This document shows, one piece after another, positions 1-64,000 of a stretch of DNA of 64,000 nt. The first letter of the stretch is position 1; each line of letters begins with the position of its first letter. This DNA comes from Rubripirellula tenax (GTDB taxonomy: Bacteria > Planctomycetota > Planctomycetia > Pirellulales > Pirellulaceae), in the NCBI RefSeq assembly GCF_007860125.1, contig NZ_SJPW01000004.1, forward strand, positions 280,372-344,371. The letters are read 5' to 3'. A program made the position numbers and the translations under genes. Below the pieces are notes generated by a model, which had not been told where the DNA came from, did not search any database, and saw nothing but the letters and a program-made list of their open reading frames with translations.

Positions 1-173
1 GATCGGCTAGAAACTAGGCCATAGAAGTTCATTCGTGCTGCGTATTGACGCGTTTTGCTTGTTTGACCTATCTTTTCGGCGAATGAGACTGCCCGCGACG
101 GGCACTTAGATATTTGACGCTTCTCCCATTACCAAACCACCCTCAGCTTGCTGACCATTTTTAAAGATTGCTC

Positions 174-419
174 ATGGCTACCATCGAAGAACGTGTGATC
201 GACATCGTTTCCGAACAACTCGGCGTCGACAAAGACAAAATCACTCGCGAAACCTCGTTTGTGAATGACCTCGGTGCCGACTCGCTCGACACCGTCGAAC
301 TGGTAATGGAACTCGAAGAAGAGTTCGATATCAGCATTCCTGACGAATCGGCAGAAAAGATTCAAAAGGTTGGCGAAGCCGTTGATTTCATCGAAGCCGC
401 AAAAGGCGACGACGCCTAA
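174..419 (+). CDS. acpP: acyl carrier protein
   Basis: Acyl carrier protein, the cytoplasmic carrier of growing acyl chains in type II fatty-acid synthesis. The 81-residue acidic protein has the GADSLD motif, and Ser37 is the 4'-phosphopantetheine attachment site. Helix-II acidic residues that dock to the synthase enzymes ([13 protein letters not shown]) follow. I start at ATG 174, giving MATIEERV as in the family; a TTG at 168 in frame would add only two residues. fabF follows about 180 nt downstream on the same strand, a common acpP-fabF arrangement. Confidence 0.97.
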
Positions 420-596
420 ACGTTCGATGGGTGGCCCGCCTCGAACATCGACGGCGTGCCTCTAAAGACGATACCCTTTGCCGTCCCAGAATTTCGAACC
501 AACGCTGATGGCGTTGGCTCGCGAGGATGAGGGCGGCATTTGTTTTTTGATTGGCAAGCTCTCTCGATCTCGAAAGTAATGGCAAAGGCATACTCG

Positions 597-1847
597 ATGC
601 AAAACCAACCCCAGCGACGCATTGTGGTGACGGGTATCGGCGTCGTGACGCCACTTGGCAATGATGTCGACAATTTCTGGAGTCGATTGATTGCCGGTGA
701 AAGTGGCGTTCATGAACTGAGTATCATGGACACCAGCCAATACAAGATCCACTTCGGTGGCGACATTCCCGACTTCAATGTCGAAGACGTCGTTGATCCG
801 CGAGAAGCCAAACGACTCGATCGATTCACCCAGTTCGCCGTTTATGCGTCGACTCATGCGATCAAGGATTCCGGCGTCGATTTTTCGTCCATCGACTGCA
901 CCAAGTGTGGCGTGATTCTTGGGTCCGGTATCGGCGGCCTTGGCGAGATAGAAATCCAGATTGAACGCATGCTGACGAAGGGTCCCGACCGTGTCAGCCC
1001 GTTCACGATCCCAAAGATGATGGTCAACGCGGCCGGCGGGAACATTTCGATCACACACGGATTGAAAGGCCCTAACTATGCCGTCGCGACCGCGTGTGCA
1101 AGCGCCACCAATGCGATGGGCGATGCGCTGCGAAGTATCCGGTTGGGCGAAACCGACTTGGTGATCACCGGCGGAACCGAAGCCGCCATCACACGGATGG
1201 GTCTTGCCGCGTTCCAAAACATGAAAGCGTTGTCGTCTCGAAACGAGGATCCGGCAACGGCAAGTCGCCCGTTCGACGCTGATCGCGACGGATTTGTGAT
1301 GGGTGAGGGCGCGGGCGTTTTGGTGTTTGAAGAACTGGAACATGCCAAGGCCCGCGGTGCAAAGATCTACGCGGAAGTTCTCGGCTATGGAACGACCAGC
1401 GACGCCGGTCACATCACGGCGCCCGATGCCGAAGGACGCGGCGCCGGTGCAGCAATGCAAGCAGCCATCGATGATGCGGGTGTTGCCTTGACGGACGTCG
1501 ATTACATCAACGCGCACGGCACCAGCACGCCGCTGGGCGATAAAGCTGAAACAGCAGCGATCAAGAGAGTCTTCGGCGACCACGCCTACAAGACTTCGAT
1601 CAGCAGCACGAAAAGCTCGCTCGGCCACTCGTTGGGCGCCAGCGGCGGCATCGAAGCGGTCGTCCTTTGCAAGACGATCGAGTCGTCAACGATTGCACCC
1701 ACCATCAATTTGCAAACGCCCGATCCGGCTTGCGATTTGGATTACACGCCCAACGTCGCGAAGCCGAAAGACGTCAACATTGCGATGAGCAATAGCTTCG
1801 GCTTCGGCGGCCACAACGCCTGCATCGTGTTCGGAAAATACAAGTAA
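597..1847 (+). CDS. fabF: beta-ketoacyl-ACP synthase II
   Basis: Condensing enzyme that elongates acyl-ACP with malonyl-ACP in fatty-acid synthesis. Counting from ATG 597, the catalytic triad is visible: Cys167 in ATACASA, His307 in NAHGTSTPLGD and His344 in SLGHSLGASGG. The start MQNQPQRRIVVTGIGVVTP places the conserved RRIVVTG block close to the N-terminus, as in the family. ATG 579 and TTG 540 are in frame upstream but add non-conserved residues. The length, about 416 aa, is usual. It lies downstream of acpP and probably shares its transcript. Confidence 0.96.
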   Translation: MQNQPQRRIVVTGIGVVTPLGNDVDNFWSRLIAGESGVHELSIMDTSQYKIHFGGDIPDFNVEDVVDPREAKRLDRFTQFAVYASTHAIKDSGVDFSSIDCTKCGVILGSGIGGLGEIEIQIERMLTKGPDRVSPFTIPKMMVNAAGGNISITHGLKGPNYAVATACASATNAMGDALRSIRLGETDLVITGGTEAAITRMGLAAFQNMKALSSRNEDPATASRPFDADRDGFVMGEGAGVLVFEELEHAKARGAKIYAEVLGYGTTSDAGHITAPDAEGRGAGAAMQAAIDDAGVALTDVDYINAHGTSTPLGDKAETAAIKRVFGDHAYKTSISSTKSSLGHSLGASGGIEAVVLCKTIESSTIAPTINLQTPDPACDLDYTPNVAKPKDVNIAMSNSFGFGGHNACIVFGKYK

Positions 1848-1855
1848 CGTCGAAT

Positions 1856-1970
1856 AACCCGACGTGGCGCTGTGACTCCGCTCGCGGGTCGTGAACTGCA
1901 AAGCAGTTCACCAAACATGAAGCACACCCTGCGAGCAAAGTCGCAGGGCCAAGAAGGGTCACCCGTTGGG
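1856..1970 (+). repeat. dispersed repeat B, copy 1
   Basis: About 115 bp between fabF and the next gene, matched by a second copy at 7716-7831 in the same orientation. Shared parts are GACTCCGCTCGCGGG, a perfect hairpin at 1892-1910 (TGAACTGC, loop AAA, GCAGTTCA), a second perfect hairpin at 1927-1948 (CCCTGCGA, 6-nt loop, TCGCAGGG) and a GGGT-C-ACCC motif at 1956-1964. Loops and some linkers differ while the stems are conserved, which suggests that the folded structure is what is kept. It could also act as a terminator for fabF, but there is no T-tract. Confidence 0.75.
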
Positions 1971-1993
1971 CGCGTAGCGGCTACAATGCGGCC

Positions 1994-2851
1994 ATGGCAA
2001 ACGTCGCTCTTGATCGCACCGAATACGTTGAACAAGCGTTTCTTTACAAGCTGCTTCGCGAGCGGTTAGCCGACCAAATGCCGATGCAGGAGTTGCTAGA
2101 GCAAGCACGGTACGAACTGCTGGCAACAACGAAACTGCCGATGGCGATTGACTATCTGCTGACCGAACTGAAGCATTCGGGATTGATGGCGCCAGCGATG
2201 TACAAGCTGGGCCATTACTTCACGGCATTTCAATCGTACTTGGTGGCTCAAGCCGAAGCCGATGTCGGACGATTCACGATGGGCGCGGCTCTGCAAATTC
2301 TCGAATCGGAAGCGAACTTTCGCATCGCCGGTGGAACGCCTCAGGGCATGTTTATGTTCCAGTTTGAAGTGCTTTGCCGCAATCGCTTGAACTATGACAA
2401 GGGCCTCACCGCGATCAGTGGCGATCCGATTTTTGACACCGCGTGGACGAAGTGGATTTTGATGCTGCGGGCCCAGATCGGCTTGGTCGACTTTGCCAAT
2501 CTGTTGCTGTTGGCAAGCGAAGAGTATCGCGATCGCTTGCTGGCCGCCGAAGAGTCGATCGAAAACAAGGGCCCGTTTCTGTTTGGGGCTCGCGAAGGCG
2601 TGATCGCAATCGGTAACCGTGGCAAAGACCCGCTGTTCTTGTTCGCCGCAATGCAGCGACACCTCGGTTACCCGCCTGTACCACGTCCCAAGCCACGCAA
2701 CGACAACCCCGACGTCATTCCGGCGTTGATGCGACGGGTCGAGCGGCTGGAATCGCGAATCAAGCTGATGGAAGAAGAACGCCGAGGTGGAATCGACATC
2801 ACGAAGTTCTACGCCAAAGGACAGGGAAGAATCCCTGAACTGGATCCCTGA
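1994..2851 (+). CDS. conserved protein of unknown function
   Basis: A 285-aa, mostly helical, soluble protein that I cannot assign to a named family. It has no signal peptide or membrane segment. The C-terminal 50 residues contain a short charged coiled coil (about 240-262, MRRVERLESRIKLMEEERR) followed by a basic tail. The body is rich in Leu/Ala/Gln helices, with an ALQILESEANFRIAGG stretch. The stop overlaps the start of the ceramidase-like gene by one base (TGATG at 2849-2853), so the two are almost certainly translationally coupled. It is probably lineage-restricted. Confidence 0.8.
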   Translation: MANVALDRTEYVEQAFLYKLLRERLADQMPMQELLEQARYELLATTKLPMAIDYLLTELKHSGLMAPAMYKLGHYFTAFQSYLVAQAEADVGRFTMGAALQILESEANFRIAGGTPQGMFMFQFEVLCRNRLNYDKGLTAISGDPIFDTAWTKWILMLRAQIGLVDFANLLLLASEEYRDRLLAAEESIENKGPFLFGAREGVIAIGNRGKDPLFLFAAMQRHLGYPPVPRPKPRNDNPDVIPALMRRVERLESRIKLMEEERRGGIDITKFYAKGQGRIPELDP

Positions 2852-3519
2852 TGAGGCTGGTTGCGAGCGAGTCGCTAGATTTCTACTGCGAACGATGCAG
2901 TGACGCATTTTGGGCCGAGCCGCTTAATGCGATCAGCAACGTTTCATTCTTGATTGCCGCCGGCATGGCCTATCGCTTGGCGCGGCGTGAATCGCGACTG
3001 AGTGGGCCGGTGGTTGCGATGGTCGTGATGGCTGGGCTGGTGGGGCTGGGAAGCTTTGCGTTTCATACGTTTGCGACACGCGCGACTCAGGTCTTGGACA
3101 TCCTGCCGATCTTCTCGTTTCAGCTCTATTTTCTTTGGCTGTATTTGCGACGACTCTTGAATTGGAACCGCGGTGCGACCGCGGCCACAAGTGTCGTTTT
3201 TCTATGTGCCAATTTCGCCATGCTGACGTTGCCGCCGTGGTTGAACGGTTCGCTGCTGTATGCACCGACGTACGTATTACTGGCTGCGATGACGGTGCAT
3301 CATTTGGTTACACGGTTGGCGGCAACCCGATGGATGGTATCGCTGTTGATCGGATTGAGCTTATCACTTTGTTGTCGTACGATCGACATGGCGGTTTGTG
3401 AGTCCCTGCCGATCGGCACGCACTTTCTGTGGCACTTGATCAACGGATTTGTGATCTACGCATCGATCATGGTCGTCGTTGTCAGCATCAACGAAAAAAC
3501 GCCGGCATCACTTTCGTGA
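2851..3519 (+). CDS. ceramidase-like (CREST superfamily) membrane protein
   Basis: A 222-aa polytopic protein with about seven hydrophobic segments that matches the alkaline ceramidase/CREST hydrolase pattern. The N-terminus has FWAEPLNAISNVSF. A GLGSFAFH block supplies Ser68 and His72, Asp83 lies in LDILPI, and a late H-x3-H (His191, His195 in HFLWH) completes the zinc-hydrolase set known from ACER enzymes. The expected activity is hydrolysis of an amide in a membrane lipid, but the substrate cannot be told from sequence. It overlaps the upstream unknown gene by 1 nt. Confidence 0.75.
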   Translation: MRLVASESLDFYCERCSDAFWAEPLNAISNVSFLIAAGMAYRLARRESRLSGPVVAMVVMAGLVGLGSFAFHTFATRATQVLDILPIFSFQLYFLWLYLRRLLNWNRGATAATSVVFLCANFAMLTLPPWLNGSLLYAPTYVLLAAMTVHHLVTRLAATRWMVSLLIGLSLSLCCRTIDMAVCESLPIGTHFLWHLINGFVIYASIMVVVVSINEKTPASLS

Positions 3520-3531
3520 CACCGACGTTTT
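3496..3531. terminator. convergent terminator hairpin
   Basis: Stem AAAACG-x-CGG pairs with CCG-x-CGTTTT around a 16-nt loop. It lies at the end of the ceramidase-like gene and just beyond the clpX stop. Read on the minus strand the stem runs into a T-rich stretch, so it suits clpX best, but it may work both ways. Confidence 0.6.
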
Positions 3532-3559
3532 CGTTCTCGTGGATCTTCCAATCTTCCGA

Positions 3560-4852
3560 CTAAGCACTTTTGGTCGTGGGCATTTGAAACAACTTGTTTT
3601 TGCCCGACACGACATTCTCGTCGATCGTGTAGAGCGTTCCCTCGGGCTGCTCGGGCAAGTCGTACATAATGTCCAACATGACCTCTTCCAAAATCCCTCG
3701 CAAACCACGGGCACCGACGCCCTTGTTCAGTGCTTTGCGAGCGACATAGTGAAGTGCTTCCTCGGTGAACTTCAGCTCGCAATTTTCCATTTGGAAAAGT
3801 GCTTCGTACTGTTTGATCAGCGAGTTCTTCGGCTGGGTCATCACGTTGACCAAACCTTCTTCGTCCAACGGTTGCAGGTAGCTGACCACTGGCAAACGCC
3901 CGACCAATTCGGGAATCAACCCGAACTGCAGGATGTCTTCGGTTTGCACTTGGGCCAACAATTCCGACTCGGTTTGCTCGTTCCGTTTGCTGTCGCCGCC
4001 GCCGAATCCGAGCGTCTTATGGCCCAGCCGTTTGCGGATGATGTCTTCGATCCCGACGAACGTACCGCCGACGATGAACAGGATATTACTGGTATCCATC
4101 TGGATGTACTGTTGCTCGGGATGTTTCCGTCCGCCTTGCGGTGGAACGTTGGCAACGGTGCCTTCGAGCATCTTCAGCAAGCTCTGCTGAACGCCTTCGC
4201 CCGACACGTCGCGAGTGATCGAAACATTGGCACTCGTTTTGCCAATCTTGTCGACTTCGTCGATGTAAAGGATTCCGCGCTGAGCCGCTTCGACGTCGAA
4301 GTCGGCTGCGTGCAACAGCTTCAGCAACAAGTTCTCGACGTCTTCGCCGACGTAACCCGCTTCGGTCAGCGTTGTCGCGTCACCGATGGCGAAGGGCACG
4401 TTCAGCATTCGAGCGAGCGAGCGGGCGAGCAACGTTTTACCACTGCCGGTCGGTCCGGCCAGCAGGATGTTGCTCTTTTCGATCTCCACTTCCGAGCCGC
4501 CTTCCCATTCGCTGGTCAGCCGCTTGTAGTGGTTGTGAACGGCAACGGCCAGCACGCGTTTGGCGCTGCCCTGTCCGATCACGTATTGATCCAGATGTTC
4601 AACGATACTTCGTGGCGTGGGAATATCGTTGAAGAGCGACTTGCTAGGGCCGCGCCGACGTTGTTCCTGGTCCAGAATCGATTGACATAGCTCGATGCAT
4701 TCGGAACAGATGTAAACGTCACCTGGGCCTTCAACGAGCGGGCCGACGTCCCGGTAACTCTTTCGACAAAAAGAACAGAATGCGTTCTTCTTGTTGGTCG
4801 AGGTTCCGCGACGGGATGTTGTTGTTGTGGGTGGATTATCTTTCGAGGGCAT
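3560..4852 (-). CDS. clpX: ATP-dependent Clp protease ATP-binding subunit ClpX
   Basis: AAA+ unfoldase that feeds substrates into ClpP in the cytoplasm. The 430-aa protein has the N-terminal C4 zinc-binding domain (Cys26, Cys29, Cys49, Cys52), Walker A GPTGSGKT at 133-140, Walker B ILYIDE at 194-199, and the sensor/arginine-finger region ending in [11 protein letters not shown]. The ClpP-docking loop reads L281-G-F rather than the usual IGF, a conservative change. No clpP is in the window. It is transcribed leftwards, convergent with the ceramidase-like gene. Confidence 0.97.
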
Positions 4853-5235
4853 ACACGACTCCTGATGGTGTGTCAGCCGAATCGACCGACGGATACTGAT
4901 CCGCCGACCAACACGTCCTGATCACGCGTCAAACGGTTTCGGGCCACGGCTCGAATGCTTTCCCGCAATTCCGACGACTTTCCCCCAATTGATGAACACG
5001 TGGTTCATCAAGTGAAGAGTCCGTCCCGAAATGCGGGATGGGTCATCCGTATCCTCGAAAGCTCGAGCCTACTGTGGTTCAAATTCAAAAACGATCTATG
5101 GTTTCCGAATGCATGCCCGCATGGAATTGGGAGGGCGTACAGGCGGAGGGTTGTCCTTCATCCATTCCGATCGAAGGCGATTCACCAGGGTAACGAACGT
5201 TGGGAGTCCAAGACCGGATGCGGATTAGGGAAGCA
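4853..5235. other. intergenic region upstream of clpX
   Basis: 383 bp between clpX and the next minus-strand gene. I see no convincing coding sequence; the open frames lack start context and known motifs. It contains the inverted repeat at 4989-5011, annotated separately. Confidence 0.6.
4989..5011. promoter_or_regulatory. perfect inverted repeat, candidate operator
   Basis: Arms TTGATGAAC and GTTCATCAA are perfect 9-bp reverse complements around the spacer ACGTG. It lies about 137 bp upstream of the clpX start. It has no T-tract, so an operator bound by a dimeric regulator is more likely than a terminator, but the binding protein is unknown. Confidence 0.45.
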
Positions 5236-5538
5236 TCAGACTTGGGTGTTCGGTGACGGATCGTCCGGGGAGGTTGATTCGTCGTCGGTGATCGGTTCGA
5301 CGGAATGTCGCTGGGTTCTAGCTTTTATAGTTCGGATTTCTTCGTCGCTAATGTCACCTTTGCGGTGCATTTCCAGCAAGTTTGCGAGGCCTTCTGAGGG
5401 CAGCTCCTGGTCTTGGACGACATAGTCGCGATAGCTTGCCACGATATAAAATGCTGCCGATATCAGGATGCACAGAACCACTACGGCAGTTGCAGCTTGT
5501 GCCACAGTCGAAGTGAAAAAATCTGGCATAACCGTCAT
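5236..5538 (-). CDS. small single-pass membrane protein, SHOCT-like tail
   Basis: About 100 aa. From ATG 5538 (MTVMPDFFTSTVAQ) there is one transmembrane helix (about 13-36, AQAATAVVVLCILISAAFYIVASY). A cytoplasmic-type tail follows, in which GLANLLEMHRKGDISDEEIRTIK resembles the short SHOCT/oligomerisation motif, and it ends in an acidic, proline-rich C-terminus. A second ATG at 5529 is equally possible; the frame extends further upstream but without conserved sequence. Its function is unknown. Confidence 0.6.
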   Translation of the reverse strand: MTVMPDFFTSTVAQAATAVVVLCILISAAFYIVASYRDYVVQDQELPSEGLANLLEMHRKGDISDEEIRTIKARTQRHSVEPITDDESTSPDDPSPNTQV

Positions 5539-5767
5539 CTCAACAACACGTATCCGCGTCAGTCCGCTGCATCCCTGCGACAACCGAATGATAGGAGTGT
5601 CCACCAAGTTCAGTCCAGCATTTTCAGCCTGTTCCTCAGACTTTTCCCAGTTTCACGGACGTTTTCACGTTTCACGACTGAAAAACCACAAACGGGCGTT
5701 GCGATCGGGCACGTCCACGTAGATCGGGTTCCCAGCCCGACGCGCTCGACGGTGTACGGAATACCGC

Positions 5768-6598
5768 TCAGTCGAATACCTCAAGCGCTTCCTGAGCCGG
5801 AACGAGTCCTTCGGCACTATGGCCCTCGACTCGCACGATCGCAGTGCCCTTGTACCCACCGGTTCGCAGGGAATGGACGATCCGCGACAGAACCACTTCG
5901 CCTTGGCCGATCCTCTGGTCATCCGGAGCGCCGCTTTGCCGATCGCACAGGTAGACACATCGAAGCGCCGAAAGGTTCCGGGCCAATCGGTCACTGATCG
6001 GCATTTCGCCGGCCGCCAGCATCTCGCCAACGTCCGCCGCCAACCCCAGGCGTTCGTTCTGTTCCCCCATCCAGTGCTGGAGTCGTTCGAACTGGGCAAC
6101 CGACCCGATCACGTCGCCGTGAGTGGGGCGGATTCCCATCGAAACCCTGGAACCGTCCGTTTGAGCGATCACCTGCTTGAGATGTTCGCTCAACCGTTCC
6201 AGGTCTTCTTCGTCGCTAACGAAAGCCGACGCTTCGCCCTGACCGACCGAGAACGTAAGCATCCCCGCGTTGATCTCGTCAGCGATACCGACCCACCGCT
6301 CAATCCAGATCCTGGCCGAGCCGCAGACCGATGCGTCAGCCGCAATCAGCGACGGGCCGCGAGGTGAGTACACATCGTGCAGATACAGTCCGTCCAAGTC
6401 GATCACCAATCGCATCGAATGACGGTCGATTGCATCGGAGATTCTAAGCAAGTGCTGAGAAAACCCCGCAACATCGGGATGGAAGTACGCGGCGTGTGGA
6501 CGGATGGCGACTGCCGCATAGCCCAAATGCGCGAGCTCACCAATCGCTGTGGCCGGGTCGTGCAGCGACAGTCCGGATAGATGGTACCCCGATATCAT
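5768..6598 (-). CDS. sugar phosphate isomerase/epimerase-like TIM-barrel protein
   Basis: A 276-aa protein with the look of the xylose-isomerase/AP-endonuclease-2 TIM-barrel superfamily: MISGYHLSGLSLHDPATAIGELAHLGYAAVAIR at the N-terminus, then strands ending in VIDLDG, SMGIRPTHGD, LGLAADVGE and AIVRVEG that supply likely metal ligands (Asp, His, Glu). The ATG at 6598 shares its first base with the last base of the upstream stop (TGATG), so it is coupled to the UbiA gene. The frame is open further upstream but that part lies inside the UbiA gene. The exact substrate is unknown. Confidence 0.7.
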   Translation of the reverse strand: MISGYHLSGLSLHDPATAIGELAHLGYAAVAIRPHAAYFHPDVAGFSQHLLRISDAIDRHSMRLVIDLDGLYLHDVYSPRGPSLIAADASVCGSARIWIERWVGIADEINAGMLTFSVGQGEASAFVSDEEDLERLSEHLKQVIAQTDGSRVSMGIRPTHGDVIGSVAQFERLQHWMGEQNERLGLAADVGEMLAAGEMPISDRLARNLSALRCVYLCDRQSGAPDDQRIGQGEVVLSRIVHSLRTGGYKGTAIVRVEGHSAEGLVPAQEALEVFD

Positions 6599-7638
6599 CA
6601 GGTCACCCGAAATTTGGTGGCTAAAACGATCGATGGAATCACCAGTGCAAAAATCACCAACGCCCAAACAGGTCCAGCGCCCAGGTACGCATACGCAGCC
6701 GCCAACGGGATGATCGATAGGATGCCGATGCGAATCGCAATCTGGATCTTCGCAGGCGCGGGATCACGAACGGCGCGGAATGCGCGAATGATGACCGGAA
6801 AGGCGACCATTCCGATCAATAGCGGAAACGTGTCCCGTGGCGAAACGTTCCAATCGACGATGGCACCGCGAGCCAACTGGGGCGCAAAGGCTAACAGCAC
6901 ACACCCCAACACCGTCACGATCCAACCCATCGGTAAATTGTGCGACGGTCCGCCGACGGCTTCACGACGGGCCATCGTGGTCAGCCCCATGATGTAGACG
7001 CCGAACCCCATCGCGATTCCGAGCAAGTATTTGGGAATCAATGGTTGGCCGTCAACAACTGCCAAGCAGGGCGACGCGCCCAGCAAAAAACTGAGGACTC
7101 GACAGGCTCCCATTGCCATCGGTGCCGCGGGCGTTTTCTTCAGCGGTCCGTCGTATGCCACGATCATGATCGCCAGCGCCACCGAAATTGCTGCTGGCAA
7201 CCACGTCATTGGATACTCCGATCCGCCGGGCAAGTAACCACTGATGGACCCGATCACGACACCGGCCGCAAGCAACAACCACCCGGCGACGCGGGCTCGA
7301 GTCATGCAAATCTTGCCGGCCGCCAACGGACGCGTTGACCGCTGGGCCTTATCTTGTTCGACGTCGAAAACGTCGTTCAAGATCATGCCGGCCCAATAAA
7401 AAGCGACACCTGCCACAAGCACAGCCACGAATCGAGCGATCGGTTGGGGGCCATGGGCGACCAACAGAAAAGCCGCACCGACATCGGCCAGCACTGTAAA
7501 AACGTTCGGCAATCGGACCAATTGGGCCCAATCGACAAGAGAACCACGATGCGACGTTGTGGGAAAATCAGGTGATGACAAGGGAGAGCAAACGACTGTG
7601 AGGACACGGGAAAACGGTGTCACCAGTCTAGCAGGCAA
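6598..7638 (-). CDS. UbiA-family prenyltransferase
   Basis: Polytopic aromatic prenyltransferase-like protein with about eight to nine hydrophobic helices. The first Asp-rich motif is clear (NDVFDVEQD followed by RPLAAG), and the second cytoplasmic loop carries YDGPLKKTP. The family transfers isoprenyl groups to an aromatic or other acceptor in the membrane. RLPNVFTVLADV near the N-terminus resembles the EboC-type subgroup, but I am not sure of that. The start is uncertain: there is no ATG before the first helix; TTG 7638, GTG 7623 and TTG 7581 are candidates. It is coupled to the downstream TIM-barrel gene. Confidence 0.8.
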   Translation of the reverse strand: MPARLVTPFSRVLTVVCSPLSSPDFPTTSHRGSLVDWAQLVRLPNVFTVLADVGAAFLLVAHGPQPIARFVAVLVAGVAFYWAGMILNDVFDVEQDKAQRSTRPLAAGKICMTRARVAGWLLLAAGVVIGSISGYLPGGSEYPMTWLPAAISVALAIMIVAYDGPLKKTPAAPMAMGACRVLSFLLGASPCLAVVDGQPLIPKYLLGIAMGFGVYIMGLTTMARREAVGGPSHNLPMGWIVTVLGCVLLAFAPQLARGAIVDWNVSPRDTFPLLIGMVAFPVIIRAFRAVRDPAPAKIQIAIRIGILSIIPLAAAYAYLGAGPVWALVIFALVIPSIVLATKFRVT

Positions 7639-7715
7639 TCAGCCAATCGTTTGCAGCGAGGTGAATGGATACAAATAGCATTCTTCGAACGCGCATACTG
7701 CGAATGAATCGGGCA

Positions 7716-7831
7716 ACCCGATGTGGACCCCACGACTCCGCTCGCGGGATGTGAACTGCAAAGCAGTTCAGAAATTTAACGTATACCCTGCGAACGGAGT
7801 CGCAGGGCCACGAAGGGTGACCCGATGTGGC
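7716..7831 (+). repeat. dispersed repeat B, copy 2
   Basis: Second copy of the repeat at 1856-1970. The hairpin TGAACTGC-AAA-GCAGTTCA is at 7753-7771, the hairpin CCCTGCGA/TCGCAGGG at 7787-7808 and GGGT-G-ACCC at 7816-7824. The 11-mer ACCCGATGTGG occurs at both ends (about 7718 and 7821), which could be a terminal direct repeat. It sits between the PEP-CTERM gene and the UbiA gene. Confidence 0.75.
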
Positions 7832-7908
7832 CGGCGACAACCTGTCACCGCTTGCCAGGAATAGCAAGCAGTGCATGAGGATGATCCGGCAATCCGCCGG
7901 TCAGTTGG

Positions 7909-8691
7909 CTACGAAGTTGCCATGTCCTTTTTGCGCCGCCGTGCACCAACGACACCGACACCGACAAGTCCAAGCGTAGCAAAGATCGCCAAACTTGTTG
8001 GCTCGGGCACAGCTCCATTGTTCGGATCGATAACTTGGCCGATGTCGCCGATGGTCATGTCATCAAATCCCCAGACGTCACCGGTACCCCCATTATTGCC
8101 AAACGCAATACTGCTGTACGAATCGGTGTCGCTAATGAACCCGAAGAAGATCAAATTGTCACTTTGGAATGTTGTGGTGTTGTTACCAACAGGAACGGTC
8201 AAGGTTTCGGTCGTTCCATTGGTCAGCGTCAAAACGACATCGCCACCACCTGAGTCGCCCAAGTCGGTGCCGTAAAAACCAAATGCCGCGATCGGGCTGT
8301 CAAAGTTGATTGCAAATTCGTTGGGGTCGGTGGAGGTACTCGTCCGCAGGTACCTGGTTCCGGACGTCGGGTACGCACCAGCTGAGTTGGTGCTTCTCAC
8401 CTCAAAGCTTGAAGTGCTTGTCAGCGTTGCGGTAATGTTGCCAGTCGTTCCGGGGAACGTTAAGGGAGTCGAATTCGATGTCCCCAGGGCAATCCCTTCA
8501 AAGTCTTCGGTGCCTACACCGGTCAAACCGGCTAGGAAGTTGCCGCGTGCCGTTGCGGCATTGCCGCCCGCTGGCACAGTCCCGAATGGGCTTGAGTCAA
8601 CACCAAAGAACGACATGATCCCAGCATTGGCAGGCTGCTGCATCAAACAGAGAGCGACAGCCCCCATTAGCAATACTACTTTTCTTCTCAT
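7909..8691 (-). CDS. PEP-CTERM sorting-domain secreted protein
   Basis: A 260-aa exported protein. From ATG 8691 it has a signal peptide (MRRKVVLLMGAVALCLMQQPANAG), then a Thr/Ser/Gly-rich beta-sandwich-like body. The C-terminal PEP-CTERM signal is complete: VPEPTSL, a hydrophobic helix (AIFATLGLVGVGVVGA) and the basic RRRKK. The family is processed by an exosortase and sent to the envelope or exopolysaccharide. A strong Shine-Dalgarno (AAAGGGG, 7 nt from the ATG) fixes the start. The leader carries a 22-bp tandem duplication, annotated separately. Confidence 0.9.
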   Translation of the reverse strand: MRRKVVLLMGAVALCLMQQPANAGIMSFFGVDSSPFGTVPAGGNAATARGNFLAGLTGVGTEDFEGIALGTSNSTPLTFPGTTGNITATLTSTSSFEVRSTNSAGAYPTSGTRYLRTSTSTDPNEFAINFDSPIAAFGFYGTDLGDSGGGDVVLTLTNGTTETLTVPVGNNTTTFQSDNLIFFGFISDTDSYSSIAFGNNGGTGDVWGFDDMTIGDIGQVIDPNNGAVPEPTSLAIFATLGLVGVGVVGARRRKKDMATS

Positions 8692-8696
8692 CACAA

Positions 8697-8740
8697 ATCC
8701 CCTTTCGAAGGAATACAGATCCCCTTTCGAAGGAATACAG
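8697..8740 (-). repeat. 22-bp perfect tandem duplication in the 5' leader
   Basis: The block 8697-8718 is repeated without change at 8719-8740. Each unit contains a Shine-Dalgarno-like GAAAGGGG on the minus strand, so the PEP-CTERM gene has two identical ribosome-binding segments 22 nt apart, only the nearer being correctly spaced. Such a repeat can expand or contract by slippage. Confidence 0.85.
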
Positions 8741-9216
8741 ATTCGTTGAGCATCCGTTCCGTATTGGAGGCACACTCCCCCCCGTCCTGGGACCTGCCGG
8801 GATTTGAATCCGTTTGACTCTCGTGGTCAAGCCTTCCAACGACAAAATCGATACCTTTCACCCAATCCGCCCCAGTCACCTGAACTGCCACTGTGGGAGA
8901 CGTCGACTCACCGTTCGCGAAATCGCTGAACATCTGGATACATGGAGAAAAATGGAAACTTCTCAGCCGTGTGGTGCTGCGTTGCAACAAAAAAAGAGGC
9001 CATCCGCATCTGAATATCCACGACCTGGGCCGCCCCATCTCTGCCAGAAACCCGCGGCGCCACTAACCCCCCCTGGTTAAAAAACGCAGTGGAGCCTGCG
9101 CCCCGAATGATGCTGGATTCAGCCTTCGAAATCGAACACACTTAATTTCCCGCCAATCTGCCAAAGGCAATGTCGACGGGCCGATTTGCCTCCCACATGA
9201 ATCCGAAAGCCAAATC
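8741..9216. other. intergenic region, divergent promoters
   Basis: About 480 bp between the divergent PEP-CTERM and SHD1 genes. It must hold both promoters, but no sigma-factor box is convincing. The stretch near 8800 has a short GGATT/AATCC palindrome. I see no gene here. Confidence 0.5.
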
Positions 9217-10482
9217 ATGCGATTATTCAACCTTTGTCACGCCGTCTGTCTGCGATCGCTCGTCGTGCCGCTACTTGCCGGACTCGTTTTCGCATTGCCG
9301 GCGCAGGCCGAAATCTGGATTGACACGACCGGCAGTTTCAAGATTGATGCTGAGTACGAACGCGTCGATGGCGCCAGTGTCGTGCTGCGCAAAGCCGACG
9401 GACAAACGATTGCGGTTCCGATCAATCGACTCAGCGAAGCGAGCCGCGCTCGAGCGAAAGAGTTGTTCGAGAACGCCAAGTCCGGCGGTTCTAAGGCGCC
9501 GATCAATTTGGCGACAAACTCTGCGTCGGGAGGATCCAGCTATCAACCCACCAATCAGTTCGCGAATATTGTCGCGCCCTCAGCGCCCGACATTGGACAA
9601 ATGGAACCGTTTCCTAGTAGCCCAAAACTGCAACAGCAATTCGACTACATGAAAACGCAGGTGATGAACGGGCATCTGGAAGTGTTCTGGTATAGCCTTC
9701 CTGACGACGTGCGAACGGAGATCGACAGCCAAGAGTTCCGCGATCTGTATCGGCCGATGTTAAAAAACTATGCCGATCAAAATGCTCCGATGGAAACGAT
9801 GACTGCGAAGTTGCTGGAAGTTCTAACCACGAAGAAAGACTTCGTGCTTGGTTCGTCATTACTCGCTAGCCTGCCACCGGACGCGCTGCCGATGCTTCAA
9901 CAAGGATACGATCCAGGCGTTGGATTGATGTACGAGTGGATGTCGCTTTCTAAGGGTTTTGAATCGATTCCCGATACCACCTTCACCCAACTCGCCAACT
10001 ATCACCTGCCGCGACTAGGCGCACACGCGAAAGAATTGCTGCCGCTCGCGCCGGCCGGTTCCGTTGATGGATTACTGAGCCAAGTGATCATCGAACAAAC
10101 CAGCGCGACCGCGGGGACGATCACCGCGCCGAAACAAAACGGCGAGACCGAGACTGTCGACGTGGTACTTCACGAAGGACGTTGGTTGCCAAGTGAGTTC
10201 GTCGATGTGCTGATCACCAACAAAGGCAACCTGGTTCAAAAAGCAAAAGAGTCGGCAACTGAGTTCGAGAAAGTCATGAGCCCAGCAAGTCAGGCACAGA
10301 CGGCCGCGTTGTTGGAAACCATTTCAGCCCCCGTCAACGCAGCTCTCGACAGTCTGCTGGCAGCCAACAACCAACAGGAGTTCGATCAGGCCGCCATGGG
10401 AATGGTCCAACAAGCCATGATGATTGCCGCTGGCATGGGCGGCGCAAACGCAGCGCCCCCCGGACCACCCGCAGGATTCTAA
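9217..10482 (+). CDS. secreted SHD1-domain protein
   Basis: A 421-aa exported protein. Residues 1-31 form a signal peptide ending in ALPAQA. An SHD1-like small beta domain follows (about 32-85): IWIDTTGSFKIDAEYERVDG, VVLRKADGQTIAVPINRLSEA. This domain is common at the N-terminus of planctomycete secreted proteins and probably mediates binding. The rest is helical and of unknown function, with a final low-complexity MGGANAAPPGPPAGF tail. It is not evidently in an operon with its neighbours. Confidence 0.8.
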   Translation: MRLFNLCHAVCLRSLVVPLLAGLVFALPAQAEIWIDTTGSFKIDAEYERVDGASVVLRKADGQTIAVPINRLSEASRARAKELFENAKSGGSKAPINLATNSASGGSSYQPTNQFANIVAPSAPDIGQMEPFPSSPKLQQQFDYMKTQVMNGHLEVFWYSLPDDVRTEIDSQEFRDLYRPMLKNYADQNAPMETMTAKLLEVLTTKKDFVLGSSLLASLPPDALPMLQQGYDPGVGLMYEWMSLSKGFESIPDTTFTQLANYHLPRLGAHAKELLPLAPAGSVDGLLSQVIIEQTSATAGTITAPKQNGETETVDVVLHEGRWLPSEFVDVLITNKGNLVQKAKESATEFEKVMSPASQAQTAALLETISAPVNAALDSLLAANNQQEFDQAAMGMVQQAMMIAAGMGGANAAPPGPPAGF

Positions 10483-10529
10483 AGGACCGTGGCGTCAATC
10501 GTCGGCTCGGGTTCCGAGCCGGGGTAGTC

Positions 10530-10682
10530 GACAACGAAGAACGGGAAGAACTGTCGGCGCTGTATCCCGAAAAATTGCTGGATTTGAAGACGCATTTGTT
10601 GAGTGAAATTGATTCACTGCGTCCTGATTTGGATGCGGTTGCGGCGGATCAACTAACGACGAAAAGCACCGCGAAGCCTTAG
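10530..10682 (+). pseudogene. possible sulfatase C-terminal remnant
   Basis: An open stretch with no start of its own reads DNEEREELSALYPEKLLD..., then LKTHLLSEIDSLRP..., ending with TAG at 10680-10682. The spacing of E-x-E-LSALYPEKLLDLKTHL resembles the C-terminal tail of planctomycete arylsulfatases (after the LYDL...DPxE block). It overlaps the end of the sulfatase fusion on the opposite strand by 4 nt. It is best explained as the tail of a deleted gene, but the match is short. Confidence 0.35.
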
Positions 10683-13600
10683 TCGATCACGACTTGGCGC
10701 GGCGGGTACGACGGCGAGTGCACTTCGTGAACCGTCCCGTCGATGCTTTCGACCACATAGACGCCGCCAATCCGAGCGTTGAACGTCGCGGCTTTACCCG
10801 GCTCGATGCGGGTGACGCGGCCTCGGCGGCCCGTCGGTGTGATCGGAAACGCCATCAATGTGGTTTCGGTTTGATTGTTCAATTGCAATTCGGCGGGCCA
10901 TCGCCCGGGACTGGGGTCGGAGTGAATCGCGGGTGTCATGACCAGTCCCTTGCGGGGATGCGATTGAAGCAATTGCTTCGTCAGTTGATCGACCAACTCT
11001 TTCGGCGCGGTGGTAGCGATGTTCTCGCTTTCAACATCGCCGGATCGATGATCGTAAAGTTCACGATCAGTGACGAGGCCCGTTTCAAAATCCCGCCATT
11101 CGATGAACCGATACTCGTCGGTCCGCATGGAGTAGCCCATGTATTGGCCGCCGTTGAAACTTCGGTAGTACTGGCTGGTCGCCGATTCACGCACCGACGC
11201 CACCGCATCGTTCAAAATGGGAACAAGGCTGTTGCCATCCGTAAAACTTGGCGTTTCTAGTCCAGCCATTTCACAGAGCGTCGGGTAAAGATCCAACAGC
11301 TCGGCCAGTTGGTCGGTCGATTGCCCGGCCGCCGGCAAGTTTGGTCCGGCAATGATCAATGGCACGCGCGCGTCGATTTCGTAGTTGGTCATTTTCCCCC
11401 AACCTCGGCTCTCGCCGAGCTTCCATCCGTGGTCGCTCCACAGGACCACAATGGTTTTGTCGGCAAGGCCTTCGTCTTCCAGCGCGTCGAGCAGTCGTCC
11501 GATTTGCGCATCGACGTAGCTGACGCAGGCGTAGTAGCCATGAATTAATTGCCGACGTTGTTCGATCGAAAGCTCGGATTCATCCCAGGGTTTGGGCATG
11601 TCGATCAAGTCAACGTAGTGGGACAATTCGCTGTTGTTGGTTGGCGCGTACGGCGGCGTGTTCGGGATCACGTGTTGGTTTTCGAGCACGGGCAACTTGG
11701 ATGGATCGTGCATGTCCCAGTATTTTTTCGGTGCGACCCAGGCCAAGTGAGGACGGATGTAACCCATCGCCAAAAAGAACGGTTCGTCCTGCTTGCCGAG
11801 TCGCCGCAGGTCTTCGATGGCCATGTCGGTGCGAGCCCCATCGAGCAATTGATTGTCCGGCAGATCGGGCGAAGCGGTGCTGGGGCTTCGCAAATTGTTC
11901 TTCCGCCAATCGTTCGCGGGCAGTTCTTTCATCGCTGCCTGCACGGTCTCGCGAGTGCCATCGGGATAGGCCGAAGGAAGCGACGGAAGATCTCGAATCG
12001 GCTCACTCCATGATTGCGGATCCGGCGTGGGGTTGTGATAGATCTTGCCATGGCTGACCGCTGTGTAGCCGAACTTGCGAAACCATTGCGGCAATGTGAC
12101 GGCGTCCGGTTTGGCTTCGCGAAAATGGATCGGCAGTGTCCAAACACCCAAATTGTCGGGACACAGACCCGTCATCAAACTCGCGCGAGAAGGATTGCAA
12201 ACCGCCACTTGGCAGTAAGCCCGATTAAACTTCACACCACGTGCCGCCAACGCATCCATGTGCGGCGTGATCGCGTCGAGATCGCCGTAACAACCCATCG
12301 ACGGCCGCAAGTCGTCGACAGCGATGAACAAGACATTGGGTCGATCGGTTGAAGAGGCTTCAGATGTCGTTTCCGAATTGGGTTCAATGGCAACCAGCGT
12401 TTCGGTGGTCCGAACGTACAGGACTCCGCCGGAAATTGCGGGTGTCGCAAAGCACGGATGGTTCATTTCGTTCTTTGCCAGGATCTTGAATTCCGGTCCG
12501 GCTTGGACGACGTAAACCTTGCCATCTTCCGAAGGACAATAGACTTTGTCATCGGCAGCGACCAACGACGCCGTGATCGAGGCTCCGCTACCCAAACGTT
12601 CTTCGTAAATCTTCTCGCCGGTTTCGGCATCAAAGCACCGAACCAAGCCATTCGTATTTCCCAGATACAGATAGTCGCCCCAAACAACAGGAGTGGCCAT
12701 GTAACTGCCGCCCCGGTCGACTTTCCACACAACACGATGGTCGGGATCTGAGTCGCTCAAGTTGCCGCGGGCACTCGTTGAAATGGCATAGATTGGTGAT
12801 GGTCCGCCATGCGAGTTGGTGATATAGATTCGACCTTCGTTGACAAATGGCGTCGGCGTTGGATTGTCGCCACCGCCTTCGATCCGCCAAACTTCCTCGC
12901 CGTTTTCAAGGTCATACGAAACGATCCACGGCCAACCGTTGACGACGACTTGAGTCCCATCGTCGCCTTGGTGAATCAGGGCCGTACCCCAACTGCGTTC
13001 GCAATCGCCTTGACGCGATTTCCGCCAAAGTTCTTCTCCATCGGATAGTCGCAACGACACCACGTAGGGATCGTCGGGCGCGTCGCAGACCAGCACGATT
13101 TGGTTGCCATGAATGGCAGGGGAACTGGCGTAACCCCATCCGATGTCGTACTTGCTGACGTCGATCACGCCAAAGTCACGTTGCCATAACAGGTTGCCGT
13201 CGTGATCGTAACAGTACAGTCCCTCGGAACCGAAGAACGCCACCACGTGATCTGCGTCGGCTGCGATGGTGCTATTGGCATGAGTGGCTTTGGCATGACG
13301 CGTTGCTTTGGGTGATCCCGTGTGAGCGGCCTTGCGCCACAATTCTTTGCCGGTTGTTTTTTCATAACACAACACCCACCAAGTCTGCTCGCCGTTGTCA
13401 TCAGCCGCTTGGATGTCGCCGTTTCGTCCGACGTTCAGCGGTGCGTCGCCGCTTGCGGGCACGGCAGTCGCCAAAAAGATCTTATTGCCAATGATCGTCG
13501 GGCTGCTGTGACCTAATCCAGGCACGGCGACATTCCAAACAACGGCGGCGTCGGACGGGTCGGTGACGTCCCATGATTCGGCGGTTTTTTTTTCCGTAGC

Positions 13601-13720
13601 GATCCCACGCCCGCCTGGCCCGCGAAATCCGGGCCAGTCGTTTGTCTCTTTCGCGAATCCTTGGCTCACCAGGAACGCCGTCAGAACCAGAGTGGTCATT
13701 CGGGCAAGTATTCTTGTCAT
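10679..13720 (-). CDS. PQQ-like beta-propeller fused to a type I sulfatase
   Basis: A 1013-aa exported protein. Residues 1-23 are a signal peptide (MTRILARMTTLVLTAFLVSQGFA). Residues about 28-450 form a PQQ/BamB-like propeller with repeated blades such as GKELWRKA, GNLLWQRD, GEELWRKS, GEEVWRIE. Residues about 458-915 are a sulfatase: the metal ligand pair Asp469-Asp470, the formylglycine motif C508-N-P-S-R and the WSDHGWKLGE block; about 100 C-terminal residues follow. The type resembles iduronate-2-sulfatase-like S1 enzymes, so the substrate is probably a sulfated polysaccharide. Maturation needs a formylglycine-generating enzyme. ATG 13720 lies 2 nt after the FG-GAP gene, hence an operon. 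No stop or frameshift separates the two halves. Confidence 0.9.
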   Translation of the reverse strand: MTRILARMTTLVLTAFLVSQGFAKETNDWPGFRGPGGRGIATEKKTAESWDVTDPSDAAVVWNVAVPGLGHSSPTIIGNKIFLATAVPASGDAPLNVGRNGDIQAADDNGEQTWWVLCYEKTTGKELWRKAAHTGSPKATRHAKATHANSTIAADADHVVAFFGSEGLYCYDHDGNLLWQRDFGVIDVSKYDIGWGYASSPAIHGNQIVLVCDAPDDPYVVSLRLSDGEELWRKSRQGDCERSWGTALIHQGDDGTQVVVNGWPWIVSYDLENGEEVWRIEGGGDNPTPTPFVNEGRIYITNSHGGPSPIYAISTSARGNLSDSDPDHRVVWKVDRGGSYMATPVVWGDYLYLGNTNGLVRCFDAETGEKIYEERLGSGASITASLVAADDKVYCPSEDGKVYVVQAGPEFKILAKNEMNHPCFATPAISGGVLYVRTTETLVAIEPNSETTSEASSTDRPNVLFIAVDDLRPSMGCYGDLDAITPHMDALAARGVKFNRAYCQVAVCNPSRASLMTGLCPDNLGVWTLPIHFREAKPDAVTLPQWFRKFGYTAVSHGKIYHNPTPDPQSWSEPIRDLPSLPSAYPDGTRETVQAAMKELPANDWRKNNLRSPSTASPDLPDNQLLDGARTDMAIEDLRRLGKQDEPFFLAMGYIRPHLAWVAPKKYWDMHDPSKLPVLENQHVIPNTPPYAPTNNSELSHYVDLIDMPKPWDESELSIEQRRQLIHGYYACVSYVDAQIGRLLDALEDEGLADKTIVVLWSDHGWKLGESRGWGKMTNYEIDARVPLIIAGPNLPAAGQSTDQLAELLDLYPTLCEMAGLETPSFTDGNSLVPILNDAVASVRESATSQYYRSFNGGQYMGYSMRTDEYRFIEWRDFETGLVTDRELYDHRSGDVESENIATTAPKELVDQLTKQLLQSHPRKGLVMTPAIHSDPSPGRWPAELQLNNQTETTLMAFPITPTGRRGRVTRIEPGKAATFNARIGGVYVVESIDGTVHEVHSPSYPPRQVVID

Positions 13721-13722
13721 GA

Positions 13723-14844
13723 CTATTTCTTCGCTTGATTCAGAAACACTTGGTTCAAATCGCTCGAGTTCGCCACGGCGATATCTGGAAAACCGTCGCC
13801 GTTGAAGTCGCCCGTGCACAGGCCATAGGTGGCCGCATTCGCGCCGCCAAACGAGATCGCGTCAAATGCCGCTGCCTTGTCTCGATTGAAATGTACCGTG
13901 TTGGGTTGGCCGACGTTACCGAACACGATATCCGACAGTCCGTCCCGGTCAAAATCAGCGATATCAACACAGTACGTTTGCTGAATTCCGCCGTCGAGAA
14001 AGCGACGCAGCAAGACGCCGCCCTTGCCATCGCCAAAGAACAATTCATTGGCCGAGTCCAGGTTGCCGATCACCCAATCCACGTGGCCGTCCGCATTGAA
14101 ATCGGCCGTCGCGACGCACCTGCTGGAAACACGTTTCGAGCCGAAGGTCGCCGGTGGTAAGAAACCGCCTTCGCGATCGGCAATCAAAATCGTGTTGGGT
14201 TGTCCATCGCGATTGGCCAGCACCAAGTCGGCCGCGCCGTCACCGTTGAGGTCCGCGACGGCAACGTCGATCGTCGAATCATTGGCGGTACCGAACGCCA
14301 GGCTTTTCGGAAATCTTGCCGACCCATCGTTGAATTCAATGCGATTGGGCTGTCCACGACACGTGACCAAAACATCGATGTCCCCATCCGAATCCATATC
14401 CGCCACGGCGAGGCTGCGGACACTCGAGACCTCGCCAAATTCGGCACCCACCGAAAACAAGCCACTCCCATCGTTCAACATGATTTGGCACGGCGCCTTG
14501 TCATTGCCGACCGCGATGTCGATGTCTCCGTCTCCGTCGAAGTCCGCCGGTTCGCACGCGTAAGTCGTCGAGCGGTCCACGCCCAAGGCACGCATGACAT
14601 TGAATCGACTTCGGCCTTGATTGATGAATAGAAAACTGGGCTCGGGCCAATGGCGGCCGTTGGCAACGATCAAGTCCAAGTCTCCATCTCCATCCAAGTC
14701 CGCGCTTCGTACCGAAGCCGACCGGTTCGATTCCGTCCCCAACGAAAGTCGGTCGCTGGTAACGAAGACGCGATCATCGGCAACGCAACTCCCACCCCAA
14801 GCCAACGCGGCAGAAAGAATCACGCGAAAGAATCGGTTCGGCAT
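13723..14844 (-). CDS. secreted FG-GAP/VCBS repeat protein
   Basis: A 373-aa exported protein, with a signal peptide at about residues 1-22, then about seven repeats of an integrin-like FG-GAP/VCBS type. Each repeat has a calcium-binding loop such as DLDGDGDLDL, DFDGDGDIDI, DMDSDGDIDV, DLNGDGAADL, DFNADGHVDW, DFDRDGLSDI, DFNGDGFPDI. The repeats probably make a single beta-propeller. It is immediately upstream of the propeller/sulfatase gene (2-nt gap) and so is likely co-expressed with it, perhaps as a surface partner in substrate capture. Confidence 0.88.
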   Translation of the reverse strand: MPNRFFRVILSAALAWGGSCVADDRVFVTSDRLSLGTESNRSASVRSADLDGDGDLDLIVANGRHWPEPSFLFINQGRSRFNVMRALGVDRSTTYACEPADFDGDGDIDIAVGNDKAPCQIMLNDGSGLFSVGAEFGEVSSVRSLAVADMDSDGDIDVLVTCRGQPNRIEFNDGSARFPKSLAFGTANDSTIDVAVADLNGDGAADLVLANRDGQPNTILIADREGGFLPPATFGSKRVSSRCVATADFNADGHVDWVIGNLDSANELFFGDGKGGVLLRRFLDGGIQQTYCVDIADFDRDGLSDIVFGNVGQPNTVHFNRDKAAAFDAISFGGANAATYGLCTGDFNGDGFPDIAVANSSDLNQVFLNQAKK

Positions 14845-15028
14845 TGGTTGCCCTTCAATGGGAAAGAGAATCAGCGATTCACCAGACGGCTAGCTCGCGG
14901 AGCACTCATAACGATAGTCCGCTCCATCACGACTTTGTTGGCAGCTCGCATCAAGTTCCATCAATTGTTGGTGCAATCTTCGGTCGCCGAAAAACAAGGG
15001 CTTGGATCTCGATGAAATTTCGCCCTTG

Positions 15029-15464
15029 TTTGCACGCAAGCGTCCGACTTGCTCGTCCATCGCCCTGATGCGGCCGCCATAATTCTTCCGCTTGCTGCCC
15101 GCCTTTGGATAATCTTTTGTTATTTCTCGCTTGCAACCTCCGGGTCATAGGGCGTGTGAAATCAAACCGTTGCCCATTACGGCTTGGATGCATTGGCTTC
15201 CACAAACGGAATCACGCGATCCATGATCACGCGACTGTCATCGCCATCAAAATCCTCTTTGGCTTCGACACCATTGTGAATAGAAGGGAATCCGCCTTTC
15301 CATGGCTCCCCCGGGCCAGCACCCCAACTGTCCCTGCCATCCGGCGTGACGGTCGGGTTCCAAGTCGGTACGGCACTGGTCCTCGCGAAGTACTCATCAA
15401 ACCCGTGGTGCGACGGCGGCGAGTAGAAGCCTCGTGTGCCAACTTTATCGGGCTTGACCCATCC
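15029..15464 (-). pseudogene. broken sulfatase, middle part
   Basis: Minus-strand remnant in two frames. From 15464 it reads GWVKPDKVGTRGFYSPPSHH, then GFDEYFARTSAVPTWNP and later KGGFPSIHNGVEAKEDF and DDSRVIMDRVIPFVEANA, and stops at 15177. Another frame then gives YGGRIRAMDEQVGRLRAN (about 15029-15090). These blocks match the middle of planctomycete arylsulfatases in the right order, but the N-terminus with the CxPSR motif and the C-terminus are gone. It is a clear pseudogene. Confidence 0.7.
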
Positions 15465-15600
15465 CGGGCAGCAATTCGGCAATCGCATCGAGCCCGCTGA
15501 CCCTGGGAAGGTTCAAGTCCAACAGGATGACGCCCAGATATTCCGAGGCCGGAAGTGTCTTAGCAGTGCGCAATGCGATCTCGGCGCCGACGGTAAATCC
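15465..15600 (-). pseudogene. receiver-domain remnant
   Basis: A minus-strand frame reads TLPASEYLGVILLDLNLPRV then SGLDAIAELL before stopping at 15445. VILLDLNLP..SG is the beta-3/phospho-acceptor segment of a CheY-like receiver domain. It has no start and no rest of the domain, and it joins the sulfatase remnant at about 15462, so two unrelated broken genes abut here. Confidence 0.45.
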
Positions 15601-15713
15601 CGTGCACCGTATCAACGGGAATCGCGACGGCACGTCCGCCGGCGACGAATTTCCACGGATTCGAACTTTTTGAAATCTGTTCCCTCCGCGTCGTCGTCTT
15701 ATCTTGTAGACCC

Positions 15714-16253
15714 ATGGAAACGACGCCCGAAACCTTCGATGTCGAGCAGCAGCGACTCCGCGAAAAACTGGAGACGATGTTCGCTGACGTACATTCCGAA
15801 CTGATCGGGACGTTGTTTTATTGCATCGGAAATCTCGACGATGCTCACGATGCGCTGCAGGAAACGTTCCTGAAGTGCTGGAAACATCGCGAGCAAATCG
15901 ACGACGTCCAGAACTTGCGGGCGTGGGTCTTTCGCATCGCACTTAACACCGGACGCGATTTTCGCAAAGCCGCCTGGAACCGACGGCGGCAACCGATCGC
16001 GGAGGAGGCTCTGATGGTATCGACGGCTCAATCGCCCGCCGCGCGGCTGGTCCGCGACGAGCAACTGCAAACCCTTCGCTGCGAGCTATCGAAGCTCCGC
16101 GACGAAGAGCGCGAAGTCTTTCTGCTTCGCCAAAACGGCGACTTGACTTACGACCAGATCGCCGAGGCGATGTCGCTGCCCATCGGCACCGTGAAAACTC
16201 GAATGCGTGCCGCTATTGCCCAGCTTCGCCTAGCAGTCGGAGACCAATCATGA
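15714..16253 (+). CDS. ECF-family RNA polymerase sigma factor
   Basis: A 179-aa sigma-70-family ECF factor. Region 2 is about residues 20-85 (IGNLDDAHDALQETFLKCWK is the sigma-2 DDAxDxxQETF block). Region 4 is about 110-170 (LRDEEREVFLLRQNGDLTYDQIAEAMSLPIGTVKTRM). It directs RNA polymerase to a small regulon. The stop overlaps the next ORF by 4 nt (ATGA at 16250-16253), so it is translationally coupled to a gene with an anti-sigma-like N-terminus. Its promoter is not obvious; an autoregulated ECF promoter would be expected. Confidence 0.93.
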   Translation: METTPETFDVEQQRLREKLETMFADVHSELIGTLFYCIGNLDDAHDALQETFLKCWKHREQIDDVQNLRAWVFRIALNTGRDFRKAAWNRRRQPIAEEALMVSTAQSPAARLVRDEQLQTLRCELSKLRDEEREVFLLRQNGDLTYDQIAEAMSLPIGTVKTRMRAAIAQLRLAVGDQS

Positions 16254-19200
16254 ACCCAACCGACCACAACACCAACGAACTGCGACAATCGCTGCTCGAA
16301 TTGCATTACGATCTGCTCGACGAACCCGAGGCGGCGAAACTGCGCTCGGCTATCCAGACGGATGCCGAAGTGGCTGCGATGTGGGCCGAAACGCTCGCGC
16401 TGGCCGAGACGATGGCAACGGCAGCGAAGTTGCCGGCGGATGATCGAACCACTGCTACGCCAATCTCGCTTCCGCCAATCATGGCTGTTGAGGTCAAGCC
16501 GCGTGTCGAACCAGCACGTGAGCAACAGGCTCGCCGACCCGTTTGGATCGTACCCACCGTTGTCGCCGCCACTGCGGCTTGCCTCGGGTTCTTGGTAATT
16601 GGTTGGCGTCAGTTTGATAGGTTTCCGAAAGCACCGGCCAGCGTCGTGCGCATCGAAGCGGAAGTGATGCCTCGAAAAACCACCGACAAAGGAAACGAGT
16701 TTCGCTTCGTGACGTCGCGAATGGACGCGGCGTCACTTCGCAGCGGCCGCTTTTCGGTGACTCCGGCGATCCTGTCATTCTCCGTGCTCGCAAAAAGCCA
16801 AGTGCTGTTTCGCGGGTCCACCGAAACGGACAGCTCGGGGACTGGAAAAATTGTGTTGCCATCCGAACTCGTGATTCCCCATGATGCGAATCTGGAAGTC
16901 ACGGCCAAGGCAACGTCGGGCTCACTCAGGTCCTCATCGCTGAGAGTACCGCTGGAGCCGACGAGGTGTCTGACCTACCTGACGGTCGACCGCCCGGTAT
17001 ATCGGCCTGGCGAAACCATTTACTTTCGATCGCTGACGCTTGAACGCACATCACTGCGTCCACTCGTGGAGGTGCCGATCCGTTACGAACTGATCGACCC
17101 CAGCGGCAGTGTGGTGCCGGGACTATTCAGCGAAGGCGTGAGCGATCGCGGGGTGGGCAACGGTGCCTTCGCGATCCCTTCGACGGCACCAGGTGGTCCT
17201 TACACGTTAGTCGCCAAAAGCCTTGACGGATTCTTCCCCGAAGAACGTCGCGACTTCGACATCCGCGCCTACCGTGTGCCGCGATTCAAGACAAAAATTG
17301 AGTTTCGTCATCGCAGCTACGGCCCCGGTGATACGGTCGAAGCCGACTTCGCCGCCGAGCGAGCCGAAGGTGGTCCGCTAACCAACGCCAAACTCCGAAT
17401 CTCCGCGAAGGTCGACGACACGATCGCGCATGTCCAATCAGCAACGATGACGGATTCGTGTACGTTTGCGATCGCGTTCCATTTGCCGACTCATATCAAA
17501 AAAGGTGCCGGACAACTTTCCGTAGTGCTCGACGATGGTGGAACCCAGGAAACGACGACCGAGACGATTCCGATTCAACTCGGTCGTGTCGCGGTCGAAT
17601 TCTATCCCGAGGGCGGTTACCTGGTTTCGGGTGTCCCCAATCGCGTGTACTTCACCGCTCGCGATACGCTTGGCAAGCCGATTCAATTGGTCGGTGAAGT
17701 GCAATCTCGTTCGGGCGAGTTCGTTTCCAGTTTGGCGACAACGCGAGATGGCATGGGGCGGTTTGAGTTCACGCCTCAATTCGGTGAGCGTTACGCTTTG
17801 AAGGTGACGTCACCGGTCGATGTCACGGACGCGCCGATGTTACCGACCGTTGTGAAAGACTTGCCCGTGATCGATACAGGGTTCGGAGTCTACGAAGCAG
17901 ATTCGCCGATCGAGATGACGATTCGTAGTTCCCTGGATCGAAACGTAATCGTGCGATCAGTGTGTCGCGGAAAACGAGTGGGCGAACAATCGGTATCACT
18001 TCGATCAGGTGACAATCCGTTGACGATGGAAGTGACCAACGACGCCGGTGGTGTGATTCGCGTCACAGTGCTTGATGCGGCGACATTGCCTGCGAAGCCA
18101 CTCGTCGAAAGGCTCGTGTATCGCCGTCAAAAGACTCACCTTACCGTTGAGTTCGAAGATCCCGAAGCGGCGCTCGATCGATCGCCCGGCGAACCGATGC
18201 GAATGAACTTGCAAGTCCGCAATGAGGCCGGCGAACCGACGCCGGCAGTACTGGGCATTGCGGTCGTCGATGAAGCGGCACTGAGTCTCGATAAAGTCGA
18301 GCGGCCAATGATCACAACGCATTTCTTGCTGACCAGCGAAGTAAAACAACCGGAAGATCTCGAGCACGCGAACTTTTATCTCAGCGATGGCCCCGAAGCC
18401 GCCGAGTCGCTGGACCTGTTGCTAGGAACCCAAGGCTGGAGACGTTTTGTGAGCGGTTCGACAAATCAACCGAACGTGGATTTCCGAGAACAGCTTGTTC
18501 GTTTGCTGGAACTCGATGGAAGTGCTGGCGGTGGTGATCAACAAACCATCGGAAACGAATCGACCGCGGCTTACGAATGGGGCGAGTACCACGAAGCAAT
18601 GACTTCCGCGTGGCAGACGATTGTCTTGCAGACTCGCTTGTTGCTCGCTGGCGTGGTGGTCCTGTGGGGTGTCTCTCTGGTCATTCGGATGCGAAGGCAG
18701 CGAGTGTCTGGTTTCGTCGCGAGCATGCTTGTCGTGGCAACGTCACTGGTTGTTGGTGGCTGTGGCGGTAGTGAATCCAATCGTGTAATACCAGCTTCGG
18801 AAATCGCAGGTTTTGAACAGGCGATGGACCAAGCAAGCGCTCGAAAGGCCAAGGCTTTCCGCGCTGATCCGTCGGGGCAACCCGCGCCCGCCGAGAACGG
18901 GATCGCGGAGAGGATTGACTTGGTGCTTCGTGGCTTCGGTCCGCAGTCGGAAGCGTTCGCGGAGTTGCGAAAGGCCAGATTCGGTCAACCGGGCTCGGAC
19001 GATTCACAGCCGACCCATGCGTTGTCACCCGAGCAATTGAACCAACTTCTCGTGTCGCGTGGTCTCGATGCTCAATCGCTTGCCGATCAATTGCTTGACG
19101 AGTTGCGGTTCCCGGTTCGCCAATACGCCCACGTGCATTCGACGAGTCCTTCGGATGTTCGCGAGGACTTTGCCGAAACTTTGTATTGGCAACCGCTGTT

Positions 19201-21304
19201 GATCACGGATTCAAGCGGTCGTGCTTCGATACGATTTGACCTGTCGGATTCGGTGACCACGTTCCGTGTCGCCGTGGACGCCCATTCCGACAGCGGTAGC
19301 ATCGGATCTTTCGCAGGAAAGATTGCCACACGACTGCCGTTCCAAATCGAACCCCAGTTGCCTCTCGAAGTCACAACAGGCGACCGTATCGACATGCCAA
19401 TTGCGTTTGCAAACTCGTCGAATGGTCAGCTCAACATCGACTACTCAATCGCGACCGACGGTTCGCTCGTGGTGCAGGGTGATGCCAATCGCAAATTGGA
19501 ACTTGATGCCGGTCAGCGAACGCGTGAGACCGTATCGCTTGAGGTACGTCCCAGCGCTGGAAACATTGCCGAGAACACAGCGGCAAGCATCACGATCCGG
19601 GGCATCAGCGAATCGTTGTCAGATTCGATTCGCCGGACCTTGCGAGTTGTCCCGTCCGGTTACCCCGGCAGCCAATCGGTTGCTGGCCGTTTGTCGGGCA
19701 AGGCAACCGCGAAGCTCAACATGCCTGTTGATATCGTCGACGGATCGCTTGCCGTAACGGTGCGAGCGTACCCGTCGCCCGTCGCCGACGTGATGTCGGG
19801 TATCGAGAGTATTTTGCGGGAACCCCATGGTTGTTTCGAACAAGCTTCGGCCACGAATTATCCCAATGCTATGGCGCTTCGGTATTTGCAAGAAAGCCAA
19901 TCCGCGAACCCGGAAGTTGCCGAGCGGGCGTTGGCGATGCTCAACCGAGGCTACACCAAACTGACGAGTTATGAATGTGAAAAACGCGGCTATGAATGGT
20001 TCGGCAGCGACCCCGGTCACGAAGCTCTGTCGGCATTCGGCTTGATGCAGTTCACCGACATGTCCAAGGTGATGACGGTCGACGAAGCGATGATCGATCG
20101 GACTCGAGGTTGGCTGCTGAGTCGTCGCGATGGCAACGGCAGCTTTGCCCGAAACCCACGTCACTTGCATGTGTGGTCGGTCCAGCAGGAAATCGTCAAC
20201 GCGTATGTCTTGTGGGCGCTCACCGAGGCCGACGTCGCGGCGGGCCAGCCGTCGCGCGCGGCAAGTGAACTGCAAAAGGAACTCGATCAATTGCACAAGG
20301 TCGCCGATGCCTCACGAGACCCGTATCTGGTCGCTCTGTCGGCCGCGACTCTGATGAACGTTCGACGTACCGATCTCGGCGAGCCATTGCTCAGTCGCCT
20401 TGTTGAGTTGCAAAACGCCGACGGCAGTTTGCAGGGCCATTCGACCGTCGTTTCCAGCGGAGGTCTATCGCGCACGATGGAAACAACGGCGCTTGCGATC
20501 ATCGCGTGGGCAAAGAGCGCCAACTACACACCCCAAGCCCAGGCCGCCGCCAACTGGATCACCACCCACCGCGTCGGTGCTGGCGGCTTCGGTTCTACAC
20601 AAGCAACCGTCTTGGCGCTCAAGGCACTGTTATCGATCGCCGGTAAAACACCGAGCCAAGCAACCGAAGGTAAGTTGCAAGTCAGACTCGCGGGCACGTT
20701 GTTAGCCGAAGCAAAGCTTCCGGTTGGTGACGGAGTTGCAGTCGAAATGACGGGTCTGGGTGAGAAGATTGCCTCGCAAATGAGCGACTTGAAGAACGTT
20801 GAACTGGAATTGATTGCGATCGATGCCAACAACGTGTCGTACTGCGTCGAGGCCATGTACCATTCGCAAACCCCGGTCAGTAGCGACGATTGCCCGCTTG
20901 ATCTGACGACCAAGTTTAGTGCTGATCTCGCAGCGGACGGGACTGTCCCGGTTGGATCGACCATGCAAGTCATCGCGGAAATCAAAAACACGATAAAGGT
21001 CGGACAGGGGATGGCCGTCGCGATCATCGGGCTGCCCGGCGGAGTCGAGCCGCGAACTGAGAAACTGGATGAATTGAAAACGAAAGGTGAGTTCGACTAT
21101 TACGAACTACGAGGTCGCGACGTAGTTCTGTACTGGCGAACGATTCCACCGAGTTTCAACAAGTCCATCTCGCTCGACGTCACAGCCACAATCCCTGGCA
21201 AGTACACCGGCCCCGCATCACGGGCGTATCTGTACTACACCGCCGAGGAAAAACGATGGACGGAACCACTGACGATCGCAATCAGACGTGCCAGCAACGA
21301 CTGA
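16250..21304 (+). CDS. anti-sigma-like / alpha-2-macroglobulin membrane protein
   Basis: A 1684-aa protein. Residues 1-60 (LRQSLLELHYDLLDEPEAAK..) resemble the cytoplasmic anti-sigma domain of planctomycetes, without a zinc motif. A transmembrane helix (about 98-118) then leads to periplasmic macroglobulin domains, including MG2 (about 247-266, DRPVYRPGETIYFR). A second hydrophobic pair at about 795-840 ends in VVGGC (Cys838). The C-terminal half holds the thioester domain with C1195-F-E-Q and a receptor-like end. Alpha-2-macroglobulins trap proteases after bait cleavage; here the link to an anti-sigma domain and an overlapping ECF gene suggests a protease or damage sensor. That role is inferred. 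Confidence 0.88.
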   Translation: MNPTDHNTNELRQSLLELHYDLLDEPEAAKLRSAIQTDAEVAAMWAETLALAETMATAAKLPADDRTTATPISLPPIMAVEVKPRVEPAREQQARRPVWIVPTVVAATAACLGFLVIGWRQFDRFPKAPASVVRIEAEVMPRKTTDKGNEFRFVTSRMDAASLRSGRFSVTPAILSFSVLAKSQVLFRGSTETDSSGTGKIVLPSELVIPHDANLEVTAKATSGSLRSSSLRVPLEPTRCLTYLTVDRPVYRPGETIYFRSLTLERTSLRPLVEVPIRYELIDPSGSVVPGLFSEGVSDRGVGNGAFAIPSTAPGGPYTLVAKSLDGFFPEERRDFDIRAYRVPRFKTKIEFRHRSYGPGDTVEADFAAERAEGGPLTNAKLRISAKVDDTIAHVQSATMTDSCTFAIAFHLPTHIKKGAGQLSVVLDDGGTQETTTETIPIQLGRVAVEFYPEGGYLVSGVPNRVYFTARDTLGKPIQLVGEVQSRSGEFVSSLATTRDGMGRFEFTPQFGERYALKVTSPVDVTDAPMLPTVVKDLPVIDTGFGVYEADSPIEMTIRSSLDRNVIVRSVCRGKRVGEQSVSLRSGDNPLTMEVTNDAGGVIRVTVLDAATLPAKPLVERLVYRRQKTHLTVEFEDPEAALDRSPGEPMRMNLQVRNEAGEPTPAVLGIAVVDEAALSLDKVERPMITTHFLLTSEVKQPEDLEHANFYLSDGPEAAESLDLLLGTQGWRRFVSGSTNQPNVDFREQLVRLLELDGSAGGGDQQTIGNESTAAYEWGEYHEAMTSAWQTIVLQTRLLLAGVVVLWGVSLVIRMRRQRVSGFVASMLVVATSLVVGGCGGSESNRVIPASEIAGFEQAMDQASARKAKAFRADPSGQPAPAENGIAERIDLVLRGFGPQSEAFAELRKARFGQPGSDDSQPTHALSPEQLNQLLVSRGLDAQSLADQLLDELRFPVRQYAHVHSTSPSDVREDFAETLYWQPLLITDSSGRASIRFDLSDSVTTFRVAVDAHSDSGSIGSFAGKIATRLPFQIEPQLPLEVTTGDRIDMPIAFANSSNGQLNIDYSIATDGSLVVQGDANRKLELDAGQRTRETVSLEVRPSAGNIAENTAASITIRGISESLSDSIRRTLRVVPSGYPGSQSVAGRLSGKATAKLNMPVDIVDGSLAVTVRAYPSPVADVMSGIESILREPHGCFEQASATNYPNAMALRYLQESQSANPEVAERALAMLNRGYTKLTSYECEKRGYEWFGSDPGHEALSAFGLMQFTDMSKVMTVDEAMIDRTRGWLLSRRDGNGSFARNPRHLHVWSVQQEIVNAYVLWALTEADVAAGQPSRAASELQKELDQLHKVADASRDPYLVALSAATLMNVRRTDLGEPLLSRLVELQNADGSLQGHSTVVSSGGLSRTMETTALAIIAWAKSANYTPQAQAAANWITTHRVGAGGFGSTQATVLALKALLSIAGKTPSQATEGKLQVRLAGTLLAEAKLPVGDGVAVEMTGLGEKIASQMSDLKNVELELIAIDANNVSYCVEAMYHSQTPVSSDDCPLDLTTKFSADLAADGTVPVGSTMQVIAEIKNTIKVGQGMAVAIIGLPGGVEPRTEKLDELKTKGEFDYYELRGRDVVLYWRTIPPSFNKSISLDVTATIPGKYTGPASRAYLYYTAEEKRWTEPLTIAIRRASND

Positions 21305-21337
21305 CGAACAAAAGCTATCGCGGAAACGAGCCAAGTA

Positions 21338-21428
21338 GCCAAGTAGGGTGCGTGCTTGTCACGCACCACCCACACTTGTTCGCGGGCGGTGTTTGGATGG
21401 TGCGTGACAAGCACGCACCCTACCTGAA
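21338..21428. repeat. hairpin repeat A, copy 1
   Basis: A 91-bp block whose core 21343-21423 has 26-bp perfect inverted arms (GTAGGGTGCGTGCTT... and its complement) around a loop with a smaller ACAC/GTGT stem. The copy at 31300-31390 differs by one base in the core. It lies downstream of the A2M gene and convergently before the enolase-superfamily gene. It resembles REP/MITE-type non-autonomous elements; no RAYT transposase is in the window. Confidence 0.88.
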
Positions 21429-21470
21429 CTTGCCGTGATAGACGATCAGCAATCGATGATGGAGCAAGTG

Positions 21471-22622
21471 TCAGGATCGCTTCTCAGTTTGCTGAACACA
21501 GAACCGTTTCATCGCCTGTCGATCGGGTTCGACGCCGAGTCCAGGGCTGGTCGGCACGGTAGCGAATCCGCCAGAAATCGACACGGATGTAACGAACATC
21601 TCATCGCGCATTGGGTTGCAGGCTCTGTCGGACTCCAACAGCGGTTGGGAGATTTCTGCGCGACCAGGTTCGACGTATGTCGTTGCAACGAAATGCGCAG
21701 CAGCGGCTAAGTTCAGTTGCGTCCCCCAGCAATGCGGTACGACATTGATCCCGTGCGAAGAAGCAATCGCGCGGATCTTCAGTGCTTCCGTCGGTCCGCC
21801 GCAGTAGGCCAAGTCAGGCTGAGCGATCGCAACACCGCCTTTTTCCAACAGATCCTGAAAACCCCAGCGAGTTTGTTCACATTCGCCAGTTGCGATCGCG
21901 ATGTCCAACTTGTCGGCTAGCTGGCGATGCAGCCCGGCATGCTCCGGTGATAGCGGTTCCTCAAACCATTCGAAGTTGTGTTCATCGAGCACGCGACCGA
22001 TTTCGATCGCCTGGTGTAGATCGTAGGCGTGGTTCGAGTCGGCCATCAGACGGACCTCGGGATACGCTTTACGCATTGCCCGAATTTGTTGTTTGTCGAA
22101 AGCCGGATTCTTGCCGACTTTGATTTTCAACGCGGAAAATCCTTGATCGATGTAGCTTCCAGCTTCGGCAATGATTCGGTCAAGCAATTGCGGTTCGGGT
22201 TCCTGGCGGAAATACATTCCCGTGGCATAGCACTGAACGGTGTCGCGAACGCGGCCGCCCATTAGTTCAGACGCGGACACATTCAATCGTTTTCCTTTCA
22301 AGTCAAGCAGCGCCATGTCCAGACCCGACATCGCTCCCATCATGACCCCCTTGCGGGCGAAGTCGAGCGTCGCGCGCCAACAATGCTGCCAGGCTGCTTC
22401 GTTCTTCAGTGGATCCCAGCCAATTAACAGTGGCGCGTAGACGGAGTCGATTGCAGTCTGGGTGACTTCGGAGGGGCCGTAACACTCTCCCCATCCGCTG
22501 ACGCCGTCGCCATCAACGACTTCAACCAACAGTTGATTGCGGACATCGTAGTGCCACTGGGAAAAGCCAAAGGACTCCTCCAGCTTGTGCCGTAGGCGAT
22601 AGGTTCTGATGCATTCGATCAT
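21471..22622 (-). CDS. enolase-superfamily (mandelate racemase type) dehydratase
   Basis: A 383-aa enzyme with the capping domain followed by the TIM barrel. It shows the K166-x-K168 catalytic motif (LKIKVG), metal ligands Asp195 (in MADSNH), Glu221 (WFEEPL) and Glu247 (ATGECEQ), and His297 (VPHCWG). This pattern belongs to the mandelate racemase subgroup, whose members mostly dehydrate acid sugars. The start ATG 22622 lies 12 nt after the GntP permease stop, so transport and dehydration are linked. The exact acid sugar is unknown. Confidence 0.88.
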   Translation of the reverse strand: MIECIRTYRLRHKLEESFGFSQWHYDVRNQLLVEVVDGDGVSGWGECYGPSEVTQTAIDSVYAPLLIGWDPLKNEAAWQHCWRATLDFARKGVMMGAMSGLDMALLDLKGKRLNVSASELMGGRVRDTVQCYATGMYFRQEPEPQLLDRIIAEAGSYIDQGFSALKIKVGKNPAFDKQQIRAMRKAYPEVRLMADSNHAYDLHQAIEIGRVLDEHNFEWFEEPLSPEHAGLHRQLADKLDIAIATGECEQTRWGFQDLLEKGGVAIAQPDLAYCGGPTEALKIRAIASSHGINVVPHCWGTQLNLAAAAHFVATTYVEPGRAEISQPLLESDRACNPMRDEMFVTSVSISGGFATVPTSPGLGVEPDRQAMKRFCVQQTEKRS

Positions 22623-22634
22623 TCTTCAAGCTAG

Positions 22635-24224
22635 CTATTCGAGTCCGCAAAATCGCAACAAAAGCACTGCCACCAATCCGCCCAGGCTCATGCAAACTGA
22701 TTGCACCGAATAGGTCCGATACAAAGTACTCGGTGGGACATCGTGCAGCCGACTGAGCAACCAGAAAAAACTGGAGTTTGCGTGAATGATGCAGAGGCTG
22801 CCGGCACCGATCAACGCAACCGCAAGTTCTGGTGAAATCCCCAAGGACGGAAGCATCGATACGACGATCGACGAACTGGTTACCATCGATACCGTCAGCG
22901 AACCCGTCGCGGTCGTCAATGTTGCCGCCAACAAAAAGGGAAACAGAATCGCCGGCAATTGAACCAGTTGGAACACAGCGGCAATGTCGTCGCCAACTCC
23001 GGTCGCCTTGATCACCGCCCCTAAACCACCGCCTGCCGCCGTGATCATCAACACAACGGCCGAATGTTCGATTGAAGTCTCAACCAGCCCACTGAGCTTG
23101 GCGAGCCGGGTGCCACGTTTGAGCAAAAAGGTTCCAGCAAAGGCTCCGCACAAAAGTGCGATGGCAGGGATGCTCAGAAATTGAAACACGCCCAGCAAGC
23201 CAGTCACGTCCTGCGAGATCACCGTTCCCTCAACGACTTGTTTCGGGATCAGGAACGCTCCCAACGCGATCAGAACCAACGGCAGCAGTATCGGGGCGAT
23301 GCTCAACAAGAACGAAGCGTTTTCTTTGTCGGAACTGTCGGCCGCTTGTTCGCCATCATGTTCCGACGCAAACTTCTCGCGCAACACGTCGTCATAGGGA
23401 AGTCGAACGCGGCCGCAAAAAAGCGTTGCCCACAGAAGTCCGCCCAGGACGGCGAACGCGGCGACAAACACGTTGATCGAAATCACGCGGCCGAGGTCGG
23501 CGCCAAGCAGTCCCGCTGTCGCCAGCGGGCCAGGGGTTGGCGGCAACAAAGCATGGCTGGCAGTCAAACCAGCGGTCAACGAGAGGCCGACGACAAGGAC
23601 GTTACGCTTGCTCTTCACAGCCAGCACTTCGACAATCGGTCGAAGCATGATGTAAGCGATATCGACAAACGCCGGAATCGACACGACATAACCGGTGATC
23701 CCCATCGCCAACGGCAGTCGTCTCGGTCCCACCACTTTCATCAGCGTGCGGGCAATCGTCATCGTGCCACCCGACTGGCTCAGCAAACCACCGATCAACG
23801 CACCCAGCACAATCACCACGCCGATCGACTTCATCAGTCCGGCAAACCCGTCCAAAAAAGCTTCCACCGTCGCCACGGGGTCAAGTCCGGATACCGGACC
23901 GAGCAACAAGCCGCTGATCAGCAGCGCAAGAAAGGGGTGGACGTTGAAACGGGCGATCGCGACAAGCAGCGACGCCAGAACGCCGACAAGTGCGAGTACA
24001 CGGATGCTTGTGCGACCTGCATCTGTCGCAACGACGGCGGGCTGTTCGGATGTCGTAACCGGTTGGCGAACTCCTTCGGCTACGACCGCCAAATCAGCCT
24101 GATCGGGTCTCTGGCCATATGCCGGATGACAAACGGTCGAGCTCAAAAGCACCAGCATGAAGCAAAGCCGGATCACCCCAACGATACTATTCTGTTTCTC
24201 ACTCCGAATGACGCATGCTCTCAC
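22635..24224 (-). CDS. GntP-family permease
   Basis: A 529-aa protein with about 12-14 hydrophobic helices of the gluconate:H+ symporter family, recognisable by GITGYVVSIPAFVDIAYIML, SHALLPPTPGPLATAG and LIGAGSLCIIHANSSFFWLL. The family takes up gluconate and related acid sugars across the inner membrane. An N-terminal signal-like segment precedes a hydrophilic linker, which is unusual for GntP. The start is GTG 24224, overlapping the DUF1552 stop by 4 nt (GTGA). Confidence 0.9.
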   Translation of the reverse strand: MRACVIRSEKQNSIVGVIRLCFMLVLLSSTVCHPAYGQRPDQADLAVVAEGVRQPVTTSEQPAVVATDAGRTSIRVLALVGVLASLLVAIARFNVHPFLALLISGLLLGPVSGLDPVATVEAFLDGFAGLMKSIGVVIVLGALIGGLLSQSGGTMTIARTLMKVVGPRRLPLAMGITGYVVSIPAFVDIAYIMLRPIVEVLAVKSKRNVLVVGLSLTAGLTASHALLPPTPGPLATAGLLGADLGRVISINVFVAAFAVLGGLLWATLFCGRVRLPYDDVLREKFASEHDGEQAADSSDKENASFLLSIAPILLPLVLIALGAFLIPKQVVEGTVISQDVTGLLGVFQFLSIPAIALLCGAFAGTFLLKRGTRLAKLSGLVETSIEHSAVVLMITAAGGGLGAVIKATGVGDDIAAVFQLVQLPAILFPFLLAATLTTATGSLTVSMVTSSSIVVSMLPSLGISPELAVALIGAGSLCIIHANSSFFWLLSRLHDVPPSTLYRTYSVQSVCMSLGGLVAVLLLRFCGLE

Positions 24225-25591
24225 GAAAGCAATTCCTGCAGCGGACCTCGGTGCATCGCTTCATCGATGTTCGGATCAATGCTTCCGAAGTCGTCGCGCG
24301 GCGTTCCAGCGGAATGCAGCAGTGTGTTGAAAAGACAATTCATGGTGCGGTGACCGTCAAGGCCGTAGTCGGGATACTGAAGATAACGCCCGCCGCCTTT
24401 CAATCCGCCGCGGGAACCGCTAATCACGACCATTGGCCATTCATAGCAACGGCTGTGATGCGTTTCGGCTCCGTCGCTTAGGTAGACGATCGTGGTACGG
24501 TCGAGCATGGTTCCATCGCCTTCGGGCACGCCATCGAGTGCTGCCATCGTACGAGCGATCAACTCGAAATGGAATGCTCGGATTTTCTCGGACTCCTCCC
24601 ATGCGGATTTGTCACCCAGATTGTAAAGCGCGTGGCCGATGATGTGTTTATGGCGATTGATTCCCAGCCCGCTGAAGGTCACGTTCATATTTGGGAAGCC
24701 AACCCCCGACGCAATCGTCACGCAGTTGGTAAGACCTCCGATCAGTGAAGCCGTTGCGATCTCGATATGAGCGTCCAGTTTGTCGGTGGCTTCCCTCGAC
24801 GAAAACTTGTCGCTGGCAACGGGAACCTTCAATTTGTCTCGCACTTCGACCAGTCGCCCTGATCGGGTCCGCAGTGTTTCGAACGATTCCAAATAAGTGT
24901 CGATCTTGTCTTTCTCGACACCGTTTAATTCGGCGCGAGCCCGTTTGATATCGCCGCCCATGTGGTCGAGTAGGTGTTGTCGAGCAACGAATTCGCGGCG
25001 AGCTGCGCCCTCCGCCGCGCTGCCGAAGAGTCTGCTGAACGCGATCCTGGGATCACAGATCGTTGCCAAGCTTTTGCCGGGAGCCGACGCGGAAATATTG
25101 AAATCCACCGAGAGGTCTTGGCGACTGGAAATCCCCAAGACGACGTTGGGAAAGATGCCCGGATATATCTGCCCGAGCAATCCGTCGATGGTTGCGCCGC
25201 GCACGTTCCGTCCAAGGTTGGCGTGGTAAGCACCCAGCGTGCCGTGGTTGGACGAATGGCCCCCGGTACACATGCGGCCCGAAAGTCCCTGGATGATCGA
25301 GAGCCGATCCCGGTACGCGTCGATCGGGGCCAAACTCGTTGGCAGCTTCAAGTCGCCCAGCGCCGTATCGGAGAATGTCTTGCGGTCTTCCCTTTCAACG
25401 AACGGAATCCCTTCGGGGTGTACCTGTTTCGGTGGCAAACTGTTGCCTTCGACAACGAACAGAAATCTCTGCGGCGGCAACTCTCCTTCGGCGGCAGACG
25501 CGATTCTCGCAAGCATCGGCCCCAACAGCGGCGCGGACGCACCTAACGAGAGCTTGTTGAGAAAACGGCGGCGATGGATTGGGGGTTTCAT
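24221..25591 (-). CDS. DUF1552 secreted protein with Tat-type signal
   Basis: A 456-aa exported protein. The N-terminus MKPPIHRRRFLNKLSLGASA has the RR-F-L twin-arginine pattern. The body has the DUF1552 blocks VVEGNSLPP, GGHSSNHGTLGAYHA, LGINRHKHIIGHALYNLG and IVYLSDGAETHHSRCYEWPM. The family is planctomycete- and myxobacteria-rich, of unknown function, and usually next to a DUF1592 protein as here (46-nt gap). It sits in the GntP/dehydratase operon, so it may act on or with the same carbohydrate. Confidence 0.85.
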   Translation of the reverse strand: MKPPIHRRRFLNKLSLGASAPLLGPMLARIASAAEGELPPQRFLFVVEGNSLPPKQVHPEGIPFVEREDRKTFSDTALGDLKLPTSLAPIDAYRDRLSIIQGLSGRMCTGGHSSNHGTLGAYHANLGRNVRGATIDGLLGQIYPGIFPNVVLGISSRQDLSVDFNISASAPGKSLATICDPRIAFSRLFGSAAEGAARREFVARQHLLDHMGGDIKRARAELNGVEKDKIDTYLESFETLRTRSGRLVEVRDKLKVPVASDKFSSREATDKLDAHIEIATASLIGGLTNCVTIASGVGFPNMNVTFSGLGINRHKHIIGHALYNLGDKSAWEESEKIRAFHFELIARTMAALDGVPEGDGTMLDRTTIVYLSDGAETHHSRCYEWPMVVISGSRGGLKGGGRYLQYPDYGLDGHRTMNCLFNTLLHSAGTPRDDFGSIDPNIDEAMHRGPLQELLS

Positions 25592-25637
25592 AAGAGTAGC
25601 CTTAGAGCGTACAGATCAATTTATGTTTTCTGGACTG

Positions 25638-27683
25638 TTAACGTCTTCGCAGCAAAAATGAATCGGATGTCAACAGTGAAGCGACTAACGCCTTGAAGCT
25701 TCCGCCGGATTCGCGGTAGGCCTTGTGAGCATCGATCAATGTTGGAGCGTCGTCGACAGTTTCGTTGCGCCCCATGAAATAGCGAAAGACGTGGCGAGTG
25801 AAGACTTGTTCGACGCGCAGCGAATGGGCCATGCGTTGGAGCATTTCGTACGGGTCTTTGACGGGCCCGTCCAGTTGTGGGTCACCGATGTTGATTTCGC
25901 CAGTTGTCACGACCGGTCGATCGATTTCCTTGTCGCGCCACGCGCCGAAGTCATCGAACTGTTCCAGCGGCAACCCCAATGGATCCATACGACTGTGACA
26001 TCGCCAGCAATACTCGTCGCGAGTCACTTTCATCTTCTCGCGGAGCGTCAGATGCGGATCGGTTGGCAGCACAGCATCGACGCCGATCGGAGTGTCGGGA
26101 ATATGGCCGCCCAGCAGTTTGCTGTAAATCCAATGGCCTCTTTGAATCGCTTGGTTCTTTTCGTTGTCGGAGAACGTCAATAGCCAGACCGGATGAGTCA
26201 GAATTCCTGACCGACGGCCAATCGTCGGTTGAACCAGTTTGCCATCGTTGCCCTTCCAGTCGTAGTCGCTCGGGAAACCGAAATCAGGCATGTAATACTC
26301 TGTCATCATCTGCGCGAAGAATGGCGACCGTTCGCCACCACCGTAAACAACGAATACCTTGTCTTCGGTGAGCAGACGCTTTAGAACGTCGTGGTCTTCA
26401 TTGACGATGTGCGAAATCAGTTGGTCGGCGTCCATGATTCGTTGATCAGGCCGTGTGTAATTCGGGTGACTATCGTCCTTAAAGACTTCGACGACGCGCG
26501 GATATTCGAAGTACTCCTGAAAGAAGCGAACGAGTCGTTCCTTCGATGACTCCGCATCCAAAAGACGCTTCACCTGCTTCAACACAGCGTCGTTGCTGGA
26601 AAGTTCACCCGACTGGATCGCGGCGCGCATCGCTTCGTCGGGACCGGCATCCGTCAGCGCGAACGAGATCGCGTCGGCAACTTCATAGTCGGAAAGTCGA
26701 ATGCGACCGTGTTGGTCCGGTTCACCTCGTCCCACTTCGTATCGATACACCGCGTCTGGGCGAAGCATGACAGCGGCCAGAACCGTTTTCAGAGCCGTGG
26801 TCATCGTACGAGGCGGCAGTATTTGCCCCTTTGCATTTCGTTCTGGTTCAACGGGTTCCGTTTCGGCAGCCCTCAAAGACTGAAGCGTCATTTGTCCAAG
26901 TGTCACCAGTTTCGACAACTCTTCCTTGTCAGGTTCACGTCGAACGGCAATCTTGAACTGGAGTTTGATGACGTCCACCCATTGTTGCGGAGTCGGTTCT
27001 TCGGCTCCCAGAAAGGCTCGGATCTCCTGGGGCTTCATTCCTTTTCCGTCGTCGCCAACCTGTAACTCAGCGACCTGCAAACAGACGTCAAACAGTAATT
27101 CCGTCGTCGCTTCCTCAAAGACATGCTGCGCTGCGTCGTCGCGAAAAGCGGCGGCCGGTGTCATGTACGCGAACGCGGGATGGAGCCCGTTGCCGCCTTC
27201 GCGTCCGCCATCCGTGTTCATGAACCTGCTGCGAGTCAAATCGTTTGCATACTGTTTGAAAATATGAGGACTCAGACGCCACAACCGAGATGGCGTTGCA
27301 GCACGACGAACTTTCGGTTCCGTGAACAGTGCCTTGTGATCGATCAGGTTTCCGCGTCCGGGATGAGCCGCGCTGGTCTGCAGCATGGCTTGCAGCGTCT
27401 GAATCGCAGCGGTCCGTTCTGCCGGCTTTGGCTGCGGTTCGTCCTCAGGTGGCATACTGCCACCTTTAAGAACATCGAGTATCATGATCAGTGATTCGGC
27501 ATCCGTATTGCCACGATTGGAAATTACCGGGTCGAGGTCGAAATCGCCGCTGGGTTCATCCGTATGATGACACGAGACACAGAACGTCTTTAAAAACGAC
27601 GGCCGCGTATCGGATCCAGAGCTGGTTACGGGCAGTAGAAACGTGGCAAAGAGAATCGCGGCGGGTCGTTTAAAGGATCGCAT
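25638..27683 (-). CDS. DUF1592-family protein with c-type haem motif
   Basis: A 681-aa exported protein starting at ATG 27683 (MRSFKRPAAILFATFLLPVT signal peptide). Cys35-x-x-Cys38-His39 (CVSCHH) is a c-type haem site near the N-terminus. Downstream blocks match the DUF1587/1592/1588/1585 series: LSDYEVADAISFALTDAGPD, RLVRFFQEYFEYPRV, REKMKVTRDEYCWRCHSRMD (a second CxxCH) and RHVFRYFMGRNE. This suggests a periplasmic electron-transfer enzyme. The upstream frame is open for 93 more codons but lacks conserved sequence and would overlap the regulator region. It is the first gene of the minus operon. Confidence 0.85.
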   Translation of the reverse strand: MRSFKRPAAILFATFLLPVTSSGSDTRPSFLKTFCVSCHHTDEPSGDFDLDPVISNRGNTDAESLIMILDVLKGGSMPPEDEPQPKPAERTAAIQTLQAMLQTSAAHPGRGNLIDHKALFTEPKVRRAATPSRLWRLSPHIFKQYANDLTRSRFMNTDGGREGGNGLHPAFAYMTPAAAFRDDAAQHVFEEATTELLFDVCLQVAELQVGDDGKGMKPQEIRAFLGAEEPTPQQWVDVIKLQFKIAVRREPDKEELSKLVTLGQMTLQSLRAAETEPVEPERNAKGQILPPRTMTTALKTVLAAVMLRPDAVYRYEVGRGEPDQHGRIRLSDYEVADAISFALTDAGPDEAMRAAIQSGELSSNDAVLKQVKRLLDAESSKERLVRFFQEYFEYPRVVEVFKDDSHPNYTRPDQRIMDADQLISHIVNEDHDVLKRLLTEDKVFVVYGGGERSPFFAQMMTEYYMPDFGFPSDYDWKGNDGKLVQPTIGRRSGILTHPVWLLTFSDNEKNQAIQRGHWIYSKLLGGHIPDTPIGVDAVLPTDPHLTLREKMKVTRDEYCWRCHSRMDPLGLPLEQFDDFGAWRDKEIDRPVVTTGEINIGDPQLDGPVKDPYEMLQRMAHSLRVEQVFTRHVFRYFMGRNETVDDAPTLIDAHKAYRESGGSFKALVASLLTSDSFLLRRR

Positions 27684-27806
27684 GCTGAGTTGTCTCAAGT
27701 AACGGAAACGGCCAAGGTGCTTGGTTTTGACATCGCCTTCAAGGATCCCAGTCAAACGTGGATTGTCCTGAAGCGCTCTGCAACGACCTGTAACGCGACA
27801 GAAACC

Positions 27807-27819
27807 ATTGTAATACAAT
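27807..27819. promoter_or_regulatory. candidate FadR/GntR operator palindrome
   Basis: ATTGTA-A-TACAAT is a perfect 6-1-6 inverted repeat in the divergent region, ending 32 bp before the regulator's ATG and about 125 bp from the DUF1592 start. Its size and AT-rich core match operators of FCD-type GntR regulators, so it probably controls both genes. Confidence 0.55.
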
Positions 27820-27851
27820 ACGACTGATGACATCTCCACGGACCTAAGCGA

Positions 27852-28562
27852 ATGGAAACCCCTAAAGTACCGACCAAACGCAATCTCTACGGCCAAGTGC
27901 TTGACGACCTCGGCTGTCGGATCATGGCTGGTGAAGTGCAACCGGGCGACCCACTTCCCCAAGAATCGACGCTGTGCGACCAGTTGGGAGTCAGCCGTAC
28001 CGTTGTCCGGGAAGCCATCAAGTCATTGGCCGCAAAAGGACTGGTGGAATCGCGGGCAAAACGCGGCACGATCGTGTGTCCTCGGGGCTCCTGGAATTAT
28101 CTCGATAGCGACGTGTTGGGTTGGCAAGCGACCGCGCACGTCGACGGCCGCCACCTCTTTCATCTGATGGAGCTGCGTCGGACCGTCGAACCCGCGGCGG
28201 CTCGTATTGCGGCTGAGCGTGCTACCGACGAAAAACGACGACTGATCACCGAGGCCTACGAGGCCATGGTTGAGACAGCGGAAGACGTCGACCATTTCCT
28301 AGCCTCTGACATTCGCTTTCACGTCGAGATTCTGCACGCGACCGAAAACCCGTTCTTCTCACCGATCGCGAACGTCATCAGCACTTCGCTGGAATCGAGT
28401 CTGAGATTGACGAACCGACAACCGGACCAGAACCGCACTTCGCTGCCGGCTCACCAGAAGGTCATGAACGCCATCTGCGCGGGCAAGCCAGCGCGGGCGG
28501 AAGCAGCGATGCGATCCTTGCTGCACGAGGCAGCGGACCGGATCGACGTTGCACTAAGCTAA
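27852..28562 (+). CDS. FadR-subfamily GntR transcriptional regulator
   Basis: A 236-aa repressor-type regulator. The N-terminal winged helix-turn-helix is at about 10-75 (MAGEVQPGDPLPQESTLCDQLGVSRTVVREAIKSLAAKGLVE). The C-terminal all-helical FCD ligand-binding domain is at about 95-230, with RRTVEPAAARIAAERA and SDIRFHVEIL, whose Asp/His residues usually bind a metal and an acid ligand. It is divergent from the DUF1592-DUF1552-GntP-dehydratase operon and probably controls it in response to a sugar acid. A short GTGGCG/CGCCAC stem lies at 28590-28606 after it. Confidence 0.92.
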   Translation: METPKVPTKRNLYGQVLDDLGCRIMAGEVQPGDPLPQESTLCDQLGVSRTVVREAIKSLAAKGLVESRAKRGTIVCPRGSWNYLDSDVLGWQATAHVDGRHLFHLMELRRTVEPAAARIAAERATDEKRRLITEAYEAMVETAEDVDHFLASDIRFHVEILHATENPFFSPIANVISTSLESSLRLTNRQPDQNRTSLPAHQKVMNAICAGKPARAEAAMRSLLHEAADRIDVALS

Positions 28563-28630
28563 AAGCAACAGACACTCGCGATGCAACGAGTGGCGATTAA
28601 CGCCACAGAAACTTGAGGAAGATCGGAAGG

Positions 28631-28819
28631 CTACTTTTTTCCTGTCATGTCTTCCGCGGCCGCTTCTGCCATCGCCGCTTCTTCCGCTGCAACCATTGCT
28701 TTGTATTCAGCGATTTCATCCTGCGATGCGGAATCCTTCACATCTGTTGGACCTGCCGAGTCGCAGCCGGCCACAGCAAAAACCGAGCACATCAAGATCG
28801 CCATCAAACTGAACTTCAT
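28631..28819 (-). CDS. small lipoprotein
   Basis: A 62-aa lipoprotein. MKFSLMAILMCSVFAVAGC is a type II signal peptide with the lipobox AVAGC; the mature part is about 43 acidic residues rich in Ala, Glu and Met. Such tiny lipoproteins often follow DUF1559 genes in planctomycetes, as here. The function is unknown. ATG 28819 is chosen because it gives the complete signal peptide. Confidence 0.7.
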   Translation of the reverse strand: MKFSLMAILMCSVFAVAGCDSAGPTDVKDSASQDEIAEYKAMVAAEEAAMAEAAAEDMTGKK

Positions 28820-28898
28820 TGCATTTTTCCATAACCGCCGCGTTGAATCTGCACACACCGAACGGCGGATCGATATGTGATTGAAAGTTCATGCAAAT

Positions 28899-28929
28899 AG
28901 GGCTCCGCCCGATACCCGGACGAAGCCCT
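28899..28929. terminator. hairpin after the DUF1559 gene
   Basis: A 12-bp stem (AGGGCTTCGTCC with GGGCGGAGCCCT on the minus strand, two G-T pairs) around a 7-nt loop, 23 bp after the DUF1559 stop. The next bases on the minus strand are T/A-rich but not a pure T-tract, so it may be a terminator or a partial attenuator before the lipoprotein gene. Confidence 0.6.
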
Positions 28930-28951
28930 TAAAATCGATCCCCTAAGCTTA

Positions 28952-30217
28952 CTACAGCTCTTCTTCGATTACTTCTTTAACCGCACGCGTGCCGAGCGAT
29001 CCCCAAAGTCCGTATGGGCTTTGGGCGCCAGGATTATTTCCGTTGCTGATCGCCCGAGCGGTTTGGTCGCCAGCCTCGATCGAATCGGTGATGAACTTGA
29101 CCGCACCGTCACCCATCAGGACGTGAGTCCCGCCCTGGTGACGACTGGAAGTCGAGTAGTAACCGTTCCCACCCGCGTTTTGCTGTGTGCAAATCTCATC
29201 GTTGGGCGGATAGACCGTGTTGAATCCCGAGTTGCACGGCAAATAAGATGCCCAGCGATATCCACGACCCTGTGTCGCACCCACAAAACCAGGTGCAGTC
29301 GTTGGATCCCAAAACTGAGGCCGCAACGGATCGATCCACTGCTCACAAGCGTGAGTTGGCGGCGATGGTGCAGTCGCGATATTGAACCAGGGGTGGTTGA
29401 CGACCTGGGTGCGAGTGTCGTTGTCACCCAAGTCCGTCGTGATCTCACCGGCAGCAATCGTATTGGAAAGTCCATCCAAGACATCGCGAAAGCGTGTTGA
29501 TTTGTGTGCGACAAAAACGCCTCGGCAAGCACCGCGAGCACTCAAGACATAATTGGTCAGGGTACCTGCCGCGATGCCATGAACAGGATCATGAGGATTT
29601 GCTTGCGACCCCCAGCCCCAGTCTCCGATTACAAGCGCAACCGGCGAGTCGCCCTGGCAGGCGGCGTAATTGGTTCGTCCCAATGACGGCAAGCCAGTTC
29701 CGGGGTCGCTTGGGCATCGAAGCGTTGGCAAAGTGGTTGCCCAAGGCTTGTAGTCGATGTTTTCGTGCGTCGGCCCCATTGGCGGAAAGTCAGCACCGCC
29801 GGTCGGCACGATGGTGATCATGTTGTCGCCGTCGCCTTCATAGGGATTGCTAATCTGCTCCCACGTCGCTTGGGCTTCGAAGAACGGCGTAAGCCCGACC
29901 AACCAACTTTGCATCATCAAGTTGCTATCGGTTCGACTGACCCACCAATTGATGCCCGACAAATTACCCGGCAACGTCCCGCCACCCTGCATGGGCAGTT
30001 GCTTGTAGGCACTTTCGTAGTTGTGCATCGCCAAGCCAATTTGCTTGAAGTTGTTGCTGCAACTCATACGCCGTGCAGCTTCACGAGCGGCCTGAACGGC
30101 CGGCAACAACAGACCGACGAGCACACCGATAATGGCGATAACAACGAGCAATTCCACCAGCGTGAATCCATCACGACGACGTTGGGTGGACGGATCCACC
30201 GACCTTTTCAGATTCAT
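28952..30217 (-). CDS. DUF1559 prepilin-like protein
   Basis: A 421-aa protein typical of planctomycetes. It has a type III (prepilin) signal with cleavage expected between Gly17 and Phe18 ([20 protein letters not shown], Glu at +5), the [25 protein letters not shown] block, and the C-terminal H-x9-DG motif ([17 protein letters not shown]). These proteins are thought to be envelope or pseudopilin-like structural components. ATG 30217 is supported by a GGAG 7 nt upstream; the frame is open for another 135 codons but that part has no conserved sequence. Confidence 0.9.
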
Positions 30218-30653
30218 AAGAACACTCCAAAAGAGACAAAACAGTAATCCGCCATGTAAGCGGATTGATTTGTCATACAATATCGCAAGCCGATCGACGC
30301 GAAAACGGGAAAACTTGCGAAAATCCAAAACTTTTGCAAGCGAGTCGAGGTCGCTGGAGACAGAAGGGACCGGATCGGGGTGGAAACGCACTCGACCTTG
30401 GGATTCCCAGTCTTTACCAATAGACTTGCTCGGATGCCATCGCCATGGCTGTGACCATCGAAAATAACTGAGCCAATCGGCTTTCGCATAGGATGTGGCT
30501 TGGCCGCCGAGTGTTTGGTCGATTGTCCGCGAATTGTCGATCGCCTTGAACGCTGCTGCGGCAATCCAGGCGGGGCGATGACAACGACTGCGAGTTCGGA
30601 GCCAGCGGGGATTCGCAGCCAAGTACGCGTTCCAACGAGCATGGAAAAGACCG
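30218..30653. other. intergenic region, divergent promoters
   Basis: 436 bp between the divergent DUF1559 and DUF1801 genes. Apart from the Shine-Dalgarno of the DUF1559 gene I see no conserved element or gene. Confidence 0.5.
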
Positions 30654-30983
30654 ATGGTTGAAGTGAACGCCGGTAAATGGTTTGACTCGGTCGCGACAGA
30701 CCAGCAACCGATCGCTGATCGTCTGCGTCAGCTCGTCTTTGCAACGGTGCCCTGCGCTGTTGAAGAGATCAAATGGAGCCGACCGTGCTACAAAGTTGGC
30801 GGCAAGCTTTTCTGCTATCTGCAAACCGCTAAGTCTCACGTCACACTTGGGTTCCAAAACGGAACGTCGCTGGACGATCCATACGGCTTGTTGGAAGGGA
30901 CGGGCAAAGACATGCGACACACCAAGATTCGATCCAGTGCCGAGATCAATGAAGTGGCGTTGTTGGAACAGGCTGCGAGGTGA
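30654..30983 (+). CDS. DUF1801-family protein
   Basis: A 109-aa soluble protein with the DUF1801 pattern (YdhG/iron-chaperone-like fold): [37 protein letters not shown], then [31 protein letters not shown]. The biochemical role is uncertain. A truncated duplicate of the 3' half lies about 400 bp downstream at 31397-31561. Confidence 0.75.
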
Positions 30984-31120
30984 CGAAGGCTGGAATGGGA
31001 TCGATCGCCCGCTGCTTCAACCTTGGATTAACGATGCGACCACGACAACGTAAGCATCACGTGATCAACAACTGACGTAGTGCAACTCGCCAAGAGTTTC
31101 GTTCAACGGAATTGTTTTGC

Positions 31121-31190
31121 TGCCACGAATCGCACGAATGGACACGAATCAGTGCAAGTCCATTCGTGAAGTTTCGTATTATTCGTGGCA
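31121..31190. repeat. nested inverted repeat
   Basis: Outer arms TGCCACGAAT (31121-31130) and ATTCGTGGCA (31181-31190), inner arms CACGAATGGA (31133-31142) and TCCATTCGTG (31159-31168); both pairs are perfect. The unit CACGAAT recurs inside it. It can fold into a long stem-loop and is unrelated in sequence to repeats A and B. Confidence 0.75.
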
Positions 31191-31299
31191 AAAGTCTGGC
31201 TAAGTCGACCAACCGTTAGCGACTTCCGCGACACGTAAACTCGTCAGTTGTTGTTCACGAGATGCTAAGCCTGTCCGATTCCTAGTAGAACAGATCAAA

Positions 31300-31390
31300 G
31301 CCAAGTAGGGTGCGTGCTTGTCACGCACCACCCACACTTGTTCGCGGGTGGTGTTTGGATGGTGCGTGACAAGCACGCACCCTACCTGAA
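31300..31390. repeat. hairpin repeat A, copy 2
   Basis: Same 91-bp element as 21338-21428, one base different in the core (GCGGGT instead of GCGGGC). The core arms are 31305-31330 and 31360-31385. It ends a few bases before the point where the truncated DUF1801 copy begins, so its insertion or a recombination at it may explain the truncation. Confidence 0.88.
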
Positions 31391-31396
31391 TTTTCA

Positions 31397-31561
31397 GCTA
31401 AGTCACACGTCACAATCGGATTCCAAAATGGCGCGTCACTGGACGATCCACACGGCTTGCTGGAAGGAACGGGCAAAGACATGCGACACACCAAGATTCG
31501 ATCCGATGCCGAGATCGACGAACCGGTTTTGGTGGCGTTGCTGGAACAGGCCGTGACATGA
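31397..31561 (+). pseudogene. 5'-truncated DUF1801 duplicate
   Basis: Fifty-four codons that align without gaps to the C-terminal half of the intact gene until the last few residues: AKSHVTIGFQNGASLDDPHG, then [20 protein letters not shown] and DEPVLVALLEQAVT, ending in TGA at 31559. The first half is missing. Similarity continues past the stop (TGACGAAGGCTGG), so a segment larger than the gene was duplicated in tandem and then lost its left part. Confidence 0.85.
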
Positions 31562-31665
31562 CGAAGGCTGGGTGCAATCGTTCGCCCATCCGTCGCCGCA
31601 ACCACGAATCAACCACGAGGCCTGGCCCGCTTGACCACAGGTACGTGTCCGACGGACATAACGCA

Positions 31666-32664
31666 TCATCGCGTCAACAGTCGCCGTTCTCGCTGGGTCA
31701 ATTGGACGCCGAACATTTCTAGATAGCGATCGGTTTCGTTGACGAAGATGACTTCGGCGTCTTGGTTGTCGTAACGGAAACGTTCTAGCGGTGGCGGTTG
31801 GATGGGACGCAGCGAATAGAGTTCGATCAGGGTGATCAATCGCCCGTTGTTCGTTGTCGTCTTGGACGGTTGACTTGCGTTGACGACGGTGACGGGATCG
31901 CTTCGAAATTCGATGTGGATCGGCAACCACTGACCAAAGCCCGTTTCGGGATCGTTCGTGGCCGCGACGGCGATGCGAACGCCGGTCGGGTAGAGTTCGG
32001 GCCATTTGTCGACGTTGGCCTGCATCATGACTTCGTCGCGTCGCGATTGACGTAGCGTTCCCGAGATCACCCAAACGGACGTGCCTTCGAGCTTGTAGCT
32101 GGCGGCCGACAGGACGTGGTCGCGCCGTATCGAGGTCAGCATCTCGGTCCAACCGCCCACTTTCAATCGCGGTGATATCGAGTCTCGATCGGGTGTTTCG
32201 TGTACCCATTCATTCAGGCGGCCGACATCGACGCGGCGCAGCGAGACTTCGTCGGCTATTTCAGTGCGCGTCCACGCTAGGCGTCCGTCGCTGATTTGTT
32301 GAAAGCGATGTTTTCCGTCGCCGTCGTGCATGGTGACTTGCAGATTGAACCGTCCGGTTCCACCGCCGGCTTGTTCGTAAGTTCCAACGCCGACGACTTC
32401 GCGGCCAGCCGACCAGACGGTTTCGCGAACCTTGGCGTCAAAGGCCGGACCGTCGACAAGGTAACGAACGACTTGGTCGATCAACGCGACCGCCTCGGGC
32501 TGTGACGTTTGCGACGTTGTCGGATCGACTTGCGGGGGCGGATCGGCGAAAGATTTCGATGCAATGATTGGCGCGCAACACATCACCGTGATGACCGTCG
32601 CGACGGTGCAAAACCGTTTCACGGGCGTGAAACGCGAAATAAGTATGTAAGGATCAATCTTCAT
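31666..32664 (-). CDS. secreted protein of unknown function
   Basis: A 332-aa exported protein. The N-terminal region (to about residue 42, ending SKSFADPPP) holds a hydrophobic signal-like segment after a basic stretch. The mature part begins with a Pro/Thr/Gln-rich linker, then beta-rich sequence (VGVGTYEQAGGGTGRFNLQV, SVWVISGTLRQSRRDEV), which faintly recalls LolA-like carrier folds, but I would not assign it. ATG 32664 has no clear Shine-Dalgarno. It is divergent from the Gly/Met-rich lipoprotein gene. Confidence 0.65.
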   Translation of the reverse strand: MKIDPYILISRFTPVKRFCTVATVITVMCCAPIIASKSFADPPPQVDPTTSQTSQPEAVALIDQVVRYLVDGPAFDAKVRETVWSAGREVVGVGTYEQAGGGTGRFNLQVTMHDGDGKHRFQQISDGRLAWTRTEIADEVSLRRVDVGRLNEWVHETPDRDSISPRLKVGGWTEMLTSIRRDHVLSAASYKLEGTSVWVISGTLRQSRRDEVMMQANVDKWPELYPTGVRIAVAATNDPETGFGQWLPIHIEFRSDPVTVVNASQPSKTTTNNGRLITLIELYSLRPIQPPPLERFRYDNQDAEVIFVNETDRYLEMFGVQLTQRERRLLTR

Positions 32665-32882
32665 GGGCCGGTTGTGACGGTTTTCTCAAAGATGCGGCCT
32701 GTAACAAGCCGATGACCAATTACGAAGCCGGAATGACCGCACTTCACGCAAATGGATGGCTCAAGGCGGATCGTAGGTTTTCGCAACCGGGTAAGTCCAG
32801 CCAGAAACCGTAACCGACTGTCCGGTCTGAGACTGTCACTTAAGCAACCACGTGAAAGATAACCCAAGGAACGGGGGAAACG

Positions 32883-34370
32883 ATGAAACGAATCGTCACT
32901 CAAATGTCGCTATTGGCGGCCACGGCGATGATCGCCACCGGGTGTGTGCCGGTTCGCCACAACCTGCCACCCGAACAACGCATGCTTGAACCGGGCCCCG
33001 GTGTCGGTGGCCCTGGCCCCGGCGTCATGGGTGCTCCACCGTTCGGCGGACAAATGATGGGTGGCATGGGCGGACCAATGGGAACGCCGATGATGGGCGG
33101 ACCTGGAATGCAGGGACCGATGCTCGGCCCCGGAATGATGGGTGCCGGAAACGGCTACATGCCTCCGGGTGCCATCGGCGCCGCAGGCCCCGACGTGATG
33201 CGAAGTGCGCCACTGATGGGAACTTCGGCCTCGACCGGTTCCGGTAACGTTGGCCTGGTCAACTACTCCTGCGGTAACGCCGGTTGTGGATGTGGCGGCG
33301 GCGCAGGCGGTTGCTTGGGTGGTGGAGCCGGCGAAGGATCGATGATCCCTGCGGGCGGCGGCTATTCGATGGGCGACGGCAGCATGATGGCCGCGATCCC
33401 GTCGACAGTCCAAATCACGCTCGGTCAACCCGACGGTATGTACGTTCGCTACGACGCAACGGGCGCCGGAATGTTCGACAGCGAACCGTTGGTTGTGCCG
33501 GCACGACAAAACTTTCCGCAAGGCGGACTGTATCGGTTGAAGCTGACCAACATTCCTTCACGGGAAGGCGTCGAGCTTTATCCGACCGTCGAATTGGCGT
33601 ACTCGAATCCTCGCACCGGAGCCTACTTGGCTCACAATTCGGTGCCGATTCAGTTCACCGAAGAGGACTTCGATCAAGTCTTGACGGGTAACTTTGTCAC
33701 CAAGGTGATCTACCTACCGGATCCAGATTTCCAAGGCCCGGCACTTGCTGGCATCGACACGCTGGTCAGCACTCGACTTGATCCGGGAATCGACCCGATC
33801 GTCGAAGCCGACCGTCGCGGTTCGATCCTGGCGATCATTCGCTTGGGCGACAAGGACATCGAGATGTCGGGAGCCGGTGGAATTGGCGGAGGGCTGGGGG
33901 CAGCCGGTATGTATGCACCGCCGATCGCGGGACTACCAGCACCTTTCGCTCCGGCGATGACCGAAGGTTGTGGCAGCGGCACTTGTGGAATGGGCGGCAT
34001 GGGCGGCGGCGGAAGTGCCGGTTGTTCAGCGATGCCTGTCTCGTTGCCCGGAATGGTAGCGGGAGCCACGGCACCTCAGTACGGCATGCCAATCACTGGT
34101 ACGCCGATCGGGTTGCCCGGACCGCCGCACATCCCATTGGGACATCCGGCGGGCTTGAAGAAGCACGTCATTCGCAACCACACGCCGATGAACATTCCGC
34201 GTCCGGTTGAGAAGGTCAAGATCAACGTTCGGCAACAGCCTGGTATGAGCTACCCCAACCCGGTTAGCCGCATCCACATCACCGAGCAGAACTTGAACCC
34301 TGGTGTTCCGAACGGTCGCGGACTGTATCAGCACCCAAGCCAAGCGGTCGATCCGAACTGTAACCAGTAA
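32883..34370 (+). CDS. Gly/Met-rich lipoprotein
   Basis: A 495-aa lipoprotein with the lipobox IATGC at the end of the signal peptide (Cys21). Residues about 35-160 are low-complexity Gly/Met/Pro with a small cysteine cluster (YSCGNAGCGCGGGAGGC). A folded domain at about 170-330 (GVELYPTVELAYSNPRTGAY, FTEEDFDQVLTGNFVTKVIY) is shared with the next gene. A His/Pro-rich C-terminus follows. The start has a GGGGG 6 nt upstream. The function is unknown; probably an envelope structural protein. Confidence 0.75.
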   Translation: MKRIVTQMSLLAATAMIATGCVPVRHNLPPEQRMLEPGPGVGGPGPGVMGAPPFGGQMMGGMGGPMGTPMMGGPGMQGPMLGPGMMGAGNGYMPPGAIGAAGPDVMRSAPLMGTSASTGSGNVGLVNYSCGNAGCGCGGGAGGCLGGGAGEGSMIPAGGGYSMGDGSMMAAIPSTVQITLGQPDGMYVRYDATGAGMFDSEPLVVPARQNFPQGGLYRLKLTNIPSREGVELYPTVELAYSNPRTGAYLAHNSVPIQFTEEDFDQVLTGNFVTKVIYLPDPDFQGPALAGIDTLVSTRLDPGIDPIVEADRRGSILAIIRLGDKDIEMSGAGGIGGGLGAAGMYAPPIAGLPAPFAPAMTEGCGSGTCGMGGMGGGGSAGCSAMPVSLPGMVAGATAPQYGMPITGTPIGLPGPPHIPLGHPAGLKKHVIRNHTPMNIPRPVEKVKINVRQQPGMSYPNPVSRIHITEQNLNPGVPNGRGLYQHPSQAVDPNCNQ

Positions 34371-34395
34371 CGTGACCCGCTAAGTGACAACAATC

Positions 34396-34433
34396 GAAAC
34401 GCGGCGAGTTTGCAAAACAGCTCGCCGCGTTTC
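34396..34433. terminator. strong terminator-like hairpin
   Basis: Perfect 13-bp stem (GAAACGCGGCGAG with CTCGCCGCGTTTC) around a 12-nt loop, followed by TTCGG, just after the Gly/Met-rich lipoprotein gene. It should end or reduce transcription into the next gene. Confidence 0.8.
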
Positions 34434-34451
34434 TTCGGTAACTCTTGACTC

Positions 34452-35195
34452 ATGGCGAAACAGGCCGATTCGATGTCTCCATCTTTCTGCTACCGCTTGC
34501 TGGTCGGTTTCGCAGCCGCGATTTCTTTGCAAACCGCGTTTGCGGAAACTCCGTCCGACTATTTGTCGTCGGGCGGCGGACACCGACTGCTATCGTCCGA
34601 TCTGCCACCGGGCTATGTCGGTGCGGCTCGCCAAAACGTGTCCAGAATGTGTCCCGGTTATCTGCAACCGGTCGCCTTCATCGGCCCCGAGGGCACTCAG
34701 TTTTCGCTCGCCCAGTCCGGTGCGTTTTTAGAACCGTCGGAAAACCTGCAAGCCGGACTTTTGATCGGCGGCGTGTATCGGTTCCAGGTTTCTCGGATCC
34801 CCGGTCGCGAAGGCGCCGAACTGTTTCCGACGGTCGAATTGATCGATCGCACGTTTCCACCACCTGGGTTGGCGACGCGACATCCGATTCAAATCCAGCT
34901 TGACGAAGACGATCTGATCGCGGCCTTGAACGGCCAAATGGTCACTCGCGTGATCTACCTCGAAGACCCACAAACCGCGACGCCGCTTGAACAAACACGG
35001 CTGAACAGTCGGCCAATCGACATCTCCGAATTCCAAGACGCGCTCGAGGTTGCCGACCGATTCGGCAAGCCCTTGGCGATCGTTCGAATCGGATCGCTCG
35101 CGCCGCCGCGACAGCCCGAACTGTTAACCCAGTTCTTTTTCGGCTACCCGATCTGGGCACCCATCTACGCTCCTGAAACGGTGACGCAGCGATGA
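34452..35195 (+). CDS. secreted paralogue of the Gly/Met-rich lipoprotein domain
   Basis: A 247-aa exported protein. The signal peptide ends near AFAET. The rest is one domain homologous to residues about 170-330 of the preceding protein: YRFQVSRIPGREGAELFPTVEL versus YRLKLTNIPSREGVELYPTVEL, LDEDDLIAALNGQMVTRVIYL versus FTEEDFDQVLTGNFVTKVIYL, GKPLAIVRIG versus GSILAIIRLG. There is no lipobox and no Gly/Met tract. The stop overlaps the next start by 4 nt (ATGA at 35192). Confidence 0.75.
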   Translation: MAKQADSMSPSFCYRLLVGFAAAISLQTAFAETPSDYLSSGGGHRLLSSDLPPGYVGAARQNVSRMCPGYLQPVAFIGPEGTQFSLAQSGAFLEPSENLQAGLLIGGVYRFQVSRIPGREGAELFPTVELIDRTFPPPGLATRHPIQIQLDEDDLIAALNGQMVTRVIYLEDPQTATPLEQTRLNSRPIDISEFQDALEVADRFGKPLAIVRIGSLAPPRQPELLTQFFFGYPIWAPIYAPETVTQR

Positions 35196-36505
35196 AAACG
35201 ACTCAACAACTGACACTCGCGATCGCGACGACTGCGATGTTCGCCATCACCGGATGCGGCGTCACTTCGAATCAAAAGCCGTCGATGGCCGCCATGTCGC
35301 AGCGTACACCACCATCGTCGTCGCAACCGTTACGCCCGACGCCAAACGTCGTCGCCCAACAAGCGACGAAAACGCCGGTTGATGCCGACGTGATCGCGCA
35401 GGTCGGATTCATTGGCGACCTTGCCGACGGATGCAACGTTTCAAGCAGCGACGGAAGTGTGGAAACCGGCTGCGTCGACAATAGTTGCGTTTCGTGTATG
35501 CCACAAAATGCTTGCGCGTCCGGCGGTTGCGGATGCAACGCGTGCCAGGTCACGCCACACGGGTATGCGATGCCCGTCATGCCGTGTCCGACCGGCTTTG
35601 ACCCACAAGAATTTTTGTGTGACGGTGGCGACGCCAAACCAAATGCGTTTGTCCGTCGCAACGATACGATTGGCGGACTTGATCCCGAAGACACAATCGC
35701 CCACTACACAACCGAAGCGGGCGATATCGAAACCACCGCCAGCAACCGAGTCTGTGTCTACGCACCTCGTTTCGCTTCGGTCCGCAAGATCACCGGCGCT
35801 GTATCGGGTGGCCATTCGATCGGTCTGGCAACCGTGGATCGACCCATCGGAGCCGGTCGCGTCGAAATCAACGAAGGCGGCGTCGTGATCGGTGAAACGA
35901 TCGAACTGGGCCACGCCGATGTTTCGCGTCGGATCGACGCGATGCGTGAACGCAATCGTGGTGTCCCGATCGAGTCTGTTTTGCAACCGATCCAGAATGT
36001 TGACGTGTTGGCGGTTCTGTCGGGCATCAAGTTGGACCAACTGGGCCAACTCGACGACGACCAACGAGCGGTGGTCGAACGATTGGCATTGGCGGCTGTC
36101 GCCTGGACGATCGACGAGTCGGTCGAAGTCGAGATTCAAGACCTGAAGCCACCGACGTTGATCCGCGATCAAACCGTCGAAGGTTTGACGGTTTACGAAT
36201 TTCCTGACGCAGGTCGTTTGAAGATCGTGAAGTTGGCCGATCGCGGCGATGCGAAACCGGGCGAGATCATCACGTTTGCAATTCAAGTTCAAAACGTCGG
36301 CGATTCGCCGGTCGAGAAGGTCACGTTGACCGACAATCTGACGACTCGATTGGAATACGTCGAAGACAGCCAAACCTGCAGCGGCGGTGCCGACTTTGTG
36401 ACCGAATCGAATCAAGCCCATTCGACTCAATTGATCTGGAACTTGACCGACAAACTTCGCGTCGGCGAAAGCGTCACCGTTCGATTCAAATGCAAGGTGC
36501 GATAG
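35192..36505 (+). CDS. Cys-rich lipoprotein with C-terminal DUF11 domain
   Basis: A 437-aa lipoprotein with the lipobox AITGC (Cys22). Residues about 80-145 form a cysteine-rich stretch (SCVSCMPQNACASGGCGCNACQ and nearby). The C-terminal 80 residues match the DUF11/OmcB-like repeat (GEIITFAIQVQNVGDSPVEKVTLTDN.., RVGESVTVRFKCKV), a beta fold found in cell-surface proteins. The combination of lipid anchor, cysteine cluster and DUF11 suggests a disulfide-linked envelope component. It overlaps the previous gene by 4 nt. Confidence 0.78.
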   Translation: MKTTQQLTLAIATTAMFAITGCGVTSNQKPSMAAMSQRTPPSSSQPLRPTPNVVAQQATKTPVDADVIAQVGFIGDLADGCNVSSSDGSVETGCVDNSCVSCMPQNACASGGCGCNACQVTPHGYAMPVMPCPTGFDPQEFLCDGGDAKPNAFVRRNDTIGGLDPEDTIAHYTTEAGDIETTASNRVCVYAPRFASVRKITGAVSGGHSIGLATVDRPIGAGRVEINEGGVVIGETIELGHADVSRRIDAMRERNRGVPIESVLQPIQNVDVLAVLSGIKLDQLGQLDDDQRAVVERLALAAVAWTIDESVEVEIQDLKPPTLIRDQTVEGLTVYEFPDAGRLKIVKLADRGDAKPGEIITFAIQVQNVGDSPVEKVTLTDNLTTRLEYVEDSQTCSGGADFVTESNQAHSTQLIWNLTDKLRVGESVTVRFKCKVR

Positions 36506-36602
36506 GGTCGCGGATCAAGTAGGATTGGGAACACTAGTCGAACCGGCGGCATGGGTCGCCGGGTGATGACGAGCGTCGATCCCACTTGAAGAGCCGTTGA
36601 TC

Positions 36603-37391
36603 ATGCGATGTTTTCGCGGAATCGTACTGGTTGCGATATGCCTATCGCTTGGATGCCGCACCGAATACCGCGAGGACCTCGATTACTCGTACAACGTCCA
36701 ACAGACGTGGACGCTGCCCGAACTGAGTTTCGGCGAGATCGTGCAATTTGAATCGGTGTTTTGGGAACCCGACGACACCGTGTCGCTGCGATCCAAGATT
36801 GTCGACGACACGATCGCGGCCGGTCGCAGTGTCTTGGAGATTGGCACGGGCACCGGGATGATTTCGATTCTGTGTTTACAGAACGACGCCAAGACGGTCG
36901 TTGCCACGGACATCAATCCGGCCGCCGTGGCGTGTGCACAGTACAATGCTGCGATGCTGGCGGCCGATTATAAATTGGACGTGCGATTGGTCCCCAAGGA
37001 AGACCCGGGGGCCTTTGCGGTGATCACGACGGACGAAGTCTTCGATCTGATCATCAGCAACCCGCCTTGGGAAAACGGCGAAATCAATAAGCCGCTTGAC
37101 CACGCATTCTACGATCCCAGTTTCAAATTGATGGATTCGTTGTTGGACGGTTTGCCGGTTCACTTGAATCCCGGTGGCAAATGCTTGCTAGCGTACGGAC
37201 ACGTTCCGGCGATCAAGCGATTGCGAAGCGAAGCCGAACGTCGCGGGTTCACCTTCAAGATTTTAGACGACCGTGAACTCGATTCGCTGGACGAAAACTT
37301 CTTACCGGGGATGCTAATCGAGATCAAACCTCCATTGGCGACGCCTAACGCGGTCAGTACCCCGGTGTCAAGTCCGCCGGCAAACGACTAG
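36603..37391 (+). CDS. membrane-anchored SAM-dependent methyltransferase
   Basis: A 262-aa class I methyltransferase. Motif I is VLEIGTGTGMIS (77-88), the acidic loop is ATDINPAA, and N153-P-P-W is the catalytic motif of PrmC/HemK-type glutamine or adenine N-methylases. Unusually, the N-terminus from ATG 36603 is a signal-type helix (MRCFRGIVLVAICLSLGC) with a weak lipobox ending at Cys18. SAM is cytosolic, so either the enzyme is anchored facing the cytoplasm or the domain has another role. TTG 36597 would add two residues. Confidence 0.75.
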   Translation: MRCFRGIVLVAICLSLGCRTEYREDLDYSYNVQQTWTLPELSFGEIVQFESVFWEPDDTVSLRSKIVDDTIAAGRSVLEIGTGTGMISILCLQNDAKTVVATDINPAAVACAQYNAAMLAADYKLDVRLVPKEDPGAFAVITTDEVFDLIISNPPWENGEINKPLDHAFYDPSFKLMDSLLDGLPVHLNPGGKCLLAYGHVPAIKRLRSEAERRGFTFKILDDRELDSLDENFLPGMLIEIKPPLATPNAVSTPVSSPPAND

Positions 37392-37538
37392 GAAACTAGG
37401 CGTTATTTGACTTGCCATCGGCTGGCGCACGTCACTACCATGAAAGGGGTTCATGTCGTGTTTCCATCTCTTTTCATTCTGACCGGGTATGTGCCGGTCG
37501 CGACGTGAATCATCCTCGCCGTTCGGATACCACGCCTG

Positions 37539-37871
37539 ATGATCCACTACACCTGTGATCGTTGTAAGCGCCAAATCAATGCTGACGAGGAAAATCGCTA
37601 CGTCGTTCAGATCGAGATTCAGACGGCTAGCGAGATCCCGATCGCGGATTTCGACGATGACGTGGACCAACTGAACGAGTTGAACGAATTGCTCGAAGGC
37701 CTTCATGATGAATCGCTCGAGCAAGAACTGCTTAGCCGGGAATCGATGGAAGTCGACGACATCGAAGACCAACGCATGCGGTATGACCTTTGCCAAGATT
37801 GTCATCTTCAGTTCGCAAAGAACCCGCTCGGCCGTGACATGTTGATGGCGATCGGTTTCAGCGACAACTGA
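37539..37871 (+). CDS. small zinc-ribbon-like protein
   Basis: A 110-aa acidic protein with a split zinc ribbon: Cys6-x-x-Cys9 (YTCDRCKR) at the N-terminus and Cys85-x-x-Cys88 (LCQDCHLQF) near the C-terminus. Between them is a long acidic helical stretch (DDDVDQLNELNELLEGLHDE). The function is unknown; the form suits a protein-protein adaptor. Confidence 0.75.
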   Translation: MIHYTCDRCKRQINADEENRYVVQIEIQTASEIPIADFDDDVDQLNELNELLEGLHDESLEQELLSRESMEVDDIEDQRMRYDLCQDCHLQFAKNPLGRDMLMAIGFSDN

Positions 37872-37879
37872 TTGACGCG

Positions 37880-38944
37880 CTAGGGATGGAGCGCCGGTTT
37901 AGCGACGGTGACGTAGTCCGCGTCCAGGCCGTTTCCTAGATCCCGATTCAGCGCCGCGAAGTCTTCGCGTGATTCCACATAGTCCAGCGCCGCCACGCGA
38001 ACCGGCATCGGCAACTTCGTGATCTGTTTATCCAAATACGGATCCGCCGCTCCGGTCAACAATCGATGGAGCCATCTTGTATCGGGCTTGCTTGGTTCCA
38101 AGTCCAACTTCATCGCAACGTGGCGAAGCATCGATGGCAGTGACCGCGGCGCCGGCGGCGTTGTCAGTTCTTTGGCGGTCCGGCGCAACATGAATTCGGC
38201 ATCCGCGATTCGGGCCGCGCGTGACGCCGCAACATCGTCACCGGCGCGGTAGGTCGCAACGACGAAGTTCGCCGAGCCGAGGGTTATGATTTCGTGATCG
38301 AACCCGCCGAACTTTTTGCGATCGGTTTGGGCGATGACGGAAACGTCCATCAATCCGCCTCGCCACTGAGCAGGAACGGCCATGGTGATGGAGAATACCT
38401 TTTCGCCTTCCAGCACTTGTTGCGACGTCCATCGCAGCTTGAAGTAAACGCCGCGGCCGCGATTGATCGTGCCTGCCGCGGTGACGGCTTGAACGGCCGC
38501 TTGGCGATGGAACTCGACCGAGTTGACGTTCTTATTGCCTTGATCGGCGCCAATGTTTCCGCGGGTAAAGTGGCCGTACGCTCCATCGACGGACATTCCC
38601 AGCGAAGAAGATTTTTCCTCAACGCGTTTGACCTGGATCGGCGAAGAGACGTCGCTGGCCGTTTCGGTTCGCGGCGAAAAATCCGCGATCGCGATCTCGC
38701 CGCCACGTGGTTGGCAACGCACCAACCACTGGTCGATGTCGGGCACCGTCGGCGTCACGATCATCGATGACAATCGCAACTCGATCGTGACCAACGATGG
38801 ATCCTGTGGCGCGTCGGCCGCGGGAACCGCAGCGACGACGGGTGGCAGATCGAACTGAATCGTTTCCGCGTCACCACCGATGGCACGAGTCGATGCGGAC
38901 AACATCACGACGAAAGCGAACAGAAACTTCTTTGTGTCGGGCAT
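37880..38944 (-). CDS. secreted protein of unknown function
   Basis: A 354-aa exported protein. ATG 38944 (MPDTKKFLFAFVVMLSASTRAIG) gives a good signal peptide and has AAGGAA about 9 nt upstream; ATG 38962 is an alternative. The mature protein contains beta-rich regions (VYFKLRWTSQQVLEGEKVFSITMAVPAQWRGGLMDVSVIAQ) with no motif I recognise. It is convergent with the zinc-ribbon gene. Confidence 0.65.
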   Translation of the reverse strand: MPDTKKFLFAFVVMLSASTRAIGGDAETIQFDLPPVVAAVPAADAPQDPSLVTIELRLSSMIVTPTVPDIDQWLVRCQPRGGEIAIADFSPRTETASDVSSPIQVKRVEEKSSSLGMSVDGAYGHFTRGNIGADQGNKNVNSVEFHRQAAVQAVTAAGTINRGRGVYFKLRWTSQQVLEGEKVFSITMAVPAQWRGGLMDVSVIAQTDRKKFGGFDHEIITLGSANFVVATYRAGDDVAASRAARIADAEFMLRRTAKELTTPPAPRSLPSMLRHVAMKLDLEPSKPDTRWLHRLLTGAADPYLDKQITKLPMPVRVAALDYVESREDFAALNRDLGNGLDADYVTVAKPALHP

Positions 38945-39424
38945 CGTGGTATTCCTTTCCATCGCGATCGTTGCCGAAATCGGTTCGGCGATCGAACAAC
39001 AAGAATCATGGTCGCTTCGGATCATCCGAAGTGTGCAACGACGACCTGAGTCGATGCACCACCACTTCCGTCGTGGAAAGGGTCAAGCCCACCGCGGACT
39101 CGACACGACAAGGTTAGAGTCGCGGGCACACGTCGGCAAAAACCTCGCAGCCAGACGTCCGCATTTGAATCAGGGCTGGCTCGAGCGCACCGGGCGAATG
39201 TGAAACTGAACCCCGCTCGTTCTGGCTTGAAGCAAACCCCGTGGAACGGGCGATCCAACGGTTCATTTGCGGCGGGTCGCTACCCTCGGCAATGACCTTG
39301 GCCTCGTCCATGGACAGTTGGGCTGAAGTAGGGAACAGGTGACAGGGAACAGGGAATAGGTAGAAATCAAAAACCTGTCACCTGTCACCTGTCACCTGTC
39401 ACCTGTCACCTGTCGCCTACTCCC
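38945..39424. other. intergenic region with heptamer array
   Basis: 480 bp between two minus-strand genes. The right end carries the ACCTGTC array and its inverted partner (39328-39420). No gene is seen in the remainder. Confidence 0.6.
39328..39420. repeat. ACCTGTC heptamer array within a stem-loop
   Basis: Six perfect tandem ACCTGTC units at 39373-39414. The 19-nt segment 39402-39420 is the reverse complement of 39328-39346 at 17 of 19 positions, so the array forms one arm of a large stem-loop. It ends 4 bp from the ftsY stop. Confidence 0.8.
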
Positions 39425-40471
39425 CTATTCAAACAGTGCCTTGGCGAATGTTGTGGAGTCGAACTTGGCGATGTCTTCCAGGCCTTCGCCGAGGCCGACA
39501 AATTTGACGGGCAATTGAAACTGTTCACGGATGGGCAGGATCACGCCACCTTTGGCGGAACCGTCCAATTTTGCCAGCACGATCCCCGTGCAACCGGCCG
39601 CTTCGCTGAAGCCGCGGGCTTGGCTGATCGCGTTTTGGCCAGCCGTGGCGTCCAGCACCAACAGCACCTCGTGCGGCGCATCCTCGATCTTCTTGCCGAT
39701 CACGCGCCGGATCTTGTCCAGTTGTTGCATCAGGTTGGTTTGCGTTTGCAACCGGCCGGCCGTGTCGATGATGGCGATGTCGGCGCCGATCTCGATCGCT
39801 TTCTCCACCGTCTGGAACGCGACGCTGGCCGGATCGGCTTCGTGTTTGCCGGTCACGATCTCGCAACCGATGCGGCCCGACCATACCGTCAACTGCTCCA
39901 CAGCGGCGGCCCGGAACGTGTCACCGGCACCGAGCACGATTTTGTGTCCGGTCGAATGCAGGTGATACGCCAGTTTGCCGATTGACGTCGTTTTACCGCT
40001 GCCATTGACGCCCACGACCAAGATGACCGTCGGCCCGGACTCGGCGAATTGAATCTCGGTCGATTCCTGGGCCAGCAGTTCGCGGGTCTGGGCGGTGATC
40101 GATTCGAGGATATCGTCGAAGTGCACGACACGAGCTCGGAAACGCGTCCCGATGTCGTCGCGAACCGCTTCTGCGGAAGCGACGCCCATGTCGGTGCGAA
40201 TCAATCGAGCAAACAGTTCGTTCAAAAATTCGTCATCGACCAACCGGCCTTCACTTTTGAACAGGTCACGGATGTCGGTGTTGAGCGCTTGCCGAGTTTT
40301 GGTCAGCGCACTACGCATCTTGGAAAAGACGCCGGCCTTTGCTGCATCGGGTTGCTTGGGATCCACCGAACTCGCAATGGGATCCGCCGATTCTGCAGTG
40401 GAATCGCCTGGGGGAACCGAGGGGACATCGGCAGCAGGGGTCTCGGTCTTCTTGGAACGCCAAAACGCCAT
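39425..40471 (-). CDS. ftsY: signal recognition particle receptor FtsY
   Basis: SRP receptor GTPase that delivers ribosome-nascent chain complexes to SecYEG at the inner membrane. The 348-aa protein has a short acidic A domain, then the helical N domain (about 70-150), then the G domain with GVNGSGKTTSIGKL (G1), GDTFRAAAVEQL, DTAGRLQ (G3), LAKLDGSAKGG (G4/G5) and GLGEGLEDIAKFD at the end. ATG 40471 (MAFWRSKK) begins the conserved part; the upstream open frame is not conserved. Confidence 0.96.
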   Translation of the reverse strand: MAFWRSKKTETPAADVPSVPPGDSTAESADPIASSVDPKQPDAAKAGVFSKMRSALTKTRQALNTDIRDLFKSEGRLVDDEFLNELFARLIRTDMGVASAEAVRDDIGTRFRARVVHFDDILESITAQTRELLAQESTEIQFAESGPTVILVVGVNGSGKTTSIGKLAYHLHSTGHKIVLGAGDTFRAAAVEQLTVWSGRIGCEIVTGKHEADPASVAFQTVEKAIEIGADIAIIDTAGRLQTQTNLMQQLDKIRRVIGKKIEDAPHEVLLVLDATAGQNAISQARGFSEAAGCTGIVLAKLDGSAKGGVILPIREQFQLPVKFVGLGEGLEDIAKFDSTTFAKALFE

Positions 40472-40971
40472 GGGATCAGTTCGCGATGGGTCGGAGGAAT
40501 CGGGAGTGCTAACGCGGTCGATCGACGGCAAACTCGCCAAACACCTAGTTTGACGCAGAATCAACAACTCGGGTAGGGCCACTGACCTGTGGGGCACCAA
40601 GCGGCAAAAGCTTGCTAATCGCTACATCTTCTAATTTAGGAGCCGCTTACGTAACACGAATCGGTTTCCCAAAAAGAATACGAGGATCAAGCGGCATGAA
40701 CGTTCCGATACGCAATGGTGGCACGGTATCAGATCGATTCTCGCGATGTGGGTTGGGTTTTGGCGGCATAACACAATTCGCGTTCCGATGAATACCTGCG
40801 ATGACAGAGCGTGGCTCGGGAAGTCGAATGCCAAAGAATGGCGGAAGACGGAGGACTCGAAAAACCGGTTTTAGGAGTGTTCCTAAAACGCGATCGAATG
40901 ATTCGATTGGCTCCACGCCAATGTGCCAGCAATGGCATCCCAAAATGGATAACTGGGGAGTTAACTTTACG
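40472..40971. other. divergent region between ftsY and porin 1
   Basis: 500 bp with the promoters of both genes. It includes a perfect stem-loop at 40868-40889 and a GGGGAG Shine-Dalgarno before porin 1. No further gene is visible. Confidence 0.5.
40868..40889. promoter_or_regulatory. perfect stem-loop upstream of porin 1
   Basis: GTTTTAGGA and TCCTAAAAC are perfect 9-bp arms around GTGT, about 82 bp before the porin ATG. It could be an operator or a structure in the 5' leader that affects translation or mRNA stability. Confidence 0.45.
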
Positions 40972-42276
40972 ATGAAGCTTAGCAAATTAGCACTGATTGC
41001 CGCACTCGCTTGCGGAACCTATGCGGGCAATGCGTTCGCCGATCAGTCAAACGACATTCAATTGGTTTCTCACTGTGCAGCAGCTGCATGCGATTGTGGC
41101 GAGCCGGCTTGCGGATGCGAGTCGATGAACCTCGACTGCGGTTGCGGCGACAACAGCTGTGACGGCGGTTGTGCAGTTGGCTGCGACAGCGGTTGCGACA
41201 GTGCTTGTGGCGTCGGCAGCTGCCTAGACGACTGTGGCCTGTTCGGCGACTGCTGCTTGGGCGACCCCTACACTCTGTTCGGCGAACATTGTGGTTGGTC
41301 GGCCGGCGGTTGGGTGCAAATGGGCTACCACAGCAAGGGTAACGGACTGTTCAACAGCCGTCCCGACGAACTGCAACTCCACCAAGCTTGGTTGTACGCT
41401 GAAAAGGCAATCGACACGAGCAACGGCTTCGATATCGGTGGTCGCATCGACTACCTGTACGGTACTGACTCGCAAGATACGCAAGCTTTCGGCACTGGTA
41501 CCGGCTACGACAACGATTGGGACAACGGTCCCGATTACGGTCACGCTTTGCCACAACTGTACTTGGAAATGGGCTACGGCGATTTGTCGGTCAAGCTGGG
41601 TAACTTCTACACCATCATCGGTTGGGAAGTTGTCGGAGCGACCGGGAACTTCTTCTACAGCCACGCTTACACCATGTACAACAGCGAGCCGTTCACCCAC
41701 ACCGGTGCTTTGGCGACCTACAATGCAAGCGATGATCTGACCGTCTGGGGTGGATACACCACGGGCTGGGACAGCGGTTTCAACGATAATGGTGACTCGT
41801 TCTTGGGCGGTTTCTCGGCTGGTTTGACCGACGACCTGACCTTCATCTACACGACCACCTTCGGTCGCTTCGGTGAAGCTCGCTACGGTGCCGACGAGCG
41901 TGGATACATGCACTCGATCATCGCTGACTATGCCGTTAGCGATAGCCTCGAATACATCATCCAAAGCGACTTCTTGGACACCGAAGACGTCAATGGTGCG
42001 ACCGTTCGTGAAACGTTCGGCATCAACCAGTACTTGATCAAGACGCTCAACGATTGCTGGGCCGTTGGTGGTCGTTTCGAATGGTGGAATGCTGACTTGG
42101 CCGCTGGTAACGCCAGCGACGTGTACGCTTTGACCTTGGGTGCGAACTACAAGCCGCACGCCAACGTCATGGTTCGACCTGAAATCCGCTTCGACTGGGA
42201 CGACGATCAAATCGCCGGCTTGGAAGACGGTGATGATCAAACCACCTTCGGAATCGACACGATCTTCACGTTCTAG
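40972..42276 (+). CDS. Cys-rich outer-membrane porin 1
   Basis: A 434-aa outer-membrane beta-barrel protein of the OmpL/porin-2 type. A signal peptide (MKLSKLALIAALACGTYAGNAFA) leads to a stretch of about 65 residues with some 20 cysteines in CxC and CxxxC spacings (CGEPACGCESMNLDCGCGDN...), then the barrel (about 105-434) with alternating aromatic strands (GNFYTIIGWEVVGATGNFFY) and a terminal Phe. It probably makes a substrate pore in the planctomycete outer membrane. It is a tandem paralogue of the next gene. ATG 40972 is chosen for the signal peptide. Confidence 0.85.
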   Translation: MKLSKLALIAALACGTYAGNAFADQSNDIQLVSHCAAAACDCGEPACGCESMNLDCGCGDNSCDGGCAVGCDSGCDSACGVGSCLDDCGLFGDCCLGDPYTLFGEHCGWSAGGWVQMGYHSKGNGLFNSRPDELQLHQAWLYAEKAIDTSNGFDIGGRIDYLYGTDSQDTQAFGTGTGYDNDWDNGPDYGHALPQLYLEMGYGDLSVKLGNFYTIIGWEVVGATGNFFYSHAYTMYNSEPFTHTGALATYNASDDLTVWGGYTTGWDSGFNDNGDSFLGGFSAGLTDDLTFIYTTTFGRFGEARYGADERGYMHSIIADYAVSDSLEYIIQSDFLDTEDVNGATVRETFGINQYLIKTLNDCWAVGGRFEWWNADLAAGNASDVYALTLGANYKPHANVMVRPEIRFDWDDDQIAGLEDGDDQTTFGIDTIFTF

Positions 42277-42693
42277 TCGGCCAAGCCGGATATCCACTGC
42301 CAAGACGTTTGCCGCGGGGCCTGATCGAGACTCCCCGGACGGTCAAGTCACCGGCTTCAAGCAAACGACTTGCCTACTTATCGACCCGGCGGTTCCCAAT
42401 TGGGAGCCGTCGGGTTTTTTCGTTTCTCGACCCCATGTTTCTGCGTTTCTAAGTTTCTGCGATTTCGGCGATTTCGGCGACTTCGTCATGCCACCGGAGC
42501 CACGGCTCCCCGTGTCACGTTTCCCCTGACCGTCAAAGCTTATCACCGCGTGTTAAACCAGGTAGTTCTGGTTATTTGGTATTTGCGGGAAGGTTGGATT
42601 TTGATGGAAATGAATGCCGATGCTTGGACTAGCAACCCGGTGCAACCACATAGCAACGCCGGCCGACGAAACATGGATGGGAGTCCAGGACGA
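42277..42693. other. intergenic region between the two porins
   Basis: 417 bp. It begins with the porin 1 terminator; after that are short direct repeats (TTTCGGCGA twice near 42464-42481) and the promoter and Shine-Dalgarno of porin 2. The open frame that extends porin 2 upstream has no conserved sequence. Confidence 0.5.
42384..42420 (+). terminator. rho-independent terminator of porin 1
   Basis: A 14-bp stem (ACCCGGCGGTTCCC with GGGAGCCGTCGGGT, two G-T pairs) around AATT, followed by a run of T. Strong and correctly placed about 108 bp after the stop. Confidence 0.88.
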
Positions 42694-44121
42694 ATGAGAC
42701 TTAACAAATTGGCTTTCCTTGCCGCTCTTTGTGGTGGCGCCGTGATCAACGCCGGCAGCAACGCGTCGAACCTATACGGTCAGACGAGCAGCCCCCACGA
42801 ATCGGCAGTTTCGCAGGTCAGTTACTGCGACGACGAAATTCCGGCCTGCGGTTGCGAAGGCAGCTGTGACGGAACGTGTGACGGCGGCTTCATGAGTGGC
42901 GGCTTCGGCGATTACTCGGCCGACTGTGGCACGAGTGATTGTGGATCCGGTGCCTGTGGATCGGGTGACTATGCAATGGACTGCGGCGCCGGTGGCGGCT
43001 GTGGCGAAGGGGGGCTGTTTGATAGCGGCTTCTTGGGCCAAGGTAGCCTGGGCGAACCGATCAGCCTGCTGGGCGAATGCTGTGGATTTTCAATGGGCGG
43101 CTGGGCCCAGTTGGGTTATCACAACAATGACTTGGCGCTGTTTAACAGTCGCAAAAACGACTTCCAGCTTCACCAGGCATGGGTCTATGCCGAGAAGGCA
43201 ATCGACACGTCGAACGGTTTCGACATCGGCGGTCGAGTCGACTATGTGTACGGCACCGACGGTCCTGACACACAGGCATTCGGCATCGACACCAACAGCT
43301 GGGACAATGGTTGGGACAACGGTCCCGACTATGGCAATGCGTTGCCGCAAGTCTACCTCGAGGCCGGGTATGGCGATTTGTCCGTAAAAGTCGGTCACTT
43401 CTACACCATCATCGGTTACGAAGTCGTCCAGGCGACCGGCAACTTTTTCTATAGCCACGCCTACACGATGTACAACAGCGAACCGTTTACGCACTCGGGT
43501 GCTCTGTTCACTTACAACATGACCGACGACATCGACATCTTCGGTGGTTACGTCATGGGTTGGGACAGCGGCTTCGACGATAACGGTGATTCGGTGATCG
43601 GTGGTTCGTCGGTACAATTGACCGATGACCTGAACATCACGTCAACGATGATCGGCGGTCGATTCAATGACCGTGCGGGCAGCAGCGAACGGGGCTACAT
43701 GACCTCAACGGTCGCTCAGTTGACGTTGACCGAAAAGTTGAACTACGTCTTCCAAACGGACCTGCTGAATTCGAAAAATGCGGCCGGAGAAACCGTTCGC
43801 GAAACCTTCGGAATCAACCAGTACTTGATCCGATCGATCAACGATCGCGTTCAACTGGGCGGTCGCTTCGAATGGTGGAATGTCCAAGCGGATAGCCAAG
43901 GCTATGGTTTGCCGGCCGCTGCCATCGGCGACTACGACATCTTCGCGATGACGCTTGGCATGAATATAAAGCCGCACGCGAACGTGACGATCCGCCCCGA
44001 AATTCGTTGGGATTGGGTCGATGGCAACAAAGACCGCCTGGCCGCAGCCGACTTCGCATTGTTGGAAGACAACGCTGGCGATCAAACGACGTTCGGTATC
44101 GATACGATCTTCACCTACTAA
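42694..44121 (+). CDS. Cys-rich outer-membrane porin 2
   Basis: A 475-aa paralogue of the preceding porin. A signal peptide (MRLNKLAFLAALCGGAVINA) is followed by a Cys/Gly-rich region of about 90 residues (CDDEIPACGCEGSCDGTCDGG..., CGTSDCGSGACGSG) and the barrel. The barrels are nearly collinear, for example LHQAW(V/L)YAEKAIDTSNGFDI, NFFYSHAYTMYNSEPFTH and RETFGINQYLI. ATG 42694 follows AGGA and GGGAG; ATG 42673 or 42604 would lengthen the N-terminus without a better signal. Confidence 0.85.
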   Translation: MRLNKLAFLAALCGGAVINAGSNASNLYGQTSSPHESAVSQVSYCDDEIPACGCEGSCDGTCDGGFMSGGFGDYSADCGTSDCGSGACGSGDYAMDCGAGGGCGEGGLFDSGFLGQGSLGEPISLLGECCGFSMGGWAQLGYHNNDLALFNSRKNDFQLHQAWVYAEKAIDTSNGFDIGGRVDYVYGTDGPDTQAFGIDTNSWDNGWDNGPDYGNALPQVYLEAGYGDLSVKVGHFYTIIGYEVVQATGNFFYSHAYTMYNSEPFTHSGALFTYNMTDDIDIFGGYVMGWDSGFDDNGDSVIGGSSVQLTDDLNITSTMIGGRFNDRAGSSERGYMTSTVAQLTLTEKLNYVFQTDLLNSKNAAGETVRETFGINQYLIRSINDRVQLGGRFEWWNVQADSQGYGLPAAAIGDYDIFAMTLGMNIKPHANVTIRPEIRWDWVDGNKDRLAAADFALLEDNAGDQTTFGIDTIFTY

Positions 44122-44186
44122 TCTGATCCAAAGTCGGCCCCTAGCGAACGCGATTTGCTGACGCCTGAACCGATTTAATCGCACCG

Positions 44187-44226
44187 AAAAGCCCACCTTC
44201 GACTCAGTCGTTGGCGGGCTTTTTTT
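44187..44226 (+). terminator. rho-independent terminator of porin 2
   Basis: AAAAGCCC-x-CC pairs with GG-x-GGGCTTTT around a 14-nt loop and is followed by a T-tract, about 65 bp after the stop. Confidence 0.88.
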
Positions 44227-44259
44227 GTTTGCACAGAAAGCATGCACAGCAGCCACCCA

Positions 44260-44276
44260 TGCCCAATGCCTGGGCA
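44260..44276. promoter_or_regulatory. NtrC-like enhancer palindrome
   Basis: TGCCCAATGCCTGGGCA has the TGC-N11-GCA form of NtrC binding sites (consensus TGCACCA-N3-TGGTGCA), with perfect 6-bp arms. It is about 110 bp upstream of the sigma-54 promoter, a usual enhancer distance. Confidence 0.55.
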
Positions 44277-44386
44277 CGCCGAGCTAGCAAAATCGCGATC
44301 TTCGGCGTTATCAGAAAAATTAACAATTCTGCAAAGCCATTGCCTAGAACAACTTACGCCTGAATCGAAACGCCGAACAACCGCAT

Positions 44387-44402
44387 TGGCACTCCTCTTG
44401 CT
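44387..44402 (+). promoter_or_regulatory. sigma-54 promoter of amt
   Basis: TGGCACTCCTCTTGCT matches TGGCAC-N5-TTGCW exactly, with GG at -24 and GC at -12. Transcription would begin near 44413, about 180 nt before the amt ATG. It fits nitrogen control of an ammonium transporter. Confidence 0.8.
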
Positions 44403-44594
44403 CTCCCGTGCCAGCAAGCGAGCGAATGCACCCCATTCCTCACGCAACCGACTCACGAGCGTATCTGAAGATGGCCCGGGCAGGAGTTGTAGGTGAGAAG
44501 CTGCGGTGTGCTCGCCCACGCCGAGTCAGTGCAACGGCAGAGTCGCCGTCGTCGCTCGAACAGTTTCAACTCCGATTAAGAAGGTGGTTTCAGA

Positions 44595-46031
44595 ATGGTT
44601 CATTGGTTGCGAGCACCGTTGCTCACATGTTTGGTCCTTGGGGCCGTGTTCGGAATCAACATGATTTCGACGTCAACAGCATTTGCCCAAGATGAAGTGG
44701 TTGCGGAAGTGGTCGAAGCGGTCGCTGAGGCCGAGCCCGCTGCCGATGCCGATCTGGGTGTCGGCTACGCCTTGGACAACGCGGTGCTATTTCTGTGCGC
44801 CGTGCTGGTCTTGTTCATGCAGGCAGGCTTCGCGATGGTCGAAGTCGGACTGAACTCGGCGAAGAATACGATCAACATTTTGTCGAAGAATGTGATGGAC
44901 TTGGCCGTCGGGGCCCTGCTGTTCTTCGCCGTCGGTTTCGGATTGATGTATCCGGGCAGCTATGGGGAAGTAGACAACGCCTACTTTGCCTTCGGCGGCA
45001 GCGGCATCTATGACTCCGCCGCTGATCGAACATTCTCGCCTCAAGTCGACTGGTTCTTCCAAGCCGTTTTCGCAGCGACTGCCGCGACGATCGTATCGGG
45101 TGCCGTCGCGGGTCGAATGAAGTTCACCGCCTACCTGATCTACAGCGCGATGTTGACCGGATTGATCTATCCGATCAGCGGCTACTGGAAGTGGGGCGGC
45201 GGATGGTTGATGCAGTTTGGCGAACTGGTTGACGGCGAATACACGATGGCCTTCCAGGACTTCGCAGGTTCGGCAGTCGTTCACGCGGTTGGTGGATTCG
45301 CCGGCCTAGCCGGTGCGATGATCCTTGGCCCACGCCTGGGACGTTTCACCGCCGATGGCAAGAGTGTGCCCCTTCCCGGTCACAACATCGCCTTCGCTGC
45401 ACTGGGCGTGTTCATCCTATGGGTCGGATGGTACGGATTCAACCCTGGCAGCCAGCTGGCGTTCCAAGGTACAGGCGACATTGACGCGACGGTCTTCATT
45501 GCCGTGAACACAACTCTGGCTGCTGCGGCGGGTGCCGTGATTGCGACCGCGTTGAGCTGGGCGATGTTCAGCAAGCCCGACCTGACAATGAGTCTTAACG
45601 GTGCGCTGGGTGGATTGGTCGGTATCACGGCTTGCTGTGACGCGTTCTCGAACGTTTGGTCAATCGTTGTCGGCGGTGTCGCTGGTGCGTTGGTCGTCTT
45701 GGGTGTGATCCTGCTGGACAAAGCCAAGATCGACGACCCCGTTGGTGCATGGCCCGTTCACGGATTGTGCGGCGTTTGGGGCTGCTTGGCACTTGGCCTG
45801 CTTCCCAACACCCACCTCGACAGTGGTGCAACCAGCTTGATGGTGCAGTTGATTGGTACGGTGTCGATATGTGCTTGGTCGTTCGTCACGATGGGAGGTT
45901 TGTTCCTGGTGCTGAAGGCGCTTGGCATGCTTCGAGTCTCGGCCGAAGAGGAAACCGCTGGCTTGGATATTTCCGAGCACGGCATGCACGCATACCCGTC
46001 GGACGCAGTCTCTGGCGGTGCGGTCATCTAG
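44595..46031 (+). CDS. amt: ammonium transporter
   Basis: A 478-aa Amt/MEP/Rh-family transporter that admits ammonium or ammonia across the inner membrane. An N-terminal signal peptide (to about residue 31, TAFAQ) and an Ala/Glu-rich linker precede eleven membrane helices. The pore twin histidines are His230 (QDFAGSAVVHAVGG) and His389 (GAWPVHGLCGVWG), and Asp222 is the conserved structural residue. AAGGTGG lies 7 nt upstream of the ATG. The promoter is of sigma-54 type, and a P-II gene follows, as in amtB-glnK operons. Confidence 0.95.
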   Translation: MVHWLRAPLLTCLVLGAVFGINMISTSTAFAQDEVVAEVVEAVAEAEPAADADLGVGYALDNAVLFLCAVLVLFMQAGFAMVEVGLNSAKNTINILSKNVMDLAVGALLFFAVGFGLMYPGSYGEVDNAYFAFGGSGIYDSAADRTFSPQVDWFFQAVFAATAATIVSGAVAGRMKFTAYLIYSAMLTGLIYPISGYWKWGGGWLMQFGELVDGEYTMAFQDFAGSAVVHAVGGFAGLAGAMILGPRLGRFTADGKSVPLPGHNIAFAALGVFILWVGWYGFNPGSQLAFQGTGDIDATVFIAVNTTLAAAAGAVIATALSWAMFSKPDLTMSLNGALGGLVGITACCDAFSNVWSIVVGGVAGALVVLGVILLDKAKIDDPVGAWPVHGLCGVWGCLALGLLPNTHLDSGATSLMVQLIGTVSICAWSFVTMGGLFLVLKALGMLRVSAEEETAGLDISEHGMHAYPSDAVSGGAVI

Positions 46032-46417
46032 TGAATTCAATCGACGTTGTTTTGGCAGCGTCGAAACGAGCTACCCACCAATGCTTCGTCGCCACGGTCG
46101 TCCTGACCGAGGCGGCGAGGCACCCGGTGCGGAAAGGGAACACGGGGAGACAAGACGACTTCTCGGCTCTTGCCTGGGCCAGAAGATCCCGGCTCGGGTG
46201 GGCGTCCGCCTCGCTCACCTGAGTTCGGGTTTTTCGAATCCGGCAAACCAGCGGTCGATCTTGAGAAAGCCGGCGTCTCGTCAGAGGCGTCGGCTTTTTT
46301 CGTACCCGCGAACGTTGCGTAGTCGCCAACCGGTCGACCATCTACAATCACGATCTGCCCCGCTATTGTCACCTTTGTTTTATGGACTCGTCGAAGCACC
46401 GTGAAAGTCGAAGCACC
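46032..46417. other. intergenic region between amt and the P-II gene
   Basis: 386 bp with a strong terminator at 46266-46300, so the P-II gene may have its own promoter after it. No clear sigma box is seen, and there is no gene. Confidence 0.5.
46266..46300 (+). terminator. rho-independent terminator after amt
   Basis: A 14-bp stem (AAAGCCGGCGTCTC with GAGGCGTCGGCTTT, two G-T pairs) around GTCA, followed by a T-tract. It separates amt from the P-II gene at least partly. Confidence 0.88.
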
Positions 46418-46423
46418 GTGAAA
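46390..46423 (+). repeat. 17-bp perfect tandem duplication at the P-II start
   Basis: GTCGAAGCACCGTGAAA occurs at 46390-46406 and again at 46407-46423. Each copy contains a GTG that could start translation, but only the second is in the P-II frame; the first reads into a stop after six codons. Confidence 0.9.
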
Positions 46424-46765
46424 TTTGTCATCGCAATTGTCCAGCCGGGCAAGCTGGAATCCATCAAGGCGGAACTCAGCCAAGTCGAAGTCGTTCGATT
46501 GACGGTGTTGGATTGCCAAGGCTTTGGTCGCCAGCGGGGAAAAACCGGGGCCCAACACGGCTTGGACTCGAGCGTGAACCTGCTTCGCAAAGTTCAATTG
46601 CAGATCGCCGTCAATGAAGAGTTCGTGCAACCGACCATCGACGCGATCGTCGCGGGCGGGCGGACGGGATCCGAGGGCGAGATCGGCGATGGCAAGATTT
46701 TCGTTCTACCGATGGACGATTGCATCCGAATCCGCACTGGTGAAACAGGAAGTGAAGCAATATGA
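46418..46765 (+). CDS. P-II family nitrogen regulator
   Basis: A 115-aa P-II signal protein; the trimer senses 2-oxoglutarate and ATP/ADP and usually blocks Amt when nitrogen is plentiful. GFGRQRGKT and IRIRTGETGSEAI are typical. Two features are not: the T-loop lacks the usual Tyr51 (Ser here, HGLDSSVNLL), and the B-loop reads TGSEGEIGDGKIF, three residues longer than TG-K-IGDGKIF. GTG 46418 gives the family-like MKFVIAIVQPGKLESIK; ATG 46382 is in frame and would add 12 residues. It overlaps the next gene by 4 nt. Confidence 0.88.
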   Translation: MKFVIAIVQPGKLESIKAELSQVEVVRLTVLDCQGFGRQRGKTGAQHGLDSSVNLLRKVQLQIAVNEEFVQPTIDAIVAGGRTGSEGEIGDGKIFVLPMDDCIRIRTGETGSEAI

Positions 46766-47298
46766 GCGAGTCTGATCTCCCGCTGGCCGGCCAACGCGTC
46801 TTGATTTTGACCGGCGAGATCTACGAAGACCTCGAACTTTGGTACCCGAAACTGCGACTCGAAGAGGCCGGTGCCTCCACCGTCGTCGCTGGCCCCGACG
46901 CGAAAACGCACTACAACGGGAAACATGGATACCCGTGTACCAGTGATGCCGCGATCGCGGACATGGATGCGGGGGACTTCGATGCATTGGTTGTGCCGGG
47001 CGGATTCATGCCCGACAAGTTGCGCCGCGACCGGGCGGTTCTCGACTTGGTCCGCGCCTTCGACGCGGATAAGAAACCGATTGCCGCGATTTGCCATGGC
47101 GGATGGATTCCGATCTCGGCGGGTGTCTACAAAGGCGTGCGAGTGACCGGTTCGCCGGGCATCAAGGACGACCTCGTCAATTCGGGTGCAACCTACGAAG
47201 ATGCGTCGGTCGTTGTCGACGGTCACCACGTGACCAGCCGTCGCCCGGACGACTTGCCGGATTTCTGTCGAGCGCTGATCGGCTTGATGGCTCGCTAG
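46762..47298 (+). CDS. DJ-1/PfpI-family protein
   Basis: A 178-aa protein of the DJ-1/PfpI fold. The nucleophile elbow is AICHGGW (Cys111, His112), and the early acidic YEDLE supplies a conserved glutamate. Members act as glyoxalase-like deglycases, chaperones or peptidases; the exact activity cannot be told. The stop of the P-II gene overlaps its start by 4 nt, so it is co-translated with P-II, which is an unusual partner. Confidence 0.88.
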   Translation: MSESDLPLAGQRVLILTGEIYEDLELWYPKLRLEEAGASTVVAGPDAKTHYNGKHGYPCTSDAAIADMDAGDFDALVVPGGFMPDKLRRDRAVLDLVRAFDADKKPIAAICHGGWIPISAGVYKGVRVTGSPGIKDDLVNSGATYEDASVVVDGHHVTSRRPDDLPDFCRALIGLMAR

Positions 47299-47346
47299 AG
47301 TTTTTTCGACGCAGCCATTCCCACGCACAAAAGAACGTACACCTGC

Positions 47347-48744
47347 ATGGCCGAAGACGAATTCTATGCGGCGACGGTCTCGTTGGCCGTGCCGATTGAC
47401 CAAGCATTCGCATATCACGAACGCCCGGGAGCACTGTCTCGGTTGATCCCGCCGTGGGAGTCTGTCGAACTTGAGCATTCCGACGGATCGCTGACCGTTG
47501 GCAGCCAAGTGGTCATGAAGACCAAGATTTTTGGGATTCCGTTTCGCTGGGTCGCCCGTCACACCGAATACGACCGGCCGCGGCTGTTTGCCGACACTCA
47601 GGTTTCCGGACCTTTTGCATCGTGGGATCACCGCCATGAATTCAGCGAACCGTCTACCGAACAAAGTTCGATGTCTCAACTGCGAGACCAGATTCGGTAT
47701 CGAGTTCCGCTGGGCGCGGTCGGGCGATTGTTTGGCGGATCGAAAGCCCGCCGAACGATTGAGGCGATGTTCGCGTTTCGTCACCGTTTGACTCAGGATG
47801 ACTTGCAATTGCATCACGATCGTCCGGCCGAACCGATGACGATCGCCATTTCCGGATCTAGCGGAATGGTGGGCAGCCAGTTGTCGGCGCTGGCGACACT
47901 CTTAGGGCATCAAGTTCGCCCGATCGTTCGGTCCGTCGACAAAGACCCCAACACCATCGCGGCTTGGTCAAATGACGATGACTTGCAAAAGTTCGAAGGT
48001 GTTGATGCCGTGGTTCACCTAGCCGGAAAGTCGATCGCTGACCAACGTTGGACCGACCCCGTCAAACAGGAAATTCGCGACAGCCGCGTCGTCAAAACAC
48101 GCCAACTTTGCGAGTTGCTGGCCCGACTGGATCGAAAGCCATCGGTTTTGATATGCGCGTCGGCGACGGGCATTTACGGGGATCGTGGCGATGAGATTCT
48201 CACCGAAGATTCCCAGCCCGACGATTCGTTTCTAGCGGATGTCGCTCGCCAATGGGAAGCCGCTTGTCAGCCGGCCATCGATGCGGGCATTCGCGTCGTC
48301 CATGCTCGTTTCGGAATCGTTTTGTCACCGCAGGGCGGCGCGCTCGAAAAATCGCTGCTGCCGGCAAAGCTGGCCGGCGGGTCGCTGGGCAATGGCCGCC
48401 AATGGTGGAGCTGGATCGCGTTGGACGATGTCGTCGGTGCGATCTATCACGCGATCACCGACCCTTCGATGTCGGGACCCGTCAATTTCGTTTCGCCGAC
48501 ACCGGTCACCAATGGTGAGTTTGCAAAAACGCTGGCCAGTGTTGTGGGTCGACCGGCACTGTTTCCGGCCCCTGCGTTCGCACTCCGAGCAGCGCTGGGC
48601 GAAATGGCGGACGCGCTGTTGTTGTCCAGTTGCCGTGCCGAGCCGACGCGGTTGCAGGCGGCGGGCTATCGATTTCGGTTCACCGAATTGGAACCGTTCC
48701 TTCGATACGTGTTGGGGCGAAACCGGCTGAGATCGGAAGCATGA
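47347..48744 (+). CDS. SRPBCC domain fused to TIGR01777-type epimerase
   Basis: A 465-aa two-domain protein. Residues 1-155 look like an SRPBCC/START-like ligand domain (VSLAVPIDQAFAYHERPGALSRLIPPWESV). Residues about 162-465 are an NAD(P)-binding SDR of the YfcH/SulA TIGR01777 type: ISGSSGMVGSQL, VVHLAGKSIADQRWT, SATGIYGDRGDEILTE and WSWIALDDVVGAIYHAI. The function of the family is poorly known. The stop overlaps the next start by 4 nt. Confidence 0.88.
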   Translation: MAEDEFYAATVSLAVPIDQAFAYHERPGALSRLIPPWESVELEHSDGSLTVGSQVVMKTKIFGIPFRWVARHTEYDRPRLFADTQVSGPFASWDHRHEFSEPSTEQSSMSQLRDQIRYRVPLGAVGRLFGGSKARRTIEAMFAFRHRLTQDDLQLHHDRPAEPMTIAISGSSGMVGSQLSALATLLGHQVRPIVRSVDKDPNTIAAWSNDDDLQKFEGVDAVVHLAGKSIADQRWTDPVKQEIRDSRVVKTRQLCELLARLDRKPSVLICASATGIYGDRGDEILTEDSQPDDSFLADVARQWEAACQPAIDAGIRVVHARFGIVLSPQGGALEKSLLPAKLAGGSLGNGRQWWSWIALDDVVGAIYHAITDPSMSGPVNFVSPTPVTNGEFAKTLASVVGRPALFPAPAFALRAALGEMADALLLSSCRAEPTRLQAAGYRFRFTELEPFLRYVLGRNRLRSEA

Positions 48745-49181
48745 ACGCCAACACTCTTTTTATCTTAAATCTGTGTTCGACGTGGTACATGGTCGGTCTG
48801 ATTTGGATGGTCCAGGTCGTACACTACGCGATGTTCGATCGCGTGGGGGAGAGCGAATTTATTCGCTATGCTGCGGACCATAATCGATTGATCACGCCCA
48901 TCGTCGGAGTCCCGATGTTGATCGAAATCGCGACGGCGTGCATGCTTTTGGCGATGGCGCCGGATGGTTTTCCGCGATGGGCGGCGTGGGTCGGCGTCGC
49001 GATGATCATCGCCATTTGGATTTCGACGGCGGTTCTGCAAGTGCCGTGTCACGAACGGTTGGGTTCCGGCTTTGACGTCGAAGTGTATCGACGATTGGTC
49101 AACACCAATTGGATCCGCACGATTTTGTGGACTGCGCGAGGCGTCATGATGGGCTATTTCTTGACGAAGATGCTGCGGTGA
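48741..49181 (+). CDS. four-helix membrane protein
   Basis: A 146-aa integral membrane protein with about four helices (6-27, 50-72, 80-100, 125-143). Conserved-looking blocks are VHYAMFDRVGESEFIRYAADHNRLITPIVG and LQVPCHERLGSGFD, with histidines at helix ends. ATG 48741 overlaps the epimerase stop (ATGA). The function is unknown; the context suggests that it belongs to the epimerase. Confidence 0.75.
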   Translation: MNANTLFILNLCSTWYMVGLIWMVQVVHYAMFDRVGESEFIRYAADHNRLITPIVGVPMLIEIATACMLLAMAPDGFPRWAAWVGVAMIIAIWISTAVLQVPCHERLGSGFDVEVYRRLVNTNWIRTILWTARGVMMGYFLTKMLR

Positions 49182-49212
49182 TCCTTTGCGAATTCCGCAC
49201 CGCCGAGAGTGA

Positions 49213-49692
49213 CTACAAGTACATGCCGACGAAACCGTCGGACGAATCACTCTGCTCTTGAATCGCTTTCAGGCGTTCTTCCGTCTTGGTCATGTCACCC
49301 GCTTCGATGTAGCGGTCGAATTCGACCAGCAGTGCATGCCGAACGCTTTCGGTCAAAAATTCAACCATGGGTTCGTTCAACCAACTGCACGTTTCGCCTT
49401 TCAGTTGGACGTGTACATCAACCGCTTTGGTTTGGATGTCCTTCTCGCCCGTCATCACCGTGCCCTCGAACGAGAACACAATTTGGCCGCGATTGGGATC
49501 GTTGGTCAAGTGATACACACATTGACCACGGTGCAGATAGTACGTGTTGTGCGTACCGTGCGTTGCCATTGCATCTTTGACTCGCAACACAAACTGTTCA
49601 TAGCGAGGCGACGCATCGACGGGAACGTCCATCCGCGTGACGCTGCGCAACGGCAGACAATCAAACTCAACCTCTACCCACCTGCCCGTCAT
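49213..49692 (-). CDS. conserved protein of unknown function
   Basis: A 159-aa soluble protein with no signal peptide and no recognised motif; it is rich in beta-prone sequence (NTYYLHRGQCVYHLTNDPNRGQIVFSFEGTV) and ends in an acidic helix. It is tail-to-tail with the membrane protein gene and downstream of the coiled-coil gene. Confidence 0.65.
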   Translation of the reverse strand: MTGRWVEVEFDCLPLRSVTRMDVPVDASPRYEQFVLRVKDAMATHGTHNTYYLHRGQCVYHLTNDPNRGQIVFSFEGTVMTGEKDIQTKAVDVHVQLKGETCSWLNEPMVEFLTESVRHALLVEFDRYIEAGDMTKTEERLKAIQEQSDSSDGFVGMYL

Positions 49693-49754
49693 GATCGTCG
49701 ATTCCTAATACCGCTGAAGCCTGAACTGACACAGATTCCAGTGTACCGAAAAAA

Positions 49755-51203
49755 TCACTGAACCGTCGTCAACACGTTGACGTTTTGTTCAACGCGACGA
49801 TGGATTCGGTTGAGTTGCTGTTCAAGCTGCAGGTTTTCACGATGCAGACGCTGCATTTCTTGACGCATTGCTTTGACCGTCGCGTCCGTTTCTGCTGCAT
49901 ATTCGCTGATCGCTTTGGATTCAACCTCGAACTGCTTCAAGTCTTGTTCCAAACGAACCTTGATACCTTGGTTGGCGACCAGCATGCCGTTGCTCTTGTC
50001 GATCGCTTCCTTCAAAACGGTTTCCGCCTGAGTCAGTTCGGCCTTTCGGTTTTCCAACTCGGCCAATCGCAAGCGAATGTGCCGCAGAATGAATCGATAG
50101 TCATTCAAAGGGCGGATGTAATATCGGTCGATCAGTTTTGCCGCGCCCTCGTCGATCAAAACGTCTGCGGCATCTTCTTTGAACAAGTAGATGTCGCCCT
50201 TCTTGAACTTGACGCTGCCGCCGTCGCCACGTTGCAACCTTGCATCCACCGCGCGACCCGTTCCGTCGAAGAATCCACCTTCGAGTGCGCCACGTTGTTC
50301 GGGGCTGTCGACTTCGATGGAATGATTCTTGATGAATTCAACCTTGGTCCATCGGCTCAGTGGCGGATCGTCTTGTGTCGCCCGTGAACCGTCACGCAGG
50401 TAATTCTTCAGCGTTTCGGGGGAAACGGTTTTGCCGATTATCGACTTGACCAATTCTTCGTCGACACGTCCGAGCCAGTTGTCGTCACTGGGGACACTAC
50501 CTTCGGCGATAAACGGCGTATGTCCGTCAAGCGGCAGCAACTCGTAGATCGACCAACTGCGAGCTTGACCGCTGCCGATCGCTTGCAATTGAGCTGGCTC
50601 GAGCGGTCCCGTCGGAGTGATCACGATTTGGTTCGGTGTGCTGGCCGTGACTCGGAATTCACCCAAAAAGAACGTTGGGATAGGAGTCGGCACGTCGGGA
50701 CGCGGTGTTTCGCCGAAACCGTACACAACCAAATCAACTGGGATCATCGGTGCCGGATCCACGGCAGCCGCGGGCTCTTCACCGGGGACGCCGGCCACAC
50801 CGGTATCTTCGACCAGCTGGACCAAAGTGATTTGATTGTCGGCAACGTTCTTCATCTGCAGGTTTCGCCAGCGACGTCCTGCTTCGATTCCCAGCTTCGA
50901 AAGCCGCTGTGACAATTGACGAACTCCGTCACCGCCGGTGGGATCGGTCGGATCGCCGCGAGAAATCAGCCGGTGCTCGGCTTCGACCTCAGCAAATTGT
51001 TTTTCTAGCTTTTCACGGACCTGATGCCACGCCGCACGACTCTTCAACACGCCCGCGGTCGGGAACAAGAACAGCACCGCCAAGATCATGGTGATGCAGA
51101 CAGGCACGATTTGAAACCAACGCCAACCGGACGCGGCCTTCCAAACCATTACGAAGAAGCCGATCAGCAGAACGACCAACAGACCGAGGATGACAAACTT
51201 CAT
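49755..51203 (-). CDS. membrane-anchored coiled-coil protein
   Basis: A 482-aa protein. Two N-terminal helices (about 3-22 and 33-52) anchor it. Residues about 55-360 are a predicted periplasmic beta-rich domain with a Pro-rich linker (GEEPAAAVDPAPMIPVDLVVYG). Residues about 370-470 form a long charged coiled coil (RLRLAELENRKAELTQAETV, QEMQRLHRENLQLEQQLNRI). The function is unknown; the form suits a scaffold or envelope-bridging protein. It is divergent from the large TolC-like gene. Confidence 0.7.
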   Translation of the reverse strand: MKFVILGLLVVLLIGFFVMVWKAASGWRWFQIVPVCITMILAVLFLFPTAGVLKSRAAWHQVREKLEKQFAEVEAEHRLISRGDPTDPTGGDGVRQLSQRLSKLGIEAGRRWRNLQMKNVADNQITLVQLVEDTGVAGVPGEEPAAAVDPAPMIPVDLVVYGFGETPRPDVPTPIPTFFLGEFRVTASTPNQIVITPTGPLEPAQLQAIGSGQARSWSIYELLPLDGHTPFIAEGSVPSDDNWLGRVDEELVKSIIGKTVSPETLKNYLRDGSRATQDDPPLSRWTKVEFIKNHSIEVDSPEQRGALEGGFFDGTGRAVDARLQRGDGGSVKFKKGDIYLFKEDAADVLIDEGAAKLIDRYYIRPLNDYRFILRHIRLRLAELENRKAELTQAETVLKEAIDKSNGMLVANQGIKVRLEQDLKQFEVESKAISEYAAETDATVKAMRQEMQRLHRENLQLEQQLNRIHRRVEQNVNVLTTVQ

Positions 51204-51706
51204 GGTCGTTTTGAGATCACCATCGCGGCGAGTGAAATGGAACGCGTCTCCCGCAAGCAGCTCTCGAGCTCAACTTTCCCTAGGAATGCATTGTTTCCTA
51301 TCGGAAGATGAAGCCGTCGAACCTGCAATTTTGAGCGCTGAACACCAAAAAGAGCAGAGGAGTGGCCGAAATTGCCTCCCCGAATACTAAGTTGGGCAAT
51401 TTGCAGCGTCAAGGTTTTCTCGCCACGGTTGGGCTCATTGGGCAATTTGTTGCCCTTTCGACCCCTCTTCTAGCGCCTTCAGGTCGCTCCATCACCTCAT
51501 TTCGAGACTTTTCCGCATAACCGAGGCAATCCGCTTAGTCGTTACCACCGGACGGGGGTAACCGGAAAACCGGCAACCTCGGCATAATTGCCCCGCAATC
51601 GAAGGGCTTGAAAAACCGAAACCGATAACGACGGGACCGAATGCGCACGGAGTGCCGGTCTGCGACTGTACATCGATGTTTTCGCTTTCGACGATTGACC
51701 TGCCCT
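51204..51706. other. divergent region upstream of the TolC-like gene
   Basis: About 500 bp. It has GGCAATTT boxes at 51369-51376 (inverted), 51392-51403 and 51438-51449 (12-bp direct repeats TTGGGCAATTTG), and a related box at 51585-51592. An imperfect hairpin (GGTAACCGG, AAAA, CCGGCAACC) lies at 51557-51578. The elements may bind a regulator of either gene. Confidence 0.4.
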
Positions 51707-54535
51707 ATGACAACGATTCGATCAAACGCCGTAGTGCCCTTGGCCGCAACCGTGGGAATGATCGTTCTTGGGATCGCCGCCTCGACGGGGTGCCATCGGC
51801 AATTCTATCGCAAGCAGGCCGATTGCGAGGCCCACGCCCTGATAGCAGAGAAGTCCTCTCACGTCGCTCGCCCGCCCAGCCAAGCGGTTCGTATCGAAGT
51901 CGATCGACGCAGTCGGATGTTCAACCCATTCGATTTGGACTTTCAACCGATGCCGCTGGATGACCCGTCGTCCTACCAATACATGCAGTGCGTTGACGGC
52001 CGCCGGGGATACCCGATGTGGGAAGCCGCGGGGCTGACCAACACGACCGAGAGTCCAGATTGGTGGCAGTTTCTACCGCTGAACGAAGACGGCGTGTTGG
52101 TGCTGAATCTCGAGAACTCGGTCCAGATCGCGCTGTTGCATTCGCCCGAGTACCAGGCCCAGGTCGAACAGTTGTATTTGTCGGCGCTGCAAGTCAGTGC
52201 CGAACGATTTCAATTCGACACACAATTTTTCGGCGGCGGTAGAACGTTCTTGACTGCCGACGGTTCGGCTCGCAATGGAGGTGGGGGAGCCAGCAGCACG
52301 CGATTCGAAATCGGTCCCAATAGCAATGGACGACGAGACCTGGCGTTGCAACGCAGTTTTGCGACCGGCGGCGAGTTGGTCGCCGGTGTTGCCAACAGCA
52401 TCGTTTGGGAATTAAGCGGTCCGAATTCGCAGAGCGCATCGACCGTATTGGACTTCTCGTTGATTCAACCTCTCTTGCGGCGTGCCGGTCGCGACCGAGT
52501 GCTCGAAGATTTGACGTTCGCCGAACGCGCACTGCTGGCTAACGTTCGTTCGTTCGAACGATTCCGTCGCAGCTTCTTCCTGAATGTCACGATCGGTCGG
52601 TCCACCGAAAGCACGTTGCGAACGGGCGGATTCAGTGCCGGCGGACTCGGCAACAACGTTCCCAATGCGAACGTGACCAATACAGGCAACGTCGGCGGCT
52701 ACCTTGGACTGTTGCAAACCGAATTGCGGATTCGCAACCTGGAAGAAAACATCGCCCGACAGGCCGAGTTCTTGTTGGTGCTCGAAGACACTTTGATCGA
52801 GTTGTTGACCAAGATTCCGGACGATGCCGACTCGATCGTGCGTCAGCGATTGCAAGTCGCACAAGCACGATCAAGTCTGTTGCGATCGCAAAGTGACTTG
52901 GTCAATCAACAAGCCAACTACCAACGCTCGGTGGACGCGTTTTTGCGAACGCTGGGACTGCCACCTTATATCTGTGCAAAGTTGGACGATCCGTTCCTGG
53001 ACCAATTCGAGCTGATCGACCGAACGCTATTGCTGCGGCGTGAAGAACTCAGCCTGCTGCGATCGGACGTCGGCGTGTTGAACGTCGCGATTTTGGAACG
53101 CACTCAAACGGGCATCGATCCGGATACGAAACTGCCAAGTTCGTCGCTCGAATGGAGCGAAGGCTTGAAAGAAACACTCGAGGAACTCCGCAAAGAAATC
53201 GAACCACTGGCCGAGTTCAACAAAAAGTTGATCGACGAAGACTTGCCGTCGGTTGCGAAAGATATCGAGACGTTCAACGAGTCATTGGGCGAGCGTCAAA
53301 AACAAAACAAAGACTTGATGAAGGTCTACGAAACGGAACAGCAGAGCATTTGTGGATTGTTAAACGTGTCGGAAATCGACGAGTCGATCTTCGAAATCGA
53401 TGAACTCGAAAAGCTCGCACCACTGTTGCAACAGTCGTACGACCGACTGGAAAAACGGTTCCAATCCTACAACGATAAGATTGCCGAACTGCAAGAAACT
53501 CTCGAAACGATCCTGGCGGACGAAGGTGGCGACCTGGAACCCGACGAACTGGCGACGGGGCTTCGTGACGACGTCATTCTGGCATCCCAGAACCTGTTGG
53601 CCGACCTCGGTGACGACGTGCTGGCACTGCAGTTGATCCAGGCTCGGGCGCGGACCGAAAAGGTTGTCCTGCCATCGGTCGACATCGCACCGGAAACCGC
53701 GTTTGAAATCGCTCGCAAGAACCGTCGTGACTTGGCGAATGCGAAAGCCGCTTTGGTGGATACGTGGCGAGCGATCGAAGTCGTCGCGGACGATTTGGAA
53801 AGCACGCTGGACCTTGAATTCAGCGGCGATGTTCAAAACGTTGGCAACAACCCGCTCGACCTGCGAAGCAACACCGGACGATTGCGAGTCGGATTGCGTT
53901 GGGACGCGCCGATCACCCGCTTGCTTGAACGCAATGCGTATCGAACCAGCTTGATTCGCTATGAACAAGCCAAGCGATCCTACTACGGGCTAGAGGACAG
54001 CATTTGGCAACTGCTGCGAGCCGAGATTCGACAGCTTCAAGCGAACCGTTTGACGTTTGAACTGGGCCGACAATCGGTTCGAATCGCGGCTCAGCAGATC
54101 GAATTGAACGCGGACATTCGTGAAATCAATGACTCCCGCGGTCGCCCGGCCGGTCCAACGGCCGCTCGTGACGCGATCAGTGCGCTCAGCGATTTGTTGG
54201 ACGCCCAGAACGGACTGCTGAACATCTTCGTCAATTACGAAGTGGTACGCCGTGGCTTAGACTTTGACCTGGGAACGATGGAGTTGACGCCCGAAGGACT
54301 CTGGATCGAACCAGGGGAACTGGAACCGGAATTGCTTCTCATGCTGCCGGGGACGACGGCTGGCGGAATGGTGGATGGTCAATGCACCAATTGCTGCTTG
54401 CCCTACAACCCGCTGCCGCCCGAACCAAGCTTCAAGGACTTTTTGCAAACATCTGCCGGAATACCCGTGGAGGCGAACAACGGACTGCCGCCCGAAGTGG
54501 TCATCGAAGCCGGCGGTTTTGTGCCGGAAAGTTAA
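51707..54535 (+). CDS. large TolC-like outer-membrane lipoprotein
   Basis: A 942-aa outer-membrane efflux-type protein. ATG 51707 gives a lipoprotein signal with the lipobox AASTGC. Residues about 120-470 and about 720-900 resemble the two halves of the TolC/OEP fold (NLENSVQIALLHSPEYQAQVEQLYLSAL, RLRVGLRWDAPITRLLERNAYRTSLIRYEQAKRSYY). Between them is an inserted helical region of some 200 residues (KETLEELRKEIEPLAEFNKK, ERQKQNKDLMKVYETEQQS), so the protein is about twice the usual length. No pump or adaptor gene is adjacent. Confidence 0.8.
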   Translation: MTTIRSNAVVPLAATVGMIVLGIAASTGCHRQFYRKQADCEAHALIAEKSSHVARPPSQAVRIEVDRRSRMFNPFDLDFQPMPLDDPSSYQYMQCVDGRRGYPMWEAAGLTNTTESPDWWQFLPLNEDGVLVLNLENSVQIALLHSPEYQAQVEQLYLSALQVSAERFQFDTQFFGGGRTFLTADGSARNGGGGASSTRFEIGPNSNGRRDLALQRSFATGGELVAGVANSIVWELSGPNSQSASTVLDFSLIQPLLRRAGRDRVLEDLTFAERALLANVRSFERFRRSFFLNVTIGRSTESTLRTGGFSAGGLGNNVPNANVTNTGNVGGYLGLLQTELRIRNLEENIARQAEFLLVLEDTLIELLTKIPDDADSIVRQRLQVAQARSSLLRSQSDLVNQQANYQRSVDAFLRTLGLPPYICAKLDDPFLDQFELIDRTLLLRREELSLLRSDVGVLNVAILERTQTGIDPDTKLPSSSLEWSEGLKETLEELRKEIEPLAEFNKKLIDEDLPSVAKDIETFNESLGERQKQNKDLMKVYETEQQSICGLLNVSEIDESIFEIDELEKLAPLLQQSYDRLEKRFQSYNDKIAELQETLETILADEGGDLEPDELATGLRDDVILASQNLLADLGDDVLALQLIQARARTEKVVLPSVDIAPETAFEIARKNRRDLANAKAALVDTWRAIEVVADDLESTLDLEFSGDVQNVGNNPLDLRSNTGRLRVGLRWDAPITRLLERNAYRTSLIRYEQAKRSYYGLEDSIWQLLRAEIRQLQANRLTFELGRQSVRIAAQQIELNADIREINDSRGRPAGPTAARDAISALSDLLDAQNGLLNIFVNYEVVRRGLDFDLGTMELTPEGLWIEPGELEPELLLMLPGTTAGGMVDGQCTNCCLPYNPLPPEPSFKDFLQTSAGIPVEANNGLPPEVVIEAGGFVPES

Positions 54536-54570
54536 CGGTCGACTTGAAGCTCGAAAGCACTCGACTTGCG

Positions 54571-54596
54571 GGCTATCGAAATCGTTTTCGATAGCC
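54571..54596. terminator. perfect hairpin between convergent genes
   Basis: GGCTATCGAAA and TTTCGATAGCC form a perfect 11-bp stem around TCGT, at the tail-to-tail junction of the TolC-like and AraC-family genes and partly inside the end of the latter. There is no T-tract. Confidence 0.45.
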
Positions 54597-55334
54597 AAGC
54601 GGTGTCAGTCCCGTCACCCGGCGGAAGCGTTTGGTGAAGTGGCTTTGGTCAAAGAAGCCGACTTCACTGCTGATGTCGATGATGCTCTTTTCGGTTTGCG
54701 TCAACAGTCGCTGGGCATGCTGGATGCGACGCGACAACACGTACTCGGTCGGCGAAAGTCGCAGGATGGCGCGGAATCTCGCATTGAACTGGGTCGGCGA
54801 AAGGCTCGCCTTGGCCGCCATCGCGGCCATCGAAATCGAATCGGTGTAGTTCGCGTCCATATGCTCGATGACCGGCGACAGTTCTTGAAAAAACGCCATT
54901 TGGTCATCGCCCGTGGCAACCGGATACATGGCTCCCGCTAGACCGATCACCTTTCCGCCAGGATTGAACAACGGCGTTTTCGTAGAAACGTACCAACTTG
55001 GTGTTCCACGAACGTGGGGCACCAACCACGCCTGGTTGGGAATGATCTTCCCGCCCTCCATCACTCGTCGGTCTTCGGCGTGATAGGCCTCGGCGAGTGC
55101 TGGCGGTTGGAATTCGAGGTCGGTTCTTCCGAGCAATTCTTCCTTCGATTCCATGCCGAACACATCCGCCAGCGTCCGCTTGTTGGCGCCGATGTACCGG
55201 TGATCGGAATCCTTGGCATAGAAAAGCACCGCCGGAAGGTATTCGTACAATTCGAATGCTTGCCGAATGCCAGGATTCTGTGCAAAAAAGGAGTCCTGAA
55301 ACTCACGCGGCTTGTTTTTGGCGGCTTGCGACAT
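54573..55334 (-). CDS. PAS-AraC transcriptional regulator
   Basis: A 253-aa regulator. An N-terminal PAS domain (about 25-135: YEYLPAVLFYAKDSDHRYIGANKRTLADVFGM, PSWYVSTKTPLFNPGGKVIGLAG) is followed by two AraC helix-turn-helix motifs (about 150-253, ending IIDISSEVGFFDQSHFTKRFRRVTGLTPLGYR). It probably senses a small ligand. It is divergent from the PSD1-DUF1501-DUF1080-GH117 genes and so is the best candidate for their regulator. ATG 55334 is the start of the conserved part. Confidence 0.85.
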   Translation of the reverse strand: MSQAAKNKPREFQDSFFAQNPGIRQAFELYEYLPAVLFYAKDSDHRYIGANKRTLADVFGMESKEELLGRTDLEFQPPALAEAYHAEDRRVMEGGKIIPNQAWLVPHVRGTPSWYVSTKTPLFNPGGKVIGLAGAMYPVATGDDQMAFFQELSPVIEHMDANYTDSISMAAMAAKASLSPTQFNARFRAILRLSPTEYVLSRRIQHAQRLLTQTEKSIIDISSEVGFFDQSHFTKRFRRVTGLTPLGYRKRFR

Positions 55335-55482
55335 CGTTAAAACGTACCAAAAACGACCGTTGATATACAAGACACGCCGTTGCTTTTGGTGCAAAATATG
55401 GACGGACGTGATCTGCAGTCGCAGTACGGACCGGCGACGCCTCTTGCCCGATCCTCGGATTCTAAGAAGCAGCACCATAGTG

Positions 55483-58400
55483 ATGAAAAAGCGAAAAGTC
55501 GCACCTCATTGGATCATGACGTTTTCAAACGCCTTCGTGTGTTTGAGCCTGGCGGGCGTGGTTAGCGCCGACACTGTCTCGTTCAACCGAGATGTGCGGC
55601 CGATCCTGTCGGACCGCTGCTTCAAGTGTCACGGGCCTGATGCCGCGAATCAGGAATCGGAGTTCCGCGTCGATACGTTCGACAATGCGACGGTCGATTT
55701 GGGTGTCTACTTTGGCGTTGTTCCCGGCGATCTTGAAAAGAGCGAATTGCACGTCCGGATTCACGATGAAGATGATCCGATGCCGCCGGAGGGATCGTTG
55801 AAGCCGTTGACGGACCGGGAACGAGAAATTTTGGATCAGTGGATTCTTCAGGGCGCAGCATTTGAATCGCACTGGGCGTTCACGCCGCTGGCCGAACAAA
55901 TCGAAACGCCGGCGATGTCGGAAATTGGTGAACTGGCCGATTGGCAACAAGGCCCGATTGATCAGTTCATCGCTAAGACGCTGGTCGCCAAGAAGATGGA
56001 ACCGGCCGGCGCGGCTCCCAAAAACAAATGGCTGCGCCGCGTGACGTTCGATCTGACCGGGTTGCCGCCGACCGAAGACGAAATCAATGACTACGTCGCC
56101 GACGCGACACCGACGGCGGAAGAGAAGGTCGTCGACCGTTTGCTTGCCAGCGATGCCTACGCCGAACGCATGACCAGTGAATGGTTGGACGTCGCTCGCT
56201 ACGCCGATTCGTATGGGTACCAACAAGACACCGAACGATTCGTTTGGCCGTACCGTGATTGGGTCATCGACGCCTACAAACAAGGGATGCCGTACGACCA
56301 ATTCATCACTTGGCAACTCGCCGGTGATCTTTTGCCTAGCCCGACGCGTGAGCAGTTGCTGGCGACGACATTCAATCGATTGCATTCACACCAACGCGAG
56401 GGCGGCGTATCGGTGGAAGAATTTCGCGTTGAAAACGTTTCCGACCGAACGCACACCGTCGGTACCGCGATGCTTGGGTTGACGATGGAATGTTGCCGCT
56501 GTCACGATCACAAATACGATCCGCTGACGGCGAATGACTATTATTCGTTCAGCGCATTTTTTGACAACATCGACGAAAACGGACTGATCTCTTACTTCAC
56601 ACCCGCCGTCCCCACGCCGGCGATGCCGCTGCCCAATGACGAGCAGCGGGAAAAGCTTGACGCCTTAACCCAAGAGTTGGCAAAGTCCGAAGCCGCGTTG
56701 CAACAGCACTTAGACGGCGAAGCGAAAACGGCGTTCGCTGCTTGGTTGAGTGAACGTAAGACCGAAACGCTGATGCCGGGTCATGTCACGTCGCTTTCGT
56801 TTGACGAATTCAAGGTTGTTTACGAAAAGCCGACTGAAAAACGAAAGAACAAGAAAAAAGCCGATACGAAGGATGCGAAGCAGGAGGACGAACCATCCGA
56901 AGCGTCGGAACCCAAAGTCGATTCCAAGAACTTTGGGCTGACGAACCGTTTTGGTCCCGAGGCGGTAACACCGTCGGTCAACAAGCTAGTGGAAGGCCAT
57001 TCTGGGAAGGCGATCGAATTGACGGGCGAAGATGCGGTCGAGATTCCAGAAGTTGGTTGGTTCGAGCGTCACGATCCATTCTCGTTTTCGCTTTGGATTT
57101 CGTCACCTGAAGTCGAAGAACGAGCAGTCATCTATCGACGCTCACGTGGTTGGGACGATGCCGGTTCGATCGGATACGAACTGACTCGCGAAGGCAGCAT
57201 CCTGAGCGCAAAGCTGTGCCATTTTTGGCCCGGTGATGCGATCGCGGTCGAGACGACCGAGCCCATGGAGATCGATCGATGGTACCACGTCGCCGTCACC
57301 TACGACGGTTCAAGTCGCGCCGCGGGGCTGAAGATTTTCGTGGACGGAAAGGCAGCCAAAACCGTGACGGTGAAAGACCATTTGACCCGTAACATTAGCC
57401 AATGGGCGGAAAACTACGACAAGGTCAACTACTACGAACTGGCGATCGGGTCTCGCTATCGCGATCGCGGTTTCGTGGATGGTCAAGTCGATGACTTTGA
57501 CGTTTTTGATCGCGAAATCAGCGCGATCGAAGTGGCACAGTTATTTGACGCAAACGCATTACAGGGCTTGATGGACAAACCGGTTGCCACGCTGTCTCGT
57601 CACGATCGAAAACAATTGCAAGAGTACTTCTTGTTGGCCGCAGACGACGAATCGAATCAGTTGCGAAAAGCCGTTCGCGATGCCCGGTCGGCCATCAATG
57701 CGCACATGGATTCGATTCCCGCCATCATGATCATGCGAGAACTTGACGCTCCACGACAGACTTATCTTCTTGATCGCGGCGTCTACGATGCGAAGGGCGA
57801 ACCGGTATCGCCGCGCACGCCCACATTCCTGCCGCCGATGTCGGACGAAATGCCACGCAACAGACTCGGCTTGGCACGTTGGTTGACCATCCCTGACCAT
57901 CCGCTGACTTCGCGTGTGGCCGTCAATCGTTACTGGCAATTGATGTTCGGACAGGGACTTGTTCTAACGCCGGAAGACTTTGGCAATCAAGGTGAAATGC
58001 CGACGCACCCAGAACTGTTGGATTGGCTTGCCCGAGACTTCGTCGCATCCGGCTGGGACGTTCGTTCGATGCTTCGCAAGATCGCATTATCGGCAACTTA
58101 CCGCCAAACCGCTGCGGTTTCGCAGCAGCAACGCGATCGAGATCCCACGAACCGCTACTACGCCCGTGGCACAGGGTCACGGTTGTCGGCCGAGATGATT
58201 CGTGACAACGTCCTTGCGACCAGCGGACTCCTCAACGACGTCGTGGGTGGTGAACCGGTCAAGCCCTACGACTTGGCGTTGGCCTACACGCCTCTTGAGA
58301 TCGACAAAGGGGAAAAGCTCTATCGCCGAAGCCTGTACACGTTTTGGAAACGTGCTTCACCGACCCCAGTCATGATGACGCTTAACGCCCCCAGTCGCGA

Positions 58401-58779
58401 AGTTTGCCGCATGAAACGCGAGTTGACGGACACACCGTTGCAAGCACTTGTGTTGCTAAACGGTCCGCAATTCATCGAAGCCTCGCGAGTCATGGCGGCT
58501 GAATTGCTTGACACGTACGGCGAGAGCCCGGTGGAACTTGCAGGCGATGCGTTCTTGCGTCTGACGTCAAGACAGCCAAGTCAACGAGAGACGGAGATTC
58601 TGGTTGAAATGTACACGAAACAATTCGACGAATTTTCGAAGCATCCGGAACTGGCAACCGAGTTTTTGAAGACCGGCCAGGCTTCCGTTGTAACGAAGGC
58701 GAGTCCGGCACATCTGGCCGCGGCTACTGTCTTGGTCAGTTCCATCATGAACCTTGACGAGTGTGTGAGGCACCAATGA
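55483..58779 (+). CDS. PSD1 protein with haem site and LamG domain
   Basis: A 1098-aa exported protein. After a signal peptide comes a c-type haem domain (RPILSDRCFKCHGPDA, Cys46/Cys49/His50), then DUF1549 (about 150-340, WLRRVTFDLTGLPPTEDEI, QREGGVSVEEFRVENVSDRT, CCRCHDHKYDPLTANDYY). A Lys/Glu-rich linker (EKRKNKKKADTKDAKQEDE) and a LamG/concanavalin-like domain (about 510-690) follow, then DUF1553/PSD1 (RNRLGLARWLTIPDHPLTSRVAVNRYW). These proteins pair with DUF1501. The stop overlaps the DUF1501 start (ATGA). The activity is unknown; a carbohydrate link is likely. Confidence 0.88.
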   Translation: MKKRKVAPHWIMTFSNAFVCLSLAGVVSADTVSFNRDVRPILSDRCFKCHGPDAANQESEFRVDTFDNATVDLGVYFGVVPGDLEKSELHVRIHDEDDPMPPEGSLKPLTDREREILDQWILQGAAFESHWAFTPLAEQIETPAMSEIGELADWQQGPIDQFIAKTLVAKKMEPAGAAPKNKWLRRVTFDLTGLPPTEDEINDYVADATPTAEEKVVDRLLASDAYAERMTSEWLDVARYADSYGYQQDTERFVWPYRDWVIDAYKQGMPYDQFITWQLAGDLLPSPTREQLLATTFNRLHSHQREGGVSVEEFRVENVSDRTHTVGTAMLGLTMECCRCHDHKYDPLTANDYYSFSAFFDNIDENGLISYFTPAVPTPAMPLPNDEQREKLDALTQELAKSEAALQQHLDGEAKTAFAAWLSERKTETLMPGHVTSLSFDEFKVVYEKPTEKRKNKKKADTKDAKQEDEPSEASEPKVDSKNFGLTNRFGPEAVTPSVNKLVEGHSGKAIELTGEDAVEIPEVGWFERHDPFSFSLWISSPEVEERAVIYRRSRGWDDAGSIGYELTREGSILSAKLCHFWPGDAIAVETTEPMEIDRWYHVAVTYDGSSRAAGLKIFVDGKAAKTVTVKDHLTRNISQWAENYDKVNYYELAIGSRYRDRGFVDGQVDDFDVFDREISAIEVAQLFDANALQGLMDKPVATLSRHDRKQLQEYFLLAADDESNQLRKAVRDARSAINAHMDSIPAIMIMRELDAPRQTYLLDRGVYDAKGEPVSPRTPTFLPPMSDEMPRNRLGLARWLTIPDHPLTSRVAVNRYWQLMFGQGLVLTPEDFGNQGEMPTHPELLDWLARDFVASGWDVRSMLRKIALSATYRQTAAVSQQQRDRDPTNRYYARGTGSRLSAEMIRDNVLATSGLLNDVVGGEPVKPYDLALAYTPLEIDKGEKLYRRSLYTFWKRASPTPVMMTLNAPSREVCRMKRELTDTPLQALVLLNGPQFIEASRVMAAELLDTYGESPVELAGDAFLRLTSRQPSQRETEILVEMYTKQFDEFSKHPELATEFLKTGQASVVTKASPAHLAAATVLVSSIMNLDECVRHQ

Positions 58780-60242
58780 ATAAATCAATTCAACACGTTT
58801 GCACCGGCAACGACATCAACCCGCTATCTCGCCGCCAATGGTTAAGCCAACTTGGCTATGGGATCGGCTCGATGGCGTTGGGCAGTCTGCTGCAGCAGGA
58901 CATGGCCATGGGGGCTTCGTCGTCCGCGGAAGCGGCTATCGAGGCGGGGATGCACCATGCGCCGAAAGCCAAACGAATCATCTTTTTGTTTCAATCGGGC
59001 GCTCCGTCGCAAATGGATTTGTTCGACTACAAGCCAGTGCTGAACGAACGCGATGGCCAAGAATTGCCCGCTTCGATTCGCATGGGTCAACGTTTGACCG
59101 GCATGAGTGCCCACCAGGCAACGTTGCCAATCGTCGGTTCGCCGTTCAAGTTTTCACAGCACGGCGAGAGTGGAACGTGGATGAGCGATCTGTTGCCACA
59201 CACGGCAAAGATTGCCGACGAACTGTGTGTGATCAAGTCAATGAACACTGAGGCGATCAACCATGGTCCAGGTGTCACGATGATGCAAACCGGGTCGCAG
59301 TTCCCTGGCCGGCCCAGCATGGGCGCATGGTCGTGGTATGGACTGGGCAGCGAGAACGAAGACCTGCCCGCGTTTGTCGTCATGGTATCGAAGGAACGTG
59401 GCGGCCAACCGTTATTCGCAAGACTATGGGGCAGCGGTTTTTTGCCCGGCAAGTACGACGGAGTCGAACTGCGATCCGATGAAGATGCTGTCTTGTATCT
59501 GAATTCGCCCGAAGGGATTCGGCAATCGAGTCGCCGAAGTGCGTTGGATGGACTCGCCAAACTTCACCAATTGCAATACGAATCGACTTTGGATCCGGCC
59601 ATCGAGAATCGCATCGCTCAGTATGAGATGGCGTTCCGCATGCAGACGTCGATCCCTGAAGTGACCGATATTTCGGGCGAATCGAAACAAACGCTTGAAC
59701 TCTACGGCGATGATGTTACCAAGCCAGGTTCGTTTGCCGCGAACTGTTTGCGCGCTCGCCGCTTGGCCCAGCGCGGTGTTCGCTTCATTCAACTGTATCA
59801 ACCCGGTTGGGATCACCATGCAAACTTGCCTGGGTCGATCAAGCATTCGTGCAAGATTACGGATCAACCAACGGCTGGCTTGATCCAAGATCTCAAGAAC
59901 CACGGGTTGCTCGAAGACACGTTGGTGATTTGGGGCGGCGAGTTCGGCCGCACCAGTTATTGCCAAGGCAAGATCACGCCGGGAAACTTTGGTCGCGACC
60001 ATCACCCACGTTGCTTCACAATGTGGATGGCCGGCGGCGGCGTTAAACCCGGTTACACGCACGGCGAGACCGACGAATTCAGTTACAACCTGGTATCGGG
60101 CGGCGTCCACATTCACGATCTGCACGCAACGATTCTGCATCAGATGGGCATCGATCACGAACGTCTGACCTTCCGATATCAAGGTCGTGATTTCCGCCTG
60201 ACCGATGTGCATGGTCATGTGGTGAAAGAACTGATTGCCTAG
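58776..60242 (+). CDS. DUF1501 protein
   Basis: A 488-aa protein with a Tat-type start (MNKSIQHVCTGNDINPLSRR, then QWLSQLGYGIG). The DUF1501 hallmarks are IIFLFQSGAPSQMDLFDYKP, GPGVTMMQTGSQFPGRPSMGAW, VRFIQLYQPGWDHH and WGGEFGRTSYCQG, with the HHPRCFTMWMAGGGVK end. It belongs to the alkaline-phosphatase/sulfatase-like fold. It overlaps the PSD1 gene by 4 nt, as is usual. Confidence 0.9.
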   Translation: MNKSIQHVCTGNDINPLSRRQWLSQLGYGIGSMALGSLLQQDMAMGASSSAEAAIEAGMHHAPKAKRIIFLFQSGAPSQMDLFDYKPVLNERDGQELPASIRMGQRLTGMSAHQATLPIVGSPFKFSQHGESGTWMSDLLPHTAKIADELCVIKSMNTEAINHGPGVTMMQTGSQFPGRPSMGAWSWYGLGSENEDLPAFVVMVSKERGGQPLFARLWGSGFLPGKYDGVELRSDEDAVLYLNSPEGIRQSSRRSALDGLAKLHQLQYESTLDPAIENRIAQYEMAFRMQTSIPEVTDISGESKQTLELYGDDVTKPGSFAANCLRARRLAQRGVRFIQLYQPGWDHHANLPGSIKHSCKITDQPTAGLIQDLKNHGLLEDTLVIWGGEFGRTSYCQGKITPGNFGRDHHPRCFTMWMAGGGVKPGYTHGETDEFSYNLVSGGVHIHDLHATILHQMGIDHERLTFRYQGRDFRLTDVHGHVVKELIA

Positions 60243-60323
60243 GAAAAACGCGTAAAAATGCTTGCTACTTCCCCATCACTTCCAAGCCAAGTCTCCAAGG
60301 ATGCTCTCGTGTTTCTATTTTCG

Positions 60324-61745
60324 ATGTCGCGGAATTTTGGATTTCTTGTACTGGCGTTGACGGTCGCCGTTGCCACGGCGGATGACGGCCCATCGGACTG
60401 GAGCCACCAAGTCGAACTCCCCACGGGTGAGACCGCGATCGAGTTATTCAACGGGCATGATCTGACCGGGTGGAAGGGGCTAAAGAAGTACTTTTCGGTC
60501 GTCGACCAGTCCATTCGCGCAGCCAACGACGAACCAGTTTCGCACGGCACGTATTTGTTTTCGGATCAAGCATTCCGCGAATTCCGTCTGTTGTTGGAGG
60601 TGAAACAAAACCGCAGCAAGGGTTATTCGATCATGCACTCTGCGGTCGCCGCGCTAGGAGAACGCTTCACGGACCCCGGCAGCGAGTTTGCGTTCAAGGG
60701 GCCGTTATTAATGTTCTGTCATGACTGGGGCATCTGGGGCGCATACACACGAGGTCGTATCTTTCCGTCCGATCAGAAAGGTCCGATGATGGAAGTGCCG
60801 TGGGAAAAAGATGGCGAATGGAATCAAATCGAAATTTTGGTCGTCGGCAATCGCATTCGGATGGTTGCCAACGGCACCGTCGTGATCGATCACACCGAAA
60901 CGAAAGACGAACTAAAAAAGTGTCCGATCGCGTTACAACTTCATAACAACAAAGAGCCACAGGAGTTTCATTTCCGAGGCTTGGTCGCCGTTGAGAATCC
61001 AGCGGATGAACTGCTGACGGTGAAGAAAGATGACATCGGAGTATCGACCGTCGTCCCATCCAATGTCGTTATCGTGCACGGTGCATGGGGTGGTGCTCAT
61101 CATTGGAAAGCGGTTGCCGATTCGCTATCACATGATCGTGCGATGGATGTTCGACGCATCACGCTGACGGGACTGGGCGAGCGATCCCATTTGGCGTCTC
61201 GCGATGTTGATCTTCCAACGCACATTCAAGATGTGGTCAATGCGATCGAGTTCGACGACTTGAGCAACGTCGTCATGATCGGACATAGCTACGGCGGCGT
61301 CGTCGTGTCGGGTGTGGTCGACGCCATTCCCGAGCGCATCTCCCGAGTCATCTACATGGACGCGCATTTGCTGGACGATGGCGAATCGTATTTGACGCAT
61401 CACACAGAGTTGAAAGAAAAGTTGGTGGATCGAGCCGACCAAGATGGTGAAGGATGGCAATTGCCGGTTGACTGGGCTAATCCGATGCGAGACACGCCGC
61501 ATCCCTTGGCGACGCTGTTACAGCCAATCCACTTGCAGAATCCCGACGGTGCGAAGGTACAGTCGTCGTATTGGCTCTTCACCGATGGCGGGAAGCCTGA
61601 AGCAGACGAACGGCACTTTTACTATCAACGTGCCCAGCAACGAGGTTGGCCCGTAAAAACATTCTCGTGGGACCATAATCCGCACCGAAGTCGCCCCGAT
61701 GACGTGGTTGCCGAGTTGGCCAAGTTGTTGAAGGACCCAACGTAA
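60324..61745 (+). CDS. DUF1080 domain fused to alpha/beta-hydrolase
   Basis: A 473-aa exported two-domain protein. Residues about 40-230 match the DUF1080 (3-keto-glycoside hydrolase, lamin-like) fold: ELFNGHDLTGWKGLKKYF, EFRLLLEVKQNRSKGYSIMH, MEVPWEKDGEWNQIEILVVG. Residues about 245-473 are an alpha/beta-hydrolase with HGAWGGAHHW and the nucleophile elbow G320-H-S322-Y-G-G. Such a fusion suggests cleavage of a decorated sugar. ATG 60324 begins the signal peptide; ATG 60258 is in frame upstream with a weak AGGA. Confidence 0.82.
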   Translation: MSRNFGFLVLALTVAVATADDGPSDWSHQVELPTGETAIELFNGHDLTGWKGLKKYFSVVDQSIRAANDEPVSHGTYLFSDQAFREFRLLLEVKQNRSKGYSIMHSAVAALGERFTDPGSEFAFKGPLLMFCHDWGIWGAYTRGRIFPSDQKGPMMEVPWEKDGEWNQIEILVVGNRIRMVANGTVVIDHTETKDELKKCPIALQLHNNKEPQEFHFRGLVAVENPADELLTVKKDDIGVSTVVPSNVVIVHGAWGGAHHWKAVADSLSHDRAMDVRRITLTGLGERSHLASRDVDLPTHIQDVVNAIEFDDLSNVVMIGHSYGGVVVSGVVDAIPERISRVIYMDAHLLDDGESYLTHHTELKEKLVDRADQDGEGWQLPVDWANPMRDTPHPLATLLQPIHLQNPDGAKVQSSYWLFTDGGKPEADERHFYYQRAQQRGWPVKTFSWDHNPHRSRPDDVVAELAKLLKDPT

Positions 61746-61854
61746 ACGAACGATTCACCCGTCGTGGCATCAACGAATGCGACCCGCTGTCTCGACGATT
61801 ATGATGCCGCCCTTGTTTTTCTTCCTGTCGTCTTTCCTAACTTTGAGCGAGCTG

Positions 61855-63174
61855 ATGATTCATCGAATATTGCTTCTCTCCGCAATGGTCGTTTCTTTTA
61901 CAACCATCGCCAAAGCTCAGTCTTTTGGAGGCGTTGTTTCGGATTCCGAAACCTCTGCTCCGATTCCAAACGTGACGGTGCTTCAGTTGGAAGACAACAT
62001 CACCGCAACGACCGGTCAAGATGGATCTTTCAAGATCGAGGGCGGCGGTGAGGGTGCTAAAACGCTGCGATTCATTTCCGAAGGCTACGTATTCGATGAA
62101 AAGCGGCGCATTGCACCCACCAACACGATCACCGTTTCGTTGCGAAAGACAAAAAAGAGCGCCGCGAGCATCCGGGAAGAAGGCTATATCGCCAACGGTT
62201 GTGAAATCACGAACCCCGAAAAGCCCGAATGGAATATTCGTTTCGAGCACTCACCGTTGAAGGGTGATTTGGCGCCGGACCCCAACTTCACACGCCGCGA
62301 TCCGAGTGCCGTCATTTTCGTCAATGACAAGTACTACGTTTGGTATTCGTACAGCCTGACGCACAACACCGACAAGGAAGCGCCTTGGGATTTGAACGAT
62401 CTCTATTTCGCGACATCGAGTGACGGAGAGACTTGGGAAGAAAAAGGGCCAGCAGTGATGCGAGGGGCCGAGGGCGAGTTCGACCACCGGTCCGTTTTCA
62501 CGACGGAAATTTTCGTCCACGACGGCGTCTATTATCTGGTCTATCAAGCGGCTGCTGATCTGGACGGAGTTTACAATCGCAACTTTGTCGGCATGTCCCA
62601 AGCAAGTTCACCAGACGGGCCTTGGACCAAACTAAAGGAGCCTGTGCTTCGACCGACGTACGTGAACACTCCATATTTTGACAACAACGCCGTTCATGAT
62701 CCCTGCTTGATTCACTACAACGACAAGTTCTATCTGTACTACAAAGGCGAGTGCAATTGTTTCGATTGCGAGGGTTGCGAACGCTGGTGCAACCCCATTT
62801 GCGGATTGAAAAAGCAAGTGAAGTGGGGCGTCGCCATCGCGGACAGTCCGACGGGACCGTTTGTTAAATCGGAATTCAATCCAATCACCAACACGGGTCA
62901 CGAAGTGATGGTTTGGAAATACGGGACGGGAGTTGCGATCCTGCAGCACCAAGATGGCCCGGAAGCTAAGACGATTCAGTATGCCGAAGACGGTGTTAAT
63001 TTTGAAATCATGGGCAACGCCATCGACATGCCCGAAGCTGCGGGATTGTTTCGCCCTTCGGATCCCGAAAACACGCCGCATGCCGGCGTGGATTGGGGAC
63101 TCAGCCACGTGCTGAAATGGAACGCGGGGCCAAAGGGGTGGATGTACATTCAAAAGTACAAGAAGATCAAGTGA
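61855..63174 (+). CDS. GH117 family glycoside hydrolase
   Basis: A 439-aa exported enzyme. After the signal peptide comes a carboxypeptidase-regulatory-like domain (about 24-97, GGVVSDSETSAPIPNVTVLQ). Then a five-blade GH117 domain (about 130-439): RRDPSAVIFVNDKYYVWYS, FDHRSVFTTEIFVHDGVYYL, NAVHDPCLIHYNDKFYLYYK, NPITNTGHEVMVW and AEDGVNFEIMG. GH117 enzymes release 3,6-anhydro-L-galactose from agar oligosaccharides; Asp149, Asp282 and Glu350 may be the acidic residues. A Cys-rich insert (CNCFDCEGCERWCNPICG) is unusual. ATG 61855 gives the best signal peptide. Confidence 0.85.
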   Translation: MIHRILLLSAMVVSFTTIAKAQSFGGVVSDSETSAPIPNVTVLQLEDNITATTGQDGSFKIEGGGEGAKTLRFISEGYVFDEKRRIAPTNTITVSLRKTKKSAASIREEGYIANGCEITNPEKPEWNIRFEHSPLKGDLAPDPNFTRRDPSAVIFVNDKYYVWYSYSLTHNTDKEAPWDLNDLYFATSSDGETWEEKGPAVMRGAEGEFDHRSVFTTEIFVHDGVYYLVYQAAADLDGVYNRNFVGMSQASSPDGPWTKLKEPVLRPTYVNTPYFDNNAVHDPCLIHYNDKFYLYYKGECNCFDCEGCERWCNPICGLKKQVKWGVAIADSPTGPFVKSEFNPITNTGHEVMVWKYGTGVAILQHQDGPEAKTIQYAEDGVNFEIMGNAIDMPEAAGLFRPSDPENTPHAGVDWGLSHVLKWNAGPKGWMYIQKYKKIK

Positions 63175-63223
63175 CGCTTGGGCTGCCGGACTGGCGGGAA
63201 CTTGAGAATCAACCGTCCCATTG

Positions 63224-64000
63224 TCATGGACTGACTACCTGTGTCCATGCAACCGAGTCTCGTTCAACGATCAGATAGCGCCGATCGATGGACAGGTTGG
63301 AAAATCGCTGCTCTTTGCCGGTCGGCCACTTCACGACAACCGTTACGGGTTCGGAAGCGAAACCTAGACCAAAGGCAAGGACGGCTTCATTGCGTCCTTG
63401 GAATCCATCGCCGGTTGAGACTACGGCGATCTGTCTTTTCGATTCCGTGATAACGGTGACATGGGCGCCGATCGCATCACGCTCGCTGGCCGTGCCGACC
63501 AATTGCAACTGAATCCAATGATGGTTTGAATCCGTCTGATTCTCAAGCAACGCGACAGGCTCCTGCAAATCAACGACAAGGAAATCGATTCGTCCATCCG
63601 CATTGTGATCGCAGGTGATCAAGCAGCGTCCAAGATGATTCTTGTTCCAGTATTCGCCGCCGCAGTCCGTGGCCAATTCAAAACGATCACCTCGGTTGAC
63701 CGCGAGTTGCGTCGGCATTTCAAACGCGATCCCTTTGTAAGTGAAATCGTCGATGTATCCGTTGGCAAAGATAACATCGGTCCATCCGTCGTTGTCAAAA
63801 TCGAGGGACTGGACGCCGAATCCCAGCACGTTGGCACTGATTTGATGGAGCCGATACTGTGCGGCCAAATCACGAAACGTGCCATCGGATGTTTGCAGGA
63901 ACAGATTCGCCCACTCGTCCAGAAAGTTGGCGACGACAAGGTCGGGAAAGCCGTTGTGATCGAAGTCTGCTTTGGCGACACCCATACAAGCTTGTGCGGC
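63224..64000 (-). CDS. CRTAC1/ASPIC-UnbV-like FG-GAP protein, partial
   Basis: The C-terminal part of a larger minus-strand gene; the frame continues to the window edge. It has FG-GAP repeats (KADFDHNGFPDLVVANFLD, SLDFDNDGWTDVIFANGYID, ITCDHNADGRIDFLVVD) followed by the ASPIC/UnbV end domain (HWIQLQLVGTASERDAIGAHVTV, VVVKWPTGKEQRFSNLSIDR). This is a calcium-binding propeller-like surface protein. It is tail-to-tail with the GH117 gene, 49 nt apart. The N-terminus is not in the window. Confidence 0.85.
   Translation of the reverse strand, partial: AAQACMGVAKADFDHNGFPDLVVANFLDEWANLFLQTSDGTFRDLAAQYRLHQISANVLGFGVQSLDFDNDGWTDVIFANGYIDDFTYKGIAFEMPTQLAVNRGDRFELATDCGGEYWNKNHLGRCLITCDHNADGRIDFLVVDLQEPVALLENQTDSNHHWIQLQLVGTASERDAIGAHVTVITESKRQIAVVSTGDGFQGRNEAVLAFGLGFASEPVTVVVKWPTGKEQRFSNLSIDRRYLIVERDSVAWTQVVSP

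Follow-up and report, generated by a model that had tools for sequence, protein, structure and literature searches.

Introduction

Can an attack outside a bacterial cell be sensed by a macroglobulin and reported to a sigma factor inside? This question is raised by a locus of Rubripirellula tenax: within the 64,000-nucleotide stretch of genomic DNA analyzed here (the window), an ECF sigma factor gene overlaps a gene for a large protein in which a macroglobulin fold is joined to a probable sigma inhibitor. As far as the available text of the sources goes, the role ascribed to macroglobulins in bacteria is that of protease traps or inhibitors (PMC4498604, PMC5764988); the combination encountered here, which recurs in many planctomycetes, would add a signalling role, in that extracellular damage or attack may directly turn on genes inside. 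Should the signal prove to be protease attack, the system would parallel complement in a bacterium, with detection and response in one molecule.

The gene pair and its conservation

The sigma gene and the gene for the fusion protein, including their overlap of 4 nt (at ATGA), were both recovered as originally predicted (Table 1). The sigma factor matched Sigma70_r4_2 (6.5e-13) and Sigma70_r2 (2.6e-10) of Pfam. The original prediction had overlooked the two hydrophobic helices ending in GC838G, the variable linker behind them, and the promoter.

Table 1. Features of the sigma/fusion locus; positions are those of the window, residues those of the fusion protein.
Feature	Position	Strand	Basis
ECF-type promoter, AAATC-N16-TCGTCT, 14 nt 5′ of the sigma start codon	15673..15699	+	conserved motif in upstream regions
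ECF sigma factor gene, 179 aa	15714..16253	+	ORF; family matches Sigma70_r2, r4, TIGR02937
Anti-sigma/macroglobulin fusion protein, 1684 aa	16250..21304	+	ORF; Pfam
Class I-like anti-sigma domain (predicted), residues 3–59, three helices, probably cytoplasmic	16256..16426	+	AlphaFold2; PDB fold search
TM1 (predicted), residues 100–118	16547..16603	+	hydrophobic helix prediction; AlphaFold2
MG1–MG6-like macroglobulin ring, residues ~132–740	16643..18469	+	Pfam; structure model (usefully modelled to ~660)
Putative membrane hairpin, residues 796–814 and 819–837, basic stretch between, lipobox-like C838 at end	18635..18763	+	helix prediction; alignment
Hypervariable linker, residues 841–920, near the bait-region place	18770..19009	+	conservation across relatives
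PF00207 A2M (MG7-type) domain, residues 977–1062	19178..19435	+	Pfam
Thioester domain, residues 1181–1460; CFEQ at 19832–19843	19790..20629	+	Pfam; motif; alignment
C-terminal MG/receptor-binding-like domain, residues 1587–1668	21008..21253	+	Pfam

Linkage of the two genes was followed through 65 related loci (L032–L040 and L041–L096, some of which may be near-duplicates; fragment G374:C99 was left out). The sigma gene was upstream in all 49 loci in which the N-terminal domain is retained and the preceding sequence is long enough, as scored with a sigma profile built from those same loci, and the 4-nt overlap was present in 25 of them. Being encoded beside an ECF sigma gene is a hallmark of class I anti-sigma factors, which the window fusion shares with each of these relatives. 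No sigma gene was found at eight signal-peptide-type macroglobulins among the related loci (seven of them assessable), nor at three macroglobulin copies without the N-terminal domain. Sigma was likewise upstream of all six fusions that begin with another N-terminal region, five of which matched zf-HC2, and it adjoins seven fusions of families f38, f41, f48, and f60. The original prediction had named absence of conserved linkage in relatives as the observation that would speak against it; instead, linkage was complete in the eligible loci, and chance gene order was rejected on this ground. In 11 loci, a vWA/GATase-like gene lies 5′ of the pair (family assignment from the one that was scanned).

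The N-terminal domain

AlphaFold2 folded the N-terminus of the fusion into a predicted bundle of three helices (residues 3–19, 25–37, and 39–59), with a mean pLDDT of 90–97 per ten-residue block over residues 11–60 and of 78 for residues 1–10. When residues 3–59 were compared with the PDB (Foldseek), AlgU–MucA entries occupied ranks 1–4 of 30; anti-sigma matches further down were PupR (rank 6), the SigK complex with RskA (rank 14), and RslA (rank 26). The E-values were 0.36 or worse, and affibodies, which are unrelated three-helix bundles, held rank 5; three-helix bundles are a common fold. The AlphaFold2 model shows no helix 4 ahead of TM1; residues 60–101 are unstructured in it and of low confidence. 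As far as the text available for this class goes, the cytoplasmic domains of class I anti-sigma factors place a fourth helix on sigma2 (PMC7406223).

Sequence comparison was less telling. Pfam returned no convincing family for the first ∼60 residues (best for the window protein, TetR_C_13 at 0.03) and no anti-sigma match for a set of 37 such N-terminal domains (zf-HC2 in one member, at 0.13), and the domain profile retrieved no anti-sigma chain when run against solved structures. Four of six relatives scanned matched the NCBIfam "anti-sigma factor" model NF052375 weakly and below its cut-off (best 2.1e-5), and the window protein scored 0.12 against PRK13920. By virtue of the predicted fold and the structural matches led by AlgU–MucA, the anti-sigma reading of this region made in the original prediction is well supported, if unproven, for residues 3–59.

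The putative macroglobulin ectodomain

The membrane helix expected from the original prediction corresponds to TM1, and the thioester alpha-2-macroglobulin is borne out by C1195-F-E-Q and by A2M and TED matches above the Pfam cut-offs. Altogether, MG2 (242–324), A2M_BRD (548–680), A2M (977–1062), TED (1181–1460), and A2M_recep (1587–1668) exceeded their cut-offs, so that the window protein has the MG2, A2M, TED, and receptor-binding domains of a thioester-type A2M, with the CXEQ motif as CFEQ. A structure model of residues 1–1077 matched the beta chain of complement C5/C3 (best E 8.4e-26) with low global TM-scores. Because of these scores, and because residues 664–1077 of the AlphaFold2 model are unreliable, placement of the hairpin rests on domain order, which would put it, with its internal lipobox-like cysteine, near the bait/anaphylatoxin position.

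GC at the hairpin end was present in 23 of 23 aligned rows of the window's clade, as judged by eye; residues −3 and −2 often deviated from the lipobox consensus as it is generally known. A rule-based check over the relatives missed the lipobox in L044 and detected no hairpin in L042 or L046. The linker that follows is the internal stretch with the lowest conservation.

The thioester motif was absent from 14 of 46 3′-complete, sigma-linked fusions, 13 of these 14 being short, which indicates that the thioester is dispensable for the circuit. Thioester chemistry was therefore rejected as an essential trigger, and the thioester reaction put forward in the original prediction is ruled out as the general one. 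The short relatives retain sigma, the anti-sigma domain, the ring, and the hairpin, and have repeatedly lost the trap half; of three short relatives searched with Pfam, two showed no A2M (MG7) domain. That sigma and ring stayed paired as the thioester half was lost again and again suggests that sensing, rather than covalent trapping, is the conserved function. CFEQ was retained in window-type copies having a thioester domain, the exception being L073, a long protein without the motif. Loss of the thioester need not abolish protease recognition: the type II A2M MagD of Pseudomonas aeruginosa is described, in the part of the source available, as lacking it and still trapping protease at the bait region (PMC5764988).

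The promoter

Of 44 upstream regions, 42 contain the ECF-type promoter motif with at most two mismatches and 23 with none, counts to be read with the motif having been derived from these same regions and the shuffles having preserved single-base composition only. The motif was missed in L082 and L087, in both of which the sigma gene lies 655–942 nt from the chosen start, and in L053, the match sits 189 nt from the chosen start codon. Such a conserved promoter at the sigma gene implies autoregulation. It would also be an easy genetic readout of the proposed signalling role.

In the genome of R. tenax, 229 sites matched with at most one mismatch, compared with 45 for the reversed pattern; of the 30 inspected, most fall within long open frames. 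This criterion is crude, the site of the sigma gene itself being within a 657-base open frame. The strict pattern had nine sites (control, five), of which only that of the sigma gene is convincingly placed. A large regulon in this genome is possible but not supported. Another strict site, L160, lies 11 nt ahead of a 196-aa frame, though within a longer one, and may also be genuine. In relatives, more promoter sites were found ahead of lipoprotein genes.

Proposed mechanism and alternatives

On balance, sigma factor and fusion probably form one signalling unit, in which an outside event acting on the macroglobulin ectodomain frees sigma. The N-terminal domain would sequester the ECF sigma factor on the cytoplasmic side of the inner membrane; TM1 would lead to the complement-like ring outside, and the hairpin near the bait/anaphylatoxin position would be a second membrane pin. 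The trigger would most likely be cleavage of, or strain in, the ring or the variable linker behind the hairpin, when a protease or some other assault on the envelope changes or cuts the ectodomain. The altered ectodomain may then render the anti-sigma part accessible to stepwise proteolysis or let it release sigma by a change of conformation, and the freed sigma would transcribe its own operon from AAATC-N16-TCGTCT, resulting in more sensor. Where the thioester domain is present, the output is perhaps an extra protease trap; in some relatives, lipoprotein genes (DUF4349, vWA/YfbK) may be further targets of sigma.

A more elaborate scheme, which we consider unlikely, is a two-chain complement analogue acting as a transcriptional sensor. 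A cut by signal peptidase II before C838 would leave the anti-sigma domain, TM1, MG1–MG6, and the hairpin anchor as a beta-like chain, and the linker, MG7, and the thioester domain as an alpha-like chain anchored by a lipid; the two would stay associated like the chains of C3, until bait cleavage or thioester capture shifts the alpha-like chain and sigma is released.

That the overlap reflects mere translational coupling, the N-terminal helices being no anti-sigma domain, is scarcely credible: the commonplace bundle and the lack of a convincing Pfam match, or of a sequence match to solved anti-sigma domains, would fit, but anti-sigma entries are among the fold matches, relatives have weak NCBIfam anti-sigma matches, the domain co-occurs with sigma, and the zf-HC2-type fusions likewise have sigma. 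A true sigma/anti-sigma pair might also serve without outside sensing, with the macroglobulin mainly a regulated output (a membrane-tethered protease trap) and the anti-sigma domain a feedback on its own level. The intact thioester and TED of the window protein and the one convincingly placed strict site among nine accord with such an arrangement, which is nevertheless improbable given short relatives that lost the trap half and kept the remainder, and promoter sites ahead of lipoprotein genes in relatives.

A possible, if doubtful, alternative retains sigma/anti-sigma pairing and differs in the signal alone, thereby overlapping with the signalling unit preferred here: the ring would be a generic beta-sandwich receptor for envelope tension, peptidoglycan fragments, nucleophiles, or a binding partner. 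Many copies do without the thioester motif, and a known anti-sigma receptor is reported, in the available portions of the sources, to bind its ligand directly (PMC4183432, PMC5014341, PMC6066255). This is RsiV, the lysozyme receptor of Bacillus subtilis, which, according to the portion available, gains sensitivity to signal peptidase upon binding the attacking enzyme and then frees sigmaV (PMC6066255); the comparison would extend to the way of working only, and the ectodomain of the fusion is a macroglobulin. A protease signal, in contrast, is favored by the hypervariable linker near the macroglobulin bait place and by the CFEQ kept, L073 excepted, in window-type copies with a thioester domain.

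Comparison with known systems

We class the fusion, which occurs in several planctomycete families, with the membrane anti-sigma factors, as a new sensory variant. No sigma system with a macroglobulin architecture was found in the literature joining macroglobulin, sigma, and Planctomycetes, in which subscription papers were sparsely covered. Like the class I membrane anti-sigma factors MucA, RskA, RseA, and RsiW, the fusion has a predicted three-helix cytoplasmic domain, one TM before the ectodomain, and a gene directly 3′ of that of its ECF sigma factor, and its top fold matches are to AlgU–MucA. Unlike them, it has a macroglobulin/complement ectodomain of >1500 aa and a second, putative membrane hairpin, and it lacks a predicted helix 4 and detectable sequence homology.

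With type I bacterial A2M (ECAM/YfhM, Sa-A2M), as characterized in the available part of the source, it shares MG domains, a TED with CXEQ, and a membrane tether, which is to the inner membrane in ECAM and Sa-A2M (PMC4498604). That description, to the same extent, includes no anti-sigma domain, sigma gene, or hairpin (PMC4498604), and the fold search with the fusion was headed by complement beta chains. MagD differs in its operon partners, and an anti-sigma fusion is absent from the available part of its description (PMC5764988). In the window protein and four of six relatives, the hairpin and cysteine weakly matched, below cut-off, the NCBIfam model NF058595 (lipo-invert putative C-terminal anchoring domain); the model is named for a C-terminal anchor, whereas hairpin and cysteine are internal in the fusion.

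Gene pair and domain layout

The original prediction had the sigma gene overlapping the gene for a 1684-aa protein, and this was confirmed in the window, where the start codon of the fusion shares ATGA with the sigma stop codon. The predicted membrane helix and thioester macroglobulin were found as well. Hydropathy scanning revealed three membrane-like helices (residues 100–118, 796–814, and 819–837), the third leading into VGGC838; A2M and TED domains are present, and the CFEQ thioester motif begins at residue 1195. A perfect 26-base inverted repeat (21343–21368/21398–21423), seen by eye just 3′ of the macroglobulin gene, is possibly a terminator or repeat element. Elsewhere in the R. tenax genome, a second, distant macroglobulin match was observed (G000:C3:730971–731735, L002; 25% identity, query residues 969–1216).

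Features of the sigma–macroglobulin gene pair
Feature	Coordinates	Strand	Pfam domains (each above curated cut-off)
ECF sigma factor, 179 aa	15714–16253	+	sigma-70 regions 2 and 4
Macroglobulin fusion, 1684 aa	16250–21304	+	MG2, A2M_BRD, A2M, TED, A2M_recep

Linkage of the sigma gene and the fusion

Of 396 genomes of the order (R. tenax included), 56 gave matches with E ≤ 1e-50. The linkage set comprised 65 loci, 56 from survey genomes and nine from a named collection (the places in G216, G184, G359, and G375 are, judged by length, on the same contigs as four collection loci; one fragment was omitted). The predicted coupling extends to these relatives: a sigma gene, called with a profile built from these same loci, lies upstream on the same strand at 49 of the 65, all judged by eye to encode the N-terminal domain. 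Twenty-five of the 49 show a 4-nt overlap of start and stop codons (GTGA in L086, ATGA in the rest), and in L082 and L087 the sigma gene is 655–942 nt away from the chosen start. The other 16 loci comprise eight signal-peptide-type macroglobulins with neither N-terminal domain nor hairpin (the membrane helices before C838), where no sigma gene was found (one, L074, has only 77 nt upstream), five starting at a contig end (L050, L061, L085, L088, and L093), and three (L083, L089, and L095) that keep the hairpin and have upstream DNA, with no N-terminal anti-sigma domain and no sigma gene nearby. The sigma gene is present with the domain and was not found at loci lacking it, so the two occur or are missing jointly. 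Six fusions have a different N-terminus (L077, L079–L081, L084, and L086; Pfam zf-HC2 in five, best 1.6e-5), all with a divergent sigma gene upstream.

In a survey of the phylum (392 genomes, 40 with a match; 29 loci examined, of which L114 and L126 duplicate loci already in the set), seven loci of other families (L098–L104) combined the hairpin with an adjoining sigma gene; the N-terminal domain was visible in six, the start of L098 having been set too early to show it. No sigma gene was detected at fourteen signal-peptide-type loci, including L116 with only 241 nt upstream. Six loci were mixed (L108, L110, L111, L115, L117, and L123): four have anti-sigma-like N-termini, with no hairpin in the available part, and a sigma gene was seen beside L123 and L110. 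The anti-sigma-like N-termini (L108, L111, L117, and L123; other planctomycete families) contain H-x3-C-x2-C in three cases. At L090 (7355–9881), the neighbors of the pair include a protein kinase gene and another ECF sigma gene in divergent orientation, as they do at the same place in one group of relatives (L058, L072, L078, L091, L092, and L096); a kinase gene is also present at L038:3287–4753 (Pfam was applied to L090 and L038 only).

The N-terminal domain

The notion that the first 60 residues resemble an anti-sigma domain was supported by predicted fold, and sequence searches yielded nothing convincing: no Pfam family was common to 37 N-terminal sequences (best for the window, TetR_C_13 at 0.03), and the profile matched no anti-sigma chain among solved structures. 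AlphaFold2, run with 10 sequences, predicted helices at 3–19, 25–37, and 39–59 (pLDDT 90–97 for residues 11–60, 78 for residues 1–10), followed by a low-confidence linker and a helix at 102–124. When 350,542 PDB chains were searched by fold, the top four matches were chains of AlgU–MucA complexes (probability 0.94–0.98, E 0.36–0.65), unnamed in the table, whose length of 71–79 is consistent with MucA. The 30 fold matches also include PupR (rank 6), RskA as the partner chain of SigK (14), and RslA (26), along with unrelated helical bundles, e.g., affibodies. Such weak E-values may be expected given the shortness of the domain. The N-terminal profile matched the six zinc-finger-type relatives at E 9.9e-5 and probability 58 (a pairwise value, no database), and, among six relatives scanned, the NCBIfam “anti-sigma factor” model matched four (best 2.1e-5), always under its cut-off. 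Class I anti-sigma domains, as described in PMC7406223, consist of a bundle of helices 1–3 and a sigma2-binding helix 4, with zinc present or absent; no helix 4 was seen in the AlphaFold2 model.

Ectodomain, linker, and thioester half

The AlphaFold2 model of the ectodomain (mean pLDDT 58 overall) was of moderate confidence for residues ∼100–660 and unreliable from 664 on. With Foldseek, it matched the beta chains of complement C5 and C3, the best at E 8.4e-26 over ∼620 columns, but TM-scores were low (0.2–0.3) and rmsd was high, so the single domains match while their arrangement does not. Since this ring resembles beta chains, and the sequence from residue 959 onward aligns to A2M across MG7 and TED, the hairpin would sit between ring and MG7, near the position of the bait region in A2M and of the anaphylatoxin domain in C3. 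The linker behind it (841–920) is the least conserved internal stretch (0.18–0.25 identity over 28 full-length rows, a value undercut only at the final four residues of the protein), and the C838–W980 spacing ranges from 133 to 262 residues. By eye, all 23 rows of the window's clade (22 tree rows plus L036) have GC after the hairpin, and outside this clade it was seen there only in L086; a rule-based check missed GC in L044 and found no hairpin at threshold in L042 and L046.

After subtraction of three 3′-cut fusions (L036, L063, and L094), 46 of the 49 sigma-linked fusions could be scored for C[FLYWM]EQ, which is present in 32 and absent in 14. Thirteen of the latter are short (frames of 960–1340 aa, ending near the MG7 position), and L073 is long; among three short forms scanned, Pfam recognized an A2M domain in L038 only. 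On a ring tree of 62 rows, 18 labeled as having no thioester half (four without known sigma), this state requires ∼7 parsimony changes; well-supported branches make at least 3 of them unavoidable, and the tree carries long-branch warnings. L038 is nested in the window's closest clade. MagD of Pseudomonas aeruginosa traps protease despite having no thioester (PMC5764988).

The fusion is best read as a membrane anti-sigma factor with the macroglobulin ring as sensor; a protease would be the attacker, acting at the linker. The closest working parallel is the anti-sigma factor RsiV, which becomes sensitive to signal peptidase upon binding lysozyme (PMC6066255). A bolder and less likely reading has the fusion as a two-chain protein. 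A literature search of incomplete coverage, which does not establish absence in print, returned nothing relevant joining macroglobulins with sigma or anti-sigma factors in planctomycetes, bacteria, or Rhodopirellula.

Promoter and possible regulon

Across 44 regions upstream of sigma genes, the most frequent bipartite word is AAATC-N16-TCGTC, found without mismatch in 25 of them. The longer form, AAATC-N16-TCGTCT, occurs with at most two mismatches in 42 of the 44 and exactly in 23 (4.5% of single-base shuffles of these regions reach two or fewer mismatches), a descriptive count, as the motif was derived from the same regions. Of nine strict sites in the R. tenax genome, only the sigma gene's own is convincing. 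Six relatives contain 24 strict sites versus 8 with the reversed pattern; of 23 placed, five are the sigma gene's own promoter and five, by a crude test, are intergenic before other genes, namely, those for vWA/YfbK lipoproteins (L172 and L176), a DUF4349 lipoprotein (L175), L182 (DUF2459), and L178, for which a Pfam search gave no match.

DUF4349 genes of the family were checked at 30 loci out of 36 places (G393, holding both genes, is outside the 30). Seven loci have the promoter at N16 within one mismatch, which 0.5% of shuffles reach, and three more have it at N15 or N17. Nine of the 10 genomes with a promoter-bearing DUF4349 gene hold a window-type A2M (G845, G849, and G854 are counted on the A2M alone), and the tenth, G351, is outside the 56 matching genomes; the positives are related to one another. 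Three of the other 20 loci belong to genomes that hold a fusion of the window type or a related one (G818, the distant G780, and G819), the G819 locus being cut upstream and a few more of the 20 lacking usable upstream DNA. Another sigma factor with the same consensus may drive these sites. DUF4349 lipoprotein genes with a sigma-type promoter were observed in several relatives (L202, L203, L205, L206, and L217–L220); in the R. tenax genome, nothing matched DUF4349 at the search cut-offs. The vWA/YfbK-type proteins of L191–L201, including one of R. tenax itself (G000:C7:408867–410039, L192), by eye begin with an anti-sigma-like stretch followed by a hydrophobic helix, which points to another family of large sensors fused to an anti-sigma domain.
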